Source: a virus. From it: a stretch of 46,490 nucleotides of DNA. A model generated the notes under the pieces. That model was not told the origin of the DNA. It ran no database searches and saw nothing but the letters and a program-made list of their open reading frames with translations. Position 1 is the first letter of the stretch; each line of letters opens with the position of its first letter. A program made the translations under genes and the position numbers. The DNA lies in IMG/VR virus record IMGVR_UViG_3300025687_000077, positions 1 through 46,490 of that record. One strand, 5' to 3'. This document shows positions 1-46,490 of the stretch, in pieces.

Positions 1-1268
1 TTTCTGGTGCCTGCATGAGCTTCTTTATCGGTCCATTCCTCGGCTCAACAGCCGCTGACACCACCCCCAACCACGTCCTATTCGGCGGCGCGGGTGCTGA
101 GAGCGTCGGCGGGACTGCGGTCGCTGGGCTTTGGCCGAAGGATGCGGGCTCTAGCGTTACTAATGTCAGTATTACCGCAGATACACTATCGTCGACCGAA
201 GTCCTAAGTGCGGCGTCTCAGATCGCCGTACAAAAGGCTGCGCTCTTAGCGCTAAGTGCTTCCTTGACTGGACAGGGCGTCATACTGGTGTCCCGACCCG
301 GAGGCCCTCTCTCCTCCACTTCTTCAGTTGACGGATCTCACTACACTTCCGTCGCAGTCTCCGGAGTCCCCGACCCGGTGACGGCTTCGCTCTTAGGCGC
401 TACACAGATCGCCGTCGGTATTACTGCAGACGTTATCTCTGCGACTGGCACGTTGTTGGGCACTGTATCCCTCGGGGAGGGGGTGTTCATCAGCGCGGAT
501 GTGCTAAGCGCGACGCCCTCCGCTTCCGGCTCTTCTATCATCGCGGTATTGCAAAACGCTCTTAACTCCGCTGTTTCCAGTATTACCGGAACAGCGGTCA
601 CCGGCTTGGTCGTTACTGCCGATCCATTGTCAGGCGAGACGTTGATTGATGGAACGCCTATTACAGGTATCGTTAAATCAGGTCTTGTAGTCGGTGATAC
701 CGTAATCGATGGTAGTGTTATCGTCTCTACATTGCAGGCAGCATTGTTGACTGCTGTCTCCGGTATTAGTGGAACGCAGTCTACAGGTCTTTTTGTCACA
801 GCTGATCCTGTGTCTGGCCTCGCTTCTATTAACGGCAGTTCTATCGTCGATGTTCTGAAGAACGCAACGCTGACGCAGGCTTCTTCTATCGTCGGCGAGG
901 CGATACTCGATGTTAGCTTGGTTAGCTCGCCACTGGTAGGTACGTCGGCGATATCAGGTTCAGGGTATTCGGGTATTACAGTCGTCAGTGACGCGTTGAC
1001 CGGTCAGGGCGATATATTGGCCGACTACGTCATCAGCGTGATGTCTAGCGGCTTATTGAGCAGTAATAGTGATATACTAGGGACTATCGCGCAGAACGTC
1101 TTGGTTTCCGCCGACGTACTGTTGGGCCAAGGGCTTACCTCTGGTCTCGTGCGAATCATCGGCCCTGGGGTGTTTAGTGGAATAGAGCCCTCAGCGCTGA
1201 GTAATACACCGGCCTATTTGGTCGTATCAATTACCCCCAAGGGTGGGGTTCAGTCAATTCTGCACTAA
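1..1268 (+). CDS. Repeat-rich structural (fibre-like) protein, probably 5'-partial
   Basis: The reading frame is open to the left edge. The first ATG is at 15 (417 aa from there), but no Shine-Dalgarno (SD) sequence precedes it, so the real start may lie outside the window. The protein is rich in Ser, Gly, Val, Thr and Ala and nearly free of charge clusters. It contains degenerate units of roughly 45-50 residues with a core like G(S/T)xIxxVLQxAL followed by VTADPLSG, best seen at about residues 170-290. Such regular short beta-rich repeats suggest a beta-solenoid or fibre shaft. It is followed after 12 bases by another small structural gene, which fits a virion role. Function is inferred from composition and context only; no receptor-binding or enzymatic domain was recognised. 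Confidence 0.6.
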   Translation, partial: SGACMSFFIGPFLGSTAADTTPNHVLFGGAGAESVGGTAVAGLWPKDAGSSVTNVSITADTLSSTEVLSAASQIAVQKAALLALSASLTGQGVILVSRPGGPLSSTSSVDGSHYTSVAVSGVPDPVTASLLGATQIAVGITADVISATGTLLGTVSLGEGVFISADVLSATPSASGSSIIAVLQNALNSAVSSITGTAVTGLVVTADPLSGETLIDGTPITGIVKSGLVVGDTVIDGSVIVSTLQAALLTAVSGISGTQSTGLFVTADPVSGLASINGSSIVDVLKNATLTQASSIVGEAILDVSLVSSPLVGTSAISGSGYSGITVVSDALTGQGDILADYVISVMSSGLLSSNSDILGTIAQNVLVSADVLLGQGLTSGLVRIIGPGVFSGIEPSALSNTPAYLVVSITPKGGVQSILH

Positions 1269-1280
1269 AGGAGGCCAGGG

Positions 1281-1706
1281 ATGGCGTCTGAACTGTCAAA
1301 CCACTACAAGCACGAGCTCCACGCTGGCCTCATCGATTTTGACGGCCACACTTTCAAAATTGCGCTGATGGCGACGGGTTTCACTTTCGACAAGGATGCA
1401 CACGCGGTTTGGGCTAACGTATCCGCCTCCGAGCTGTCTAACGGTAACGGTTACACCACCGGTGGTGCTACGCTCGCGAACGTCGCTATCTCCGAAGACG
1501 ATACCAACGATCGTTCTGATGTGACTTGGGACAACGCCCAGTGGACCGCCAGCGGCGGTAGCATCGGCCCCAGTCCGGGTGCGATTATCTATGATGATAC
1601 GCACGCCAGCGATTGTATTATCGGGTTCATCGACTTCACCAGTGACCAGACGGCTACCGACGGCGGCACGTTTACCATTTCCAGCCCCACCGTTCGTTTG
1701 ACGTGA
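1281..1706 (+). CDS. Small phage structural protein
   Basis: A 141-aa protein with a strong SD (AAAGGAGG) 7 bases before the ATG. It opens with a pattern (short helix, then FDGHTFKIALMATGFTFDKDAH) seen in small phage proteins of unknown function coded near tail fibre or head genes. These proteins begin with a helix and continue as a beta sandwich with a central G-G-A-T-L strand. The acidic, Thr/Ser-rich composition and absence of signal peptide fit an assembled virion component. It sits between a fibre-like ORF and a 118-aa partner upstream of the portal. The structural role is inferred; the exact position in the particle is unknown. Confidence 0.65.
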   Translation: MASELSNHYKHELHAGLIDFDGHTFKIALMATGFTFDKDAHAVWANVSASELSNGNGYTTGGATLANVAISEDDTNDRSDVTWDNAQWTASGGSIGPSPGAIIYDDTHASDCIIGFIDFTSDQTATDGGTFTISSPTVRLT

Positions 1707-1716
1707 GGTTAGACCC

Positions 1717-2073
1717 GTGACGCGTGTTGTAGAGACTGTTTACGACGGTCGCGACAACATCAATCAACTCGTTATCTTTGAAGGTGACGAGTTGGTATCT
1801 GATCTGTCCCACGTAACCCGTATTGTATTCACCGTCGGAGGCGTAACGGTGGACAGCGATGTTGTGGATAGCGATACGATCTGGTGGGATGATCAAGACA
1901 CCTATAATGGAACCACGACCGATGTTGTCAAACTACGTTTAGGGCACCAGAGCATTCCTCTCGGTACCTATACGGACGGTTGTTTGGTGCTCTTCGATGT
2001 CGTTAATGACGACGGTCTTGTCTTCATCGATAACATGAAGGTCAAGGTAAAAGCCGGGTGTAGCGGAAGCTGA
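1717..2073 (+). CDS. Small phage protein upstream of portal
   Basis: A 118-aa acidic protein starting with GTG at 1717, preceded by a GAGG SD. The frame stops at TGA 2071-2073, which overlaps the portal ATG by one base (TGATG), so translation of the two is probably coupled. The sequence is predicted to be mostly beta strand (alternating Val/Ile/Thr with Asp turns) and has no recognised motif or membrane segment. Position between another small structural protein and the portal suggests a head or tail accessory role, but this is inference. Confidence 0.65.
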   Translation: MTRVVETVYDGRDNINQLVIFEGDELVSDLSHVTRIVFTVGGVTVDSDVVDSDTIWWDDQDTYNGTTTDVVKLRLGHQSIPLGTYTDGCLVLFDVVNDDGLVFIDNMKVKVKAGCSGS

Positions 2074-4283
2074 TGAGTACACAACGAGAGACGGCGCTTG
2101 AGAACTTAGATCGTTTTGCCTATGCCCGTGACAACGGGCATTTGGATTTTGTCGCTAAAGCTACGAAGTGCGACGACTACTTTGTGGGTAACCAGTGGGA
2201 CCCCAAAGCAGCAGCTCGGCTCAACCGCCTCGGCAAGCCCGTTCTAACCATCAACAAAATTCTCTCTACGTGCGCTGCCGTTTTCGGTGAACAGCTTGCC
2301 TCGCGTGCGGATGTCAGCTTTCGACCTGCGCGTGACGGTATTCCCGAGACTGCTGCAGCGTTGGACAAGCTATGGATGCACATCGCAGAGACCAACAACC
2401 TGGATTGGTTGGAGTCTGAAGTATCGGCCGACGGTTTCATTCGCGGTCGCGGTTTCTATGATGTGAGGATCGATTTTGACGATCAGTTCATGGGTGAAGT
2501 GCGTATCGCGCAGCTGAATTCGAAGAACGTCGTTATTGACCCTGACGCAGAAGAATACGATCCTGACAAATGGAAAGAGGTTTTCCTCACCAAGTGGCTG
2601 ACGCTCGACGATCTGGATCGTTTATACGGTCGTTCTGCGGCGCGCGAAGTCAAAGGTCGTCCGCAAAGTGCGTTTACAAACTCCTACGACACGGTGGATT
2701 GGGAGCCTGATAATTTCGGATCGGCGGATCGCACCTGGAGCGTAGACGAAGACGAAAAGCGGCGACGGGTGTATCGAATCGTAGAGCGTCAGTACCGTGA
2801 GCTGCGTTATGTAGAGTGTTTGGTCAACCCAGAGACCGGAGACCTACGTGAAATTCCTGAGACATGGGACCATAACCGTATAGCCCACGTGTCGCAGACG
2901 TACGGACTGATGCCTTACCGTAAACGGCTGGAGAAGATCCGTTGGACGGTCTCTCTTGACGATATGCTGCTGCACCATGAGTGGTCGCCTTACCGTCATT
3001 TCACACCGGTTCCCTACTTCCCCTTCTTTCGCCACGGGACGACGATTGGGTTCGTTGAAAATCTGATTTCACCCCAAGACCTGCTGAATAAATCCGTCAG
3101 CCAAGAGCTGCATATCACTAACACCACCGCCAACTCGGGGTGGATAGTGAAGAACGGCGCGCTGGCAAATATGACACAGGAGGAGCTGGAGGAGCGCGGC
3201 GGCGAGGACGGTCTGGTGGTGATGGTCAACGGCACCACCAAGGACTTGGAGAAGATTTCACCTAACCAGGTACCTTCTGGTATCGACCGGCTGAGCTTCA
3301 AGGCCGACGAAGCGCTGAAGGAGGTCTCCATGATCTCCGATTCTATGCGTGGGTTTGACCGTTCGGATGTTGCGGCCAAGGCCATACAAGCCAAGCAGGC
3401 TCGTGGGTCCGTATCTCTGTCCAAGCCGTTCGACAACCTTGCCTATACCCGCAAGCTGCTTGCGCGCAACGTGCTTGATCTAGTGCAGTCTTTTTACACA
3501 GAAACCCGCATCATCAACGTCACTGGACGTAACCTGACGGATGATTCCGAGTCGATGGTGGTCAATGAGGTTACGCCAGAAGGCGATATCGTCAACGACC
3601 TGACGCTTGGCGAGTACGCTGTGGTGATTAACACCGTCCCGGCCCGTGAGTCCTTTGAGCAGACTCAGTTCCAAGAGGCGCTGGAGCTTCGTCAGTTGGG
3701 TATCGCCATCCCTGATGATGTCCTGGTCGAGCACAGCCACCTTAACCGTAAGACCGAGATCGCACAGCGTATCAAGGAGCTCAACGGCGGCGGTGAACCG
3801 AGCCAGGCTGAGCAGCAGATGCAGCAGCTGGAGATGCAGCTCAAAGAGCTTGAGGCTGGTGAGAAAGAGGCCGATATTGCCGTTAAGCAGGCTAACGCCC
3901 AGCTCAACGCTGCTCGTGCTCAGAAAGAGATGCAACCTGAGAACGACGGGCAGGAAGCCGAGCTGGTCAAGCTGGCGATGGAGCGTGAGAAGATGTTGGC
4001 GCAAATTCAGCTGGAGCAGGAGAAGGTCCGCCAGCAGCTTGAACTTGAGCGCCAGAAGGCAGGCCTGCAAGCGCAGCTTGAGCGCGAAAAGATGGATCAA
4101 CAGTTATTGCTGGCTCGGGAGAAGGCCAGCAACGATATGCAGATTGCCTCTGCGAAAGCAGAGTCTACTATGGAGCTTGCCTCTATGCAGGCCGAAACCA
4201 CGCGTAGCGTAGCCACTGAAAAGGCGAAGACCGATCAGGCTATTGCTAAGTCAAAAGCCCAACAGAAGAAGGAGCCTAAGTGA
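2073..4283 (+). CDS. Portal protein, P22-type
   Basis: A 736-aa protein matching the P22-like portal family in length and organisation. The N-terminal part has the typical YFVGNQWDP...RP.LTINKI pattern (residues about 36-65), followed by the alpha/beta portal core (residues about 90-480). From about residue 560 the protein becomes a long Gln/Glu/Lys/Ala-rich helix, compatible with the helical barrel or a coiled coil. The dodecameric portal forms the DNA entry vertex of the procapsid and the docking site for terminase and tail. It overlaps the upstream gene by one base and the downstream scaffold gene by one to four bases, giving a translationally coupled head-assembly block. The long charged tail may reflect a barrel like that of P22 gp1. 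Confidence 0.9.
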   Translation: MSTQRETALENLDRFAYARDNGHLDFVAKATKCDDYFVGNQWDPKAAARLNRLGKPVLTINKILSTCAAVFGEQLASRADVSFRPARDGIPETAAALDKLWMHIAETNNLDWLESEVSADGFIRGRGFYDVRIDFDDQFMGEVRIAQLNSKNVVIDPDAEEYDPDKWKEVFLTKWLTLDDLDRLYGRSAAREVKGRPQSAFTNSYDTVDWEPDNFGSADRTWSVDEDEKRRRVYRIVERQYRELRYVECLVNPETGDLREIPETWDHNRIAHVSQTYGLMPYRKRLEKIRWTVSLDDMLLHHEWSPYRHFTPVPYFPFFRHGTTIGFVENLISPQDLLNKSVSQELHITNTTANSGWIVKNGALANMTQEELEERGGEDGLVVMVNGTTKDLEKISPNQVPSGIDRLSFKADEALKEVSMISDSMRGFDRSDVAAKAIQAKQARGSVSLSKPFDNLAYTRKLLARNVLDLVQSFYTETRIINVTGRNLTDDSESMVVNEVTPEGDIVNDLTLGEYAVVINTVPARESFEQTQFQEALELRQLGIAIPDDVLVEHSHLNRKTEIAQRIKELNGGGEPSQAEQQMQQLEMQLKELEAGEKEADIAVKQANAQLNAARAQKEMQPENDGQEAELVKLAMEREKMLAQIQLEQEKVRQQLELERQKAGLQAQLEREKMDQQLLLAREKASNDMQIASAKAESTMELASMQAETTRSVATEKAKTDQAIAKSKAQQKKEPK

Positions 4284-5251
4284 TGGCCATGGATGATGCC
4301 GCCGTAGCAGCAATGAACACCGACACCCCCACGCAGGAGGAGTTGGATAACTTCGACGATTCCACTTTGGATAACACCGAGGATACGACCGCACAAGCGA
4401 GTTCGGATGAAGCGGTTGACTCGGCGCCTGCCGCCGAGAATACCGCGGAGGACGAACCCCAAACCCCGGCTGACCCCGAACCTGAAGCGGCACCCCAGGA
4501 TAAGCCGGTGCCGGGGTTTATTCCACGCTCTCGCTATAACTATGCCGCCGCAAAGCGCCGGGAAGAGCGAGAGGCACGCCTGCAGGCCGAGTCTGAGGTA
4601 GAGCGCCTTCGCGCGGAGCTGGCGTCGTCAAAGACGCAGGCGCCGGATTACGATAGAGCAATCGGCGATCTGGACTCGCAGATCAGCGACCTTGATACAA
4701 AGATCGACGAGGCGCGTGCCGACGGTGACAACACCCTAGCCAAGCAGCTGCGTGCGCAGCAGCGACAGCTGGAGCGGCATATTGTCGCGTTGGAGATGCA
4801 GGCTAACGCTCCGCAGCAGGAAGACCCCAATATAGCGACGCAGCACGCGGTTGAACAGATCCGTATCGAGTCGCTGGTGCCGCAGCTTGAGAGCCTGTTC
4901 CCCTCTCTGCAGGAGGGTAACGAGGCCTTCAACGAACCCCTGAGCGATGAGGTGATGGATACGTTCGACCACTTCGCTAAAACACTCCCCCGCGATGAGG
5001 CTCTGCGCCGTGCAGTGTTCTATGTCACAGCCGCTCACGGTATCCAGCCTTTATCGGCGCAAACCTCTGGTCCGCGCAAGACCGACACGAGCAAGAACAT
5101 CAAGGCCGCGGCAGCGCAGCCTCCGAGGCTCAACGAGGCCGGCCTCGACTCGGATAAGGGAGGGGCCTCGCAACGCCTCGATGTTATGAAGATGTCACAG
5201 GACGACTTTGAGCGTCTCGGCGAGCGCGATATCGACGCGATGCTTGTTTAA
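4283..5251 (+). CDS. Putative capsid scaffolding protein
   Basis: About 322 aa, very acidic in the N-terminal third (many Asp, Glu, Pro, Ala; residues 1-75). A basic stretch follows (SRYNYAAAKRREEREARLQ), then a coiled-coil region to about residue 185, then a compact C-terminal helical region. This charge layout, together with the position between portal and major capsid genes, is typical of podovirus scaffolding proteins. A GTG at 4280 could also serve as start; ATG 4283 is preferred because it makes a TGATG overlap with the portal stop. No protease motif was seen. The role is inferred from composition and synteny. Confidence 0.75.
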   Translation: MAMDDAAVAAMNTDTPTQEELDNFDDSTLDNTEDTTAQASSDEAVDSAPAAENTAEDEPQTPADPEPEAAPQDKPVPGFIPRSRYNYAAAKRREEREARLQAESEVERLRAELASSKTQAPDYDRAIGDLDSQISDLDTKIDEARADGDNTLAKQLRAQQRQLERHIVALEMQANAPQQEDPNIATQHAVEQIRIESLVPQLESLFPSLQEGNEAFNEPLSDEVMDTFDHFAKTLPRDEALRRAVFYVTAAHGIQPLSAQTSGPRKTDTSKNIKAAAAQPPRLNEAGLDSDKGGASQRLDVMKMSQDDFERLGERDIDAMLV

Positions 5252-5277
5252 TAACGAAAAGTTCTGTTTTGTGGTGT

Positions 5278-5283
5278 TATAAT
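5278..5283 (+). promoter_or_regulatory. Extended -10 promoter before the capsid leader
   Basis: A perfect TATAAT hexamer preceded by TGT (TGn extended -10) lies 27 bases after the scaffold gene stop. No convincing -35 is present at 17 bp. Transcription would start near 5290 and run directly into the hairpin array. Two other intergenic TATAAT boxes in the late region (11852 and 15835) have a similar setting. Confidence 0.6.
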
Positions 5284-5289
5284 ACGCCT

Positions 5290-5428
5290 GCAAGTAGAAC
5301 TTATTACTACTTACACATGGACGTGAAGCACCGCATGGAAGCGGGGGCTACATGGAAGTGGCTGGTCACATGGAGGTGACCGTTCTCGTGAGGTGAGGGT
5401 TACAACCCCTCCCTCACGACCTTATTTC
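5290..5428 (+). ncRNA. Tandem GGA-hairpin RNA: CsrA/RsmA sponge-like sRNA or capsid mRNA leader
   Basis: Four consecutive hairpins share the hexaloop AUGGA(A/C/G) closed by C-G. They lie at 5314-5325 (CAC/GUG), 5331-5344 (CCGC/GCGG), 5347-5362 (GCUAC/GUGGC, one G-U pair) and 5364-5381 (GGUCAC/GUGACC). The stems differ in sequence but remain paired, while the loop is constant. The first, third and fourth match the CsrA/RsmA consensus ACANGGANGU in full. A promoter lies just upstream and a 12-bp GC hairpin with a weak T-rich tail (TTATTT) just downstream at 5387-5418. The order promoter, GGA hairpins, terminator-like hairpin is the architecture of RsmX/Y/Z and CsrB/C RNAs. It could instead be a structured 5' leader continuing into the capsid gene. 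RNA ends are inferred. Confidence 0.65.
5387..5418 (+). terminator. GC-rich hairpin ending the GGA array, terminator-like
   Basis: CGTGAGG and GAGGG pair with CCCTC and CCTCACG to give 12 base pairs with a single bulged T and a 7-base loop. The bases after it are ACCTTATTTCG, a weak U-tract. It may terminate a short sRNA made of the four hairpins, partially attenuate the capsid transcript, or simply stabilise the leader. Confidence 0.45.
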
Positions 5429-5452
5429 GAATACTCCGCGCGATACAGGAGA

Positions 5453-5534
5453 GGCGGACGGCACCGCCACAACAACGGCACTTCGCCTAAGCTACGGCGC
5501 ACAAGTAGCCATTTTGAGTCCGCACGAAGCGGAC
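5453..5534 (+). promoter_or_regulatory. Structured remainder of the capsid leader
   Basis: Between the GC hairpin and the capsid gene there is no ORF with a plausible start. Two further perfect hairpins can be drawn: GGCGG/CCGCC at 5453-5468 and GTCCGC/GCGGAC with loop ACGAA at 5518-5534. Neither has a GGA loop, so they are separate from the CsrA-like array. Confidence 0.4.
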
Positions 5535-5548
5535 ACTGTGTTTACTCG

Positions 5549-5564
5549 GCTTCATGGAGGAAGC
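5549..5564 (+). promoter_or_regulatory. CsrA-type hairpin holding the capsid ribosome binding site
   Basis: GCUUC-AUGGAG-GAAGC is a perfect 5-bp stem with an AUGGAG hexaloop. The SD sequence GGAGG (5556-5560) lies in the loop and first stem base, and the ATG follows 3 bases after the stem. The loop is the same as in the upstream array. Binding of CsrA to a GGA in an SD loop is the classical way CsrA blocks ribosome access. Confidence 0.7.
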
Positions 5565-5567
5565 AAA

Positions 5568-6674
5568 ATGGCACTCACTAATTTTGCCCGTCTTACCGAC
5601 CACGAAAAGAAAGCGTGGTCCATGTCGTTCCAGAAGAACGCCCGCAACAAGTCTTTCTTGACCCGCCTTCTGGGCTCTGGTCAGGACTCCACTGTTCAGC
5701 GTATCACCGAGCTGAAAAAGTCCAGCAAGGGTACGCAGGCCGTCATCACCCTGGTTCCCGATACCGTCGGCGACGGCGTAGCTGGGGATCGTACGCTGAA
5801 GGGTAACGAGGAGGCTCTCAGCTCGTCTGAGCAGGTCATCCGCGTTGATCAGCTGCGCCACGCGCACGCCAACGAGGGTCGCATCGCTGACCAGAAGACT
5901 ATCGTCAACTTCCGTAAGGAAGCTCGCGACAAGCTGGCCTACTGGATGGCTGACCGTATCGACCAGATGGCCTTCCTTGCCATGTCTGGTGTTGACTTCA
6001 CCAAGAAGAACAACGGCGCCGATCGCGTCGGTTCTGAGCTGCAGTACTTGGAGTTCAACAGCGATATCGCCGCTCCGACTTCCAATCGGCATTTCAACTG
6101 GAACGGGGACGCCAACGGCCTGGTTGCCGGCAGCACCACCGCCGACACCATCGCGGTGCCTACCTACGAGATGCTCCTGCACATGAAGGCCAAGGCGCAG
6201 GACGAGTACATCAAGCCGGTTCGCGGCGAGATGGGCACCGAGCTGTACCACGTCTTTATGACCCCGCAGGGTGTCAAGCAGCTGAAGCTGGACGACAAGT
6301 TCCACAACGCTGTGCGTGACGCCATGCCCCGCACCCCCAACAGCCCGCTGTTCAAGGGGTTCGATACCATCTATATCGACGGCATGGCTATCCACACCCA
6401 CCGCTATGTGTACAACACCTCTGGTGCTGACGCTGGTAGTAAGTGGGGCAGCGCGGGTAACACCGACGGTCAGGCGGTTATCTTCGCCGGCGCACAGGCT
6501 CTGGCCTACGCCGACCTGGGTACCCCCTACTGGGATGAGGAATACGACGACTACCGTAACCGTATGGGTATTGCGGTCGGTAAAATCTTCGGTTTCCTCA
6601 AGCCGCAGTTCCCCTCCGTTGTGCACGGCACCACCGAGGACTTCGGTCTGTTGCGGGTCAACACCGCGATCTAA
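5568..6674 (+). CDS. Major capsid protein, N4-gp56 family
   Basis: A 368-aa protein starting MALTNFARLTDHEKKAWSM. The ATG at 5568 is chosen because GGAGG lies 7 bases upstream and an earlier in-frame start at 5514 has none. The sequence shows the N4-gp56/DUF4043-type pattern: an N-terminal arm, then DQLRHAH...R...A...L..W..DR.D...F, then the capsid core with YHVFMTPQGVKQL and a C-terminal FG..KPQFP. It builds the icosahedral shell. It is placed after portal and scaffold, behind its own promoter and leader and ahead of a 138-aa decoration candidate, so it can be expressed strongly and regulated separately. The SD is enclosed in a GGA hairpin that suggests CsrA-type translational control. Confidence 0.9.
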   Translation: MALTNFARLTDHEKKAWSMSFQKNARNKSFLTRLLGSGQDSTVQRITELKKSSKGTQAVITLVPDTVGDGVAGDRTLKGNEEALSSSEQVIRVDQLRHAHANEGRIADQKTIVNFRKEARDKLAYWMADRIDQMAFLAMSGVDFTKKNNGADRVGSELQYLEFNSDIAAPTSNRHFNWNGDANGLVAGSTTADTIAVPTYEMLLHMKAKAQDEYIKPVRGEMGTELYHVFMTPQGVKQLKLDDKFHNAVRDAMPRTPNSPLFKGFDTIYIDGMAIHTHRYVYNTSGADAGSKWGSAGNTDGQAVIFAGAQALAYADLGTPYWDEEYDDYRNRMGIAVGKIFGFLKPQFPSVVHGTTEDFGLLRVNTAI

Positions 6675-6679
6675 TCACG

Positions 6680-6697
6680 AGCCCCCTTCGGGGGGCT
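6680..6697 (+). promoter_or_regulatory. cUUCGg tetraloop hairpin between capsid and next gene
   Basis: AGCCCCC and GGGGGCT form a perfect 7-bp stem capped by TTCG, the very stable UUCG tetraloop closed by C-G. No T-run follows, so it is more likely an mRNA 3'-end stabiliser, processing barrier or partial attenuator after the capsid frame than a full terminator. Confidence 0.6.
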
Positions 6698-6722
6698 GCG
6701 GAATCTTCTAAGGAGATATTTT

Positions 6723-7139
6723 ATGGCAATCCTTGACAAGAACCGCAACCACGGCCGTCAGTTCCCTCTGGTTGCAGTACAAGACTTTGACTACACCGAG
6801 CTGACCTCCGGGTCCGCTACCGCTGCGGTCAAGCTCCCGGCTAACGCACGTGTGGTGGGTGGCGGTGTTGTTATCGAAACCGCCTTTAACGACACCGGCA
6901 CTGATCTGGCCGATGTTGGCGATGGTGGCGATCCTAATCGCTACTCCGCTTTGCAGATCGACTTCGCCGCAACGGGATACACCGCGTTGGACATCACCGG
7001 CTACAAGTACACCACGACCGACTATGTCGACATCACCTACACCGGTGCTAACGGCAACGCTTCTGCCGGTGCTGGCGTGCTGATCGTTGAGTATGTTGTC
7101 GACGAACGCGCCAACGAAGTTATGCCTGACTACGACTAA
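6723..7139 (+). CDS. Putative head decoration or minor capsid protein
   Basis: A 138-aa protein with SD AAGGAGAT before the ATG. It is Ala/Gly/Thr/Asp-rich, predicted all beta, with no signal peptide or catalytic motif. It lies immediately downstream of the major capsid gene and upstream of a strong terminator, so the two genes form one transcription unit. In phages with N4-gp56-type capsids a small beta-rich protein in this place is often a decoration or structural protein found in virions. The role is inferred from position. Confidence 0.6.
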   Translation: MAILDKNRNHGRQFPLVAVQDFDYTELTSGSATAAVKLPANARVVGGGVVIETAFNDTGTDLADVGDGGDPNRYSALQIDFAATGYTALDITGYKYTTTDYVDITYTGANGNASAGAGVLIVEYVVDERANEVMPDYD

Positions 7140-7147
7140 CCTGCCTT

Positions 7148-7191
7148 AGGCGGCATCTTGGGGGTCTCCCGACCCCCCTTTTTGCCGCCTT
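7148..7191 (+). terminator. Rho-independent terminator after the capsid unit
   Basis: GGGGGTC and GACCCCC pair (7160-7177, loop TCCC) and are followed by CTTTTT. The outer bases AGGCGGCA and TGCCGCCT can pair around it to extend the structure. It closes the capsid/decoration transcription unit that begins at the promoter at 5278. Confidence 0.85.
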
Positions 7192-7217
7192 CATTATAAA
7201 AAGGAGTCGCAAACGCC

Positions 7218-7619
7218 ATGCCTAAGCTAGTTATGCCCCGCAATTGGACCGTCACTACCACTCGCGGCCATTGTATTCGCTTCGAAAAGGATGTCCCCAC
7301 CTTTGTGCCCGACGATATGAAGGTGATTGAGGAGTGCAAGAAGTACGGCGCTTCTTACGTCAATGCCGATGAACAACCCGAGTTGCCCGACCAGCATCCT
7401 ATAGTCACCGGGCTGCCTAAAAGCGCGGAAGAGAAAGAGGCCCGCATCCGCGCGTTGTTTGAAGAGATGAAGGCACATCAGAGCGAGCACCGTCACCACT
7501 TTACCGGTCAAGGACGCCCACAGGTAAAGTATGTGAACGAGACCATGGGTTTCGATGTCAACGCGGCTGAAATCGAGAGGCTCTGGAACAAAGTGGTATT
7601 TCCGGAGACGGACACCTAA
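7218..7619 (+). CDS. Head-to-tail completion candidate
   Basis: A 133-aa protein with SD AAGGAG 8 bases or so before ATG. The N-terminal half resembles small phage proteins with an RGHCIRFEKDVPTFVPDDM-like beta stretch, in which an amino-acid patch describes binding to a folded virion partner. The C-terminal half is a charged helix (AEEKEARIRALFEEM). It overlaps the next gene through TAATG. Genes of this size between capsid and tail-hub proteins usually code for head completion or adaptor proteins, but no specific family could be assigned from sequence alone. Confidence 0.55.
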   Translation: MPKLVMPRNWTVTTTRGHCIRFEKDVPTFVPDDMKVIEECKKYGASYVNADEQPELPDQHPIVTGLPKSAEEKEARIRALFEEMKAHQSEHRHHFTGQGRPQVKYVNETMGFDVNAAEIERLWNKVVFPETDT

Positions 7620-8878
7620 TGCCACGATCGATCCCCGACACAAAATCCGTTGGCCCTTGGCGGCAGGGGATCGATAACGTAGCGCCTCAAACCGCTCTAG
7701 GCAAGGAATCTCTGCGCGAAGCCGTTAACGTCGAGCTGCTTGATTCTGGCTGGGTTCGTCGCCGCCCGGGGTACGTGAAACGGTATACAGGCACCGACGT
7801 GCACTCATTGCACAGCACGGGTGCAACTACTGTATTTGCTGACGGCAGTTCTCTGTTACGCCTACGGCCTGATTACACCACGGACACCATCCGCAGTGAT
7901 CTGACCGCTGGTGAAGAGCTGTCGTACGCCGTTACTCATCGCGGTACGTATTACAGTAACAGCTCCCAGACAGGGTGGTTCAACAGCACTGACGCCTCGC
8001 CTTATTGGACGTGTCCTACACCGGCAGCACCTACGATCAGTACGGTGCCCGGTGCCCTTCCTGCGGGGAGCTACGCCCTTAGCCTTACGGCCTACGACTC
8101 AGTGCTAGGTGAGTCGGCTGCGGTACCACTGCAATCCTTTAGCAGCGACGGTGAACAGGGTGTCTCTGTGTCCGTTACGAGTAGTTCGCTGCCTCAGTAT
8201 GTCTATATGACGCGTGCGAACGGCACGGCACTGTATCAAGTCGCTACTGTGCCCGCAGGGGATACCTCTGTGGTTGTAGCGAACGCTGCGGGTGGGTATG
8301 GCGTCGAGCTGTCTACTCTGGATCTCGAACCGCTTCCAGCGGGCAATATTGTTAGATCCTACCGCGGCCAGCTGTGGGTGGCTACTGGTTCTACGCTTGC
8401 CGTGTCCCGACCTATGCGCCCGGGCCTCTACGATCCTGCTGAGGACGTGTTCTTTTTTCCTGAACCGATTACTGTGCTTGAGCCTGTAGATGACGGGCTC
8501 TACGTCGTTGCGGATAGAACGTACTTCTTGTCGGGACCGACGTCCTCAGACATGAAGCTCACGGGACTCGATGGTGATCGAGGAGTCCCGGGTACTGGCT
8601 CAGTACAACCATCGAAGTATTTCAAGCTACGCGAGGCGCAGGCCTTCGTCGCCCATTGGTTCTCTGAGCGCGGCCCTGTTATTGGGCTAAATGGTGGGCA
8701 GTTGATTAACTACGCCGAAGGCCGTTTGGCAATGGAACCGTACCAAGCAGGTTCTTCGGCGTTTATCGAAAGGAACGGCGTACAACAGCTCGTTACGGCG
8801 GTGCGCTCTCCGGGTAAGGACGCCGCTCTTCGGGCGACGGACTCAGTTGTTGTCGAAGTGCGTCGTCATGACGCCTGA
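7619..8878 (+). CDS. Packaged-DNA stabilisation / tail hub-like protein
   Basis: A 419-aa protein whose ATG overlaps the previous stop codon (TAATG). The N-terminus has a pattern of G.DN.A......LREAVNVELLDSGWVRRRPGYV, typical of podovirus proteins of the P22 gp10-like DNA-stabilisation/tail hub class. The rest alternates short beta strands with Gly/Ser/Thr turns, consistent with a beta-propeller or repeated beta-sheet domain. Such proteins plug the portal and connect it with the tail. Support is motif-level only; an alternative is another tail tube or collar protein. Confidence 0.65.
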   Translation: MPRSIPDTKSVGPWRQGIDNVAPQTALGKESLREAVNVELLDSGWVRRRPGYVKRYTGTDVHSLHSTGATTVFADGSSLLRLRPDYTTDTIRSDLTAGEELSYAVTHRGTYYSNSSQTGWFNSTDASPYWTCPTPAAPTISTVPGALPAGSYALSLTAYDSVLGESAAVPLQSFSSDGEQGVSVSVTSSSLPQYVYMTRANGTALYQVATVPAGDTSVVVANAAGGYGVELSTLDLEPLPAGNIVRSYRGQLWVATGSTLAVSRPMRPGLYDPAEDVFFFPEPITVLEPVDDGLYVVADRTYFLSGPTSSDMKLTGLDGDRGVPGTGSVQPSKYFKLREAQAFVAHWFSERGPVIGLNGGQLINYAEGRLAMEPYQAGSSAFIERNGVQQLVTAVRSPGKDAALRATDSVVVEVRRHDA

Positions 8879-8901
8879 ACTTTTCTACAGGGAGTTTGAT
8901 T

Positions 8902-9405
8902 ATGGACCACAAGGAACGTGGGCATCTGCACGGGCGCTATGAATGTCAGATCGTGCGCGACGGTAAGGTCATCGACGAATGGGCGGATGACAACATCGTA
9001 GTTGACGAAGGGCTGGACTATCTGCTCGACGCGGCTATCGCTGGTAATACTGCGTCGACGACTTGGTACGTCGGCCTGCTGAGCAACTATACCCCGGTCG
9101 CTGGCAGCACTATGACTAACTTCGGGGGCAACGAAATTACCGCTTACACCGGCGGTGTTCGTCCGACGTATGTCATCGACGGGGGCGCAGCTTCTTCACA
9201 GGCCGTAAGCAATAGCTCGTCCAAGGCGTCGTTTACTATGACCGGTGCTGCGACGGTCTACGGTGTGTTTCTGAGTGATTCTTCTACCCAAGACACTTCC
9301 GGTACGGCTTTCTCCGGGGTGTTGTTCGGTAGCTCCAAATCATTGACTACCGACGACGAGCTGCTTGTCACCTACACGCTGACGGCGGCTGACGACGGCG
9401 CGTAA
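8902..9405 (+). CDS. Small structural (tail-associated) protein
   Basis: A 167-aa protein. ATG 8902 is chosen over an in-frame TTG at 8896 because AGGGAG lies at a better distance. The first third contains V.DEWADDNIVVDEGLDYLLDAA, a pattern common in small tail-associated phage proteins (W.D.N.V...GL..LL). The remainder is Ser/Thr/Gly-rich beta structure. The stop codon overlaps the start of the 804-aa protein (TAATG), suggesting the two are made together. It resembles the 141-aa protein at 1281 in style. Its role in the particle is inferred. Confidence 0.55.
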   Translation: MDHKERGHLHGRYECQIVRDGKVIDEWADDNIVVDEGLDYLLDAAIAGNTASTTWYVGLLSNYTPVAGSTMTNFGGNEITAYTGGVRPTYVIDGGAASSQAVSNSSSKASFTMTGAATVYGVFLSDSSTQDTSGTAFSGVLFGSSKSLTTDDELLVTYTLTAADDGA

Positions 9406-11819
9406 TGCGCTCCACTGGGCCGGTAGCTAAGCGCCTGTTGGGTGACCAACAGGCGGCGGCTCAGTACATCCCCTTAGCGCGTAAGCTGCTTGGCAGGATG
9501 AAGCAGCGCATGCAGCTGGGCGATATCGCTCAGCTGTATGATTCTATGCCTCTCCCCGACGGCGGTACTATCCGGGCTGCTATTCTCCACGGTAAGGAGT
9601 ACGTTTGGATACAGCCTACGAGTAACGACGTGGGCGAAGTTGATGTTTTTGCTGATTTTTTTACGATCCCCGATCCGCTGGACGCACCTAGCTGGCAGTA
9701 TCCTTATCTAAACGGCTTAGCCCGTGGATTACATTTGTATAATACGGCGTGGTCGTCTTTACACCGTACGCCTATTTTTGACGCGGGTTATTCTCTCCAT
9801 GATGGGTGCCAGGTTATTTGGCGGAGCAATAATGGGAAGTGGCACCTTTCTTGGCGTCATTCACTTGTTGCGCCAGCGCTTCCCATCTACAAGTTTCATG
9901 ATCGTGAGTATGGCGACGAAGTATCTGCCAACAGCTATTATTCTAACGGGTTAGAACCTTTCGCGTCCTTGTCTGGGAGTGCTTACTTTGATTTGGGGAA
10001 TGAGCGGCGGTATTACTACGAAGTGCCTGAAGCTGATCCTCCGTTTAGTACAGGCTCGACTATACAATCTTATGTGGTAGGTGTGCAATCTTCGTGGGCG
10101 GGTGCGTTTGAAGATCGGTTTACTTTTTCTAAGGTAACTAACATATTTATAAATGGGGTATTGATCGACTTAACGCCTTACATGCCCTCATACGATCCTG
10201 GGATCGTTGCTACCGCCGCAGCTCCTTCTGAGGACCTTTGGGAGACGTGTTCGTTCCTTTCGTTCAACAAAATACAAGGAGCGTCTATACGCGAAGATGT
10301 TAATGGCCGTGCCTATTTGCAGCTTATTATATCCGGTGGTTTGTTTGGGGCGTACGGATCAGGTGACGCTGAGGCTTTTTGGTGCGCGCCGCTAGACGAT
10401 TTAAGCGCTTACACCTGGGATTTTATAGATCGTCGCTATGGTTGGGGGCCGGATTATTACATTTTCGATCATGACGCGTCATCCAGATATTGTGAGGCCG
10501 CTGGTACGTGGGTGAAACCCCTCGCGGGGGTGTTCTACGAGACGTCGTATGATTACGGGCGTATAAACAACCCAGCGCGGGCGCAAAACGCTACGTGGTT
10601 TACTTTTAACGCTTCGGGTACAGAAGCTTGTGCGCTGCGGTCTGTGTATGACCCGACAACGGAGTACTATGACCATCGCGCTTTCACGAAGCGGTATACG
10701 CTTACGCTTAGCCCAGACCCTGCCACCGGCGCATTTTCAGTAAGCACTAAGAAAACACCTGAGATTTCATACAGCCGATCGATCTTTGGAGATCCTCGTA
10801 ATTGCACGTATTACCCTCCGCTTGGAACACAGTATAATTACAGCGGTACTACAGAAGCTTTTGTTGCGTATAGAGGAGATTCACTAATTGTTGGGCAGTT
10901 GTTAGTGTCTATTTCTCAGACTACTTCACAGCAGCGGGACGACTACCCTCATGTTGATGAGGGGGTTTTAGATCATGCATATAATACCAGCATTAAGCTG
11001 TCCTACGATGGACAGATTCGTTCGCTAATTGAACTTCAGCATACGTACCATTACGACGCGGAATTTTTTAGTGGCGCGACAAATTATTGGACGGTGAATA
11101 TAGACCTTAATACGGCGTATGAATCTACCGCGCCCCGCGTGCTGGATTTAGACGCGGGTATTGAAGTTTGGGAAACCCGTGAGCGTACTACGACGAGTTC
11201 TTTGTCTTCTACGTATCAACCAGCAGATACTATTCTGACCCAAATTTTCTACGGGTCACATAACTATCAGACAGATGTCGTCCACCCGGGGGGGAAAGAT
11301 ACGCCTCCACCCTTCCAGGGTTCCGTCGGTACGTATGAGCAAACAGGGGTTGTATCAACCTTCGCGCCTACTTTTCTCGGGCCTCCAGAAGCCATTGTAT
11401 GCGCTAGCCCCGATGAATCAGGCAGTATGAGCTTAGGTCCTGCTGACTTACTAAATAAGTCTGGGCTGGAGTACCCGCACAGAATAATAGGTGCGGCTTA
11501 TGCGGTAGGCCATCGTACGGGTGATATACCGCCTTATATTATATCTGCCCCCTATCAAGCTGCTGACTATTCAGGAGATCCTATAAGTGGAGATCCTCAC
11601 GGGCCCAAGACGTTCCGCGTATATAACTATATGTATCCCGCGGGCAATTTGCGTAATTTAGTACCGTCTTATCGTTATATCGTAGAAGAGTTTCCTACAA
11701 TAAAATGTCTCGTTGAATCTGATTCACCTCCGTGCGTCGAAAGTTATCAGGACGATATGCTTGATGAATCTATTTACTATTACCCAATCAACACCTTGGG
11801 AAAGAAACCCAACCTCTAA
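9405..11819 (+). CDS. Large structural protein of unknown function
   Basis: An 804-aa protein, unusually rich in Tyr, Ser, Thr and Pro, without membrane segments or an obvious enzymatic motif. The N-terminal 50 residues are helical and basic (KRLLGDQQAAAQYIPLARKLLGRMKQRM). The rest is predicted beta-rich with many aromatic residues. Its DNA is visibly more AT-rich than the flanking head genes, with more TTA, TAT and ATA codons, which may mark recent acquisition or faster divergence. It is coupled by TAATG to the preceding small protein and followed by fibre-like proteins, so a tail or adhesion role is plausible but unproven. Confidence 0.55.
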   Translation: MRSTGPVAKRLLGDQQAAAQYIPLARKLLGRMKQRMQLGDIAQLYDSMPLPDGGTIRAAILHGKEYVWIQPTSNDVGEVDVFADFFTIPDPLDAPSWQYPYLNGLARGLHLYNTAWSSLHRTPIFDAGYSLHDGCQVIWRSNNGKWHLSWRHSLVAPALPIYKFHDREYGDEVSANSYYSNGLEPFASLSGSAYFDLGNERRYYYEVPEADPPFSTGSTIQSYVVGVQSSWAGAFEDRFTFSKVTNIFINGVLIDLTPYMPSYDPGIVATAAAPSEDLWETCSFLSFNKIQGASIREDVNGRAYLQLIISGGLFGAYGSGDAEAFWCAPLDDLSAYTWDFIDRRYGWGPDYYIFDHDASSRYCEAAGTWVKPLAGVFYETSYDYGRINNPARAQNATWFTFNASGTEACALRSVYDPTTEYYDHRAFTKRYTLTLSPDPATGAFSVSTKKTPEISYSRSIFGDPRNCTYYPPLGTQYNYSGTTEAFVAYRGDSLIVGQLLVSISQTTSQQRDDYPHVDEGVLDHAYNTSIKLSYDGQIRSLIELQHTYHYDAEFFSGATNYWTVNIDLNTAYESTAPRVLDLDAGIEVWETRERTTTSSLSSTYQPADTILTQIFYGSHNYQTDVVHPGGKDTPPPFQGSVGTYEQTGVVSTFAPTFLGPPEAIVCASPDESGSMSLGPADLLNKSGLEYPHRIIGAAYAVGHRTGDIPPYIISAPYQAADYSGDPISGDPHGPKTFRVYNYMYPAGNLRNLVPSYRYIVEEFPTIKCLVESDSPPCVESYQDDMLDESIYYYPINTLGKKPNL

Positions 11820-11851
11820 CCCTTACGCCTCTTCTCGCCAACGCCTTGAGG

Positions 11852-11857
11852 TATAAT
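11852..11857 (+). promoter_or_regulatory. Possible late internal promoter (TATAAT)
   Basis: A TATAAT box in the 74-base gap between the 804-aa gene and the next gene, written GGTATAATAGCG. No clear -35 or TGn is present. It shares GGTATAAT with the box at 15835. Confidence 0.4.
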
Positions 11858-11893
11858 AGCGTAGTGCAGCAAATTTGACTTTAGGAGCCTTCC

Positions 11894-12643
11894 ATGGGTT
11901 TTCAACTGGTATATGCCGACCGCGTGAAAGACGCGCTTTATGGTAGTGCCCCCGACGATGCAACGGCCTACGGCATCGAAAATACGTCAACCCCTACCGT
12001 TTCTGGTTATAAGACCTTTATCGGTGAGGGTAATCTCGAAGCCAGTTCTGACAACACTCCGTGTTTTTATTACCTGGCGGAAGATGACACTTCAACTTGG
12101 GAAGTCGGAATTGGCTATATAAGTGGCTTTGCGAGTTCGCGTCAGATTAACCGGCAGCTGATTTTGCGCAGCACTAACTCCGACGCCGCTGTAGATTGGA
12201 CAGGGCTGACCGGGATTACTATTTCGCTGATTGCGGCAGCCGACGCGCATTCACATCTTAACGGTATTGCGCTTTATGCGGCTACAACTGACGCTACTCC
12301 TACGGACATGGAGGCGCTAGAGGATGGTTCCGGCATCGTTCTGTCGCGCTATGGTCTGTACAGCACGGATGCGCTCGCCCACCTTATTACGGTCATGTGT
12401 CGCCAGACTGCAGGGACCGCTGGTTCAGTTGGTGATTCGTATGCCGGCCATTTTCTTGTTGTAACTGAACCGACTTCTGGGCTTGTCGGGTCCTCTACAT
12501 TAGGCAGCGTCACTTCCGCAGGCATGTCGGTGTCCGTCGGATTTACCAGTTCCGCTAGTACAGAATTCGACATAACTGTTACAGGAGAGGCCAACCGTAC
12601 TTTAGGGTGGAAGGCGGTAGTTCAGCAGATAGTCTTTCCTTGA
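11894..12643 (+). CDS. Tail fibre-like protein
   Basis: A 249-aa protein with SD TAGGAG before ATG. The sequence is rich in Thr, Ser, Gly and Ala. It starts with a short N-terminal segment (MGFQLVYADRVKDALYG), followed by beta-sheet repeats with the cadence of phage fibre or capsid-fibre proteins (GYISGFASSRQINRQLILRSTN). No signal peptide or catalytic residues were recognised. It lies between the Tyr-rich protein and another repeat protein. The assignment to a fibre or adhesion component is inferential. Confidence 0.5.
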   Translation: MGFQLVYADRVKDALYGSAPDDATAYGIENTSTPTVSGYKTFIGEGNLEASSDNTPCFYYLAEDDTSTWEVGIGYISGFASSRQINRQLILRSTNSDAAVDWTGLTGITISLIAAADAHSHLNGIALYAATTDATPTDMEALEDGSGIVLSRYGLYSTDALAHLITVMCRQTAGTAGSVGDSYAGHFLVVTEPTSGLVGSSTLGSVTSAGMSVSVGFTSSASTEFDITVTGEANRTLGWKAVVQQIVFP

Positions 12644-12658
12644 ATTTGACATCTTACT

Positions 12659-13948
12659 ATGAGTATTAGCTCGAGCAGTATCAGTTCTGCCCCAATTAGT
12701 GGTTCGTCAGAAGCGGCGGACCCTAACGACGTGCTTGTTAACGACGCCTTCAACCTGGTTGAAGTTTGGGTTTCGCTACGCACCGGCGCTATTACTGAGA
12801 CACCACCTGCTTGTACAGATATTGTAGATGTGGGTGCCGGCAGTGTGCCTGGGTATCCCGGTATTATCCTCGAAGGTATTTCTACAGCGGACACCCCGAT
12901 TGCGCACCCGGCGCCAATCGCGCGTGACACGATCAATCTAACCGAAACACTTGCTTCCCAAGTTGCGTACATATTGTTGGATAGCTTCTTCGCATCCGAA
13001 ATATTAGCGAAGAACGTCCACTTTTCTGTTACGACTAGCGACTCCGTCGCTCTGTTTGAAGCGCTCCTTCGGGGGGTCTACGGTGCAGCGTCCGACGTGC
13101 TACGTGCGGGGGACTTGGACGAGGCCTACGCACACTGGTACGTCGCTTCTTCAGAGGTGTTCAACTTCACTGAGGCATATGCTGCTTCAGCAGCGTACAC
13201 GCGCACACTGAGCGATGGTGCGTTGTGGGGAGATGTCGCCCGCCGGGCGTTCGAGGACACGCTCAACGACGTACTCAGCACGTCGGACGTTGTTGAAATA
13301 CTCGCCGGTGTTGTGCTGTCTGATGTCGCGCGCTTCTCTGAGGCCGCCGAGACGCTCATGCAGTACACCGCCGTGCTGGCGGATATTGTGGAGCTGGGCG
13401 ATTCCGCCGCTGCGCTACAAAGTCTCAGTATTGCTATTAACGAAGGGTTCAACTTCGTTGGCGGTCTACGTTTTGGCGACGATGACTATGTAGCGTATGT
13501 TACGAATACACATACGCTGGGCATGACGACGTACTCTAATTTCAACTTCAACTCGTTCGCCCCTCCTTATGCCGCTAAGACTGATGGCATCTACGAACTA
13601 ACGGGTGACGACGATGATGGCACGAACATTACGGCCTACATCACCACAGGGCTGGATGACTACGGTCAGGCACTCCTCAAGCGCATACCCGAGGTGTATA
13701 TCGGCGGTACGCTGGATGGCAAAGTGTTGCTGAAAGTCATTACGTCACAGGACGGTACACGCACTTCTGACTGGTACTCCCTCACGGAAGACTACTCGAC
13801 TGAGGACACCGCCCGCTTTCAAGTGGGTAGAGGGCTGCGCTCCAGGTACTGGCAGTGGCGCCTTGAAAACGTACAAGGAAGCGACTTTGATTTAGACTCT
13901 CTCGAACTACGCCCGCTGGTGCTATCGAGACGATTGCGCAAAAGGTAA
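12659..13948 (+). CDS. Repeat-containing structural protein
   Basis: A 429-aa protein, starting 15 bases after the previous stop with no clear SD, so it may depend on coupled translation. From about residue 90 to 270 it carries degenerate 35-45-residue repeats built around a pattern of (L/V)SDVARFSEAAE...LADIVELGD, alternating hydrophobic helices with acidic turns. The C-terminal third contains a different, beta-rich domain ending with SLELRPLVLSRRLRKR. Acidic repeats of this kind occur in virion-associated proteins of tailed phages. No enzymatic motif was found; the function is unknown. Confidence 0.55.
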   Translation: MSISSSSISSAPISGSSEAADPNDVLVNDAFNLVEVWVSLRTGAITETPPACTDIVDVGAGSVPGYPGIILEGISTADTPIAHPAPIARDTINLTETLASQVAYILLDSFFASEILAKNVHFSVTTSDSVALFEALLRGVYGAASDVLRAGDLDEAYAHWYVASSEVFNFTEAYAASAAYTRTLSDGALWGDVARRAFEDTLNDVLSTSDVVEILAGVVLSDVARFSEAAETLMQYTAVLADIVELGDSAAALQSLSIAINEGFNFVGGLRFGDDDYVAYVTNTHTLGMTTYSNFNFNSFAPPYAAKTDGIYELTGDDDDGTNITAYITTGLDDYGQALLKRIPEVYIGGTLDGKVLLKVITSQDGTRTSDWYSLTEDYSTEDTARFQVGRGLRSRYWQWRLENVQGSDFDLDSLELRPLVLSRRLRKR

Positions 13949-13963
13949 TAGAGGTATAGACAC

Positions 13964-15829
13964 ATGAGCGAATGTCCCACAATCGTCGGAGAGAGCAAAG
14001 CGACGCAGATCGTCGATTCTGGGTGGCGTAAATGGGGGGACTTTGCAACCAGCATGGCGCAAGAGGCCACCTCGTATCTAACTTCTCTTGCGGAATTGGA
14101 GATTACCGCGGTCCAGACAGAGCTTGAGACCAATTACCCTACGAGTAATGCGCGCCCCTTCGCCCCTCCTACGGCACCGACCACATCGTCTATAACGTTG
14201 GACACAAGCGGCAAACCGTCCGCTCCCACATATACTCAGGTGGATCTGACAGGTTACCTTCCGGTGCCGACGTTCAACGAGTCGATGCCTTCGATTAGTT
14301 ACCAAGGAGCGCCGATAAAACCCGGTCAGTCGTTAAGCGACGCACCTACGGTCTCTACACCTATCTTCCCAGATGCTCCGGACGACACACTCCCTTCTGT
14401 GCCGACGCTGCGTGATCTCGATCTACCGGATGTGCCGACGTTGGACATCCCTGTGTTTGACGCAACGGCTCCTTCTTCGAGCGGTATAAAGGCTCCTAAC
14501 ACGACGTTCACGTTTACGAACGAGAACTTCAGTCACGCGCTGCTCGATCAACTGGTAGCGGATGTGTCGTCCAATCTACTGGGAGGCACAGGTCTCCCCG
14601 ATGAGATTTGGACGCAGATTTGGGACAGCGCACGCGAGAAAATTCGCCAACGTGCAAGGGCGGAGATCGAAGCGGCTTCGCGTGAGTGGGGTGCTCGCGG
14701 GTTTAGCATCCCAGGCAGTACGCTGTTGGCGAAAGAGCGTGCGGCCCGTAATCAAGCGGCTTTGGAAGAGAATCGCCTGTCTAGCGACATCGCCGTGCAG
14801 GCTGCGAAGATGGAGGTCGACAACTTGCGCTTTTACACGCAGCAGGGTACGGCCATCGTTTCGTTCCTAGGCCAGCTGCATAACGAGTCAATGCAGCGGC
14901 AGTTCGCAGCAGCGCAATACACCTTCCAGGCCACTATCGATATTTTCAACGCTAAAGTCGGGTTGTATCAGGCCCAGCTGCAGGGTTATCAGACTGAAGC
15001 GCAAGTTTTTAAGACCCGTATGGAGGCGGCCCTCGTTTACCTGGAGGCGTACAAAGCAGAGCTCGAGGGGCAGAAGCTTATCGGCGAACTGAATATGCAG
15101 GACGTCGAGGTGTATAAAGCGCAGCTACAAGGTGTACTCGCTGCCACAGACATTTACAAGACGCAGCTCGAAGCTGTACGCACCTTGGTTGAGGTGGATA
15201 AGACGCGGCTTCAAGCTTATGGCGTTGAGGTGCAGGCCTTCGGCGAGCGCATTCGCGCCTACGCAAGTGAAGTGGATGCGTACACCGCAGGTATACAGGC
15301 TGAGGGGCTGAAGATCGCAAACTACGAGACGGCAGCCAAAGCGTTCTCTGCGGAAGTGGCAGCTTACAAATCGTCGACGGACGCCGTGTCCGCGCAGAAG
15401 CAGCTTGTTATTGAGTACAACAAGAGCCTGGGGGACCGGTACTCCGTCGCTATTGAGGGGTGGAAGGCAAATCTCGGGGCGGAGGCCGCACGAGTTAAAG
15501 CCTTAACCGACGTATACCAAACGAAGGCCGACATCTATAAATCTGAAGCTGATGTAGAGGATTCCCGCGTTCGTTCTGAACTGGGGTATTACGATTCTGA
15601 GGTGCGCAAGGCAACTTCTGAGGCGGAGCTGCGCCTTAAAGAGGCCGAGTTGAATATAAACCAGGTACAGCGCATCAGCACCCTGGAAGTAGAACGGGGT
15701 AAAACGCTGGGTACGGCTTATGGTCAACTGAGCGCGGCGGCCCTCGCGGCCGTGAACTTGTCCGCGACGGTCGGCACGCAGGTCAGCGAGTCCTACGGCT
15801 GCAGCTCGAGCCATAATTACCAATATTAG
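13964..15829 (+). CDS. Coiled-coil virion protein
   Basis: A 621-aa protein with SD AGAGGT before ATG. Residues 1-180 are Pro/Thr-rich with repeated PTxSTP and DVPTLD patterns. From about residue 180 to 590 it is almost entirely helical and rich in Ala, Gln, Glu, Tyr and Lys. There is a recurrent (11 to 14-residue) spacing such as YKAQLQGVLAATDIYKTQLE, compatible with a long coiled coil or a spectrin-like bundle. Such proteins in podoviruses are usually internal core or tail-needle-like components. It is followed by a promoter-like element and two genes for internal proteins. The precise role is unknown. Confidence 0.6.
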   Translation: MSECPTIVGESKATQIVDSGWRKWGDFATSMAQEATSYLTSLAELEITAVQTELETNYPTSNARPFAPPTAPTTSSITLDTSGKPSAPTYTQVDLTGYLPVPTFNESMPSISYQGAPIKPGQSLSDAPTVSTPIFPDAPDDTLPSVPTLRDLDLPDVPTLDIPVFDATAPSSSGIKAPNTTFTFTNENFSHALLDQLVADVSSNLLGGTGLPDEIWTQIWDSAREKIRQRARAEIEAASREWGARGFSIPGSTLLAKERAARNQAALEENRLSSDIAVQAAKMEVDNLRFYTQQGTAIVSFLGQLHNESMQRQFAAAQYTFQATIDIFNAKVGLYQAQLQGYQTEAQVFKTRMEAALVYLEAYKAELEGQKLIGELNMQDVEVYKAQLQGVLAATDIYKTQLEAVRTLVEVDKTRLQAYGVEVQAFGERIRAYASEVDAYTAGIQAEGLKIANYETAAKAFSAEVAAYKSSTDAVSAQKQLVIEYNKSLGDRYSVAIEGWKANLGAEAARVKALTDVYQTKADIYKSEADVEDSRVRSELGYYDSEVRKATSEAELRLKEAELNINQVQRISTLEVERGKTLGTAYGQLSAAALAAVNLSATVGTQVSESYGCSSSHNYQY

Positions 15830-15834
15830 CGTGG

Positions 15835-15853
15835 TATAATTGTAGCGCGCTAC
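15835..15853 (+). promoter_or_regulatory. Extended -10 promoter with adjoining palindrome
   Basis: TGGTATAAT (TGn plus TATAAT at 15835-15840) lies just after the coiled-coil gene and is directly followed by the 12-bp perfect palindrome GTAGCGCGCTAC (15842-15853). The palindrome would sit over the start site and might act as an operator or as a 5' mRNA hairpin for the downstream internal-protein genes. Confidence 0.5.
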
Positions 15854-15865
15854 GGAGAGATACAG

Positions 15866-17074
15866 ATGGGACAGAACGGAGTCTATGTCACTACAGAGAA
15901 GGACCCTAATGGAAGGCCTATCCCCTCCTATAGTAATCGTTCCTCTCCGTATTCGGCTAACTTGACAAGTCGTTATAGCAGCACGTCAACGCAACAGCCA
16001 CAAACGCAGCAGAGACCGACGGCACTACGCAGCTTAACGTTTAACAACGCTCGGGCAGGTAGTACCGCACCGGCGCCGCGCGAAGCGCAATACGCTGCGC
16101 GCGAACGTCAGCTTTTGGAGGGTCTACCGCAGCGTACCAGTCAGTGGGAGCGTGAGCGGCAGATCCACAACGCCGGAGTAGGAGCCCCTCGTAACGACGG
16201 TAGCCATTGGGACAGCAAACTGACTCGCGCGCAGCGACAAGCTGCTATGGACGCTACGGTTGGTGTTCAAAATAAGCTCCGCGACCAGTTCGCCGCTGAG
16301 GATGCCGCGTACACTAACGCGTACGGCAACCTTACCGGGCGACAAGACGCTGCGGTTATGAACGATCGCAATAACCAGAATGCTCGAAGCCTACAAGGTC
16401 TTCGCAACCAGGCCTTGTTAGAACAGCAGGGGCTGCAAAATCAGGGCTACTTCGACACCGCCGTCGAGAACAACCGCGGTTCCTATGAGCGGCAGGACTT
16501 GGCGGGTAGGGACAGGCATAACCTGGCCAAACTGGATGACGACTACCGTAATCGTTCATTGACTGCGGAGTACGGTACCGACGGTACCGGCGGGTATAGA
16601 GGGGCGGAGCTGGACATACGCCGGGAGGCAGCAACTCGTGAAAACCAGAGGGCCGACGCCGAACTGAGTGACGCGACCAAAAAAAGGTCTATGCAAGAGC
16701 TCATCTCCCTGTTTAATGGTAATGAAGGTGCGGCGTCACAAATTTACAGAGGTCTAACGCCTGAACAACGGCTATTGAGCGGCCCCGATCTTCTCGAAGC
16801 CGTTGCCCCCCTTGCTCCTACAGCGGTCGGCGGTTCTTATGAGTCCGGTCCTCGGCAGTGGATTCCTGGAGTCGATGACTACGCACAGCCTGGTAGCGTA
16901 GGGCCGAACGCGTCTATTGAACCGGCTCCTTGGTACTCTGCACTCGATATGTTCCACGATAGTAATGTGGGGGACCTCATCGCAAGAGGGCGCAATGGTG
17001 AGGCGGTCGGGCTTAGGCGTGAATCCTTCTCCCCCGAGCTTTACAACCGACTCAGATACCCCAATCGCCGATAA
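15866..17074 (+). CDS. Putative internal virion protein, Gln/Arg-rich
   Basis: A 402-aa protein with SD CGGAGAG before ATG 15866. It is rich in Gln, Arg, Asn, Ala and Ser. The N-terminal 60 residues are low-complexity (Ser/Thr/Gln). The middle is helical with repeated NQ/AR patterns (RNNQNARSLQGLRNQALLEQ). The C-terminus carries GPRQWIPGVDDYAQPG. It is immediately upstream of the 2,211-residue internal protein. In podoviruses, two or three such proteins form the internal core and are ejected with DNA. The role is inferred from context and composition. Confidence 0.55.
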   Translation: MGQNGVYVTTEKDPNGRPIPSYSNRSSPYSANLTSRYSSTSTQQPQTQQRPTALRSLTFNNARAGSTAPAPREAQYAARERQLLEGLPQRTSQWERERQIHNAGVGAPRNDGSHWDSKLTRAQRQAAMDATVGVQNKLRDQFAAEDAAYTNAYGNLTGRQDAAVMNDRNNQNARSLQGLRNQALLEQQGLQNQGYFDTAVENNRGSYERQDLAGRDRHNLAKLDDDYRNRSLTAEYGTDGTGGYRGAELDIRREAATRENQRADAELSDATKKRSMQELISLFNGNEGAASQIYRGLTPEQRLLSGPDLLEAVAPLAPTAVGGSYESGPRQWIPGVDDYAQPGSVGPNASIEPAPWYSALDMFHDSNVGDLIARGRNGEAVGLRRESFSPELYNRLRYPNRR

Positions 17075-17088
17075 CTGAGGGCTTATAG

Positions 17089-20000
17089 ATGGCACGTGCG
17101 CTCTCTGATGCAGCGAGAACCGCCCTCTACTGGCAGGAAGAAGACCAGCATAAAGATGAGTCGAGGCCGCTTCGCTCCTTTAGGGCGGGTATTGAAGGCC
17201 TAAAGGGTAGCTTCAACAACGCAGCGGGTGCCGTCAGTCGACTGGTAGGGGCTAACGACACCGCGCAGTCGTTTGAGAACGACGCTCGTATAAACGCTGC
17301 CCGCGCTGCGGGTATACGTGGGCGAGTGCCGACTTGGCAGGAGGCTGATAGTCTAGGCGACTACGCCAGCTACGCCACTGACATGGTAGCGAGCAACCTA
17401 CCGCTCGCTGCCAGCATGCTGGGGCCGGGTCTAGTTGCGGGTGGTATACGTGGCACGCTAGCTGGCGCCAACGCCCTTCGTGCGGGGCTCTCAGGCGCAG
17501 CTGTTCAGCAGGCGCGTGAGAAAGCTGCGGTCGGCGCTGCCAACAAGGTGGGGTTTGGTGTCTACGGTGGCACCTCCGCCGGTGAGAACTACGGGCGCGT
17601 GCTCAACGACCCGGACGCCGAAGGCACCCCGTGGCAGAAGGCGGCCACTTCACTGGCAGCAGGAGGTGCAAGCGCCTGGCTCGGCATGAAGCCGTTGCAG
17701 GGCGTGCAGGACGCGCTGACGAAGAACGCCGGCTTTGGGCGCACCGTTGGCGCTACCGCCGCGCTCGAGGGTATCACCGAGGCGGGTGAGTCCGTCATCT
17801 CACGCCTCAACAACCGCCTCTACAACAGCAACGTCAACCTGCTCGACGCCGACGCGCGTCGTGAGTACATCGACAGTATGCTGGGCGGCGCTATCGTCGG
17901 CGGTGCCTATGCCGGCGCTGGGTACGGTGCAAACAAGCTGCTGCAGCCCCGCGCACAACCCGAGCCTGAGGTCGACCTTAACCCTAATGGGGCTTACAAC
18001 ATCGACGACATGTACGTCGAATCGCCTCAGGACGACGGCGAGCGCATCGCGCACATCGAGGAGATCCGTAAGCTGCTGCTATCTCCCGGCACTTGGCCGA
18101 ACACCGCCACGCGAAACGCGTTGCGCGACGAGCTAAACCAAGTTGCCAAGCAGATGCGCACCGCGGAGGGCAGGGCGTATGTCGCCGAGCTGTACGGTGG
18201 CACCGGAGACTACGACCCCAACGTAGCCTTCGACACGATATCCCCACGGCATGACGTTGTGCGTCTGGGTCAAGAGGACAACTTGGACGAGGCCCTGGAC
18301 CCACAGGAAGAACTCGACCAGGTCATGTACGACCCCTACGGGGGTGTGGGCGACGAGCAGGACACTCGTGGTGTAGAGTTTCTCGGTAAGGGCCCAGCGA
18401 ATCGTCCCTACATCTTCGACCCTGCCAACAGCGACTACTCTCGCGGCGTTCCTGAGAAGACGATCGAAGCGTATGCACAGGTCGACCCCAGTAGCGACTA
18501 CGACTCTGTGGACGCACGCGCTCTGGCGCAAGCGGAGGGTAAGACCTTCCTGGAGAAGACGCAGGAGATCGTCGGTGCTGACGTCTACCGTAACGTAGAT
18601 GCCTGGCGTGGCCTACAACCGGCCGACGCGAGAGTCGGCGGTGCAGACGCGTTGCCCTTCGATGCCGCAAAAGGAGTTGATCCACAGGCACGCTCACGTG
18701 ACCGGTACCGCAGTACCTTTGCGGATATCGCCGGCGACCTGTTTACAAGGCGCGCAGCCCTACAGGCTGAGCTTGAAGTTGCTCAACGTCAGTCTGACGG
18801 TACCAATAGTGGCCCGGCGGTGCGTGGCCTCGAAGCGGACATCGCGAAGCTCGACGCGCGTATTGAGACGGCGGCTGGCGAGTTCCTTCAGCGTCTGCAC
18901 TTCGTGCGTCGCACCCCGCGCTATGTAGACACAGTATCCGAAGAGCGCGCGTTCGACCTGACGATGTACGAGCTGACCGCAGGTAGCAACGAACGCGGCC
19001 GTATCTTACGCCGCGCCAAGCAGAACCCTGGCATCGTTAAGACGAAAGACGGCAAGCTAAAGATCACCCCGGGTAGTAACCGTTACGTCGAAGGTAGCTT
19101 AAACGGCGAGCGTATATGGATCGACTTGCGTAACCTCACCAGTGCGATGCTGAACAAGCTCACTGATGCTGGTGCGCTACCGCAGCAGACCGAGCGCATG
19201 CCGTCCAACGCTGACGGCAAGACCCGTGACTGGATCGCCCGCCAGCGGCTCATTCAGCGGCTGGCAGCCGCCCTCAACGCCGGGCTGGTGTCGATGCTCA
19301 ACACAGGGGTGAAGTTCGACCTGCGCAATATCCCCTCCGACACGGTGTTCTGGTACGACAAGCAGCGTAATCCGATCACTCTGGCGGAGATCCGCGAGGC
19401 TTACCTTCCCGGTACGAAGAAGGGCGCTGAGTACCTGAACGCGAAGGCCGAACGCGACCGCACAATCGCGCTGATGGAAGCGGCCGGATACGACCCGAGG
19501 CGCATCGCTGAAGTCTACTCGCAGCTGACACCGAACTTCGACCCGAACCCCGCACCGCTGCCGAACATGAACGTGTCCTCGCAGGAAGTGGACGAGGCCG
19601 GTACAAAAGAACTGGGTCGCCCCTACCAGACGTCGCTGATTGAGCAGCGCACGGGGCGTGTGGACGCAGGCAAGCTCAGTCCGCGTGAGCGCTCACAGCT
19701 TCGCGCGGAAGGTGCAAAGCAGCTTGAGCGTATACGCTCCGAGATGGCAGCGGCGGGCTACTCGCCGGCGCACATCAACTACGCGCACAACTTCCTGGCC
19801 GACCGCTACGACTTGAAGAGTGAGAAGCGCCGCGCGGTAGAAGGGCTCAGCGAGGGTGAGAAGAAGATCCTTGAGCGCAACCTGCTCGCGGACAAGGGCA
19901 TCGACTACCTGACGCAGCTGCAGCACACCTGGCAGCAGCGGAAAGTGCACAAGACCGCGCCACCCGCCGAGATGGCGCCGCGTGAAGTGCCTAACGAACA

Positions 20001-23000
20001 GCTCTACAACAAGAACGACGATGTTCAGCGCGACGAGATCTTTGGTGAGGACGCGGACGGTACAGTAGAGACACGTGCCGGACGTGGCGTAGATCCTGAG
20101 CACGCCTACGCGCGGAAGGCGCAGGCGGAGGCAGACGCTCGACGTCGTGAGGAGGAGCTGGCACAGCAGCGGGCGGAAGAGAAACGCCAAGAGCACAAGG
20201 ACTGGGTGGCGAACATGTCCGCGCTGCTGCGGGAGATTGCCTCGCTGATCGGACTGAAGGATGTACGCCTCGTCGGCGTGGAAGAGGCGATCACGATCGT
20301 CAACGAGCGCGCCGACCAAGCTCGACAGCTGGACGCGCTGCGTGTGCTGCGGGCCTCAAAGAGCGCTATGCAGGCTCGTGTCAAGGCGCTGCTGGACGTC
20401 GGCCGCGTGGACGACGCCGTCGCTGCGCTTGACGAGTACGTTGTTGCGCGCAAGCAACACTTCGACGTGAGCGCGGAGCGTCAGGCCCTGGAGCTGCTGT
20501 CGAAGCGTGGTGACCCAACACGCGTGCGTAACATAATCAGCGGGCGCCAGCGCGGGTTCTACGACCGTGCTAGCGGTGCTGTCTACGTGAACCCGTCGCT
20601 GCGCGGAGCCTATGCCACCGCCACCCTCATGCACGAGGTGGGACACGCGGTCATGTACCAGAAGTTCAACGCGCTTAGCGCGAAGGACCAGGCCGCAGTC
20701 CTTGACGAGTACGAACGCTGGCGCGACCTCTATGGCCGTACCACAGTCACCACGGCGAAGATGTCCAAGCAGGCCATCGCGCACGCTATTGAGGCGGCGG
20801 CCTCCGGTAACCTGGCACGCCTTGACGGTCTGACCGCAGACGAACGTCAAGCGGTGCTGAGCTTTAACGAGTGGTTCGCCGACAACGTAGCGAAGTGGGC
20901 CGACACCTCTGCGAAGCCCAAGAGCGTCGTCGAGCGCTTCTTCGCCGACGTCGCCGCCGCTATAAAGGCCTTGCTGCGCAGCTTCAAGCTACGCACCGGA
21001 CAGAACTACGAGGCCACTGGCGCAGTCGCTGACTTTATGGATGCGCTAGTCAACCAGGCTGCAGCGCAGCACGCTGCCTACGAGCAGGAGCGTGTAGCCG
21101 ACGGAGGCTTTGTAGGCCCGCCACCACCCCCCGGCGGTCGTGGTGGTAGTACACCGCCGCCCCCACCCCCCGGTGGTCGTGGCCTTGCCGGCCGGCTGTC
21201 GAACTGGTACAGCCACTTCCGGCGCGGGCAGCAGTCAGTGCTTAGTACCCGTATGGTAGACGAGGTTCGCGCCTTTATTGAAGAGCATGCCACAGCGGCA
21301 GAGAAGCGTGCGCTGTACCGCGCCGCGCGCAGCGAGGTCATGCAGCGCGCGATGACCAAGGCGCTGGGCAGCAGTGCGCGAGCTGTCCTGCAGATACGTA
21401 CCGACCCAAATATGGCCGCCGCGTACCTGTACGCACTCACCCGTCTTGGCGTTATACAGACCGGACCACAGACTACAAATGTAGTCAACGGGATGGAAGG
21501 ACGCCTCAACGACATGTACACACAAGTGTTCGGTGAGCTGTCTGCCGAAGCGCAGTCACAAGCGGTGCTTGATGCTATCGCTGCGGACACCCTACAGCAC
21601 AACAATGACAGCCTGGCGCTACCCGCGGACTTTGTGAACAACCAGCACCGTCGTATGGCACGCGCTATACGCGACAAGGTGATGGGCGCGTACCGTAAGC
21701 TGTACACCCCGGTGTTCGGGCTGCCTGCCGAGCGGCTGAACGACATGGACATACCGGTGATGAGCCAGCTGTCCAACCTACTGTTCAACCCAAGCACGGC
21801 GCGCGGTGTACCCCAAGGCTTTCTGCGTGCGAAGTCGCAGAGACGAGCGGAGTTCGACAAGCGCTACCTTGCCTTGGTGAAGGACTTGGATACGGCACAG
21901 CGTGAAGCGATCGCAGCGGTGTTCAACAACCCGGACCTGCTGCGTACGGCGTCGGAAGACGTCCGCACCAAGCACAAAGCGCTTCGCGCGTTGTTCGACG
22001 ACCTCTACAAGTACCTCGAGGAGGCCGGCGTCACGTTTGAAAAGCGGCAGAACTACACCCCGTGGATGTTCAACGAGGAGTACGTCACCGCCCACATGGA
22101 CGAGTTCGTCGCGCTAGCTTCGAAAGAGCAGTACCAGGGGTACTGGCGGCAGATGAAGGACAAGTGGATCACCGCGCGGCGTGTACCAGCGGACATCACG
22201 CTGGAAGACTTCATTAGGGAGCGCCTGCTTGACCTCACGCGTCCTGAGGGTGTGCAGACAGCCGACACGGAGAGTGGGCACCACAACCCCGGTTTCCGCT
22301 TTATGAACCCTCGTGAGTTGAACTTCCTACAGTCACAGGGTACGGCTGAGGACCGCGTGGAGCTGGCCAAGTTCTTCGAGCCTAGCCTGGACCGTATGCT
22401 TGGTAGCTACATCTCCAGCGCAGTGAAGCGCGCGGAGTTTGCCCGCCGCTTTGGTCTTAACGGTGAGCAGCTCACCAAGATGCTCGACGAGGCCAGAACG
22501 GTCTGGGGCGCCAGCCCGCAAGAACTGGCCTACGCGCAGGCTACCGTGGACTCCGCGCTGGGTATGTACGGTGCGCACACCCGCAAGTGGCTGGAGGATA
22601 ACTTTAAGGATACTGAGCTACCCAAGTACCTCAAGAGTATGTTGGTAGGCGAGGGGGCCGGCACCATCAACCCCAAGCTGCAGAACCACATGGGTTGGAT
22701 CATCACCTACCAGAACTATCGGCTGCTGGCACTCTCCGCCTTCATGAGCTTCACCGACCCCTTCACACTGCTGGCGCGTAACGGTAGCTTCCGTGACACG
22801 TTCGCCTCTGTGCGTGAAGCCGCTAAGACGATGTGGGACGCGAGCAGCGGCGATGCGCAGCAGCTCAACGCGCTGCTGGATACAGTCAACACTATCGACT
22901 ACCACAGCATGCACGAAGAAATCATGCGTGAGTTTGGTCAGCACTTCTCGCCCACGCAGCAGAAGCTCAACGACGTGTTGTTTAAATACAACGGTGTGGA

Positions 23001-23724
23001 GTATCTGACACAGTTTGCTCGTCGTGTCGGCACTATCGGTGCGGAGAAGGCGATCGTCAAGTGGTACGAAGGGCAGTCCGAGAACGACATCCGCAAGCTC
23101 GAGGAGCTGGGTATCGAGGTCGGCGACGTACGTGTAGAGAATGGGCACCTGGTGTTCTTATCACCTGCTGAGTACAAGCAGGCGTCGAAGGCAGAGAAGG
23201 CGCGTAACGACCGGCTTATCGGTGCGGTGCGGCAGTTCGTCGACACGACTACGCTGCGCCCCGACGCCACCAACAGACCCACGTGGATGAACGACCCACA
23301 CGCGGCGCTGGTGACACACCTCAAGACGTTCCCCTTCGTGTTCCACGACAACATTATCAAGCGGCTGGGTAAAGAGGCGCAGCACGGTGACTTCGCCCCG
23401 CTGCTAGCGACAGCTGTCACCTTCATGGCGATCACGCTTTTCGCAGATTGGCTCCGCGACATGGTAAAATATGGCCCAGAAGGAGCTTCGTGGAAGGCCA
23501 ACTGGGGACCGGAAGAATACGTTGCCTATGCTTTCGAGCGTTCGGGGCTGATGGGTCGTGACGAGTTACTGCAAGACGTTCTGGCCCCTGTGCTGCAAGG
23601 TGACGTGGTAAAAGGCGCAGCGGAGGCGTTAGGACCGACAGCCTCGCAGCTGTTGACTATCAGCAGATACGGCCCGTCAGAGCGCGAGCTGCCGCTGCAA
23701 GTACTCTATAGGAACTGGGACTAA
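17089..23724 (+). CDS. Giant internal/ejection protein with zinc-metallopeptidase motif
   Basis: A 2,211-aa protein, the largest in the window. The N-terminal region (residues about 20-290) is Ala/Gly-rich and hydrophobic in places (LPLAASMLGPGLVAGGIRG), as in ejected proteins. An Arg/Glu coiled coil lies near 1005-1045. Residues 1182-1186 read HEVGH, with a likely third ligand Glu at about 1261 in FNEWFADN, the layout of a gluzincin. A double proline tract (PPPPPPGGRG repeated) at about 1343-1366 separates this from a long C-terminal helical part. A hydrophobic segment (LLATAVTFMAITLFADWL) near 2105 may contact membrane. It could act as a polyvalent protein delivered with DNA; peptidase activity is inferred from motif only. 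Confidence 0.75.
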   Translation: MARALSDAARTALYWQEEDQHKDESRPLRSFRAGIEGLKGSFNNAAGAVSRLVGANDTAQSFENDARINAARAAGIRGRVPTWQEADSLGDYASYATDMVASNLPLAASMLGPGLVAGGIRGTLAGANALRAGLSGAAVQQAREKAAVGAANKVGFGVYGGTSAGENYGRVLNDPDAEGTPWQKAATSLAAGGASAWLGMKPLQGVQDALTKNAGFGRTVGATAALEGITEAGESVISRLNNRLYNSNVNLLDADARREYIDSMLGGAIVGGAYAGAGYGANKLLQPRAQPEPEVDLNPNGAYNIDDMYVESPQDDGERIAHIEEIRKLLLSPGTWPNTATRNALRDELNQVAKQMRTAEGRAYVAELYGGTGDYDPNVAFDTISPRHDVVRLGQEDNLDEALDPQEELDQVMYDPYGGVGDEQDTRGVEFLGKGPANRPYIFDPANSDYSRGVPEKTIEAYAQVDPSSDYDSVDARALAQAEGKTFLEKTQEIVGADVYRNVDAWRGLQPADARVGGADALPFDAAKGVDPQARSRDRYRSTFADIAGDLFTRRAALQAELEVAQRQSDGTNSGPAVRGLEADIAKLDARIETAAGEFLQRLHFVRRTPRYVDTVSEERAFDLTMYELTAGSNERGRILRRAKQNPGIVKTKDGKLKITPGSNRYVEGSLNGERIWIDLRNLTSAMLNKLTDAGALPQQTERMPSNADGKTRDWIARQRLIQRLAAALNAGLVSMLNTGVKFDLRNIPSDTVFWYDKQRNPITLAEIREAYLPGTKKGAEYLNAKAERDRTIALMEAAGYDPRRIAEVYSQLTPNFDPNPAPLPNMNVSSQEVDEAGTKELGRPYQTSLIEQRTGRVDAGKLSPRERSQLRAEGAKQLERIRSEMAAAGYSPAHINYAHNFLADRYDLKSEKRRAVEGLSEGEKKILERNLLADKGIDYLTQLQHTWQQRKVHKTAPPAEMAPREVPNEQLYNKNDDVQRDEIFGEDADGTVETRAGRGVDPEHAYARKAQAEADARRREEELAQQRAEEKRQEHKDWVANMSALLREIASLIGLKDVRLVGVEEAITIVNERADQARQLDALRVLRASKSAMQARVKALLDVGRVDDAVAALDEYVVARKQHFDVSAERQALELLSKRGDPTRVRNIISGRQRGFYDRASGAVYVNPSLRGAYATATLMHEVGHAVMYQKFNALSAKDQAAVLDEYERWRDLYGRTTVTTAKMSKQAIAHAIEAAASGNLARLDGLTADERQAVLSFNEWFADNVAKWADTSAKPKSVVERFFADVAAAIKALLRSFKLRTGQNYEATGAVADFMDALVNQAAAQHAAYEQERVADGGFVGPPPPPGGRGGSTPPPPPPGGRGLAGRLSNWYSHFRRGQQSVLSTRMVDEVRAFIEEHATAAEKRALYRAARSEVMQRAMTKALGSSARAVLQIRTDPNMAAAYLYALTRLGVIQTGPQTTNVVNGMEGRLNDMYTQVFGELSAEAQSQAVLDAIAADTLQHNNDSLALPADFVNNQHRRMARAIRDKVMGAYRKLYTPVFGLPAERLNDMDIPVMSQLSNLLFNPSTARGVPQGFLRAKSQRRAEFDKRYLALVKDLDTAQREAIAAVFNNPDLLRTASEDVRTKHKALRALFDDLYKYLEEAGVTFEKRQNYTPWMFNEEYVTAHMDEFVALASKEQYQGYWRQMKDKWITARRVPADITLEDFIRERLLDLTRPEGVQTADTESGHHNPGFRFMNPRELNFLQSQGTAEDRVELAKFFEPSLDRMLGSYISSAVKRAEFARRFGLNGEQLTKMLDEARTVWGASPQELAYAQATVDSALGMYGAHTRKWLEDNFKDTELPKYLKSMLVGEGAGTINPKLQNHMGWIITYQNYRLLALSAFMSFTDPFTLLARNGSFRDTFASVREAAKTMWDASSGDAQQLNALLDTVNTIDYHSMHEEIMREFGQHFSPTQQKLNDVLFKYNGVEYLTQFARRVGTIGAEKAIVKWYEGQSENDIRKLEELGIEVGDVRVENGHLVFLSPAEYKQASKAEKARNDRLIGAVRQFVDTTTLRPDATNRPTWMNDPHAALVTHLKTFPFVFHDNIIKRLGKEAQHGDFAPLLATAVTFMAITLFADWLRDMVKYGPEGASWKANWGPEEYVAYAFERSGLMGRDELLQDVLAPVLQGDVVKGAAEALGPTASQLLTISRYGPSERELPLQVLYRNWD

Positions 23725-23734
23725 GGCAATGGGA

Positions 23735-24460
23735 ATGTCGAAAATTATGAGTGATGCGCTTGCTGCTACCAAGCGTGGTGCACAGTATGCCGGAAGCAAG
23801 ACTAAGGCCGGCGCAAACTACGCTTGGGACAAGACGAAAGCCGGCGCCCAGGGTTTGGGAAACTCAGTTGCTGCAGGTACAGCTGACGCTCGCCATAACT
23901 GGGGGCAGCTAGGTGGTGGTGCAAGCGGTCTGGCCAAAGAGCAGATGGCTGTTGGCGGCGGCGGTCTAGTAGATGGTGCTATGGATCTGGCCAGTCGTCA
24001 CCCTGTACTGACCGGCGCTGCAGGTGCAGGGCTGGCAGCTAGCGGTATGGGCCTGGGTGACGGTGGTGAAGAAGGTCTGGAAGTGGGCGAGCTGGACAAC
24101 GGCCGCCGCTTTGTCACGACTCCACAAGGTACTGTGTACGAAGGGCAGATCAGCGAAGAGGAATTCGAGGCCCTGTACAGCGCCGTTGAGTCGCAGACCA
24201 GCCCATCGGCAGGTGATGTACTGGCTGGTGTTGCGGGTGTTGGGCTGATGGCAGCGAATCCGCTGGCTCGCAAAGCCGGTCGCTATCTAAGCGACGCCAC
24301 ACAACGCGGATACGGAAGGGCTAAGAGCGCGATGGCCGGGGGTGGACCTACCCCATCAGCTCACCCGTTTGGCACACCGGCGGGGAGCGCTACCGCTGGT
24401 ACCTACCGTAATCCTCGGTCGAAAGCAGATGTTGACCCCGCAACAGGGATGTACAGGTAG
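23735..24460 (+). CDS. Gly/Ala-rich virion-associated protein
   Basis: A 241-aa protein. ATG 23735 is preferred to ATG 23729 because AAGG is then 8 rather than 2 bases upstream. The N-terminal part has imperfect repeats of TKAGANYAWDKTKAGAQGLG. The middle contains a hydrophobic glycine-rich stretch (HPVLTGAAGAGLAASGMGLG) and an acidic segment. The C-terminus is basic and low-complexity. No enzymatic motif was recognised. Its place immediately after the giant internal protein suggests another ejected or core protein; a holin-like role seems less likely because only one weak hydrophobic segment is visible. Confidence 0.5.
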   Translation: MSKIMSDALAATKRGAQYAGSKTKAGANYAWDKTKAGAQGLGNSVAAGTADARHNWGQLGGGASGLAKEQMAVGGGGLVDGAMDLASRHPVLTGAAGAGLAASGMGLGDGGEEGLEVGELDNGRRFVTTPQGTVYEGQISEEEFEALYSAVESQTSPSAGDVLAGVAGVGLMAANPLARKAGRYLSDATQRGYGRAKSAMAGGGPTPSAHPFGTPAGSATAGTYRNPRSKADVDPATGMYR

Positions 24461-24469
24461 TTTGTAATA

Positions 24470-24485
24470 GCGACATGGAGGTCGC
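24470..24485 (+). promoter_or_regulatory. CsrA-type hairpin holding the endolysin ribosome binding site
   Basis: GCGAC-AUGGAG-GUCGC is a perfect 5-bp stem with the same AUGGAG hexaloop seen before the capsid gene. ACAUGGAGGU matches ACANGGANGU in full. The SD GGAG is in the loop and the ATG of the endolysin follows one base after the stem. Confidence 0.7.
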
Positions 24486-24486
24486 A

Positions 24487-24852
24487 ATGAGGTACTTCGA
24501 CATTTCCGAGTTCGACTCCCCCGACGCACCGGGGTCGGGGGTCAACATGAACACGCAGTTCCTCCGTATCCTCGACGCCGCGCGCGAAAGTGCCGGCCTC
24601 CCCTTCGCGATAACCAGCGGCTACCGCACCCCAGAGCACAACGAGCGTGTCGGCGGTGTGCGTAACAGCGCACATACGCGTGGGTACGCTGCCGACATTG
24701 TTGCTCGCACTCCGGCCATCGCCATGCGGATTATCACGGCGCTGTACGAGCAGGGGGTGCAGCGTTTCGGGTACTACCATAAACAGGGCTTCGTGCATGC
24801 GGACGTAGATCCCGACAAAGCCGCTCCTGCCTTCTGGGACGATGGAGACTAG
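24487..24852 (+). CDS. Endolysin, peptidase M15 family (D-Ala-D-Ala carboxypeptidase-like)
   Basis: A 121-aa protein. ATG 24487 is used; the ATG at 24475 lies in the ribosome-binding hairpin. The M15A signature is complete: SGYRTPEHNERVGG (44-57), SAHTRGYAAD with zinc ligands His63 and Asp70, and FVHADVD with His104. Enzymes of this family cleave peptidoglycan cross-links or stems from inside the cell at lysis. There is no signal peptide, so access to the wall would need a holin, which was not recognised nearby. The SD is enclosed in a GGA hairpin, which suggests translation is repressed by a CsrA-family protein until late infection. DUF1353 and lipoprotein genes follow. Confidence 0.85.
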   Translation: MRYFDISEFDSPDAPGSGVNMNTQFLRILDAARESAGLPFAITSGYRTPEHNERVGGVRNSAHTRGYAADIVARTPAIAMRIITALYEQGVQRFGYYHKQGFVHADVDPDKAAPAFWDDGD

Positions 24853-24855
24853 GTC

Positions 24856-25275
24856 ATGGGGTACTTTATTGCCGATGAGATTAACATTCACCAGCGTATG
24901 GGCGCAGGCGACGACTGGGTGCTCGACGAGCCTGTCGGCTATGTATCTACCGAGCACTCGCTGTTGATAAGAGCACCCAAAGGCTTTGTAACGGATTTCG
25001 CCTCTGTACCCTGGTTCGCGCGTCGCCTTATACCGCGGACTGGAAAATACAACGGGGCGGCGATTATCCACGACTTCCTGTATCGCTGTACAACCATGCC
25101 TCGTGCGATCTGCGACGATATTTTCCTAGAAGCAATGAAGGATCTGCGTGTTGCCACATGGCGTCGCAACCTCATGTACGCCGGCGTGCGTATTGGCGGC
25201 GGTGCGGCGCGTAACCAAGTTAACCCCAACCTAACCTGCCCGAAGGGCGGGTTTGTAGTGCCGACCTACCCATAA
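24856..25275 (+). CDS. DUF1353 family protein
   Basis: A 139-aa protein with GGAG 8 bases before ATG. The diagnostic segment FVTDFASVPWFARRLIPRTG...AAIIHDFLY (residues about 43-75) matches the DUF1353 family, widespread in tailed phages and usually coded near lysis or late structural genes. The conserved His and Asp residues in HDFLY and TDFASVP could form a metal site, but no activity is established. It begins 3 bases after the endolysin stop, so both are probably on one mRNA. Confidence 0.75.
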   Translation: MGYFIADEINIHQRMGAGDDWVLDEPVGYVSTEHSLLIRAPKGFVTDFASVPWFARRLIPRTGKYNGAAIIHDFLYRCTTMPRAICDDIFLEAMKDLRVATWRRNLMYAGVRIGGGAARNQVNPNLTCPKGGFVVPTYP

Positions 25276-25282
25276 AGGAGTA
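25267..25282 (+). promoter_or_regulatory. Degenerate AUAAAG-loop hairpin before the lipoprotein gene
   Basis: UACCC-AUAAAG-GAGUA has the same loop as the hairpin family on the opposite strand, with four of five stem pairs (one C-A mismatch). It covers the SD AAAGGAG of the lipoprotein gene. It is the only rightward example noticed. Confidence 0.35.
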
Positions 25283-25288
25283 CGCTTT

Positions 25289-25501
25289 ATGAATAAGCTG
25301 TATAACCCGACGACACTGCTGCTCGCAGCTGTCACCGCACTCGCGCTCAGCGGATGTATGGTGACGGACAGGGTAGTGACGGTCGTTGACTACTACTGCG
25401 GCAAACCACAGGTAGAGCGCGAAGCCCTACGTGCGGTGGTCGACGCTCAACTGCTGGCCAAAGGGCACAGCGTAAAAATAACCTGCCGAGGCGACGGTTA
25501 A
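25289..25501 (+). CDS. Small lipoprotein (possible outer spanin-like)
   Basis: A 70-aa protein with SD AAAGGAG. The N-terminus has a short basic start, a hydrophobic stretch (LLLAAVTALAL) and a lipobox LALSGC with Cys23, so it should be lipidated and anchored to a membrane. The mature part is about 48 residues with two more Cys (YYCGK and ITCRG). Its place behind the endolysin suggests a lysis role such as an outer spanin (Rz1 type). However, it lacks the usual proline-rich sequence and no embedded inner spanin was identified, so the function is uncertain. Confidence 0.6.
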   Translation: MNKLYNPTTLLLAAVTALALSGCMVTDRVVTVVDYYCGKPQVEREALRAVVDAQLLAKGHSVKITCRGDG

Positions 25502-25522
25502 AAGGGGGTGATCCATATCTAG

Positions 25523-25550
25523 TACACCGGGGTACCCTCCGGTGTGCTCA
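25523..25550 (+). terminator. Hairpin after the lipoprotein gene
   Basis: ACACCGG and CCGGTGT pair (7 bp) around the loop GGTACCCT just after the lipoprotein stop. There is no T-tract, so it may be an mRNA stabiliser or processing signal rather than a complete terminator. Confidence 0.4.
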
Positions 25551-25581
25551 GATAAAACACCTGACCACAGAGGAAAAAAAT

Positions 25582-25764
25582 ATGCCTAGTCTATGGGATG
25601 CCCTAACCAAAAGTGCTGGCGAACGAGTCGCCGCAAAGATGAATCAGCCGAAGAAGAAAAAAGCGGTTACCAATACACCCGGCGGTGGGATCATGGGGGC
25701 AACGCGTGCTTTGAGTGGACGCAAAGCGCGCTTGGATGAAGCAATCAGACGATCGGGAGGCTGA
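25582..25764 (+). CDS. Small basic protein of unknown function
   Basis: A 60-aa protein with AGAGG before ATG. It is strongly basic (KKKK at residues 24-27) and has a Gly-rich patch (PGGGIMG). There is no signal peptide or membrane segment. It lies at the end of the late region between the lipoprotein and attP. Not recognised; coding potential rests on the SD, the compact spacing and a charge pattern like other small phage proteins. Confidence 0.45.
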   Translation: MPSLWDALTKSAGERVAAKMNQPKKKKAVTNTPGGGIMGATRALSGRKARLDEAIRRSGG

Positions 25765-25765
25765 T

Positions 25766-25804
25766 ATGTCTAAGGGCAAGAGAGGGGGCGGTAAGAAGTG
25801 CTGA
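25766..25804 (+). CDS. 12-residue basic micro-ORF with strong SD
   Basis: ATG at 25766, one base after the stop of the 60-aa gene, preceded by GGGAGG at a 5-base spacing. The peptide is MSKGKRGGGKKC followed by TGA. It is too short to classify. It may be a real micropeptide or the remnant of a longer gene cut by recombination near attP. Confidence 0.3.
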   Translation: MSKGKRGGGKKC

Positions 25805-25830
25805 TTAACCAGCGCTGCTACAGACACCGC

Positions 25831-25862
25831 TCGTTAGGGAGACAAGATCGTCTCCCCAACGA
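25831..25862 (+). terminator. Strong hairpin at the end of the late region
   Basis: A 13-bp stem with a single A-C mismatch: TCGTTAGGGAGAC pairs with GTCTCCCCAACGA around AAGATC. There is no T-tract, so termination is uncertain, but it lies at the end of rightward genes and before attP. The 300 bases from 25805 to 26100 hold no convincing gene; a 62-codon frame from a GTG at 25798 lacks an SD. Confidence 0.45.
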
Positions 25863-25998
25863 TAAGCATCACCGGAAGGCCCCTGCTTCTTCGACTCCTT
25901 CTTCCGATCCACCTGAACCTGAGACCGATACCTCGGTCGTTGAACTGCGCTCTTCGCTGTTCGACTACTTTTCCGTGCGCGCATAACGCCTCCTGGTA

Positions 25999-26197
25999 GT
26001 GTCTAAGCCTCTTGCCTAAGTATATGTATTTGTGTAAGCTTGTGCTTCGGTTTTATTAGACAGTTTGCGACCTAAGTAGCTGTTTTTAGGGCTTTCTGCA
26101 CAGGATTGTGGCTCCTGTGGTCGTGGGTTCGATTCCCATCAGCCACCCCACTTTCAGAGCATCTCCCGTCTAATAAGATAGAGAGTGCCTAATAAAA
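25999..26197. repeat. Integrase arm-type repeats flanking the att core
   Basis: Three copies of a 12-mer close to TTTTATTAGRCA lie around the tRNA-like core: 26051-26062 (plus), 26167-26178 (minus, TCTTATTAGACG) and 26186-26197 (minus, TTTTATTAGGCA). Shorter related words (GTCTAAG, GCCTAAG, ACCTAAG) are at about 26001, 26013 and 26070. Positions on both sides of the core and in opposite orientation fit arm-binding sites of a tyrosine integrase. Confidence 0.5.
26101..26150 (+). other. attP: Putative attP core: 3' part of a bacterial tRNA-His gene
   Basis: Fifty bases reproduce a bacterial tRNA-His from the anticodon stem (loop TTGTGGC, anticodon GTG) through the T arm (GTGGG TTCGATT CCCAT), acceptor strand CAGCCAC, discriminator C and encoded CCA. 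Upstream bases do not form a proper D arm, and the 5' acceptor is only a partial match. It is thus the 3' end of a host tRNA gene rather than a complete tRNA. This is the usual attachment core of tyrosine-integrase phages, and the integrase gene is about 400 bases away. Confidence 0.75.
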
Positions 26198-26247
26198 GAG
26201 CGTAAGAGCCGGCCTAAATCGCTGCGCTACGATGCTATTGGAATAAA

Positions 26248-26324
26248 TGGTAGGCCGGGTGAGATTCGAACTCACAAACAGTGAGACTTAAGCCCACTGG
26301 CGTTGCCAATTAGCCTACCAGCCC
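26248..26324 (-). tRNA. tRNA-Leu (anticodon TAA), atypical short variable arm
   Basis: A 77-base cloverleaf on the minus strand. The acceptor is GGGCTGG with CCGGCCT (two wobble pairs), the D stem GGC/GCC and the anticodon stem GTGGG/CTCAC. The anticodon loop is CTTAAGT (anticodon TAA), the variable region TGTTT, the T arm GTGAG TTCGAAT CTCAC, and CCA is encoded. TAA reads UUA leucine codons. Leucine tRNAs normally carry a long class II variable arm, and here it is only five bases, so charging identity should be treated with care. It lies between attP and the integrase gene, behind a leftward extended -10 promoter. Confidence 0.8.
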
Positions 26325-26504
26325 ATCTTTCTGTTGTGCCGGTTATGCCTCCGGCGACGGCATCACGGTCCGCCCATTCAAGAGTACGACACGCCGACAG
26401 AGAGACTTACGACGCTCTTGGTCTTCCCGCTCTGTAAAGAACTCCCTCGCGGTTTGGGCATAACGGGTTACGTTAGAGGCCTGGAGGGAGCCGTGTTGAG
26501 GGGT

Positions 26505-26513
26505 ATTATACCA
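26505..26513 (-). promoter_or_regulatory. Leftward extended -10 promoter for tRNA-Leu
   Basis: On the minus strand the sequence reads TGGTATAAT, a perfect -10 with TGn. It is oriented toward the tRNA-Leu gene about 180 bases downstream. The region 26325-26500 between them has no convincing gene. Confidence 0.5.
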
Positions 26514-26539
26514 TTGTCAATTTTCAAAAAATTGACAAT
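26513..26539. promoter_or_regulatory. 27-bp perfect AT-rich inverted repeat after int
   Basis: ATTGTCAATTTT and its exact complement flank a 3-base centre. The repeat begins two bases after the integrase stop and abuts the extended -10 promoter on the other side. As RNA it could end int transcription (leftward strand, run of T in the stem); as DNA it resembles a repressor operator over a promoter. Confidence 0.5.
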
Positions 26540-26541
26540 GC

Positions 26542-27519
26542 TCAGCGGACTATTTCAACCGGCTCAACCACCTCCGGCTTACGCCGATAGTGCCGATTAA
26601 GCGTGCGCTGGTCGGCGTGCCCCAGTAACCTCCCATCACGGGAGTCCGAACCTGCCTTCGCACGAAGGTCGTGGAAGGTAAAACGCTCTTCGCGCTTCGC
26701 GAACAACGAACGCATTAGTCGCTGCCAGCTACTCTGAAAGCCGCTGCGTGTTAGTGGTTGACCACGCACGCCGCGGACAAGGCGGCCACCCGCACCTGCG
26801 CCATGATCGTCTGCTCGTACACCCAGGATCGCGCGGAGCTCAGGCGTCCATCGGAACAGGAGTCGTCGGCCAGTGGATCGAGTGGTCTTATGAGGGCGCA
26901 CAAGAAGGCCGTCACGCGTAATATTGCTCCCGTCAAGCGCCAGTATGTCAGAGAGGCGTAAGCCTGTAGCCACAGCAATCTGCATCGCCATCTGGATCGG
27001 GGCTGATGCACGGTCGTGAACACGCCAGAATTCGTCGTCAGTGACGTATCGGTCACGCGGTTTCTCCTTGTTAGACTCAACGAGACGGCAGGGGTTGTCA
27101 GCGGCGTAACCCCAACGGATGGCGTACTTGTACACGTGGGAGAGCAGCGCCTTCTCACGATTGGCGCGCACCGGCGCCCGACGCGCGTCCATGTAACCGT
27201 AGATGTGCTGCGGTGTGATCTCCCCCGGCGCCATATGGCCAAACACTGCGCGAAGTCGTGCCAGCTCAGCGGTATTGTCACGTTGTGTTTGCACCGCTTT
27301 GGTAGGTACGACGTCGCGCAGGTAACGGTCTATGATCGTGTCGAGTGTGCGCCCCTCTAGCACCGGTGCGAGGTTCAACTCCGCGTAGCGCTGGAGCGCC
27401 TCGAAGTAATCGCGGCTGAGTCGGTGCCACTTGTTGGCACGATCAACGAAGTAGTACGTGTTCCTCTTTAGGTACACGCGCTGTGGGAGATGTTGGTTAA
27501 TACGGCGTCTTCGGGGCAT
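26542..27519 (-). CDS. int: Tyrosine recombinase integrase
   Basis: A 325-aa protein with AAGGGGG before ATG. The catalytic domain carries the family residues: Arg in ATGLRLSDIL (about 186), HDLR in FTFHDLRAKAG (about 284-287), His in LLGHADQ (about 301) and the nucleophile Tyr in NRHYRR (about 310). The N-terminal part (residues 60-160) fits a SAM-like core-binding domain. It catalyses site-specific recombination between attP and attB. It lies beside attP, which is the standard arrangement, and follows the DUF4224 gene on the same strand, so csrA-like, DUF4224 and int likely form one operon. Confidence 0.92.
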   Translation of the reverse strand: MPRRRRINQHLPQRVYLKRNTYYFVDRANKWHRLSRDYFEALQRYAELNLAPVLEGRTLDTIIDRYLRDVVPTKAVQTQRDNTAELARLRAVFGHMAPGEITPQHIYGYMDARRAPVRANREKALLSHVYKYAIRWGYAADNPCRLVESNKEKPRDRYVTDDEFWRVHDRASAPIQMAMQIAVATGLRLSDILALDGSNITRDGLLVRPHKTTRSTGRRLLFRWTPELRAILGVRADDHGAGAGGRLVRGVRGQPLTRSGFQSSWQRLMRSLFAKREERFTFHDLRAKAGSDSRDGRLLGHADQRTLNRHYRRKPEVVEPVEIVR

Positions 27520-27751
27520 AGTGTACCCCCTTGTTTAGTGCGTCGAACTTCGGAGTGCGGGGTGCCCCCACACTACGAAGTGGTCGATCAATGGCTGTGC
27601 GAGGAACACGAGGGTGCCCGTCCTTGGACACATAGTGGTGTATGTGGTTTTGTCGCAGCCAGCCGATCTGCTTACTGGGGTAGCGATAGCCGGTGAGAAA
27701 AATGACCTCATCTAAAGACAACAAGGTTTCAAAAAGACCCTTTATGGTCAT
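27497..27751 (-). CDS. DUF4224 family protein
   Basis: An 84-aa protein with the DUF4224 pattern LDEVIFLTGYRYPSKQIGWL...GHPRVPR (residues about 12-50). This small family is often coded directly before phage integrases and resembles a winged-helix DNA-binding fold, so an excisionase or integrase-accessory function is plausible. Its 3' end overlaps the integrase start by 23 bases and its SD overlaps the stop of the CsrA-like gene. A hairpin with an AUAAAG loop occupies codons 1-5, and a second CCATAAAGG copy forms the SD. Confidence 0.75.
   Translation of the reverse strand: MTIKGLFETLLSLDEVIFLTGYRYPSKQIGWLRQNHIHHYVSKDGHPRVPRTAIDRPLRSVGAPRTPKFDALNKGVHYAPKTPY
27736..27749 (-). promoter_or_regulatory. 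AUAAAG-loop hairpin over the first codons of the DUF4224 gene
   Basis: GACC-AUAAAG-GGUC is a perfect 4-bp stem whose first base is the G of the ATG. A second unpaired copy of CCAUAAAGG (27760-27768) supplies the SD. The loop equals that of the hairpins upstream of other leftward genes. Confidence 0.5.
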
Positions 27752-27762
27752 TAGAATGTCCT

Positions 27763-28014
27763 TTATGGTGGTTTTTTGTCAAGCGTTATGCCGTACTGTT
27801 CGCCTCGGGCAATGTTCCACTTGCGTTTTTCTTTCTGCTCGTTTCGATCAGGGGCGGAAATTCCGATACGAAGTTGCCCACGGCTAACCTCTAGCACTGA
27901 CACATAAAAGCATTCTCCAGGTTGAACAATCAACGGTTCGTTGTTTTTAGGCTCAATAACGATGACCTCTCCCGGGCGTCGTGATAAAACAAGACCAGGA
28001 CGTATTTTCTTCAT
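27763..28014 (-). CDS. csrA: CsrA/RsmA-like RNA-binding regulator
   Basis: An 83-aa protein aligning with CsrA by eye. LVLSRRPGEVIVI matches the first strand (E. coli LILTRRVGETLMI) and VSVLEVSRGQLRIGISAPD matches VTVLGVKGNQVRIGVNAPK. Two departures stand out. About 12-14 extra residues (near 21-34) sit in the first strand connection. After SAPD the usual VHREEIY, which holds the RNA-binding Arg44 of E. coli CsrA, is replaced by RNEQKEKRKW. CsrA dimers bind GGA in hairpin loops and block translation; matching hairpins precede the capsid and endolysin genes of this phage. It is followed by DUF4224 and int, linking it to the lysogeny module. RNA specificity is not known. Confidence 0.8.
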   Translation of the reverse strand: MKKIRPGLVLSRRPGEVIVIEPKNNEPLIVQPGECFYVSVLEVSRGQLRIGISAPDRNEQKEKRKWNIARGEQYGITLDKKPP

Positions 28015-28035
28015 AGCAATACTCCGGAAAGGAAA

Positions 28036-28068
28036 CCCTCCCCTTACACAATAAACGTTTGGGGAGGG
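28036..28068 (-). terminator. Hairpin between nrdJ and the CsrA-like gene
   Basis: CCCTCCCC and GGGGAGGG form 8 GC-rich pairs around a 17-base loop that itself contains AAACGTTT. On the leftward strand it is followed by TTTCCTTTCC, a weak U-tract. It may end the nrdJ transcript or act as an attenuator before the CsrA-like gene, whose SD (GGAG) lies just beyond. Confidence 0.5.
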
Positions 28069-28101
28069 AATACTACCCCCTATCGAAGTATTAAATCCCT
28101 A

Positions 28102-30504
28102 TTACGCAGCGCCTTTCTCAAAGTCGATAGGGCAGGCCCCGGAGGCGCAATCCACGTGCTCGCGGTCAACGTCTTCAGCTAGCCCCTGCTGGATACTGGC
28201 GGCCACAGACTCGTAGCGTGCTTTCGTTACCGGCTCCTCAGGTTGGTACTCATAGGCTGTACCGTCCTCCTGCGGCATGACGGAACAACAGCGGATCTCT
28301 GACTGGTGTTTCTTCAGCATGTCCGCGAAGTGCTTATGATCAACGATACTCGCATTGTACTTCAGCGTATAGCTGATCTGGTTGCCCACATCTTGGCCCG
28401 TAAGACCTTTGATGAAGTATTTCTCACCTAGCTTGAGCCACTGGTACTGCTCCTCGGGTGTCGCTTCTGCGGCAGTTACCAGCGCATCGCCGAGACCAAG
28501 CGTTGTTAGCGTTGGCTCTGTAGGGAAACCGACAATAGATGTACCCTCGTAAGTACGCAACTTGCGTACAGGGTACCCGTTGGACTCGTACTGTTCGACC
28601 AGCGGATCGTCGTTACGGAATTGCACCCAACGTAGATAACGCGCCATCGCGGGCAGATGCCATCCTTCGGTCAGCCCGAAGAGTTTGCTAGTCGTACCGG
28701 CGGGTTTGATGGTGAGCATCGTATGCGGAACTTGCACCCCGAGTTTAAGAGCGTATCGAGTTGCCTCGTCGATAACGGCGGCGTTGAAACGGGCAAGGGT
28801 GTTCCAAAACTCTTGGGAGATATCCTCATCGATCAGATCCTTGAAGCCAAGCTTGAAGAACTTCCAGGCAAACTCGTGCACGCCGGTCATACCGATGCCG
28901 ATGCGGTTCGTGCGTCGCACTTCGGCGTTGTACACGCTGTCCATAGTGTTGACCCTCATCAACGCGCGGGTGGCGGCACGAAAGGCCTCCTCCGCATCGT
29001 CAAGAGACTGCGCGTGGAAGGGCACAACGTCGGCGATGACACAGAACCCGCCGAGTACATGCAACGCTATTTCACCGCAGGGGTTGGTGATGTAAGGGTA
29101 CTTCTTGCGAGAGGCGCGCTTGGCGAGCCGACGCATGTACACCTGCGTGTCGTCTTCAATCTGATACTTCTTGGACCCGAAGTAATCTCCCTTCAGTACA
29201 TCGTCCAGACCCTCGTTGTTCTGCACCAGCTTGTCGATATTGATAAGCCCGGGCTCGCCCGTACCGTCACCGTAGGAGTACTCCGAGAGTAACTTGAACA
29301 CCTTGCGTGCGTGGCGCGCCAGGTCACTGTCGTAGCCGTGGGCGCCGCGCTTTATGTTGAGGAGCCGCCAGAACTCGGCATCGACGGTCACAGAGTTGTT
29401 GGAAGACCACAAAAAGGATTGTGGAGGGAAGGTGTGCTCTGCACGAAAGGCGATGACCTCGTCCATCTTAGAGCCTTCGTACTCTATCGGACGCTTCACG
29501 CCGATGAAGTCCAGCACGGACTTGTCGCGCCAGGTCTTCGTCGCCATGCGCGCCGCACGACGGGCGCCGCCGACGAGCACACACTCTGCGAGGTAGTGGT
29601 CGGCGTACATGGCCTGTAGCCAGACAGGCAGCCCTGCGCCCTTCAAGCTAGCAACTTTCAACAGCGCGTTCATCAGCGGCACGGGACCCGAGCTAGGGCG
29701 GTTTTGCATACCTTTGATCGGGGAGCCACGACCGCGTACGTCGGAGAAATCAAGAATTAGCATATTGCCAGCGTGGATCTTCTCGAAAGCAGCGTTCTCA
29801 AAGATTTCGACGACCTTTGCCCAGCCTTCACGGGTGTCAGGAACTTTGTACCAGAGTACGTTTCGTCCGTTACCGTATTTATGGCGGGCATCACGTACAC
29901 TTTCGTGGGCGCTGTAGTCGAAGTCAGGATGGCTTGAATCCAGGACGCACCTAAGCGTAGGAGCGTTATCCCAATCCACAAGGACCATATCATCGTCATA
30001 ACTACGGCCAACCCCAGAACCGTTGAGCAAAAGATAGAACAGCGCGAAGCTGGCGGCGGCGGTAGCACAGTTTGTGAAAACTTCTTGGTTGCGCTCGGGT
30101 TGTGTGGTGTCGCCATGCTGTAAATGCCTCCCACTCATCAGCAGTGCTGCGTTTGCGATATGCTTGAACAGTACGTTCTGTTCGTATTTTCGTTCTTCCA
30201 AATCAGAGCAGAGCGCGGCGTTGCCAGCCGCAACGCGTCGTGCGACGTCCTCCCAGCGTTCAAAGACGATCTTAGGTGCGCGGTTGCGAATGGGTGCTTC
30301 GTCGGTGATCTCGACGTGCAGGCGGGAGTTGAGCGCGGCGGTGTTCCACTTTTGGTAGAACTCCTTTGGCTCGTGAGGAGAAATACGAAGGGTGTTGGCC
30401 TGTACGAGCGAAAATTCATCCTGGTGAAGAAAATAGCGCAACACGGTGCGCTCCCCAACGGCTTGACCCATACCTGGGTGTAATGCACGAACTACATTTG
30501 CCAT
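28102..30504 (-). CDS. nrdJ: Ribonucleotide reductase, adenosylcobalamin-dependent class II
   Basis: An 800-aa single-chain reductase. Features are FTNCATAAAS (first redox Cys, about residue 144), LLNGSGVGRSYD, TNPCGEIAL with the catalytic radical Cys near 475, and a C-terminal CASGAC pair for re-reduction. No glycyl-radical or NrdB-type partner was seen, which fits the B12-dependent class. It converts ribonucleotides to deoxynucleotides for phage DNA synthesis, working with dUTPase and ThyX coded nearby. It is preceded by the AUAAAG-family hairpin (ACAAAG loop) that overlaps its SD. Confidence 0.88.
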   Translation of the reverse strand: MANVVRALHPGMGQAVGERTVLRYFLHQDEFSLVQANTLRISPHEPKEFYQKWNTAALNSRLHVEITDEAPIRNRAPKIVFERWEDVARRVAAGNAALCSDLEERKYEQNVLFKHIANAALLMSGRHLQHGDTTQPERNQEVFTNCATAAASFALFYLLLNGSGVGRSYDDDMVLVDWDNAPTLRCVLDSSHPDFDYSAHESVRDARHKYGNGRNVLWYKVPDTREGWAKVVEIFENAAFEKIHAGNMLILDFSDVRGRGSPIKGMQNRPSSGPVPLMNALLKVASLKGAGLPVWLQAMYADHYLAECVLVGGARRAARMATKTWRDKSVLDFIGVKRPIEYEGSKMDEVIAFRAEHTFPPQSFLWSSNNSVTVDAEFWRLLNIKRGAHGYDSDLARHARKVFKLLSEYSYGDGTGEPGLINIDKLVQNNEGLDDVLKGDYFGSKKYQIEDDTQVYMRRLAKRASRKKYPYITNPCGEIALHVLGGFCVIADVVPFHAQSLDDAEEAFRAATRALMRVNTMDSVYNAEVRRTNRIGIGMTGVHEFAWKFFKLGFKDLIDEDISQEFWNTLARFNAAVIDEATRYALKLGVQVPHTMLTIKPAGTTSKLFGLTEGWHLPAMARYLRWVQFRNDDPLVEQYESNGYPVRKLRTYEGTSIVGFPTEPTLTTLGLGDALVTAAEATPEEQYQWLKLGEKYFIKGLTGQDVGNQISYTLKYNASIVDHKHFADMLKKHQSEIRCCSVMPQEDGTAYEYQPEEPVTKARYESVAASIQQGLAEDVDREHVDCASGACPIDFEKGAA

Positions 30505-30508
30505 AATC

Positions 30509-30522
30509 GCTCCTTTGTGAGC
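30509..30522 (-). promoter_or_regulatory. ACAAAG-loop hairpin over the nrdJ ribosome binding site
   Basis: GCUC-ACAAAG-GAGC, 4 base pairs, with the SD AAAGGAG in the loop and 3' stem; the stem ends four bases before the ATG. Belongs to the family described at 34180, 37218, 38786, 39193 and 45587. Confidence 0.6.
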
Positions 30523-30722
30523 TAGAGGACGCGCTTGGCGTCTTGATAGAACGAGCGACCCGTCGTAGGGTTAACGCTTATGATCTCACGACGTACACGA
30601 GGCATGTCACCTGCCACGGAGGCGGGTTTCATAACCTCTCTCGAGATATAAGAGCGCTCGTTGGGATCGATCTCGTGCGCGCGCAAGGCGCGGCGTAAGG
30701 CTTTGGCCTTTTTGCCTCTCAT
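30522..30722 (-). CDS. Small basic phage protein
   Basis: A 66-aa basic protein (MRGKKAKALRRALRAHE start) of a type common in early regions of tailed phages. The SD AAAGGA is in an AUAAAG-loop hairpin 9 bases from the ATG. It lies directly before nrdJ. The frame overlaps by 116 bases the 69-aa ORF at 30607-30816. Presence of the conserved leader hairpin argues that this frame is translated. Function unknown; the Lys/Arg content would allow nucleic-acid binding. Confidence 0.55.
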   Translation of the reverse strand: MRGKKAKALRRALRAHEIDPNERSYISREVMKPASVAGDMPRVRREIISVNPTTGRSFYQDAKRVL

Positions 30723-30816
30723 AACGATCTAGTTCCTTTATGAACAGTCGATGGTCAGGCCCGATAATCCACAGATTGATCGGGGGGAACGAAATCTCGG
30801 GCCAGGATATGCTCAT
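30607..30816 (-). CDS. Small phage protein overlapping the thyX stop
   Basis: A 69-aa protein whose ATG overlaps the thyX stop (ATGA). It begins MSISWPEISFPPINLW, a start seen in small phage proteins of unknown function. Its second half is basic and shares DNA with the 66-aa gene in another frame. No signal peptide or domain was recognised. Coding status rests on the coupled start and the recognisable N-terminus; an earlier in-frame start upstream would run deep into thyX and is rejected. Confidence 0.5.
   Translation of the reverse strand: MSISWPEISFPPINLWIIGPDHRLFIKELDRYERQKGQSLTPRLARARDRSQRALLYLERGYETRLRGR
30732..30745 (-). promoter_or_regulatory. AUAAAG-loop hairpin before the 66-aa gene
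   Basis: GUUC-AUAAAG-GAAC, a 4-bp stem with the SD AAAGGA in the loop and 3' stem. The stem ends 9 bases before the ATG. Confidence 0.5.
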
Positions 30817-31667
30817 TGTACCACCGTTTGACGGTACTGTATCCACCCTTTGAAATTCCCTGACCACAACATGCGTTGTCGGTCCATGTGCGTGACACCG
30901 CTCTCCCACTCCTCTGCACCACTCTGATAGAACAGCATCGGTGTGCCCTGGTGCTCGAAGGGGCTGAGATGCTGGGATTCGAGAAGACGTGTGTACAGTT
31001 GACAATCTTTGTGAATAGCGCGTTCGGACCCGTCATGGGTGTTGTAACTTACACGGGCGCAACCTGCGACCGACGTGCGTAGTGCGGCGTCCCCAGCCGT
31101 CGCGGGGTGCGCATAGGGAGTGTGCCACTCTCCCGGACGTAGCAGTACCGGGTCGCTGTTGTACTGCGCCCGTCGAATCTGCTGCGCCAGTTCACGGATC
31201 TCGGGCTGCGCATCAGGGTGGACGCGTAGCGCAAAGAAGTTGTCCCACTCGGTGGCGGTGACGACAACGTGTATATGTGCCCACGGCTCCATAATACGAT
31301 TAGCGAGTTGCTTGTGAAGGTTGCAACCCAGCAGGTATTTCGTATAGTCGCGAGCAGACGACAGTGCGGCGTGCCAGTAGACGATAGCCGAATCTTTGTC
31401 CCCACCTACTAGCTCTGCACCCGCTTGCATCCCCGGCTTGTTCGAACCCCAAAATACAGGCAGTGCCGGATTATCGTAGATCTCATCAATCAGCCGGTGC
31501 ACGGGTATGGCGCGACTACTACTGGCGTTGCGGCTGAACAATCGGTGTGTCATGAACTCCGAGTGGATAAAGCGCGGGTAAGTTAACTCCATCGTGTAAA
31601 GGTCATGCGCATCGTCAGCAGCCCAGTACGGGCGACTGTGGGCGATGACTTTAGCGCTAATAGTCAT
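30813..31667 (-). CDS. thyX: FAD-dependent thymidylate synthase (ThyX)
   Basis: A 284-aa protein; ATG 31667 is chosen because GAGAGG lies six bases upstream, better than the ATG at 31673. The ThyX motif region reads EFMTHRLFSRNASSSRAIP, where the usual RHR is THR, a variant found in other phage ThyX proteins. The core helix and loop (LANRIMEPWAHIHVVVTATEWDNFFALR) are typical of flavin- and dUMP-binding. The enzyme methylates dUMP using methylenetetrahydrofolate and FAD. Together with dUTPase and NrdJ it supplies thymidylate. A role in a modified pyrimidine is possible but not shown. Confidence 0.85.
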   Translation of the reverse strand: MTISAKVIAHSRPYWAADDAHDLYTMELTYPRFIHSEFMTHRLFSRNASSSRAIPVHRLIDEIYDNPALPVFWGSNKPGMQAGAELVGGDKDSAIVYWHAALSSARDYTKYLLGCNLHKQLANRIMEPWAHIHVVVTATEWDNFFALRVHPDAQPEIRELAQQIRRAQYNSDPVLLRPGEWHTPYAHPATAGDAALRTSVAGCARVSYNTHDGSERAIHKDCQLYTRLLESQHLSPFEHQGTPMLFYQSGAEEWESGVTHMDRQRMLWSGNFKGWIQYRQTVVQ

Positions 31668-31839
31668 TGTCATCCTCTCGAGCTAGGTAGGATACGTCCT
31701 CACACGGTGACGGGATTTCCCACTCGTAGTTAGCCACATCGCTGGACCAAGTTTTCGAATCGGGGTATGTGGTAACGTCATAAGCCGTGTAAGTCCCTGC
31801 TGCCAGTGCGGCCGCGGCAAGTAGCGCAAGAGGTCCCAT
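31657..31839 (-). CDS. Small membrane-anchored or exported protein
   Basis: A 60-aa protein with GGAGG 8 bases before ATG; the ATG follows immediately on the stop of the DUF932-like gene and the 3' end overlaps the thyX start. The N-terminus (MGPLALLAAAALAAGTYTAYD) is a single hydrophobic segment that would anchor or export it. The rest is acidic and Tyr-rich. Not recognised; context in a nucleotide metabolism cluster gives no direct hint. Confidence 0.55.
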   Translation of the reverse strand: MGPLALLAAAALAAGTYTAYDVTTYPDSKTWSSDVANYEWEIPSPCEDVSYLAREDDNDY

Positions 31840-32586
31840 TTACGCCGCCTCCAAGTAAGAGCATGCAGCATCCATCACCTTATGCAGTTGTTGTGTGCGA
31901 CCGGGCAGTACAGCCAGCCGACCTTTCAGGACCTCAGTGACCGCATTGAACAGCCGCCACACGGTGTACCCCCCATCGGTGAACTCGACGTGCGACGGGC
32001 TCTTCCACTCGTCCCACACCGCGCGGATCTTAGAGGGCGCAATAATGCCCTTGCGGAACAGCTCCATGATGAGGTGGTCGGCGTACTCGCCGTCGTCGAT
32101 GGTAGTGCTCTTGTAGGTATCAATCTGCGCCTCTTGATGCTCGCGCATCAGGGGGATGCGGTGCACTGCACGATGTACTACGTCCGGCAGATCACGCTCG
32201 ATGTAGCGTGTATGTTTGCGCCCGATCTTGATCTCGCCGCTAAAGGCCAAGTTGTCGCAGACGAACACACCGCTGCCAACGACCATCTGCGCGCTGAAGG
32301 CCTTGTCGTGTGCGTTACGCAGCCCGACGATCGTGCTGAAGTCGGAGTCCTCGTCACTCGCCAGCTGCATGACGCCGAAGTAGTGGTCACCGTCACGCGC
32401 AAGGGCGTGCACTTCGTTGACCACGTTGAGGTCGTTGGCGGCCAACGACTCGTGCACGCGGTCGAGTAGCAGGTCGTGAGGGATGGGGAACCACCGATCT
32501 ACGGGCTCCGGTGTGTGGACTGCAGCCAGCGCGTTGCGTGGCACTTGCTTACCGCCGCAGTGCAGTGTGAGATTTAGATTACTCAT
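31840..32586 (-). CDS. DUF932-like phage protein
   Basis: A 248-aa protein, started at MSNLNLTLHCGG (32586) with AAGGAGG 8 bases upstream. It has the pattern GLRNAHDKAFSAQMVVGSGVFVCDNLAFSGE (residues about 90-120) typical of phage and plasmid DUF932-type proteins. The C-terminal region (EFTDGGYTVWRLFNAVTEVLKG) also fits. No enzymatic function is established for the family, though it is often found near recombination or anti-restriction genes. It overlaps the 126-aa upstream gene by eight bases. Confidence 0.65.
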   Translation of the reverse strand: MSNLNLTLHCGGKQVPRNALAAVHTPEPVDRWFPIPHDLLLDRVHESLAANDLNVVNEVHALARDGDHYFGVMQLASDEDSDFSTIVGLRNAHDKAFSAQMVVGSGVFVCDNLAFSGEIKIGRKHTRYIERDLPDVVHRAVHRIPLMREHQEAQIDTYKSTTIDDGEYADHLIMELFRKGIIAPSKIRAVWDEWKSPSHVEFTDGGYTVWRLFNAVTEVLKGRLAVLPGRTQQLHKVMDAACSYLEAA

Positions 32587-32959
32587 GCTGTAGACCTCCT
32601 TCAAGGGCCTTCATGTAATGAACGCGGTTCTTCCAAGCGGTCGTAGTGACCTTAATGTGCTCCGCGAGATAGACATCGTGAGGCGAATGCTCTTTCTTCC
32701 ACACGTTCTTCGCCTGCACCTCAACGATCACCTTCGGTGCGGTGTTCTTAAAACGGCGCAGGTAGTTGATAGCGGCGTCGAACGACGGTAGAAGGTGAAA
32801 ACCAGAGACGTACTCGGTGACGCCTGAGCCGTCGGTGACAAGCTTGAGGTCGGCGTTTACCCACTTGTCAAAAGGCACCTGTTTGGTACCGTTGACCCCG
32901 TGGAAGAGCGTGTGCGGCGCGTTATAGCGCTCGTCGAAGATTTTGAAAAGTAAGGTCAT
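32579..32959 (-). CDS. Phage protein of unknown function
   Basis: A 126-aa protein starting MTLLFKIFDERYN with GGAG 8 bases before ATG, which overlaps the stop of the HhH gene (ATGA). It is Lys/His/Val-rich, mixed alpha/beta, with no signal peptide. Residues about 62-85 (NTAPKVIVEVQAKNVWKKEHSPHDVYLAEH) form a likely beta-alpha core. Not recognised. It is translationally coupled to the glycosylase-like protein before it and to the DUF932-like protein after it. Confidence 0.55.
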   Translation of the reverse strand: MTLLFKIFDERYNAPHTLFHGVNGTKQVPFDKWVNADLKLVTDGSGVTEYVSGFHLLPSFDAAINYLRRFKNTAPKVIVEVQAKNVWKKEHSPHDVYLAEHIKVTTTAWKNRVHYMKALEGGLQHE

Positions 32960-33528
32960 ATGAAAGGCTCCACACGATTGGACATGCAGGCCCAAATCAG
33001 TAGGTCGGCATCGGCGAGTGATACACCAGGGAACTCACGTTTTATGTTACGTATTGCAATGCTCTCGATTCTCTCGTAAGGGGCGCCGCGCGGAGGGGTA
33101 CTACGCGGTACATCTTCCAAACAAACTTGGGCGAGCCACCGGAGGAGGTGGACATCCAATACGGCGTGCTCCACATCAGGACGTGAATTCAAAATAAAAA
33201 AACGTGCGGTTTTAGGGCCAACACCGTAAATACCCTCTAACTCGTCAACGGACGCGGTACGTAAATTGACGGACGCGGACTGTAGTACCGCTTCACTTAT
33301 GCGGTGATATTGACCGGTACGGTTGGCTACCAGCGTATTGCGTAGAGCGGGTCCTTGGGCTGCGAGCCACTGAATAGGGGCGCCCCCTTCCGGCATGCGG
33401 GCGAGCAGTCGTTTCGTTGCTGCGCTTGCCCACTCAGCGTTACGCCCCGCGACGATAATGCAGTACAACCAGAAGTATTCCAGTTCTGTTTGTGTACGGT
33501 TGTATTTACGAACTTCAAGCGGGGTCAT
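32956..33528 (-). CDS. HhH-GPD DNA glycosylase-like protein 2
   Basis: A 190-aa protein whose ATG overlaps the stop of the preceding HhH gene (TAATG). It has the helix-hairpin-helix and catalytic segment of the endonuclease III superfamily: LEGIYGVGPKTARFF (about residues 96-110, with the Lys of GVGxKTA) and AVLDVHLLRWLA (about 124-135, with the catalytic Asp). The 4Fe-4S cysteines of Nth are missing. It could act as a base excision enzyme or in a phage base-modification pathway, where HhH-fold proteins have been recruited. It forms a tandem with a diverged paralogue. Confidence 0.7.
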   Translation of the reverse strand: MTPLEVRKYNRTQTELEYFWLYCIIVAGRNAEWASAATKRLLARMPEGGAPIQWLAAQGPALRNTLVANRTGQYHRISEAVLQSASVNLRTASVDELEGIYGVGPKTARFFILNSRPDVEHAVLDVHLLRWLAQVCLEDVPRSTPPRGAPYERIESIAIRNIKREFPGVSLADADLLIWACMSNRVEPFI

Positions 33529-34175
33529 TACGCGGCCTCCAGGCAGGAGGACCAGTAGCGGGTATCGTTCTGCCCTTGCAGCTGGTCCCAGTAGATATGG
33601 CGTGCCATCGCGGGAGGCACGTCGACCTTGCGCGCCGCACGTACCCATCGGGCTTCGAGCTTCGCGTACTGCTCGGGGCTCATATTCCCGTTCAGTGATA
33701 GGTCGCCCACCATAAACCGCAGAATATGACGATCAAGGCAGCACAGAGGAGCCTCGGGATAGGACAGCTCGAGTGCGAAGGTGGTCTTTGCGAGCCCGAG
33801 CCCAAGCGTGTCGCGCGCGAGACGATCGCGGAGACGCCGCCAGCTTTCGTTTTTGCGCTTGCGGTACCGGTCAGGGGAGGACCAGAAAACTTTACTGAAC
33901 TGCCAGATGTAACGGGTTCGGTTGTTGTGAAATCCGACCCCGGAGCGGTGGAGTCGATCTGCGAGTAGCGCTTTGTTGTCGCGCCACGCAAGGTCGTGTA
34001 GTGCGGTGTAGCCATTGACGTTGTTTGTCCAAGTTGTGTGCACGGACAGGAAGGCGAAGAGCCACAGCCGGAAGAGGCTCACATCATCTTCCGGCTGCAG
34101 TCCCCGCCAGTATTCTGTGTACCGTGCCGCCACGGAGGGGTGGATGCTACGCATCCACGTCAGAGGTTGTGCCAT
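33528..34175 (-). CDS. HhH-GPD glycosylase-fold protein 1
   Basis: A 215-aa protein. Residues about 125-155 (LGLGLAKTTFALELSYPEAPLCCLDRHILRF) match the helix-hairpin-helix plus catalytic loop of the DNA glycosylase superfamily, with Asp in LDRH at the catalytic position. The N-terminal part (TWTNNVNGYTALHDLAW) has the helical bundle expected. It is overlapped by the next HhH gene and carries an AUAAAG-loop hairpin over its SD. Substrate is unknown; nearby ThyX and dUTPase make thymine or uracil chemistry conceivable. Confidence 0.6.
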   Translation of the reverse strand: MAQPLTWMRSIHPSVAARYTEYWRGLQPEDDVSLFRLWLFAFLSVHTTWTNNVNGYTALHDLAWRDNKALLADRLHRSGVGFHNNRTRYIWQFSKVFWSSPDRYRKRKNESWRRLRDRLARDTLGLGLAKTTFALELSYPEAPLCCLDRHILRFMVGDLSLNGNMSPEQYAKLEARWVRAARKVDVPPAMARHIYWDQLQGQNDTRYWSSCLEAA

Positions 34176-34179
34176 GAAA

Positions 34180-34195
34180 CGCTCCTTTATGAGCG
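34180..34195 (-). promoter_or_regulatory. AUAAAG-loop hairpin before HhH protein 1
   Basis: CGCUC-AUAAAG-GAGCG, 5 base pairs, with AAAGGAG as SD; the stem ends four bases from the ATG. Confidence 0.6.
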
Positions 34196-34201
34196 GTAGC
34201 T

Positions 34202-35134
34202 CTACAGTGCTAAGGCTTCTGCGGCCAGCAGTTTGTGCTCGTCGATGAAGGCCTGTGCTTCACCAAAGCTGGCGAACACCCTCGCTTCGTCGACATTGTC
34301 GGTCCATGTGTGAGCGTCAGTTATCCATAACTCGGCATAGCGGTGTTCGACGACATGAGCGACGTCGTCCTCTCCGTCGTAGGCCACTGCGGTGTTCCAA
34401 TGATCGGTCTCGGACTGTACGAGGTCGAGGGGGAGCTCTTCGATGACGGTGTACTGCTCCACCCGCATCTTGGAGTTGTGGTAGTCCGTCGGTACGGCCA
34501 CGACGTGTGCGGGATTGACCTTCACCGCGACGACTCGCTCGCCCCAGAAGTGCTTTAGGTATTCCAAAGAACACACATGGAAGCCTGCAGAACAGGTGCG
34601 AGTGGGGTCGTCATCCACATCGGTGCGGGGCATCTGCAACGTGCTACCAACCGCGTTATCAAATTTACCCGTGGCGCAGTCGGTCCAATCGTCTCGTATC
34701 CGCTTGTAGGCCATAAAGCAGCCGTCGGGGGTAATTGGCAGCTTGTTAGCCTCGAGAAACCCGTACAGCTGCTCACGAGAGCGGTAGCTCGGGTTGCCCT
34801 GCAGGTTCTCGAGAAAGGCTACCATGGGCTGCACGTTAAAGCCTTGCGAGCGCATGCCCAGAATACGGTCCACCAGGGCGCCGTGCAGTGTGTCGCCGTT
34901 ATAGAAGATCGCGCCGTCGCGAACCTCAACACCCTGCTCGGCTGCTGGGGCCAGGTAGGTCTTGACAACTTGCTCCTGGTCGACCAGCTCGGCGGCGCGT
35001 GCCCAATCTTCCTGGCGTACCGCCTCACGAAGATCGTCCCACGATGCGATATCGCTGGTACAGGTGACGAGCTTGCCCGTGTAGTACATGGAAAAACTGT
35101 CGTCGGTCAAAATATAGAAGGGGGTGTCGCTCAT
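34202..35134 (-). CDS. rIIB: rIIB-like protein
   Basis: A 310-aa protein resembling phage T4 rIIB and its relatives. The segment LVDRILGMRSQGFNVQPMVAFLENL...LPITPDGCFMAYKRI...DWTD and the following CSAGFHVCSLEYLKHF...VVAVKVNPAHVVAVPTDY are typical of this family. It overlaps rIIA by the ATGA junction, the same gene pair order as in T4. In T4, rIIA and rIIB protect against exclusion by a resident lambda prophage and associate with the membrane. Here the pair is in a temperate phage. Confidence 0.8.
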   Translation of the reverse strand: MSDTPFYILTDDSFSMYYTGKLVTCTSDIASWDDLREAVRQEDWARAAELVDQEQVVKTYLAPAAEQGVEVRDGAIFYNGDTLHGALVDRILGMRSQGFNVQPMVAFLENLQGNPSYRSREQLYGFLEANKLPITPDGCFMAYKRIRDDWTDCATGKFDNAVGSTLQMPRTDVDDDPTRTCSAGFHVCSLEYLKHFWGERVVAVKVNPAHVVAVPTDYHNSKMRVEQYTVIEELPLDLVQSETDHWNTAVAYDGEDDVAHVVEHRYAELWITDAHTWTDNVDEARVFASFGEAQAFIDEHKLLAAEALAL

Positions 35135-37212
35135 TTTTGAGACTCCACAAGCTTTAGGTAATGGAAAAAGGTGTCTGCGTCACAGGAGAAGCTATGTCTC
35201 TCTGCCTCCAACATGTGTGCAAACATGGGGTACTTCTGCTTCGCTAGAGTAAGTAGCGCGAAGAAGGGGTAGTCGTTAGTGTCAGCACGATGCAGCACTT
35301 TGAACGTCTGTGGGTACTGTCCGAACAAGGTGCGGTACTTCTCGTAGGACCCGCCCGGAAGCGGTAATTCCTTAAACGCCTCATGTACAGCGATGAGCAG
35401 CGAATCGGGGAAGTGAACCGCAAGTCTCTCGAAAAAGAGGCGGTTCCTTCGAAACGGCGTCTCATAATGCGCAGGGAGAATTTCCGACTGCAGGTGTGCG
35501 ATTTTCATTCTCGCGACGAACTTCGGATCGCGATAGGCGTTGTAAATGCGCTTGTACAAAGCAAGCGACAGATGATCGAGTCGCCGCGCGACCGGCTCAT
35601 CCATGTGCTTTTCAGCACGGGGTATGCCAATGATTTCCAAATCATCGAGCAAACCTAGTTGGTAGGCCGCGGTATAGGCTTCACACTTAATAGAATCGGA
35701 GATGCCGTAGTTCTCAACATGCACATACGCCGCCTTCGCGGGATTGAGTTCGTTGACATCCGCGACGGTGCGATCACGCCAGTAGTAACGAGAGCGTGCA
35801 GTAACGCCGAAGACTGAATGCTTCGTAAGCGTTAGTAGCGCCCCGCCAATTTTTCGCCGCGGCTGTGCGCCTTTTTTGCGCTGCGGTTTTGTTGCTATGT
35901 AAACATCGCTGAAGTTGACCCAGTTGTGGGGACCGCAAATGCGCTCGAGCTTTTGCCGTAATTTGGGGTTACCAACGACGCGGATAGACTTACCTTTCAG
36001 CCATTCTTTGTTATCACGTAGAAACTTACGTATAGGCGGAGAACGTCCTGCAGCCTCGTCCAAGTAAATAAAAAGAGGTGTGCCGGAGATCGCCTCAGCA
36101 GAGAAAACGTTAGGGTAGTGGTAGTTGGGGTTACGCGTCTGCCAGTCTATAGGTACCCCATAGGTTTCGTCGGAGCGGATTTCGCAGGTTGCGTCGTTAA
36201 TATAACGCTCAAAGTCGTTAGTCTTCCAATCGCGGCGCAGTTTGGCGGCCTTTTGTGCGCGACGAAGCAGTGTGGGTTCTGCGCGAATGGCCTGCTCCAT
36301 CTCTTGCAGGTAGCTGCCGTGTAGCTCCTTCAACTTGCGAACAAGCACTTCGATGGAGCGTCTGTCGTAGGACAGCGCCTCGCGTGACGCTTGAATGTCG
36401 ATCTCGCCGATGTCCACAAAAAGATCAAAGTGGCGAGCCGATGTGCGAAGTACGCCGAGCGTCGAGACCACCTCAGCGGGCAACGCACTCCAGGCTATGG
36501 GATAGGCCAGTGCGCCCATAACGACTTGCGGCCCCCAGTTATCGTCACGCCGGACGCCGAACTTCTCGGTGCGCATGTCGTACTGCGGATGTCGAATAGG
36601 GGTGTCGCACCCGCGCAAAACAAAAGTGTGGCTCTCAAAATACCGCAATGCGTGGGCCGCAGCCTCATTGAACGCCGAGTAATCGCTCCCTTTCACGGGT
36701 ACAATAACTTCCAGGCCGTTAGGATCGTCGGAGTGTACCTCCTCAACGAGCGTAATCTTCGGCATGCCATCCGTATCTTTGAAGATGGTGTACGTACCTC
36801 GTGTGCCGTTGTACCGAGTAATAACGGTGAACGCATCGACGTAGCTGAGTGGCGTCTTACTACCAAGCCCGAGGCCGCCAATCAAATCGTTGGAGTTGTT
36901 CTTGTCCGAGCCGAAAAAGGTGACATACAGCACCAGCATCTGCTCGTGCGAGAGACCGGTACCATAGTCTTTAATACGTAGCTCCGGACGCAATCGGGTT
37001 GGCATAAAAACGTCGAAAGGAGCGCTATTGCCGGCGGCAATATGCGCATCCAGCGCGTTGGCACACAGCTCACGTATGATGGCGAGCGGTTTATTGGTGT
37101 ACAGGTTGCTACTCAAGACCTGGAACGCCTTCGCGTTGGCCTTGATCATGGCGTTGTTGACCTGTCCTGGAATATGTGCGTCCAGGCGGCGGTCCATACT
37201 GGCGATTCGCAT
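35131..37212 (-). CDS. rIIA: rIIA-like protein with GHKL ATPase domain
   Basis: A 693-aa protein. The N-terminal domain has GHKL ATPase motifs: N box RELCANALDAH (about 46-56), G1 box DYGTGLS (about 83-89) and G2 region GGLGLGSKTPLSYVDAF (about 111-127). The C-terminal part is mixed alpha/beta without other recognised domains. This agrees with T4 rIIA-type proteins. It is translationally coupled with rIIB (ATGA). An ACAAAG-loop hairpin overlaps its SD and a separate 10-bp hairpin lies upstream, so this gene's expression is probably controlled after transcription. Confidence 0.82.
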   Translation of the reverse strand: MRIASMDRRLDAHIPGQVNNAMIKANAKAFQVLSSNLYTNKPLAIIRELCANALDAHIAAGNSAPFDVFMPTRLRPELRIKDYGTGLSHEQMLVLYVTFFGSDKNNSNDLIGGLGLGSKTPLSYVDAFTVITRYNGTRGTYTIFKDTDGMPKITLVEEVHSDDPNGLEVIVPVKGSDYSAFNEAAAHALRYFESHTFVLRGCDTPIRHPQYDMRTEKFGVRRDDNWGPQVVMGALAYPIAWSALPAEVVSTLGVLRTSARHFDLFVDIGEIDIQASREALSYDRRSIEVLVRKLKELHGSYLQEMEQAIRAEPTLLRRAQKAAKLRRDWKTNDFERYINDATCEIRSDETYGVPIDWQTRNPNYHYPNVFSAEAISGTPLFIYLDEAAGRSPPIRKFLRDNKEWLKGKSIRVVGNPKLRQKLERICGPHNWVNFSDVYIATKPQRKKGAQPRRKIGGALLTLTKHSVFGVTARSRYYWRDRTVADVNELNPAKAAYVHVENYGISDSIKCEAYTAAYQLGLLDDLEIIGIPRAEKHMDEPVARRLDHLSLALYKRIYNAYRDPKFVARMKIAHLQSEILPAHYETPFRRNRLFFERLAVHFPDSLLIAVHEAFKELPLPGGSYEKYRTLFGQYPQTFKVLHRADTNDYPFFALLTLAKQKYPMFAHMLEAERHSFSCDADTFFHYLKLVESQK

Positions 37213-37217
37213 AGTGC

Positions 37218-37231
37218 GCTCCTTTGTGAGC
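37218..37231 (-). promoter_or_regulatory. ACAAAG-loop hairpin before rIIA
   Basis: GCUC-ACAAAG-GAGC with the SD AAAGGAG in loop and stem; the stem ends five bases from the ATG. Identical to the nrdJ hairpin. Confidence 0.6.
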
Positions 37232-37237
37232 TAGGAG

Positions 37238-37274
37238 GGGCGATACAACTCCTTGCTATACAAGTGTATCGCCC
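37238..37274 (-). promoter_or_regulatory. 10-bp hairpin in the rIIA leader
   Basis: GGGCGATACA and TGTATCGCCC pair perfectly around a 17-base loop that can form an inner CTTG/CAAG stem. It lies between the 83-aa gene and the rIIA SD hairpin. No T-tract follows, so it may be an mRNA processing or stabilising element rather than a terminator. Confidence 0.5.
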
Positions 37275-37285
37275 GAGGAATCGTA

Positions 37286-37537
37286 TCAGTGAAAATCAGG
37301 GACGCTGATCATCTCTCGTAAAGTGCTTAGAAATGCCTGCGTGTTGTACTCGCGGACACCGTCATCAATCTGTGTACCAAGTACCCACTGGCACATGATA
37401 AGTAGCACAGAAGCGGCGTCGGGGACGTGAGGATATGTCTCAACAAGTTGTTCTAGTAGAGAACTCGCTACTTGGTAGTGTTGGTCGCCGACGGTAACTT
37501 TTACGAGTTCATTTTCATCGTTTGACGTGTCAGCCAT
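37286..37537 (-). CDS. Small acidic phage protein
   Basis: An 83-aa protein started at MADTSNDENELVKV (37537) because AAGGAGG lies 7 bases upstream and longer frames have no SD. Its first 13 codons overlap the 3' end of the VRR-NUC gene. The protein is mainly helical and acidic, without cysteine motifs. Not recognised. Confidence 0.55.
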   Translation of the reverse strand: MADTSNDENELVKVTVGDQHYQVASSLLEQLVETYPHVPDAASVLLIMCQWVLGTQIDDGVREYNTQAFLSTLREMISVPDFH

Positions 37538-37914
37538 TGCGCGACCTCCTTGGGCGGCAGTAAATTGCCCGAGACTACCGGCTGTGGCACCGACCAGCTG
37601 AGACCGGGAAGTATGATACCCCCGTCGGGAGTACCCACTACGACAGCAACGCGCCTGCCGTTGGCGTGTGAACGCCTCAGCCACTGCTGTTGGAGATAAC
37701 TCAGGCACGGTTTGCTCTTGGTATCGCACAAGTTAATCGTGTCAGGTGTCTTGGGATACCACTTGTACTCAACCCACAGCGCGGCGCGGTCACCTTCGTA
37801 ATACATATCCGGTGTGCCGCCCCGGTAAGGGTTGTTAGTCTTCTCCGCGTACACGCCCGCGTGAAGCACGCGCTTCACACGAGCGATGTAGGCGTTTTCA
37901 GGCTTTACCGCCAT
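37501..37914 (-). CDS. VRR-NUC type nuclease
   Basis: A 137-aa protein with the PD-(D/E)XK pattern of VRR-NUC enzymes: NNPYRGGTPDMYYEG (about 27-41), ALWVEYKW (about 45-52), then LQQQWLRRSHANGRRVAVVVGTPDGG (about 74-99). The Asp of TPD and the Glu and Lys of EYK would form the metal site. Stand-alone VRR-NUC proteins of phages are thought to be structure-specific or Holliday-junction-like nucleases in replication and recombination. The start overlaps a 48-aa ORF and lacks a good SD, so coupled translation is likely. Confidence 0.75.
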   Translation of the reverse strand: MAVKPENAYIARVKRVLHAGVYAEKTNNPYRGGTPDMYYEGDRAALWVEYKWYPKTPDTINLCDTKSKPCLSYLQQQWLRRSHANGRRVAVVVGTPDGGIILPGLSWSVPQPVVSGNLLPPKEVAQWLTRQTMKMNS

Positions 37915-38044
37915 CGAGATCTTTCTTTACACGGTCCAGCTCACGCTTTACAACATGCTGCTCACGAAGCAGCGCCTCCCACTCCTTACGAAGTTCGCGC
38001 GCCTCACGACGAAGGTTACGATTGCGACCTGTCGAGGAAGACAT
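37898..38044 (-). CDS. Short coiled-coil protein
   Basis: A 48-aa ORF whose ATG overlaps the stop of the CxxC protein gene (TAATG) and whose end overlaps the VRR-NUC start by 17 bases. The sequence after MSSSTGRNRN is a continuous charged amphipathic helix (LRREARELRKEWEALLREQ) with heptad-like Leu spacing. Not recognised, but it fills the only gap in a chain of overlapping genes. Confidence 0.6.
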   Translation of the reverse strand: MSSSTGRNRNLRREARELRKEWEALLREQHVVKRELDRVKKDLDGGKA

Positions 38045-38781
38045 TACTTCTTCCCACGCGCCGCGGCGCTGTCCACTGCCGTAGTGGTACCGGCGGGTGC
38101 ATCTGACTTGCGTGGTACCGCTTCAAGCATGCGCGCGGCGGTAGCGAGATTGTTCCAGTGCTCGACATAAGCCGGATTGGCACCGCCATAGGCAGCCTGC
38201 AGCTTCTGATAATTGCCCACCTCGATGGTGAAACGCGTAACGGCCTTAATGGGATGACCCACTGTAGTGACCATCTTCAAGATGTGGCCGGCCACCTGTT
38301 TGACAGCGGTCGCGGAAGCCTTCAGGAGGAAGATCTCCTCAGACTCGCCGAGGTCAGGGAACATAACGGCGAGCAGCAGCTGATCGCTGCAGGCCTTGCC
38401 GCGTCCGCCATCCAATGCGGAACCGAACTGGTTGTGCGGACAGGTGTTGCAAGACGGGTGCTGCAACTGCGGGGAGGCGTCATTCGGAACCAGATCGACG
38501 TCGGTCGTGCCGATAGCGAAGCACTTCGCCTCACTAAACTCGCCCTGACGATAAGGTTTGTCGTAGAACTGCTTGCGGTAGCGATAATCAACGATCACCA
38601 TGTCCAGCTCGGCGCGCTGCTCACCCGAGGGGAGCAGAAACTGACCATTCTTCTGGACGCCGATGTAATTGCCGGAGACAGAGATGTTCTTTTTGATCGC
38701 GTCGGCCATAGCGGACAGCTGCGCGTCAATGTTGGCGACAGCAGTGTTCTTAGCCTCCGCAATAGCGGTGGATTCAGACAT
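38044..38781 (-). CDS. CxxC-containing phage protein, possible ssDNA-binding/replication factor
   Basis: A 245-aa protein started at MSESTAIAEAKN (38781) because CAGGAG precedes it and the longer frame has no SD. Residues about 105-135 contain CNTCPHNQFGSALDGGRGKACSD, a cysteine cluster seen in a phage protein family coded near replication genes. The flanking region is mixed alpha/beta, and the C-terminal tail is Ala/Thr/Lys-rich and probably flexible. Its place in the replication module suggests nucleic-acid binding, but the biochemical role is not established. An AUACAG-loop hairpin covers its SD. Confidence 0.6.
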   Translation of the reverse strand: MSESTAIAEAKNTAVANIDAQLSAMADAIKKNISVSGNYIGVQKNGQFLLPSGEQRAELDMVIVDYRYRKQFYDKPYRQGEFSEAKCFAIGTTDVDLVPNDASPQLQHPSCNTCPHNQFGSALDGGRGKACSDQLLLAVMFPDLGESEEIFLLKASATAVKQVAGHILKMVTTVGHPIKAVTRFTIEVGNYQKLQAAYGGANPAYVEHWNNLATAARMLEAVPRKSDAPAGTTTAVDSAAARGKK

Positions 38782-38785
38782 GATA

Positions 38786-38803
38786 TAACTCCTGTATGAG
38801 TTA
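38786..38803 (-). promoter_or_regulatory. AUACAG-loop hairpin before the CxxC protein gene
   Basis: UAACUC-AUACAG-GAGUUA, 6 base pairs, the longest stem of the family; SD CAGGAG in loop and stem; stem ends four bases from the ATG. Confidence 0.6.
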
Positions 38804-39187
38804 AGAAGTAGCGCGAAGACTGATCGTCTTCTTTTCGTAGGGCTCAACGCCCGGGACCGACTGACCGGCACGTGCGTCGAGCATGTCACGGTAAGCCGTG
38901 GCCGAAGGGCGCCGCTCTAACATGTAGAGTGCGTCTTCCTGCCTAATAAATTTGTAGAACTCGTCCCAATCGGTGACGGTGGGTACCACGCGAGTAGCCA
39001 GGCTAGCCGTGTAGGCGCCGTTGTTCAGGCGCTGTATACCCATCTTGGAGAGCAGCTCGATGAGCTCCAGTTCGACCTCGTCGCGAGAGGCTTTGAGCTC
39101 ATCAGCTTCGGCGTTCTTCTTCTTGATGCGGTCTCGCAAGACCGCCAGGCGTTTTATCAATACGGCGGGGTTCTTAGTACGTGGCAT
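38801..39187 (-). CDS. Phage protein with N-terminal coiled coil
   Basis: A 128-aa protein. Residues 8-50 form a charged coiled coil (KRLAVLRDRIKKKNAEADELKASRDEVELELIELL). The second half has VVPTVTDWDEFYKFIRQEDALYMLERRPS...GVEPYEKKTISLRA, a pattern common in hypothetical proteins of replication modules. No activity can be assigned. It lies behind a leftward promoter at 39216 and an AUAAAG-loop hairpin, which makes it the first gene of a likely regulated unit. Confidence 0.6.
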   Translation of the reverse strand: MPRTKNPAVLIKRLAVLRDRIKKKNAEADELKASRDEVELELIELLSKMGIQRLNNGAYTASLATRVVPTVTDWDEFYKFIRQEDALYMLERRPSATAYRDMLDARAGQSVPGVEPYEKKTISLRATS

Positions 39188-39192
39188 TTTGG

Positions 39193-39208
39193 ATCACCTT
39201 TATGTGAT
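39193..39208 (-). promoter_or_regulatory. AUAAAG-loop hairpin before the 128-aa gene
   Basis: AUCAC-AUAAAG-GUGAU, 5 base pairs; SD AAAGG partly in the stem; stem ends five bases from the ATG. Here the base after GG is U, so the motif is not simply GGA. Confidence 0.6.
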
Positions 39209-39215
39209 GAGGGTC

Positions 39216-39244
39216 ATTATAGCAAGATCTGATCACACCACCAA
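39216..39244 (-). promoter_or_regulatory. Leftward sigma70-type promoter
   Basis: Minus strand TTGGTG (39239-39244), 17-bp spacer and TATAAT (39216-39221) with a TGC extended -10. It overlaps the end of the XRE gene and would drive the 128-aa protein and the genes after it. The spacer contains GTGATCAGATC, a possible operator half-site. Confidence 0.65.
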
Positions 39245-39454
39245 CTGCGAAGAGCGCAATTGCAATGCGCGGCAGAGCTGTGGGATATGTACCGCATCGG
39301 GTACACGACGACCGGAGGCCCAGTTGTAGACCGTCGTGCGGTTTACTCCCACGCGCTTTGCCAACATAGGTTCGGTAATGTGCTTCTCGCGCATACGCTC
39401 GCGGATACGCCGTGCGAGCGCCATGCGAGGTGTTTCGTTCTTTTTGAAAAACAT
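39233..39454 (-). CDS. XRE-family helix-turn-helix regulator
   Basis: A 73-aa protein, short for a CI repressor and similar in size to Cro-like proteins. The HTH lies at about residues 28-52 (TEPMLAKRVGVNRTTVYNWASGRR). A GGAG sits somewhat far from the ATG (10-11 bases). It starts five bases after the GP88 gene stop and ends over the promoter at 39216, an arrangement that suggests local autoregulation. It is the only DNA-binding repressor candidate recognised in the window. Confidence 0.75.
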   Translation of the reverse strand: MFFKKNETPRMALARRIRERMREKHITEPMLAKRVGVNRTTVYNWASGRRVPDAVHIPQLCRALQLRSSQLVV

Positions 39455-39458
39455 AGTT

Positions 39459-40205
39459 TCAACGCTCCAGATAAGCGACGGTTTTAACGGTAGGGTCCCA
39501 GCAGGCGCGACAATCTCCGCACTCGTACCTGTCGTGCACGGGCGCGGGGCAAAAGTAGCGGGTCTTCGTACTTCGGGCGACGCGTAGGGCCCATATCGCC
39601 TTATAGATCCTGGGAAGGATCACAGAGGCGTTGTCGTACACATGCGGCCGGTAGCCGTTAATATGGGTAGCGGAGACACGCACTACCAGGTTATCTGGTA
39701 GTGCGCCAAACATGCGCACGATGCGCCGCTCTTGGGTAGGCAACCAGAAGTTGACATGAGGCAGCAGCTCGCACACATCGACGATGTCCTGCAGCATACG
39801 GCGGCTTTGCAGGTCACCGCTGTCAAACCAACGAAAATAGGGATCGTCGGCTTTAACAGCCTGGGCAATCTTGATCGCCATCTGCTCAACCCAATCAGGG
39901 TTGTGGCGCCAACGGTCAAGACGATGTTGGTAAGACTTGGCAACGTTAGGTATTAAATACCGCCCTTTGCATGCGTAGCACTTGCTGCAGGCGGTCCCGT
40001 CAATGCTCCGCAGCTTGCTGCCGGTAATACAGTCCTTCGCAGGTATACCCCAGGCGGGGCCGGGCATCTTCGAAGGCTTTGAAAGCGTACCGACATCACT
40101 ATTTGCTGTAATTGCGGGCAAAACCCCCTTCAGCGTCAACCGGGAGATCGGGACAAAAACTGGGGGGTTCGCGCAGGCAGTCGATTCCAAATTGCAGAGC
40201 GTCAT
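39459..40205 (-). CDS. GP88 family phage protein
   Basis: A 248-aa protein with the signature GTLSKPSKMPGPAWGIPAKDC, CSKCYACKGRY, and FRWFDSGDLQS...FWLPTQERR of the phage gene-88 family (mycobacteriophage-type name). Clustered cysteines at CSKCYAC and CGDCRAC suggest metal or Fe-S binding. Function is not established. ATG 40205 is used because GAGG lies nine bases upstream, giving an overlap of 107 bases with the polymerase gene; a start further inside is possible as the conserved part begins at about residue 38. Confidence 0.7.
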   Translation of the reverse strand: MTLCNLESTACANPPVFVPISRLTLKGVLPAITANSDVGTLSKPSKMPGPAWGIPAKDCITGSKLRSIDGTACSKCYACKGRYLIPNVAKSYQHRLDRWRHNPDWVEQMAIKIAQAVKADDPYFRWFDSGDLQSRRMLQDIVDVCELLPHVNFWLPTQERRIVRMFGALPDNLVVRVSATHINGYRPHVYDNASVILPRIYKAIWALRVARSTKTRYFCPAPVHDRYECGDCRACWDPTVKTVAYLER

Positions 40206-41958
40206 CGGCGTCATCCTCGTCGGCTAGGTACACGACCTCGTCGTGAACCAGTAAGACAACGTCTGGATAACGTTTGGCCAGCTCTAACGCTTGCATGGCC
40301 ACGACGGTACGTGCGGTAGATTGAATCAAATTTTCACAAAATTTCCCGCCGTAGATGTTGGTGACACCGTTGCGGGCTTTGTAACTGAAGTGTCTGCGCC
40401 CTTCGTCGTCTTGTTCGCTGTACAAGCCGTCAAAACGCATAAACAACTTGTTGGGGAGTAGTACATTTGATCCGTAAAATTCCCAAGGACCAAATTCAAA
40501 ATGCTCCCCGTCTTCCATACGTGAAAGGGCACCTTCAAGATCATCCCAAAGGGCAGGGATGCCTTTGCGTTTGGTGCGATAGGTATTGACGGCCTTAATG
40601 GCTAAGGCGTCGGTAATGTCAATGGGAGGGCCCATCATGCCGGCGCGAACGGTGTAGGCAAACTTACGCCAACCCGCACCGTAACCCAGCATCAGCTCGG
40701 CTACTTTACCCAGTTGGCGCTCAGTTTTATGCTCGCGTTTGTTTACGGGGTAGCCGTAGATTTCTGAGGCCGTCTCAGCGTAGGGATCACCCCCTTCGCG
40801 GAAGGTACGCAACAACGACTCTTCACCAGCAGCCCAAGCGTTCGTACGAGCTTCAATCTGCGAGCTATCAACTACGACGATAACCTTGCCAGGAGGCGCG
40901 ATAATAGCTCGTCGTAGACGATCGCTCTGCCCGTTGCGACCGGATGGTAGATTCTGCATATTGATTTTGTCCCAAGCCGACCAGCGGTGCGTGTGGGCAC
41001 CACAGTATTGGAGAGGGACTGGGAGAGTAGGTCTCCCGTGCGACAAAAAGCGATGCGCTCGTGTTTCATTGATCGTAGATTTCACGCGCTTGCGGGCCAA
41101 AATTAGATCGGCTACACGGGGGTCTTGCTCCAACTTCTGAAAGTCCAAGTCAGCCTTGGAGAAAGCGTATGTTCGTGCGCCTGTTGTCGGGCTGGTCTTA
41201 GTGGGAGGTGTTACGCCACGCGCCTCCAGCAGCTGTGCGAACTGCGGATTGGATAACAGCTGTGCGGCGGTAGCACCCGCGTGTGCGGCCAGCTTTGACT
41301 TAATCGCAGCCTCTTCAGAGGCCTCTTCGAGGCATAAGGCAGCGTCGATATGCAGCTTGGGGTCACAAAACGCACGTAGCGTCATATCGATAATGTGAAG
41401 CTCCTCGCGGGGATACTTCAGATCAATCAACGCACGGAAGATGTCGTCCATCAACTCGACGTCGCGGTTTGCGTACGGTATGAGCGCCTTCTCTAAGGCC
41501 CACGGGAGATTATAGATCCAGGCCGTCTTCTCCAGAGCGCCCTCAATCTTACGGCCCAGCTTCAACCGCTCACCAATCTGGCTCAAATTGTGCGGCTTGC
41601 CTACACCCCACTCGCCGCGGCTCATCGACAGCGTATCGAGGTAGTACCCAGGCACGCGGTTGTACTTCTGGCTCAGGATGAAACCGTCAAACGCGGTGTT
41701 CTGGCACAGCAGCGCTGTGTTGGGCCAGTCGATCTCGCTCAGCACGTCGTTGAGGTCGCAGCCGCTGACCCAAAAGATGTTGTCATCCCCCGGCATACGA
41801 ACCGACGCACCATGCACTTTGAACTTCGGGCTTCGCACGTACTCCGTCGTGCTCATCTTGCTGAGCGTGATCTTTGCGCCACGCCCCATCTCGTAGTACG
41901 TCTCCGCATCAAAGGAAAAAACGGGTAGCGTACGTCCGTGCAGATCGACGATCTCCAT
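40099..41958 (-). CDS. Family A DNA polymerase with 3'-5' exonuclease
   Basis: A 619-aa phage replicative polymerase. Exonuclease motif FSFDAETYY has the metal-binding Asp17 and Glu19. Polymerase motif A is VVDSSQIEART (about 358-368), motif B RQLGKVAELMLGYG (about 408-421) and motif C LLVHDEV (569-575). At the place of E. coli Phe762 (four residues after the motif B Lys) the residue is Leu, a variant linked in virus surveys to temperate phages. ATG 41958 is preferred over a TTG at 41973. It likely works with the SF2 helicase and nucleases in the same cluster. A primase was not recognised in the window. Confidence 0.9.
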   Translation of the reverse strand: MEIVDLHGRTLPVFSFDAETYYEMGRGAKITLSKMSTTEYVRSPKFKVHGASVRMPGDDNIFWVSGCDLNDVLSEIDWPNTALLCQNTAFDGFILSQKYNRVPGYYLDTLSMSRGEWGVGKPHNLSQIGERLKLGRKIEGALEKTAWIYNLPWALEKALIPYANRDVELMDDIFRALIDLKYPREELHIIDMTLRAFCDPKLHIDAALCLEEASEEAAIKSKLAAHAGATAAQLLSNPQFAQLLEARGVTPPTKTSPTTGARTYAFSKADLDFQKLEQDPRVADLILARKRVKSTINETRAHRFLSHGRPTLPVPLQYCGAHTHRWSAWDKINMQNLPSGRNGQSDRLRRAIIAPPGKVIVVVDSSQIEARTNAWAAGEESLLRTFREGGDPYAETASEIYGYPVNKREHKTERQLGKVAELMLGYGAGWRKFAYTVRAGMMGPPIDITDALAIKAVNTYRTKRKGIPALWDDLEGALSRMEDGEHFEFGPWEFYGSNVLLPNKLFMRFDGLYSEQDDEGRRHFSYKARNGVTNIYGGKFCENLIQSTARTVVAMQALELAKRYPDVVLLVHDEVVYLADEDDADDALQFGIDCLREPPSFCPDLPVDAEGGFARNYSK

Positions 41959-41962
41959 ACCG

Positions 41963-42130
41963 TCACCCCGCAACGACAGTGTGCTCGTCCTGACGGCCGA
42001 ATACTTCGGCCCTATACTCTGCGGAGAACAGCAGGCGAATGGCGTTAATCAGTGCGATGACACCTCTGTGTAGCACTTCAAGAATCAACGCAGCGGTGGA
42101 GAGATGTTGTAGAATTTTAAGTACGGACAT
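41963..42130 (-). CDS. Small hydrophobic protein between helicase and polymerase
   Basis: A 55-aa protein starting MSVLKILQHLSTAALILEVL, with AAGGAG 8 bases before ATG and the start overlapping the end of the helicase gene by 14 bases. One amphipathic or membrane-inserting segment (residues 8-36). A longer upstream frame has no SD and overlaps the helicase. Not recognised. Confidence 0.5.
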   Translation of the reverse strand: MSVLKILQHLSTAALILEVLHRGVIALINAIRLLFSAEYRAEVFGRQDEHTVVAG

Positions 42131-43562
42131 TGCGGCGCTCCTTGAGTAGATCGAGCATCGACACCATGCGCGTGTACTTCGCGCTAAGCGCCTCGTACAC
42201 CAGCTCGTCGACGGTGCCCTCTGCGGCAATCATTATGTTCTCAGTCTTGTGTGTCTGGCCCCCGCGATACACACGATGTACACCCTGCTTCATAAAGTCA
42301 GGCTCGTACCGCGGAGAGGCCCAGATCGTAGTGCGCCCACGCGTCAGCGTCAGACCGTGGGCTCCGGTTTGTGGGTGGAGGAGAACAGCGCGGAGATCTC
42401 CCGCTTGAAACGCATCAACGATTCGCGCTCTTTCTTTGTTAGGAACAGACCCATCAATAATTTCATGGCTCAAACCTCGTTTGGTAAGTGCTTTGTGGAG
42501 CTCATCGCGTTGATGTGCCCAGTTGAAGAACACCACGGAAGCGTCACGCTCTTCCACCAGGTCCGCGACAAGTTCGTAGCGACCAGTGTCAAGGACATGT
42601 ACTTTCCCGCCCTCGCCGTAGACAGCGCCAGACGCCACCTGAAGCAACTTATTGCGTAGGACCGCAGCATTGACTGCGGATACGTCACCTTTCGAAAATT
42701 CAAGAAAGGCGTTTTCTTCAAGTTCTTCATAGACAGCCAGCGTCTTCGCAGACGGGGTGAAGGATAGAGTTCGGGAGTAGTTTTCAGGTACATCCATCAC
42801 CTCATCAAATTGGTGGCGTATCGTAATATCACGCAGCATAAAGGAAACAACTTCCTCTATACCCTCTTTATCGCGCCACTGCGTGAAACGACCCCGCCGC
42901 ACGTCGACTTGTGTGCTATTGCGAAAGGCGGTGAAGCTCGTACCCAGTCGCGCGCCTCTATCCAGCAGCATGACTTGATGCCAAATGTTGGTGATCGACG
43001 ATGTAATAGGCGTTCCAGTCAACGCTGTGCGGTACTTAAAATATTTGCTCACACTTTTGGCGGCGCGAGAACGCTGTGATGTGTGGTGTTTGAAGGCCGT
43101 ACTCTCGTCGATGACGAGCGAAGCGTTAGCAGGAAAATGCCGTTTCCACCAACCGGGGGTCTGCTTGTTTAGCCATTTCACACCGTCGGTGTTGATCAGA
43201 TAGATCGGCACGTCCTCTTCGAAGGCGTCAGCGCGGTTTTCAGCAAACGCCGGTGAAACAGGTAGGGTAGGTGTGAACTTACGAACGTCAGCCACCCAAG
43301 CGGGCAGCATCAACGATTTAGGGCAAACAACAAGCAGCTTCTCGCTAATACCGGCTGACAAACGCTCCGCAAAGACGTCCAAGTGGCCACGGGTTTTACC
43401 AGTGCCGGGGTCCGACGTATCGAATACCACCGCGTTATCACGAGAGAACTCAAGCGTTTGTTGCTGGTGCGCCCAGCGCTTCGGTATCCCCTGGGATAGC
43501 TCGATAGTGAGTCGCTCTTTGGCGGTATCCAAAGAGTTTTGAGCAGCCACCAGCGTTGACAC
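42117..43562 (-). CDS. SF2 (SNF2-like) DNA helicase
   Basis: A 481-aa protein starting with GTG 43562, six bases after AAGGAGG. Helicase motifs are: Walker A DTSDPGTGKT (about 48-57), motif II DESTAF (a DExx variant), motif III TALTGTPITSS, a C-terminal RecA domain with VVFFNWAHQRDELHKAL, and motif VI HRVYRGGQTHKT. It is expected to translocate on DNA using ATP and may open the fork for the family A polymerase or act in recombination. Immediately downstream are the small hydrophobic protein and the polymerase. Confidence 0.88.
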   Translation of the reverse strand: MSTLVAAQNSLDTAKERLTIELSQGIPKRWAHQQQTLEFSRDNAVVFDTSDPGTGKTRGHLDVFAERLSAGISEKLLVVCPKSLMLPAWVADVRKFTPTLPVSPAFAENRADAFEEDVPIYLINTDGVKWLNKQTPGWWKRHFPANASLVIDESTAFKHHTSQRSRAAKSVSKYFKYRTALTGTPITSSITNIWHQVMLLDRGARLGTSFTAFRNSTQVDVRRGRFTQWRDKEGIEEVVSFMLRDITIRHQFDEVMDVPENYSRTLSFTPSAKTLAVYEELEENAFLEFSKGDVSAVNAAVLRNKLLQVASGAVYGEGGKVHVLDTGRYELVADLVEERDASVVFFNWAHQRDELHKALTKRGLSHEIIDGSVPNKERARIVDAFQAGDLRAVLLHPQTGAHGLTLTRGRTTIWASPRYEPDFMKQGVHRVYRGGQTHKTENIMIAAEGTVDELVYEALSAKYTRMVSMLDLLKERRNVRT

Positions 43563-43692
43563 GGAGCTCCTCCTTGTGGCGATAGCCGCAAACAATGAAA
43601 TGGGATGGGTAAATAGCTAAAACCTTAGCTAACCAGGGACGTTCGCGCCGATCATCCGTGGGCTGATAGCACCAGACGTATTGAACGGGCAT
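43450..43692 (-). CDS. Small protein overlapping the helicase start
   Basis: An 80-aa ORF with AGGGGGG before ATG 43692. The first 40 residues (MPVQYVWCYQPTDDRRERPW onward) look like a real protein. The last half is read in a different frame over the helicase start by 113 bases. It could be a real coupled gene or could reflect leaders of the helicase gene. Not recognised. Confidence 0.4.
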   Translation of the reverse strand: MPVQYVWCYQPTDDRRERPWLAKVLAIYPSHFIVCGYRHKEELRVNAGGCSKLFGYRQRATHYRAIPGDTEALGAPATNA

Positions 43693-43701
43693 AACACCCC
43701 C

Positions 43702-43794
43702 CTACGGCAGCAACCAGTGTAGCGCCGCGATGATTAAAACAAGGAGAACGCCGAGTAGCAGCGGTGCAAACAGCAGCAGCAGAACGGACCGCAT
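43702..43794 (-). CDS. 30-residue membrane peptide
   Basis: ATG 43794 with weak SD (GAGTG). The peptide is almost a single hydrophobic helix (MRSVLLLLFAPLLLGVLLVL continuing), so a membrane micro-protein is plausible. It lies between the DUF3310 gene and the 80-aa gene, where no other frame fits. Not recognised. Confidence 0.4.
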   Translation of the reverse strand: MRSVLLLLFAPLLLGVLLVLIIAALHWLLP

Positions 43795-43804
43795 GATGTG
43801 TCAC

Positions 43805-44089
43805 TCAATCATGAAACTCGCCGGGCTCTGCCATACTCACGCGACGTTGAAGCATATTGAGTGCGTCCTCTTTGGCCTCCAAACGTTGCAATTCGCGATT
43901 GGCGAACCAGATGATCTTATTCAAATCACGCGTGGCGTCGGAGTGACTGCATGTACCCATGCGATAAGCGGCTTTGAATATATTACCGAGCGCGAAATTC
44001 ATCTCCCGGTGTTCAATCAGATCCTGCAATTCGGTGCAGTGAGGTGGAAGGGCGTATTGGTGAGGTGTTGAGCCACCGGGGGTATTCAT
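43805..44089 (-). CDS. DUF3310 family protein
   Basis: A 94-aa protein with the DUF3310 pattern CTELQDLIEHREMNFALGNIFKAAYRMG...DLNKIIWFANREL (about 18-68). These small phage proteins are annotated at times as nucleotide kinase-like on weak grounds. Its ATG overlaps the stop of the preceding gene (ATGA). It lies among dUTPase and replication genes. Confidence 0.7.
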   Translation of the reverse strand: MNTPGGSTPHQYALPPHCTELQDLIEHREMNFALGNIFKAAYRMGTCSHSDATRDLNKIIWFANRELQRLEAKEDALNMLQRRVSMAEPGEFHD

Positions 44090-44373
44090 TCGTATAAAAT
44101 CCTATCAATGTCGGCCTCTTCGGCCTCGTCTATAAGGCGGGGTACGTGATAGTGACGTCGCACTTCATAACCTCGACGTTCAGCCCAGGCGTAAATCTGC
44201 TCAGCACTGACTTTCTGCCCGCCGGGCGAACGCCAGTGGTGTCGGTCTACGCGCGTCGCGCCAAGGGCGCAGGGGGCGACAACCGTCTCCCACGGCAAAA
44301 AATAGTAAGGTCCTACGAGTAAACACTCGTAGGGTTCTGAACCAGTACGACTGTTTACTCGCGGTCGTGGCAT
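44086..44373 (-). CDS. Phage protein of unknown function
   Basis: A 95-aa protein with SD GGAGTG and ATG 44373, three bases after the dUTPase stop. It contains RVDRHHWRSPGGQKVSAEQIYAWAERRGYEVRRHYHVP, an Arg/His-rich helix-like segment. No known motif. It is coupled to the DUF3310 gene. Confidence 0.55.
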   Translation of the reverse strand: MPRPRVNSRTGSEPYECLLVGPYYFLPWETVVAPCALGATRVDRHHWRSPGGQKVSAEQIYAWAERRGYEVRRHYHVPRLIDEAEEADIDRILYE

Positions 44374-44376
44374 GTA

Positions 44377-44793
44377 TCACACTCCAGTGGAGCCGAAGCC
44401 CTTATCACCCCGGGCTGTATCGCCGAGTGTCTCGACAACACGGACGGTGTGGTACTCAATAGGGACGATCAACAGCTGTGCGATGCGGGCACCGGCGCTC
44501 AACACATGGGCTTCTTGTGTGTTGTTGTTTACAACCAGTTTGATAGGCCCACGGTAGTCCTCATCAATAACGCCGGCGCTAACAGTAATACCGATCTTTG
44601 CGAACGAAGAGCGCTCTTTGATCAACCCTACGGTATTAGCAGGTAGCCGAATTGCGACGTCGGTGGAAAGTACAACGGGGGAGCCTGGGTAGATCCAACC
44701 GCCTTCAGAGATAACCAGGTCTAGTCCGGCGGACAGTAGAGTGCCGCGTTTAGGAACGATGGCGTTATCAGATAACAATTTGACGTCTAGCAT
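44377..44793 (-). CDS. dut: dUTPase (trimeric)
   Basis: A 138-aa protein with the conserved motifs of trimeric dUTPases: motif 1 SAGLDL (21-26), motif 2 KERSSFAKIG, motif 3 GVIDEDYRG with the catalytic Asp, motif 4 GARIAQLLIV, and motif 5 RGDKGFGSTG at the C-terminus. It converts dUTP to dUMP and pyrophosphate, which prevents uracil incorporation and supplies the ThyX substrate. The gene is linked in an operon with the Cas4/RecB-like nuclease 9 bases upstream. Confidence 0.95.
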   Translation of the reverse strand: MLDVKLLSDNAIVPKRGTLLSAGLDLVISEGGWIYPGSPVVLSTDVAIRLPANTVGLIKERSSFAKIGITVSAGVIDEDYRGPIKLVVNNNTQEAHVLSAGARIAQLLIVPIEYHTVRVVETLGDTARGDKGFGSTGV

Positions 44794-44802
44794 TAGAGCC
44801 GC

Positions 44803-45582
44803 TCAATTAGGGTTAAGGTCGCAGTGGGCGGTGCCGTCGACACCCTTTACGATCTGACCTGTTTTATAGGGGCAGAAACGACAGTGGGAGAGTGAGGGCT
44901 TCGGGGGAAACTCTTGTGCGCCGGTTACAGCCAGTAAACGGTTGTTGAGACGTGGAAAGAAGCGCATCGCGTGTTGGCGGTCTATTTCCAGCTCAGAGGT
45001 CTCGTTGGCGTCAATGTAAATCATGCGAGAGACGACGCTCTCGACGTCCGGATAACGGAAGAACGTGGCAATAGCGTAGGTCAGCAGCTGGTCGGCGTGT
45101 TTAACTTCGTTACCATTCTTCTTTCCAGATTTCCAATCGACGAAAACCGCCTCGTCTTCGCTCTTGTGGTAGAGTGCGTCGAGCTTGACGATGAACCAGA
45201 TCTTGTCCCATTCGCGATCACCGCACGTCTGCCAGTCATCGGTGAAATTCCAACGCTCTTCAATCTCAACCTGCGCCGGCGTATCGACGTGCCATTTACG
45301 GAAATCTTCAATGAACGTATCGCGATGATGCTTGACCTCAGGATCAAGTTCGTCGGTCACACCTTGGATGTAATCCTCGATGCTTTTATGCAAGCGAGAA
45401 CCACGATCTAGTGGCGATTCGCCAGGGCGGTCAGGCTCGGGGACCTTATAGATCGCACTTAGGGCTGCGCGCCTCGGGCATTGCTCGAACAGCTGCAAAC
45501 GACTGAGGCTGACAGTCTTGATCGACGGTACAGAACCGTCTTCGAGGGTAGGCGGCGTGAACCACCGTATGGGTTTATCCAT
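44803..45582 (-). CDS. PD-(D/E)XK exonuclease, Cas4/RecB-like
   Basis: A 259-aa protein. The nuclease core shows VFVDWKSGKK (about 145-154) with the catalytic Asp and Lys of the PD-(D/E)XK fold and the preceding Asp in VKLDALY. Cys35 (FEQCPRR) with Cys234, Cys237 and Cys254 (CRFC and AHC) form the Fe-S pattern of Cas4 and AddB-type nucleases. There are no cas1/cas2 genes nearby, so it is most likely a phage recombination or DNA-processing exonuclease. It lies downstream of a strong leftward promoter and an AUAAAG-loop hairpin. Confidence 0.85.
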   Translation of the reverse strand: MDKPIRWFTPPTLEDGSVPSIKTVSLSRLQLFEQCPRRAALSAIYKVPEPDRPGESPLDRGSRLHKSIEDYIQGVTDELDPEVKHHRDTFIEDFRKWHVDTPAQVEIEERWNFTDDWQTCGDREWDKIWFIVKLDALYHKSEDEAVFVDWKSGKKNGNEVKHADQLLTYAIATFFRYPDVESVVSRMIYIDANETSELEIDRQHAMRFFPRLNNRLLAVTGAQEFPPKPSLSHCRFCPYKTGQIVKGVDGTAHCDLNPN

Positions 45583-45586
45583 GACT

Positions 45587-45602
45587 CGTACCTTTATGTA
45601 CG
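45587..45602 (-). promoter_or_regulatory. AUAAAG-loop hairpin before the Cas4/RecB-like gene
   Basis: CGUAC-AUAAAG-GUACG, 5 base pairs, with AAAGG as SD; stem ends four bases from the ATG. The base following GG is U. Confidence 0.6.
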
Positions 45603-45615
45603 CGGCTTACGAAGT

Positions 45616-45644
45616 ATTCTATTAAAAAACAGTCATTTGATCAA
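45616..45644 (-). promoter_or_regulatory. Leftward sigma70-type promoter
   Basis: Minus strand TTGATC (45639-45644), 17-bp spacer, TAGAAT (45616-45621). The transcript would begin close to 45609 and contain the AUAAAG-loop hairpin near its 5' end, ahead of the nuclease and dUTPase genes. Confidence 0.7.
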
Positions 45645-45694
45645 CAAAAAATGAACGTTTTTCTGACGTTTTTGACTAGACTTATGCATAGAAT

Positions 45695-45771
45695 TGGCCA
45701 CGGGCAGCGGGATTCGAACCCGCGTCATCGGAGGATCAGTCCGAGGGCTGCCAGACTTGCCTATACCCGTG
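45695..45771 (-). tRNA. tRNA, probable anticodon GAT (Ile)
   Basis: A 77-base cloverleaf on the minus strand: acceptor CACGGGTA with TGCCCGTG, D stem GGC/GCC, anticodon stem TCGGA/TCCGA with loop CTGATCC, T arm GCGGG TTCGAAT CCCGC, and encoded CCA. Read from the loop, the anticodon is GAT (isoleucine). Two oddities: the acceptor can pair over eight rather than seven bases, and position 37 is C instead of a purine. The tRNA call is firm; its amino acid is less so. Confidence 0.75.
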
Positions 45772-45798
45772 ATTTTCTTTCATTCGAATTTCTAATCT

Positions 45799-45909
45799 CT
45801 AGTGAAGTACGGGTCGTCTTTCAACATCTGTGAAATGCGTTTGGCGCACTCTCAACGTCCACCAGCTAGATCCATGCTTACCGCAATTCGTACAAGAGCG
45901 GGTGCTCAT
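45799..45909 (-). CDS. 36-residue protein with CxxC
   Basis: ATG 45909 with a good SD (GGAGG), behind a sigma70-type promoter at 45945. The product begins MSTRSCTNCGKHGSSWWTLR. It has one CxxC pair, as in half a zinc ribbon, and a basic C-terminal part. Not recognised. The SD spacing and promoter support expression. Confidence 0.5.
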   Translation of the reverse strand: MSTRSCTNCGKHGSSWWTLRVRQTHFTDVERRPVLH

Positions 45910-45944
45910 GGTCACCTCCAAAATAAGGCGCGTGTCGAGGCGGG

Positions 45945-45974
45945 ATCATAACGATAAGCTCCCCCGTGACTCAA
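45945..45974 (-). promoter_or_regulatory. Leftward sigma70-type promoter
   Basis: Minus strand TTGAGT (45969-45974), 18-bp spacer, TATGAT (45945-45950), about 35 bases before the 36-aa ORF. The interval 45975-46163 holds no convincing gene; a GTG frame on the plus strand lacks an SD. A TTGACA hexamer occurs on the minus strand near 46090 without a good -10. Confidence 0.55.
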
Positions 45975-46163
45975 CTAACGGACCGCGCAATCCGGCCTCT
46001 TAGCGTAGGCGTTGCAGCTTTGTTGCAAGGGACCAATCTTGCTATTTTCACCGGGCGCCACCCGGCTATCGTTGGTCAGACGAAATTCTGTCAATACTTA
46101 CTAGTCAAGCTAATCAACGATACTGCCAATCGGTATAAGAAGAATACGGATCGGCTCCGCACC

Positions 46164-46355
46164 CTATTGCGTAAAAAACAGTTCGTGGCCGTTAAATTCC
46201 TGGGTATTGTCCAGGATATCAGTGATTAGTTTCCCCGCTTTGTCGGGCTTTGTCGCTCGCAGCTTCAGGCTGAAAGCAATAGCATAGAGCTTTTCCGCTT
46301 CGGTGGCGGATAATACGTAGAAATAGGCGTGGGAATTTCCCAAAGGGTTCATCAT
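46164..46355 (-). CDS. Small early protein of unknown function
   Basis: A 63-aa protein starting MMNPLGNSHAYFYVLSATEA at 46355, chosen because GGAG lies 8 bases upstream. It is mixed alpha/beta, ends with ELFFTQ, and shows SATEAEKLYAIAFSLKLRATKPDKA as a likely helix. Not recognised. It is the first leftward gene seen at the right edge; the sequence from 46356 to 46490 contains its leader and no other gene that I could support. Confidence 0.5.
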   Translation of the reverse strand: MMNPLGNSHAYFYVLSATEAEKLYAIAFSLKLRATKPDKAGKLITDILDNTQEFNGHELFFTQ

Positions 46356-46490
46356 AGTACTTACTCCACAAATGTTTAGACTTGCTTTCCAACGAACCAT
46401 TTACTTTTCCCGCCAGCTCAAACAACCGGTATACTTCTCATTTGTGCAATTTCCTCAACCGCCGATTCCATTCCAGTACATCTTTCGCTT

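Follow-up and report, generated by a model that had tools for sequence, protein, structure and literature searches.

A candidate multi-site CsrA-family target in the capsid mRNA leader of a phage encoding a CsrA homologue

Decoy RNAs of the Csr/Rsm systems, CsrB/C and RsmX/Y/Z, consist of a promoter, tandem GGA hairpins and a following hairpin, CsrB having more sites than the phage array described here. Leaders of mRNAs may also carry several sites, as in the CsrA-repressed hag of Bacillus subtilis. The pgaA leader of Escherichia coli has six CsrA sites, two of them on the Shine-Dalgarno sequence (SD) and the start codon, and in glgC a high-affinity hairpin site cooperates with a weaker SD site; a CsrA dimer bridges sites 10-63 nt apart, the optimum being printed as >18 nt (PMC7652899). 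In phages, csrA genes are numerous, with 30 tabulated (PMC7366521), and a CsrA-like protein is tied to the major capsid gene in Bcep22-like and related phages (PMC9144972, PMC10269572). Virions of phage JC1 yielded one CsrA peptide (PMC9144972). The role of phage csrA is stated to need experiments still (PMC9144972, PMC7366521). In Serratia ATCC 39006, podovirus-like particles were released by an rsmA mutant but not by its parent (PMC4046660), and in the Salmonella PSAP2-2 case a CsrA-family protein restrains the prophage, an effect ascribed to higher cI expression (PMC12371270). Among the matches listed, titles and opening lines of abstracts described neither a phage CsrA-capsid leader nor a phage decoy RNA.

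The window, i.e. the whole stretch of 46,490 nucleotides that was analysed (IMG/VR record IMGVR_UViG_3300025687_000077), is 100 % identical throughout to a section of an environmental phage record of 67,243 bp (loci L004 and L226). It is part of a podovirus-like, probably temperate phage and contains genes for a P22-type portal, a major capsid protein, an integrase and a family A DNA polymerase. The major capsid protein gene is located at 5568..6674 on the plus strand (PF13252, E 3.9e-47, obtained with an extended version of the frame; major head protein phrog_334, E 3.3e-72). Between the preceding gene, ending at 5251, and the capsid AUG at 5568 lies a gap of 316 nt with, in this order, an extended -10 element, a short stem, four hairpins and a GC hairpin. 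The four hairpins (5314-5382, plus strand) have AUGGAN hexaloops: CAC-AUGGAC-GUG at 5314..5325 (hairpin 1, loop at 5317), CCGC-AUGGAA-GCGG at 5331..5344 (hairpin 2, loop at 5335), GGCUAC-AUGGAA-GUGGCU at 5346..5363 (hairpin 3, loop at 5352) and GGUCAC-AUGGAG-GUGACC at 5364..5381 (hairpin 4, loop at 5370). With G-U pairs allowed the stems have 3, 4, 6 and 7 pairs, and the loop starts are 18, 17 and 18 nt apart, within the 10-63 nt bridging range of a CsrA dimer. The initial annotation had reported four AUGGAN hairpins with differing, paired stems and three matches to the CsrA/RsmA consensus; the hairpins were recovered at these positions, and loops 1, 3 and 4 fit ACANGGANGU.

Two further copies, absent from the initial annotation, lie 19 kb apart on the SDs of the capsid gene and of an endolysin gene of the peptidase M15 type (24487..24852, plus strand; PF08291, E 6.2e-18; phrog_894, endolysin, E 1e-27). 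Hairpin 5 (GCUUC-AUGGAG-GAAGC, 5549..5564, plus strand) ends three bases 5' of the capsid AUG and holds the capsid SD in its loop and 3' arm. Hairpin 6 (GCGAC-AUGGAG-GUCGC, 24470..24485, plus strand) contains the endolysin SD and ends one base 5' of the AUG at 24487, the start preferred on account of its SD; another AUG in frame, at 24475, falls in the loop of hairpin 6. In all, six AUGGAN hexaloops closed by C-G present the ANGGA consensus with its GGA in a hairpin loop, and two of them overlap an SD, as is typical of CsrA targets. In the phage record, two of eight ANGGAN hairpins with a Watson-Crick stem of at least 4 pairs directly precede a frame of at least 60 codons, and these frames are the capsid and the endolysin gene. 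The same count gave one of three in G010 and none of one in G020, both csrA-bearing relatives, and one of four in relative G004, where csrA was not found; the loops were AGGGAC and ACGGAU. One such hairpin per genome can therefore be chance, while two, both with AUGGAG loops, are less easily explained in this way. Like the E. coli pgaA and glgC leaders, the phage leader has several GGA sites, one of them on the SD (PMC7652899); unlike those leaders, it precedes a capsid gene, and its predicted sites are all near-identical AUGGAN hexaloop hairpins. As an observation apart, the DNA polymerase gene has its likely start codon in an AUGGAG hexaloop (41965-41946 of the window, minus strand, loop at 41958) on a 7-pair stem that needs G-U pairs. 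It could be a third CsrA-type target or chance.

The number of these hairpins exceeded chance. Five AUGGA hexaloops with stems of at least 3 pairs (G-U allowed) were present in 5252-5567; of 2000 dinucleotide shuffles, 1972 contained no such hexaloop and 28 contained one, and three or more AUGGA hairpins within 60 nt appeared in none of 200 whole-window shuffles. With Watson-Crick stems of at least 4 pairs, 5 of the 63 AUGGA words in the window formed a hairpin, against 0.33 expected from all hexaloops and against a mean of 0.225 and a maximum of 2 in 40 shuffles. These were hairpins 2, 4, 5 and 6 and a site at 34328 (minus strand) inside a rIIB-like gene, the last probably a chance occurrence. 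Ranked by this count, the word ATAAA (6) stood above AUGGA (5), and CTTTA (5) tied with it. Covariation was analysed on the six hairpins as internal copies within one genome, because the only other copy of the phage is 100 % identical and its relative L002 lacks the array. C-AUGGAN-G was invariant and the stems differed by compensatory changes: 93.3 % of the alignment cells were paired versus 67.2 % in shuffles, in four of five stem pairs both sides had changed (a number attained by 8 of 500 shuffles), and the covariation score was 0.72 versus 0.21 in shuffles (reached in 0 of 500) and at most 0.11 in slid controls, all figures being biased upward as the copies share one genome and were picked for pairing. 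By motif, number, spacing, compensatory stems and the presence of a phage csrA gene, the assignment as CsrA-type sites is well supported.

Folding of 5278-5428 gave a z of -3.75, none of 200 shuffles being as stable, with hairpins 2-4 formed and hairpin 1 not. In 5290-5428 the fold with all four hairpins has -52.6 versus -54.1 kcal/mol for the minimum free energy (MFE) fold, i.e. it lies 1.5 kcal/mol above. Hairpins 2 and 4 have pairing probabilities of 0.98-0.99 and 0.99-1.0 there, the latter falling to about 0.32 in 5290-5620. An alternative pairing competes with hairpin 1 (0.04) and hairpin 3 (0.08), which are not part of the optimum. Hairpin 6 has a pairing probability of 1.0. The value for hairpin 5 is 0.06-0.10; relative to the MFE fold, a structure containing it is less stable by 1.0 kcal/mol in 5440-5620 and by 1.5 kcal/mol in 5500-5600. 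The MFE fold places the capsid start codon in a perfect 9-bp stem formed by GCCAUUUUG (5508..5516, plus strand) and the complementary CAAAAUGGC at 5564-5572, with a pairing probability of about 0.91 in 5440-5620 and 0.64 in 5290-5620. In these models the stem would occlude the start in addition to the SD hairpin; more than one structure is therefore predicted to hinder capsid initiation, and binding of CsrA would presumably alter the balance between the leader folds.

A divergent CsrA homologue of 83 aa is encoded at 27763..28014 on the minus strand, between the integrase and ribonucleotide reductase genes and about 22 kb from the capsid gene (PF02599, 33.5 bits at a cut-off of 27; phrog_9500). 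L4 and R6 are RNA-contact residues of E. coli CsrA, and their equivalents in the alignment are L10 and R12 of the phage protein. A further contact residue of the E. coli protein is R44 (PMC7652899), at whose position the phage protein has Glu62, flanked by K61 and K63; it also has a 12-residue insertion relative to E. coli CsrA. A single-sequence structure model was poor (pLDDT 45.6). Relatives of the protein were absent from the phage collection at E 0.01, and a search of viral contigs returned the same phage only. The phage CsrA may bind GGA hairpins or may bind differently, and a host CsrA is equally a candidate for the binder. A tRNA-His sequence (26076-26150) near the integrase gene may be the attachment site; a stretch of 34 nt at its 3' end recurs without mismatch in one contig of the genome collection, in a tRNA-His of a Chromatiales MAG. 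CsrA was present in five of six genomes of the order of this MAG and was not found in the MAG itself.

We consider it probable, though by no means assured, that the major capsid mRNA has 5290-5567 as its 5' leader and that this leader is a multi-site target through which a CsrA-family protein represses capsid translation, with the endolysin gene as a second target. The four tandem AUGGAN hairpins, 17-18 nt apart, would catch CsrA dimers, and CsrA bound at hairpin 5 would block the ribosome on the capsid mRNA, because loop and 3' arm of this hairpin hold the capsid SD. Since the endolysin gene has the same SD hairpin, CsrA would restrain assembly and lysis jointly, e.g., in lysogeny or early infection, until late mRNA outnumbers CsrA and repression ends. 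Here we infer transcription of the leader, binding and repression by a CsrA of phage or host, and the timing. The linear distance from hairpin 4 to the capsid SD hairpin, 184 nt, exceeds the bridging range; the array may thus load CsrA near the SD only via folding, or may mainly titrate it. A CsrA-family protein restrains a prophage in the Serratia ATCC 39006 and Salmonella PSAP2-2 cases, but in the portions of these reports drawn on here neither capsid nor lysis genes are said to carry CsrA sites (PMC4046660, PMC12371270).

The initial annotation had left two CsrA readings side by side, a decoy RNA and a capsid leader. As a decoy, an RNA of about 130 nt ending at the GC hairpin would titrate host or phage CsrA, and the capsid mRNA would arise by read-through. 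The layout resembles CsrB/C and RsmX/Y/Z in that tandem GGA hairpins and then a hairpin follow a promoter. The promoter is, however, an extended -10 (TG-T-TATAAT, 5275..5283, plus strand, with TG at 5275-5276 and TATAAT at 5278-5283) and not a scan result: this element of the initial annotation is present in the sequence, but a sigma-70 scan of 5000-5700 found no promoter-like site, and for this reason the assignment is made from the extended -10, the RNA start being expected near 5290. The GC hairpin with a weak T tail, likewise described before, was confirmed at 5386..5419 (plus strand; 13 pairs, one bulge, -22.0 kcal/mol, tail CCTTATTTC). Its T tail is broken, and the terminator scan, which gave a weaker site at 5518-5534, did not call it; it may be a weak terminator or an element of stability or processing. 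In favour of a decoy are the four consecutive sites between an extended -10 and a -22 kcal/mol hairpin with 5 T among the first 8 bases of its tail, together with the second terminator-like site. The leader, with 316 nt against 181 in KPP25, 197 in phiA008 and 160 in AP1, is also about 120-155 nt longer, as if array and hairpin were an added module. In contrast to the Csr/Rsm decoys, no canonical terminator was found behind the array, which runs on into the capsid gene and has its motif in common with the capsid SD. Rfam gave no sRNA match either: only three tRNAs reached the gathering score in the whole window, and 5200-5650 gave nothing below E 0.38 and nothing relevant at E up to 5. Control in cis is suggested by the recurrence of one hairpin on two SDs, and the multi-site leader is favoured because these copies occupy the SD of the capsid gene and that of an unlinked lysis gene. 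A free decoy, with its weak terminator-like hairpin, is in our judgement unlikely.

Coat proteins of RNA phages control translation via an operator, and the hairpins could in the same manner be an operator for the capsid protein or another RNA-binding phage protein. A translational operator is made likely by the SD hairpins, and the phage CsrA has no equivalent of R44; against this, loop and closing pair correspond to the CsrA consensus, three of the four array loops fitting ACANGGANGU, and CsrA is encoded by the phage itself and in the candidate host order as given above. We regard a binder outside the CsrA family as improbable. Far less credible is an attenuator or ribosome decoy, in which AUG and GGAG of the loops would serve as start or standby sites and a frame of 20 codons at 5317-5379 with three Trp codons would encode a leader peptide. 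The open frame MDVKHRMEAGATWKWLVTWR does precede the GC hairpin, but its ATG has no SD in front of it (upstream GAACTTATTACTACTTACAC), two of its three Trp codons result from AUGGA loops being read in another frame, and the paired stems and the endolysin site would be left unexplained.

A proximity of csrA and capsid genes was observed in other phages. In 8 of 12 phage stretches examined, namely those of PEp14, LASTA, CSP3, JC1, Itty13, Parlo, Skulduggery and ZX1 (L164-L171), a CsrA-like gene was situated directly 5' of the major capsid gene with a gap of 95-191 nt. The present phage shares with these Bcep22-like pairs the link of a phage CsrA-like protein to the major capsid gene, but its csrA is about 22 kb off and the array lies in the leader. 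The word AUGGA was absent from all eight gaps, a consensus fold of seven of these leaders had only a weak common hairpin, and the R6 position was not Arg in six aligned capsid-linked proteins. The pairing suggests a capsid-linked CsrA branch with an RNA target of its own, and CsrA-like proteins may be linked to capsid expression more widely than in this phage, with different RNA signals. In phages PA8 (MZ285879) and Baskent_P6 (PQ415074) both CsrA searches match, at different places; each of them therefore has a canonical CsrA-like gene and a second one belonging to the divergent branch.

The initial annotation had named relatives without the loops as evidence against its proposal, and this was in part what we found. 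The comparison covered 36 loci with related capsids, representing 21 distinct upstream sequences, one of them just 229 nt long. L004, the same phage, was the sole locus with an AUGGA hairpin up to 350 nt 5' of the capsid gene; L002, whose capsid is 68 % identical, had none within this distance. Three loci (L005, L006, L007) had a single 3-pair ANGGAN hairpin each 5' of the capsid gene, and the capsid leaders of KPP25, phiA008 and AP1 had no hairpins of the AUGGAN kind, the capsid SD of AP1 containing an unpaired ACAUGGAG. The csrA-bearing relatives G010 and G020 had no AUGGAN hairpin directly before any gene; an AUGGA hairpin common to both is antisense inside a gene and was so counted as chance. 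Among 61 endolysin loci, in 34 of which the aligned start is not a start codon and sites may be missed, the SD hairpin was again confined to the same phage. At one of these loci (L292) a weak A-U/G-U hairpin encloses the start codon in an AUGGAA loop. Since only the same phage carries the capsid array and the endolysin SD hairpin, the element is young, fast-changing or private to its lineage. The missing conservation weakens a claim to a conserved family but leaves the internal evidence intact. Against the leader reading speak, in sum, the lack of relatives keeping the array, the low pairing probability of the capsid SD hairpin (0.06-0.10), the non-optimal hairpins 1 and 3, and Glu at the R44 position.

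Capsid relatives were absent from the genome collection and present in 5 of 369 gammaproteobacterial genomes; four of these five leaders had no AUGGA array by eye, and the fifth, L332, no match in the search. The capsid leader of L003 has two tandem hairpins 162 and 132 nt 5' of the capsid start, GACUAC-GUCGACACA-GUAGUC and GACUGC-GUCGAUACA-GCAGUC, with differing paired stems and like loops, apparently an array of another motif in the same place. In the leaders of L017-L037 (capsids 45-58 % identical), visual comparison shows a long stretch, GCGCTAGTTCGTCGC ... CACGATACGG, to be conserved; it has no AUGGAN hairpin and possibly represents another leader regulator.

Arrays elsewhere were sought with patterns of three CATGGANG, found in at least 119 stretches of viral contigs, and of two ACATGGANGT, found in 88. 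A looser first screen of 161 sequences also flagged L060 and L101. The final hairpin screen of 360 of 364 loci, leaving out four pieces of the 67-kb record, gave L077, L122, L129, L177, L231, L292 and L341 besides L004/L226. On visual inspection, L077 is a tandem repeat of identical units, L122 and L177 resemble coding repeats, L129 and L292 have scattered sites and L231 is a palindromic repeat; these were rejected as arrays. The repeated near-palindromes TATGACATGGATGTCATA of L231, a 43-kb viral contig (about 3308, minus strand), may be operator DNA or AUGGAU hairpins. The three-site pattern occurred in 9 of 369 gammaproteobacterial genomes. L341 (1495-1560), a genuine look-alike from gammaproteobacterial genome G195, has three tandem AUGGAU hairpins, 24 and 23 nt apart, with differing yet paired stems (CCGCC/GGCGG, CUGC/GCAG, GUCC/GGAC). 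They precede the conserved part of an AbiEi-like antitoxin gene, which a GmrSD-like endonuclease gene adjoins. Genome G195 encodes CsrA, the L341 array has no Rfam match, and its fold surpasses shuffles only slightly, 11 of 200 being equally stable. It is a possible Csr decoy or leader beside defence genes.

The proposed leader of the capsid mRNA could be part of a post-transcriptional clock, a possibility that overlaps with both the leader and the decoy reading and that we advance only tentatively. The phage CsrA, encoded beside the integrase, would silence the capsid and endolysin mRNAs, and each capsid mRNA would supply four extra CsrA sites. Once late transcription passed a threshold, the leader, or a decoy cut or terminated from it, would absorb CsrA and free capsid and lysis translation, such that a self-titrating array would time assembly and lysis. 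With candidate targets, the capsid and lysis genes, within the genome of a csrA-bearing phage, the question of what phage csrA does is reduced to simple binding and reporter tests. If the proposal is true, translation control by CsrA, perhaps with a built-in titration array, would join the ways in which phages time their late genes.
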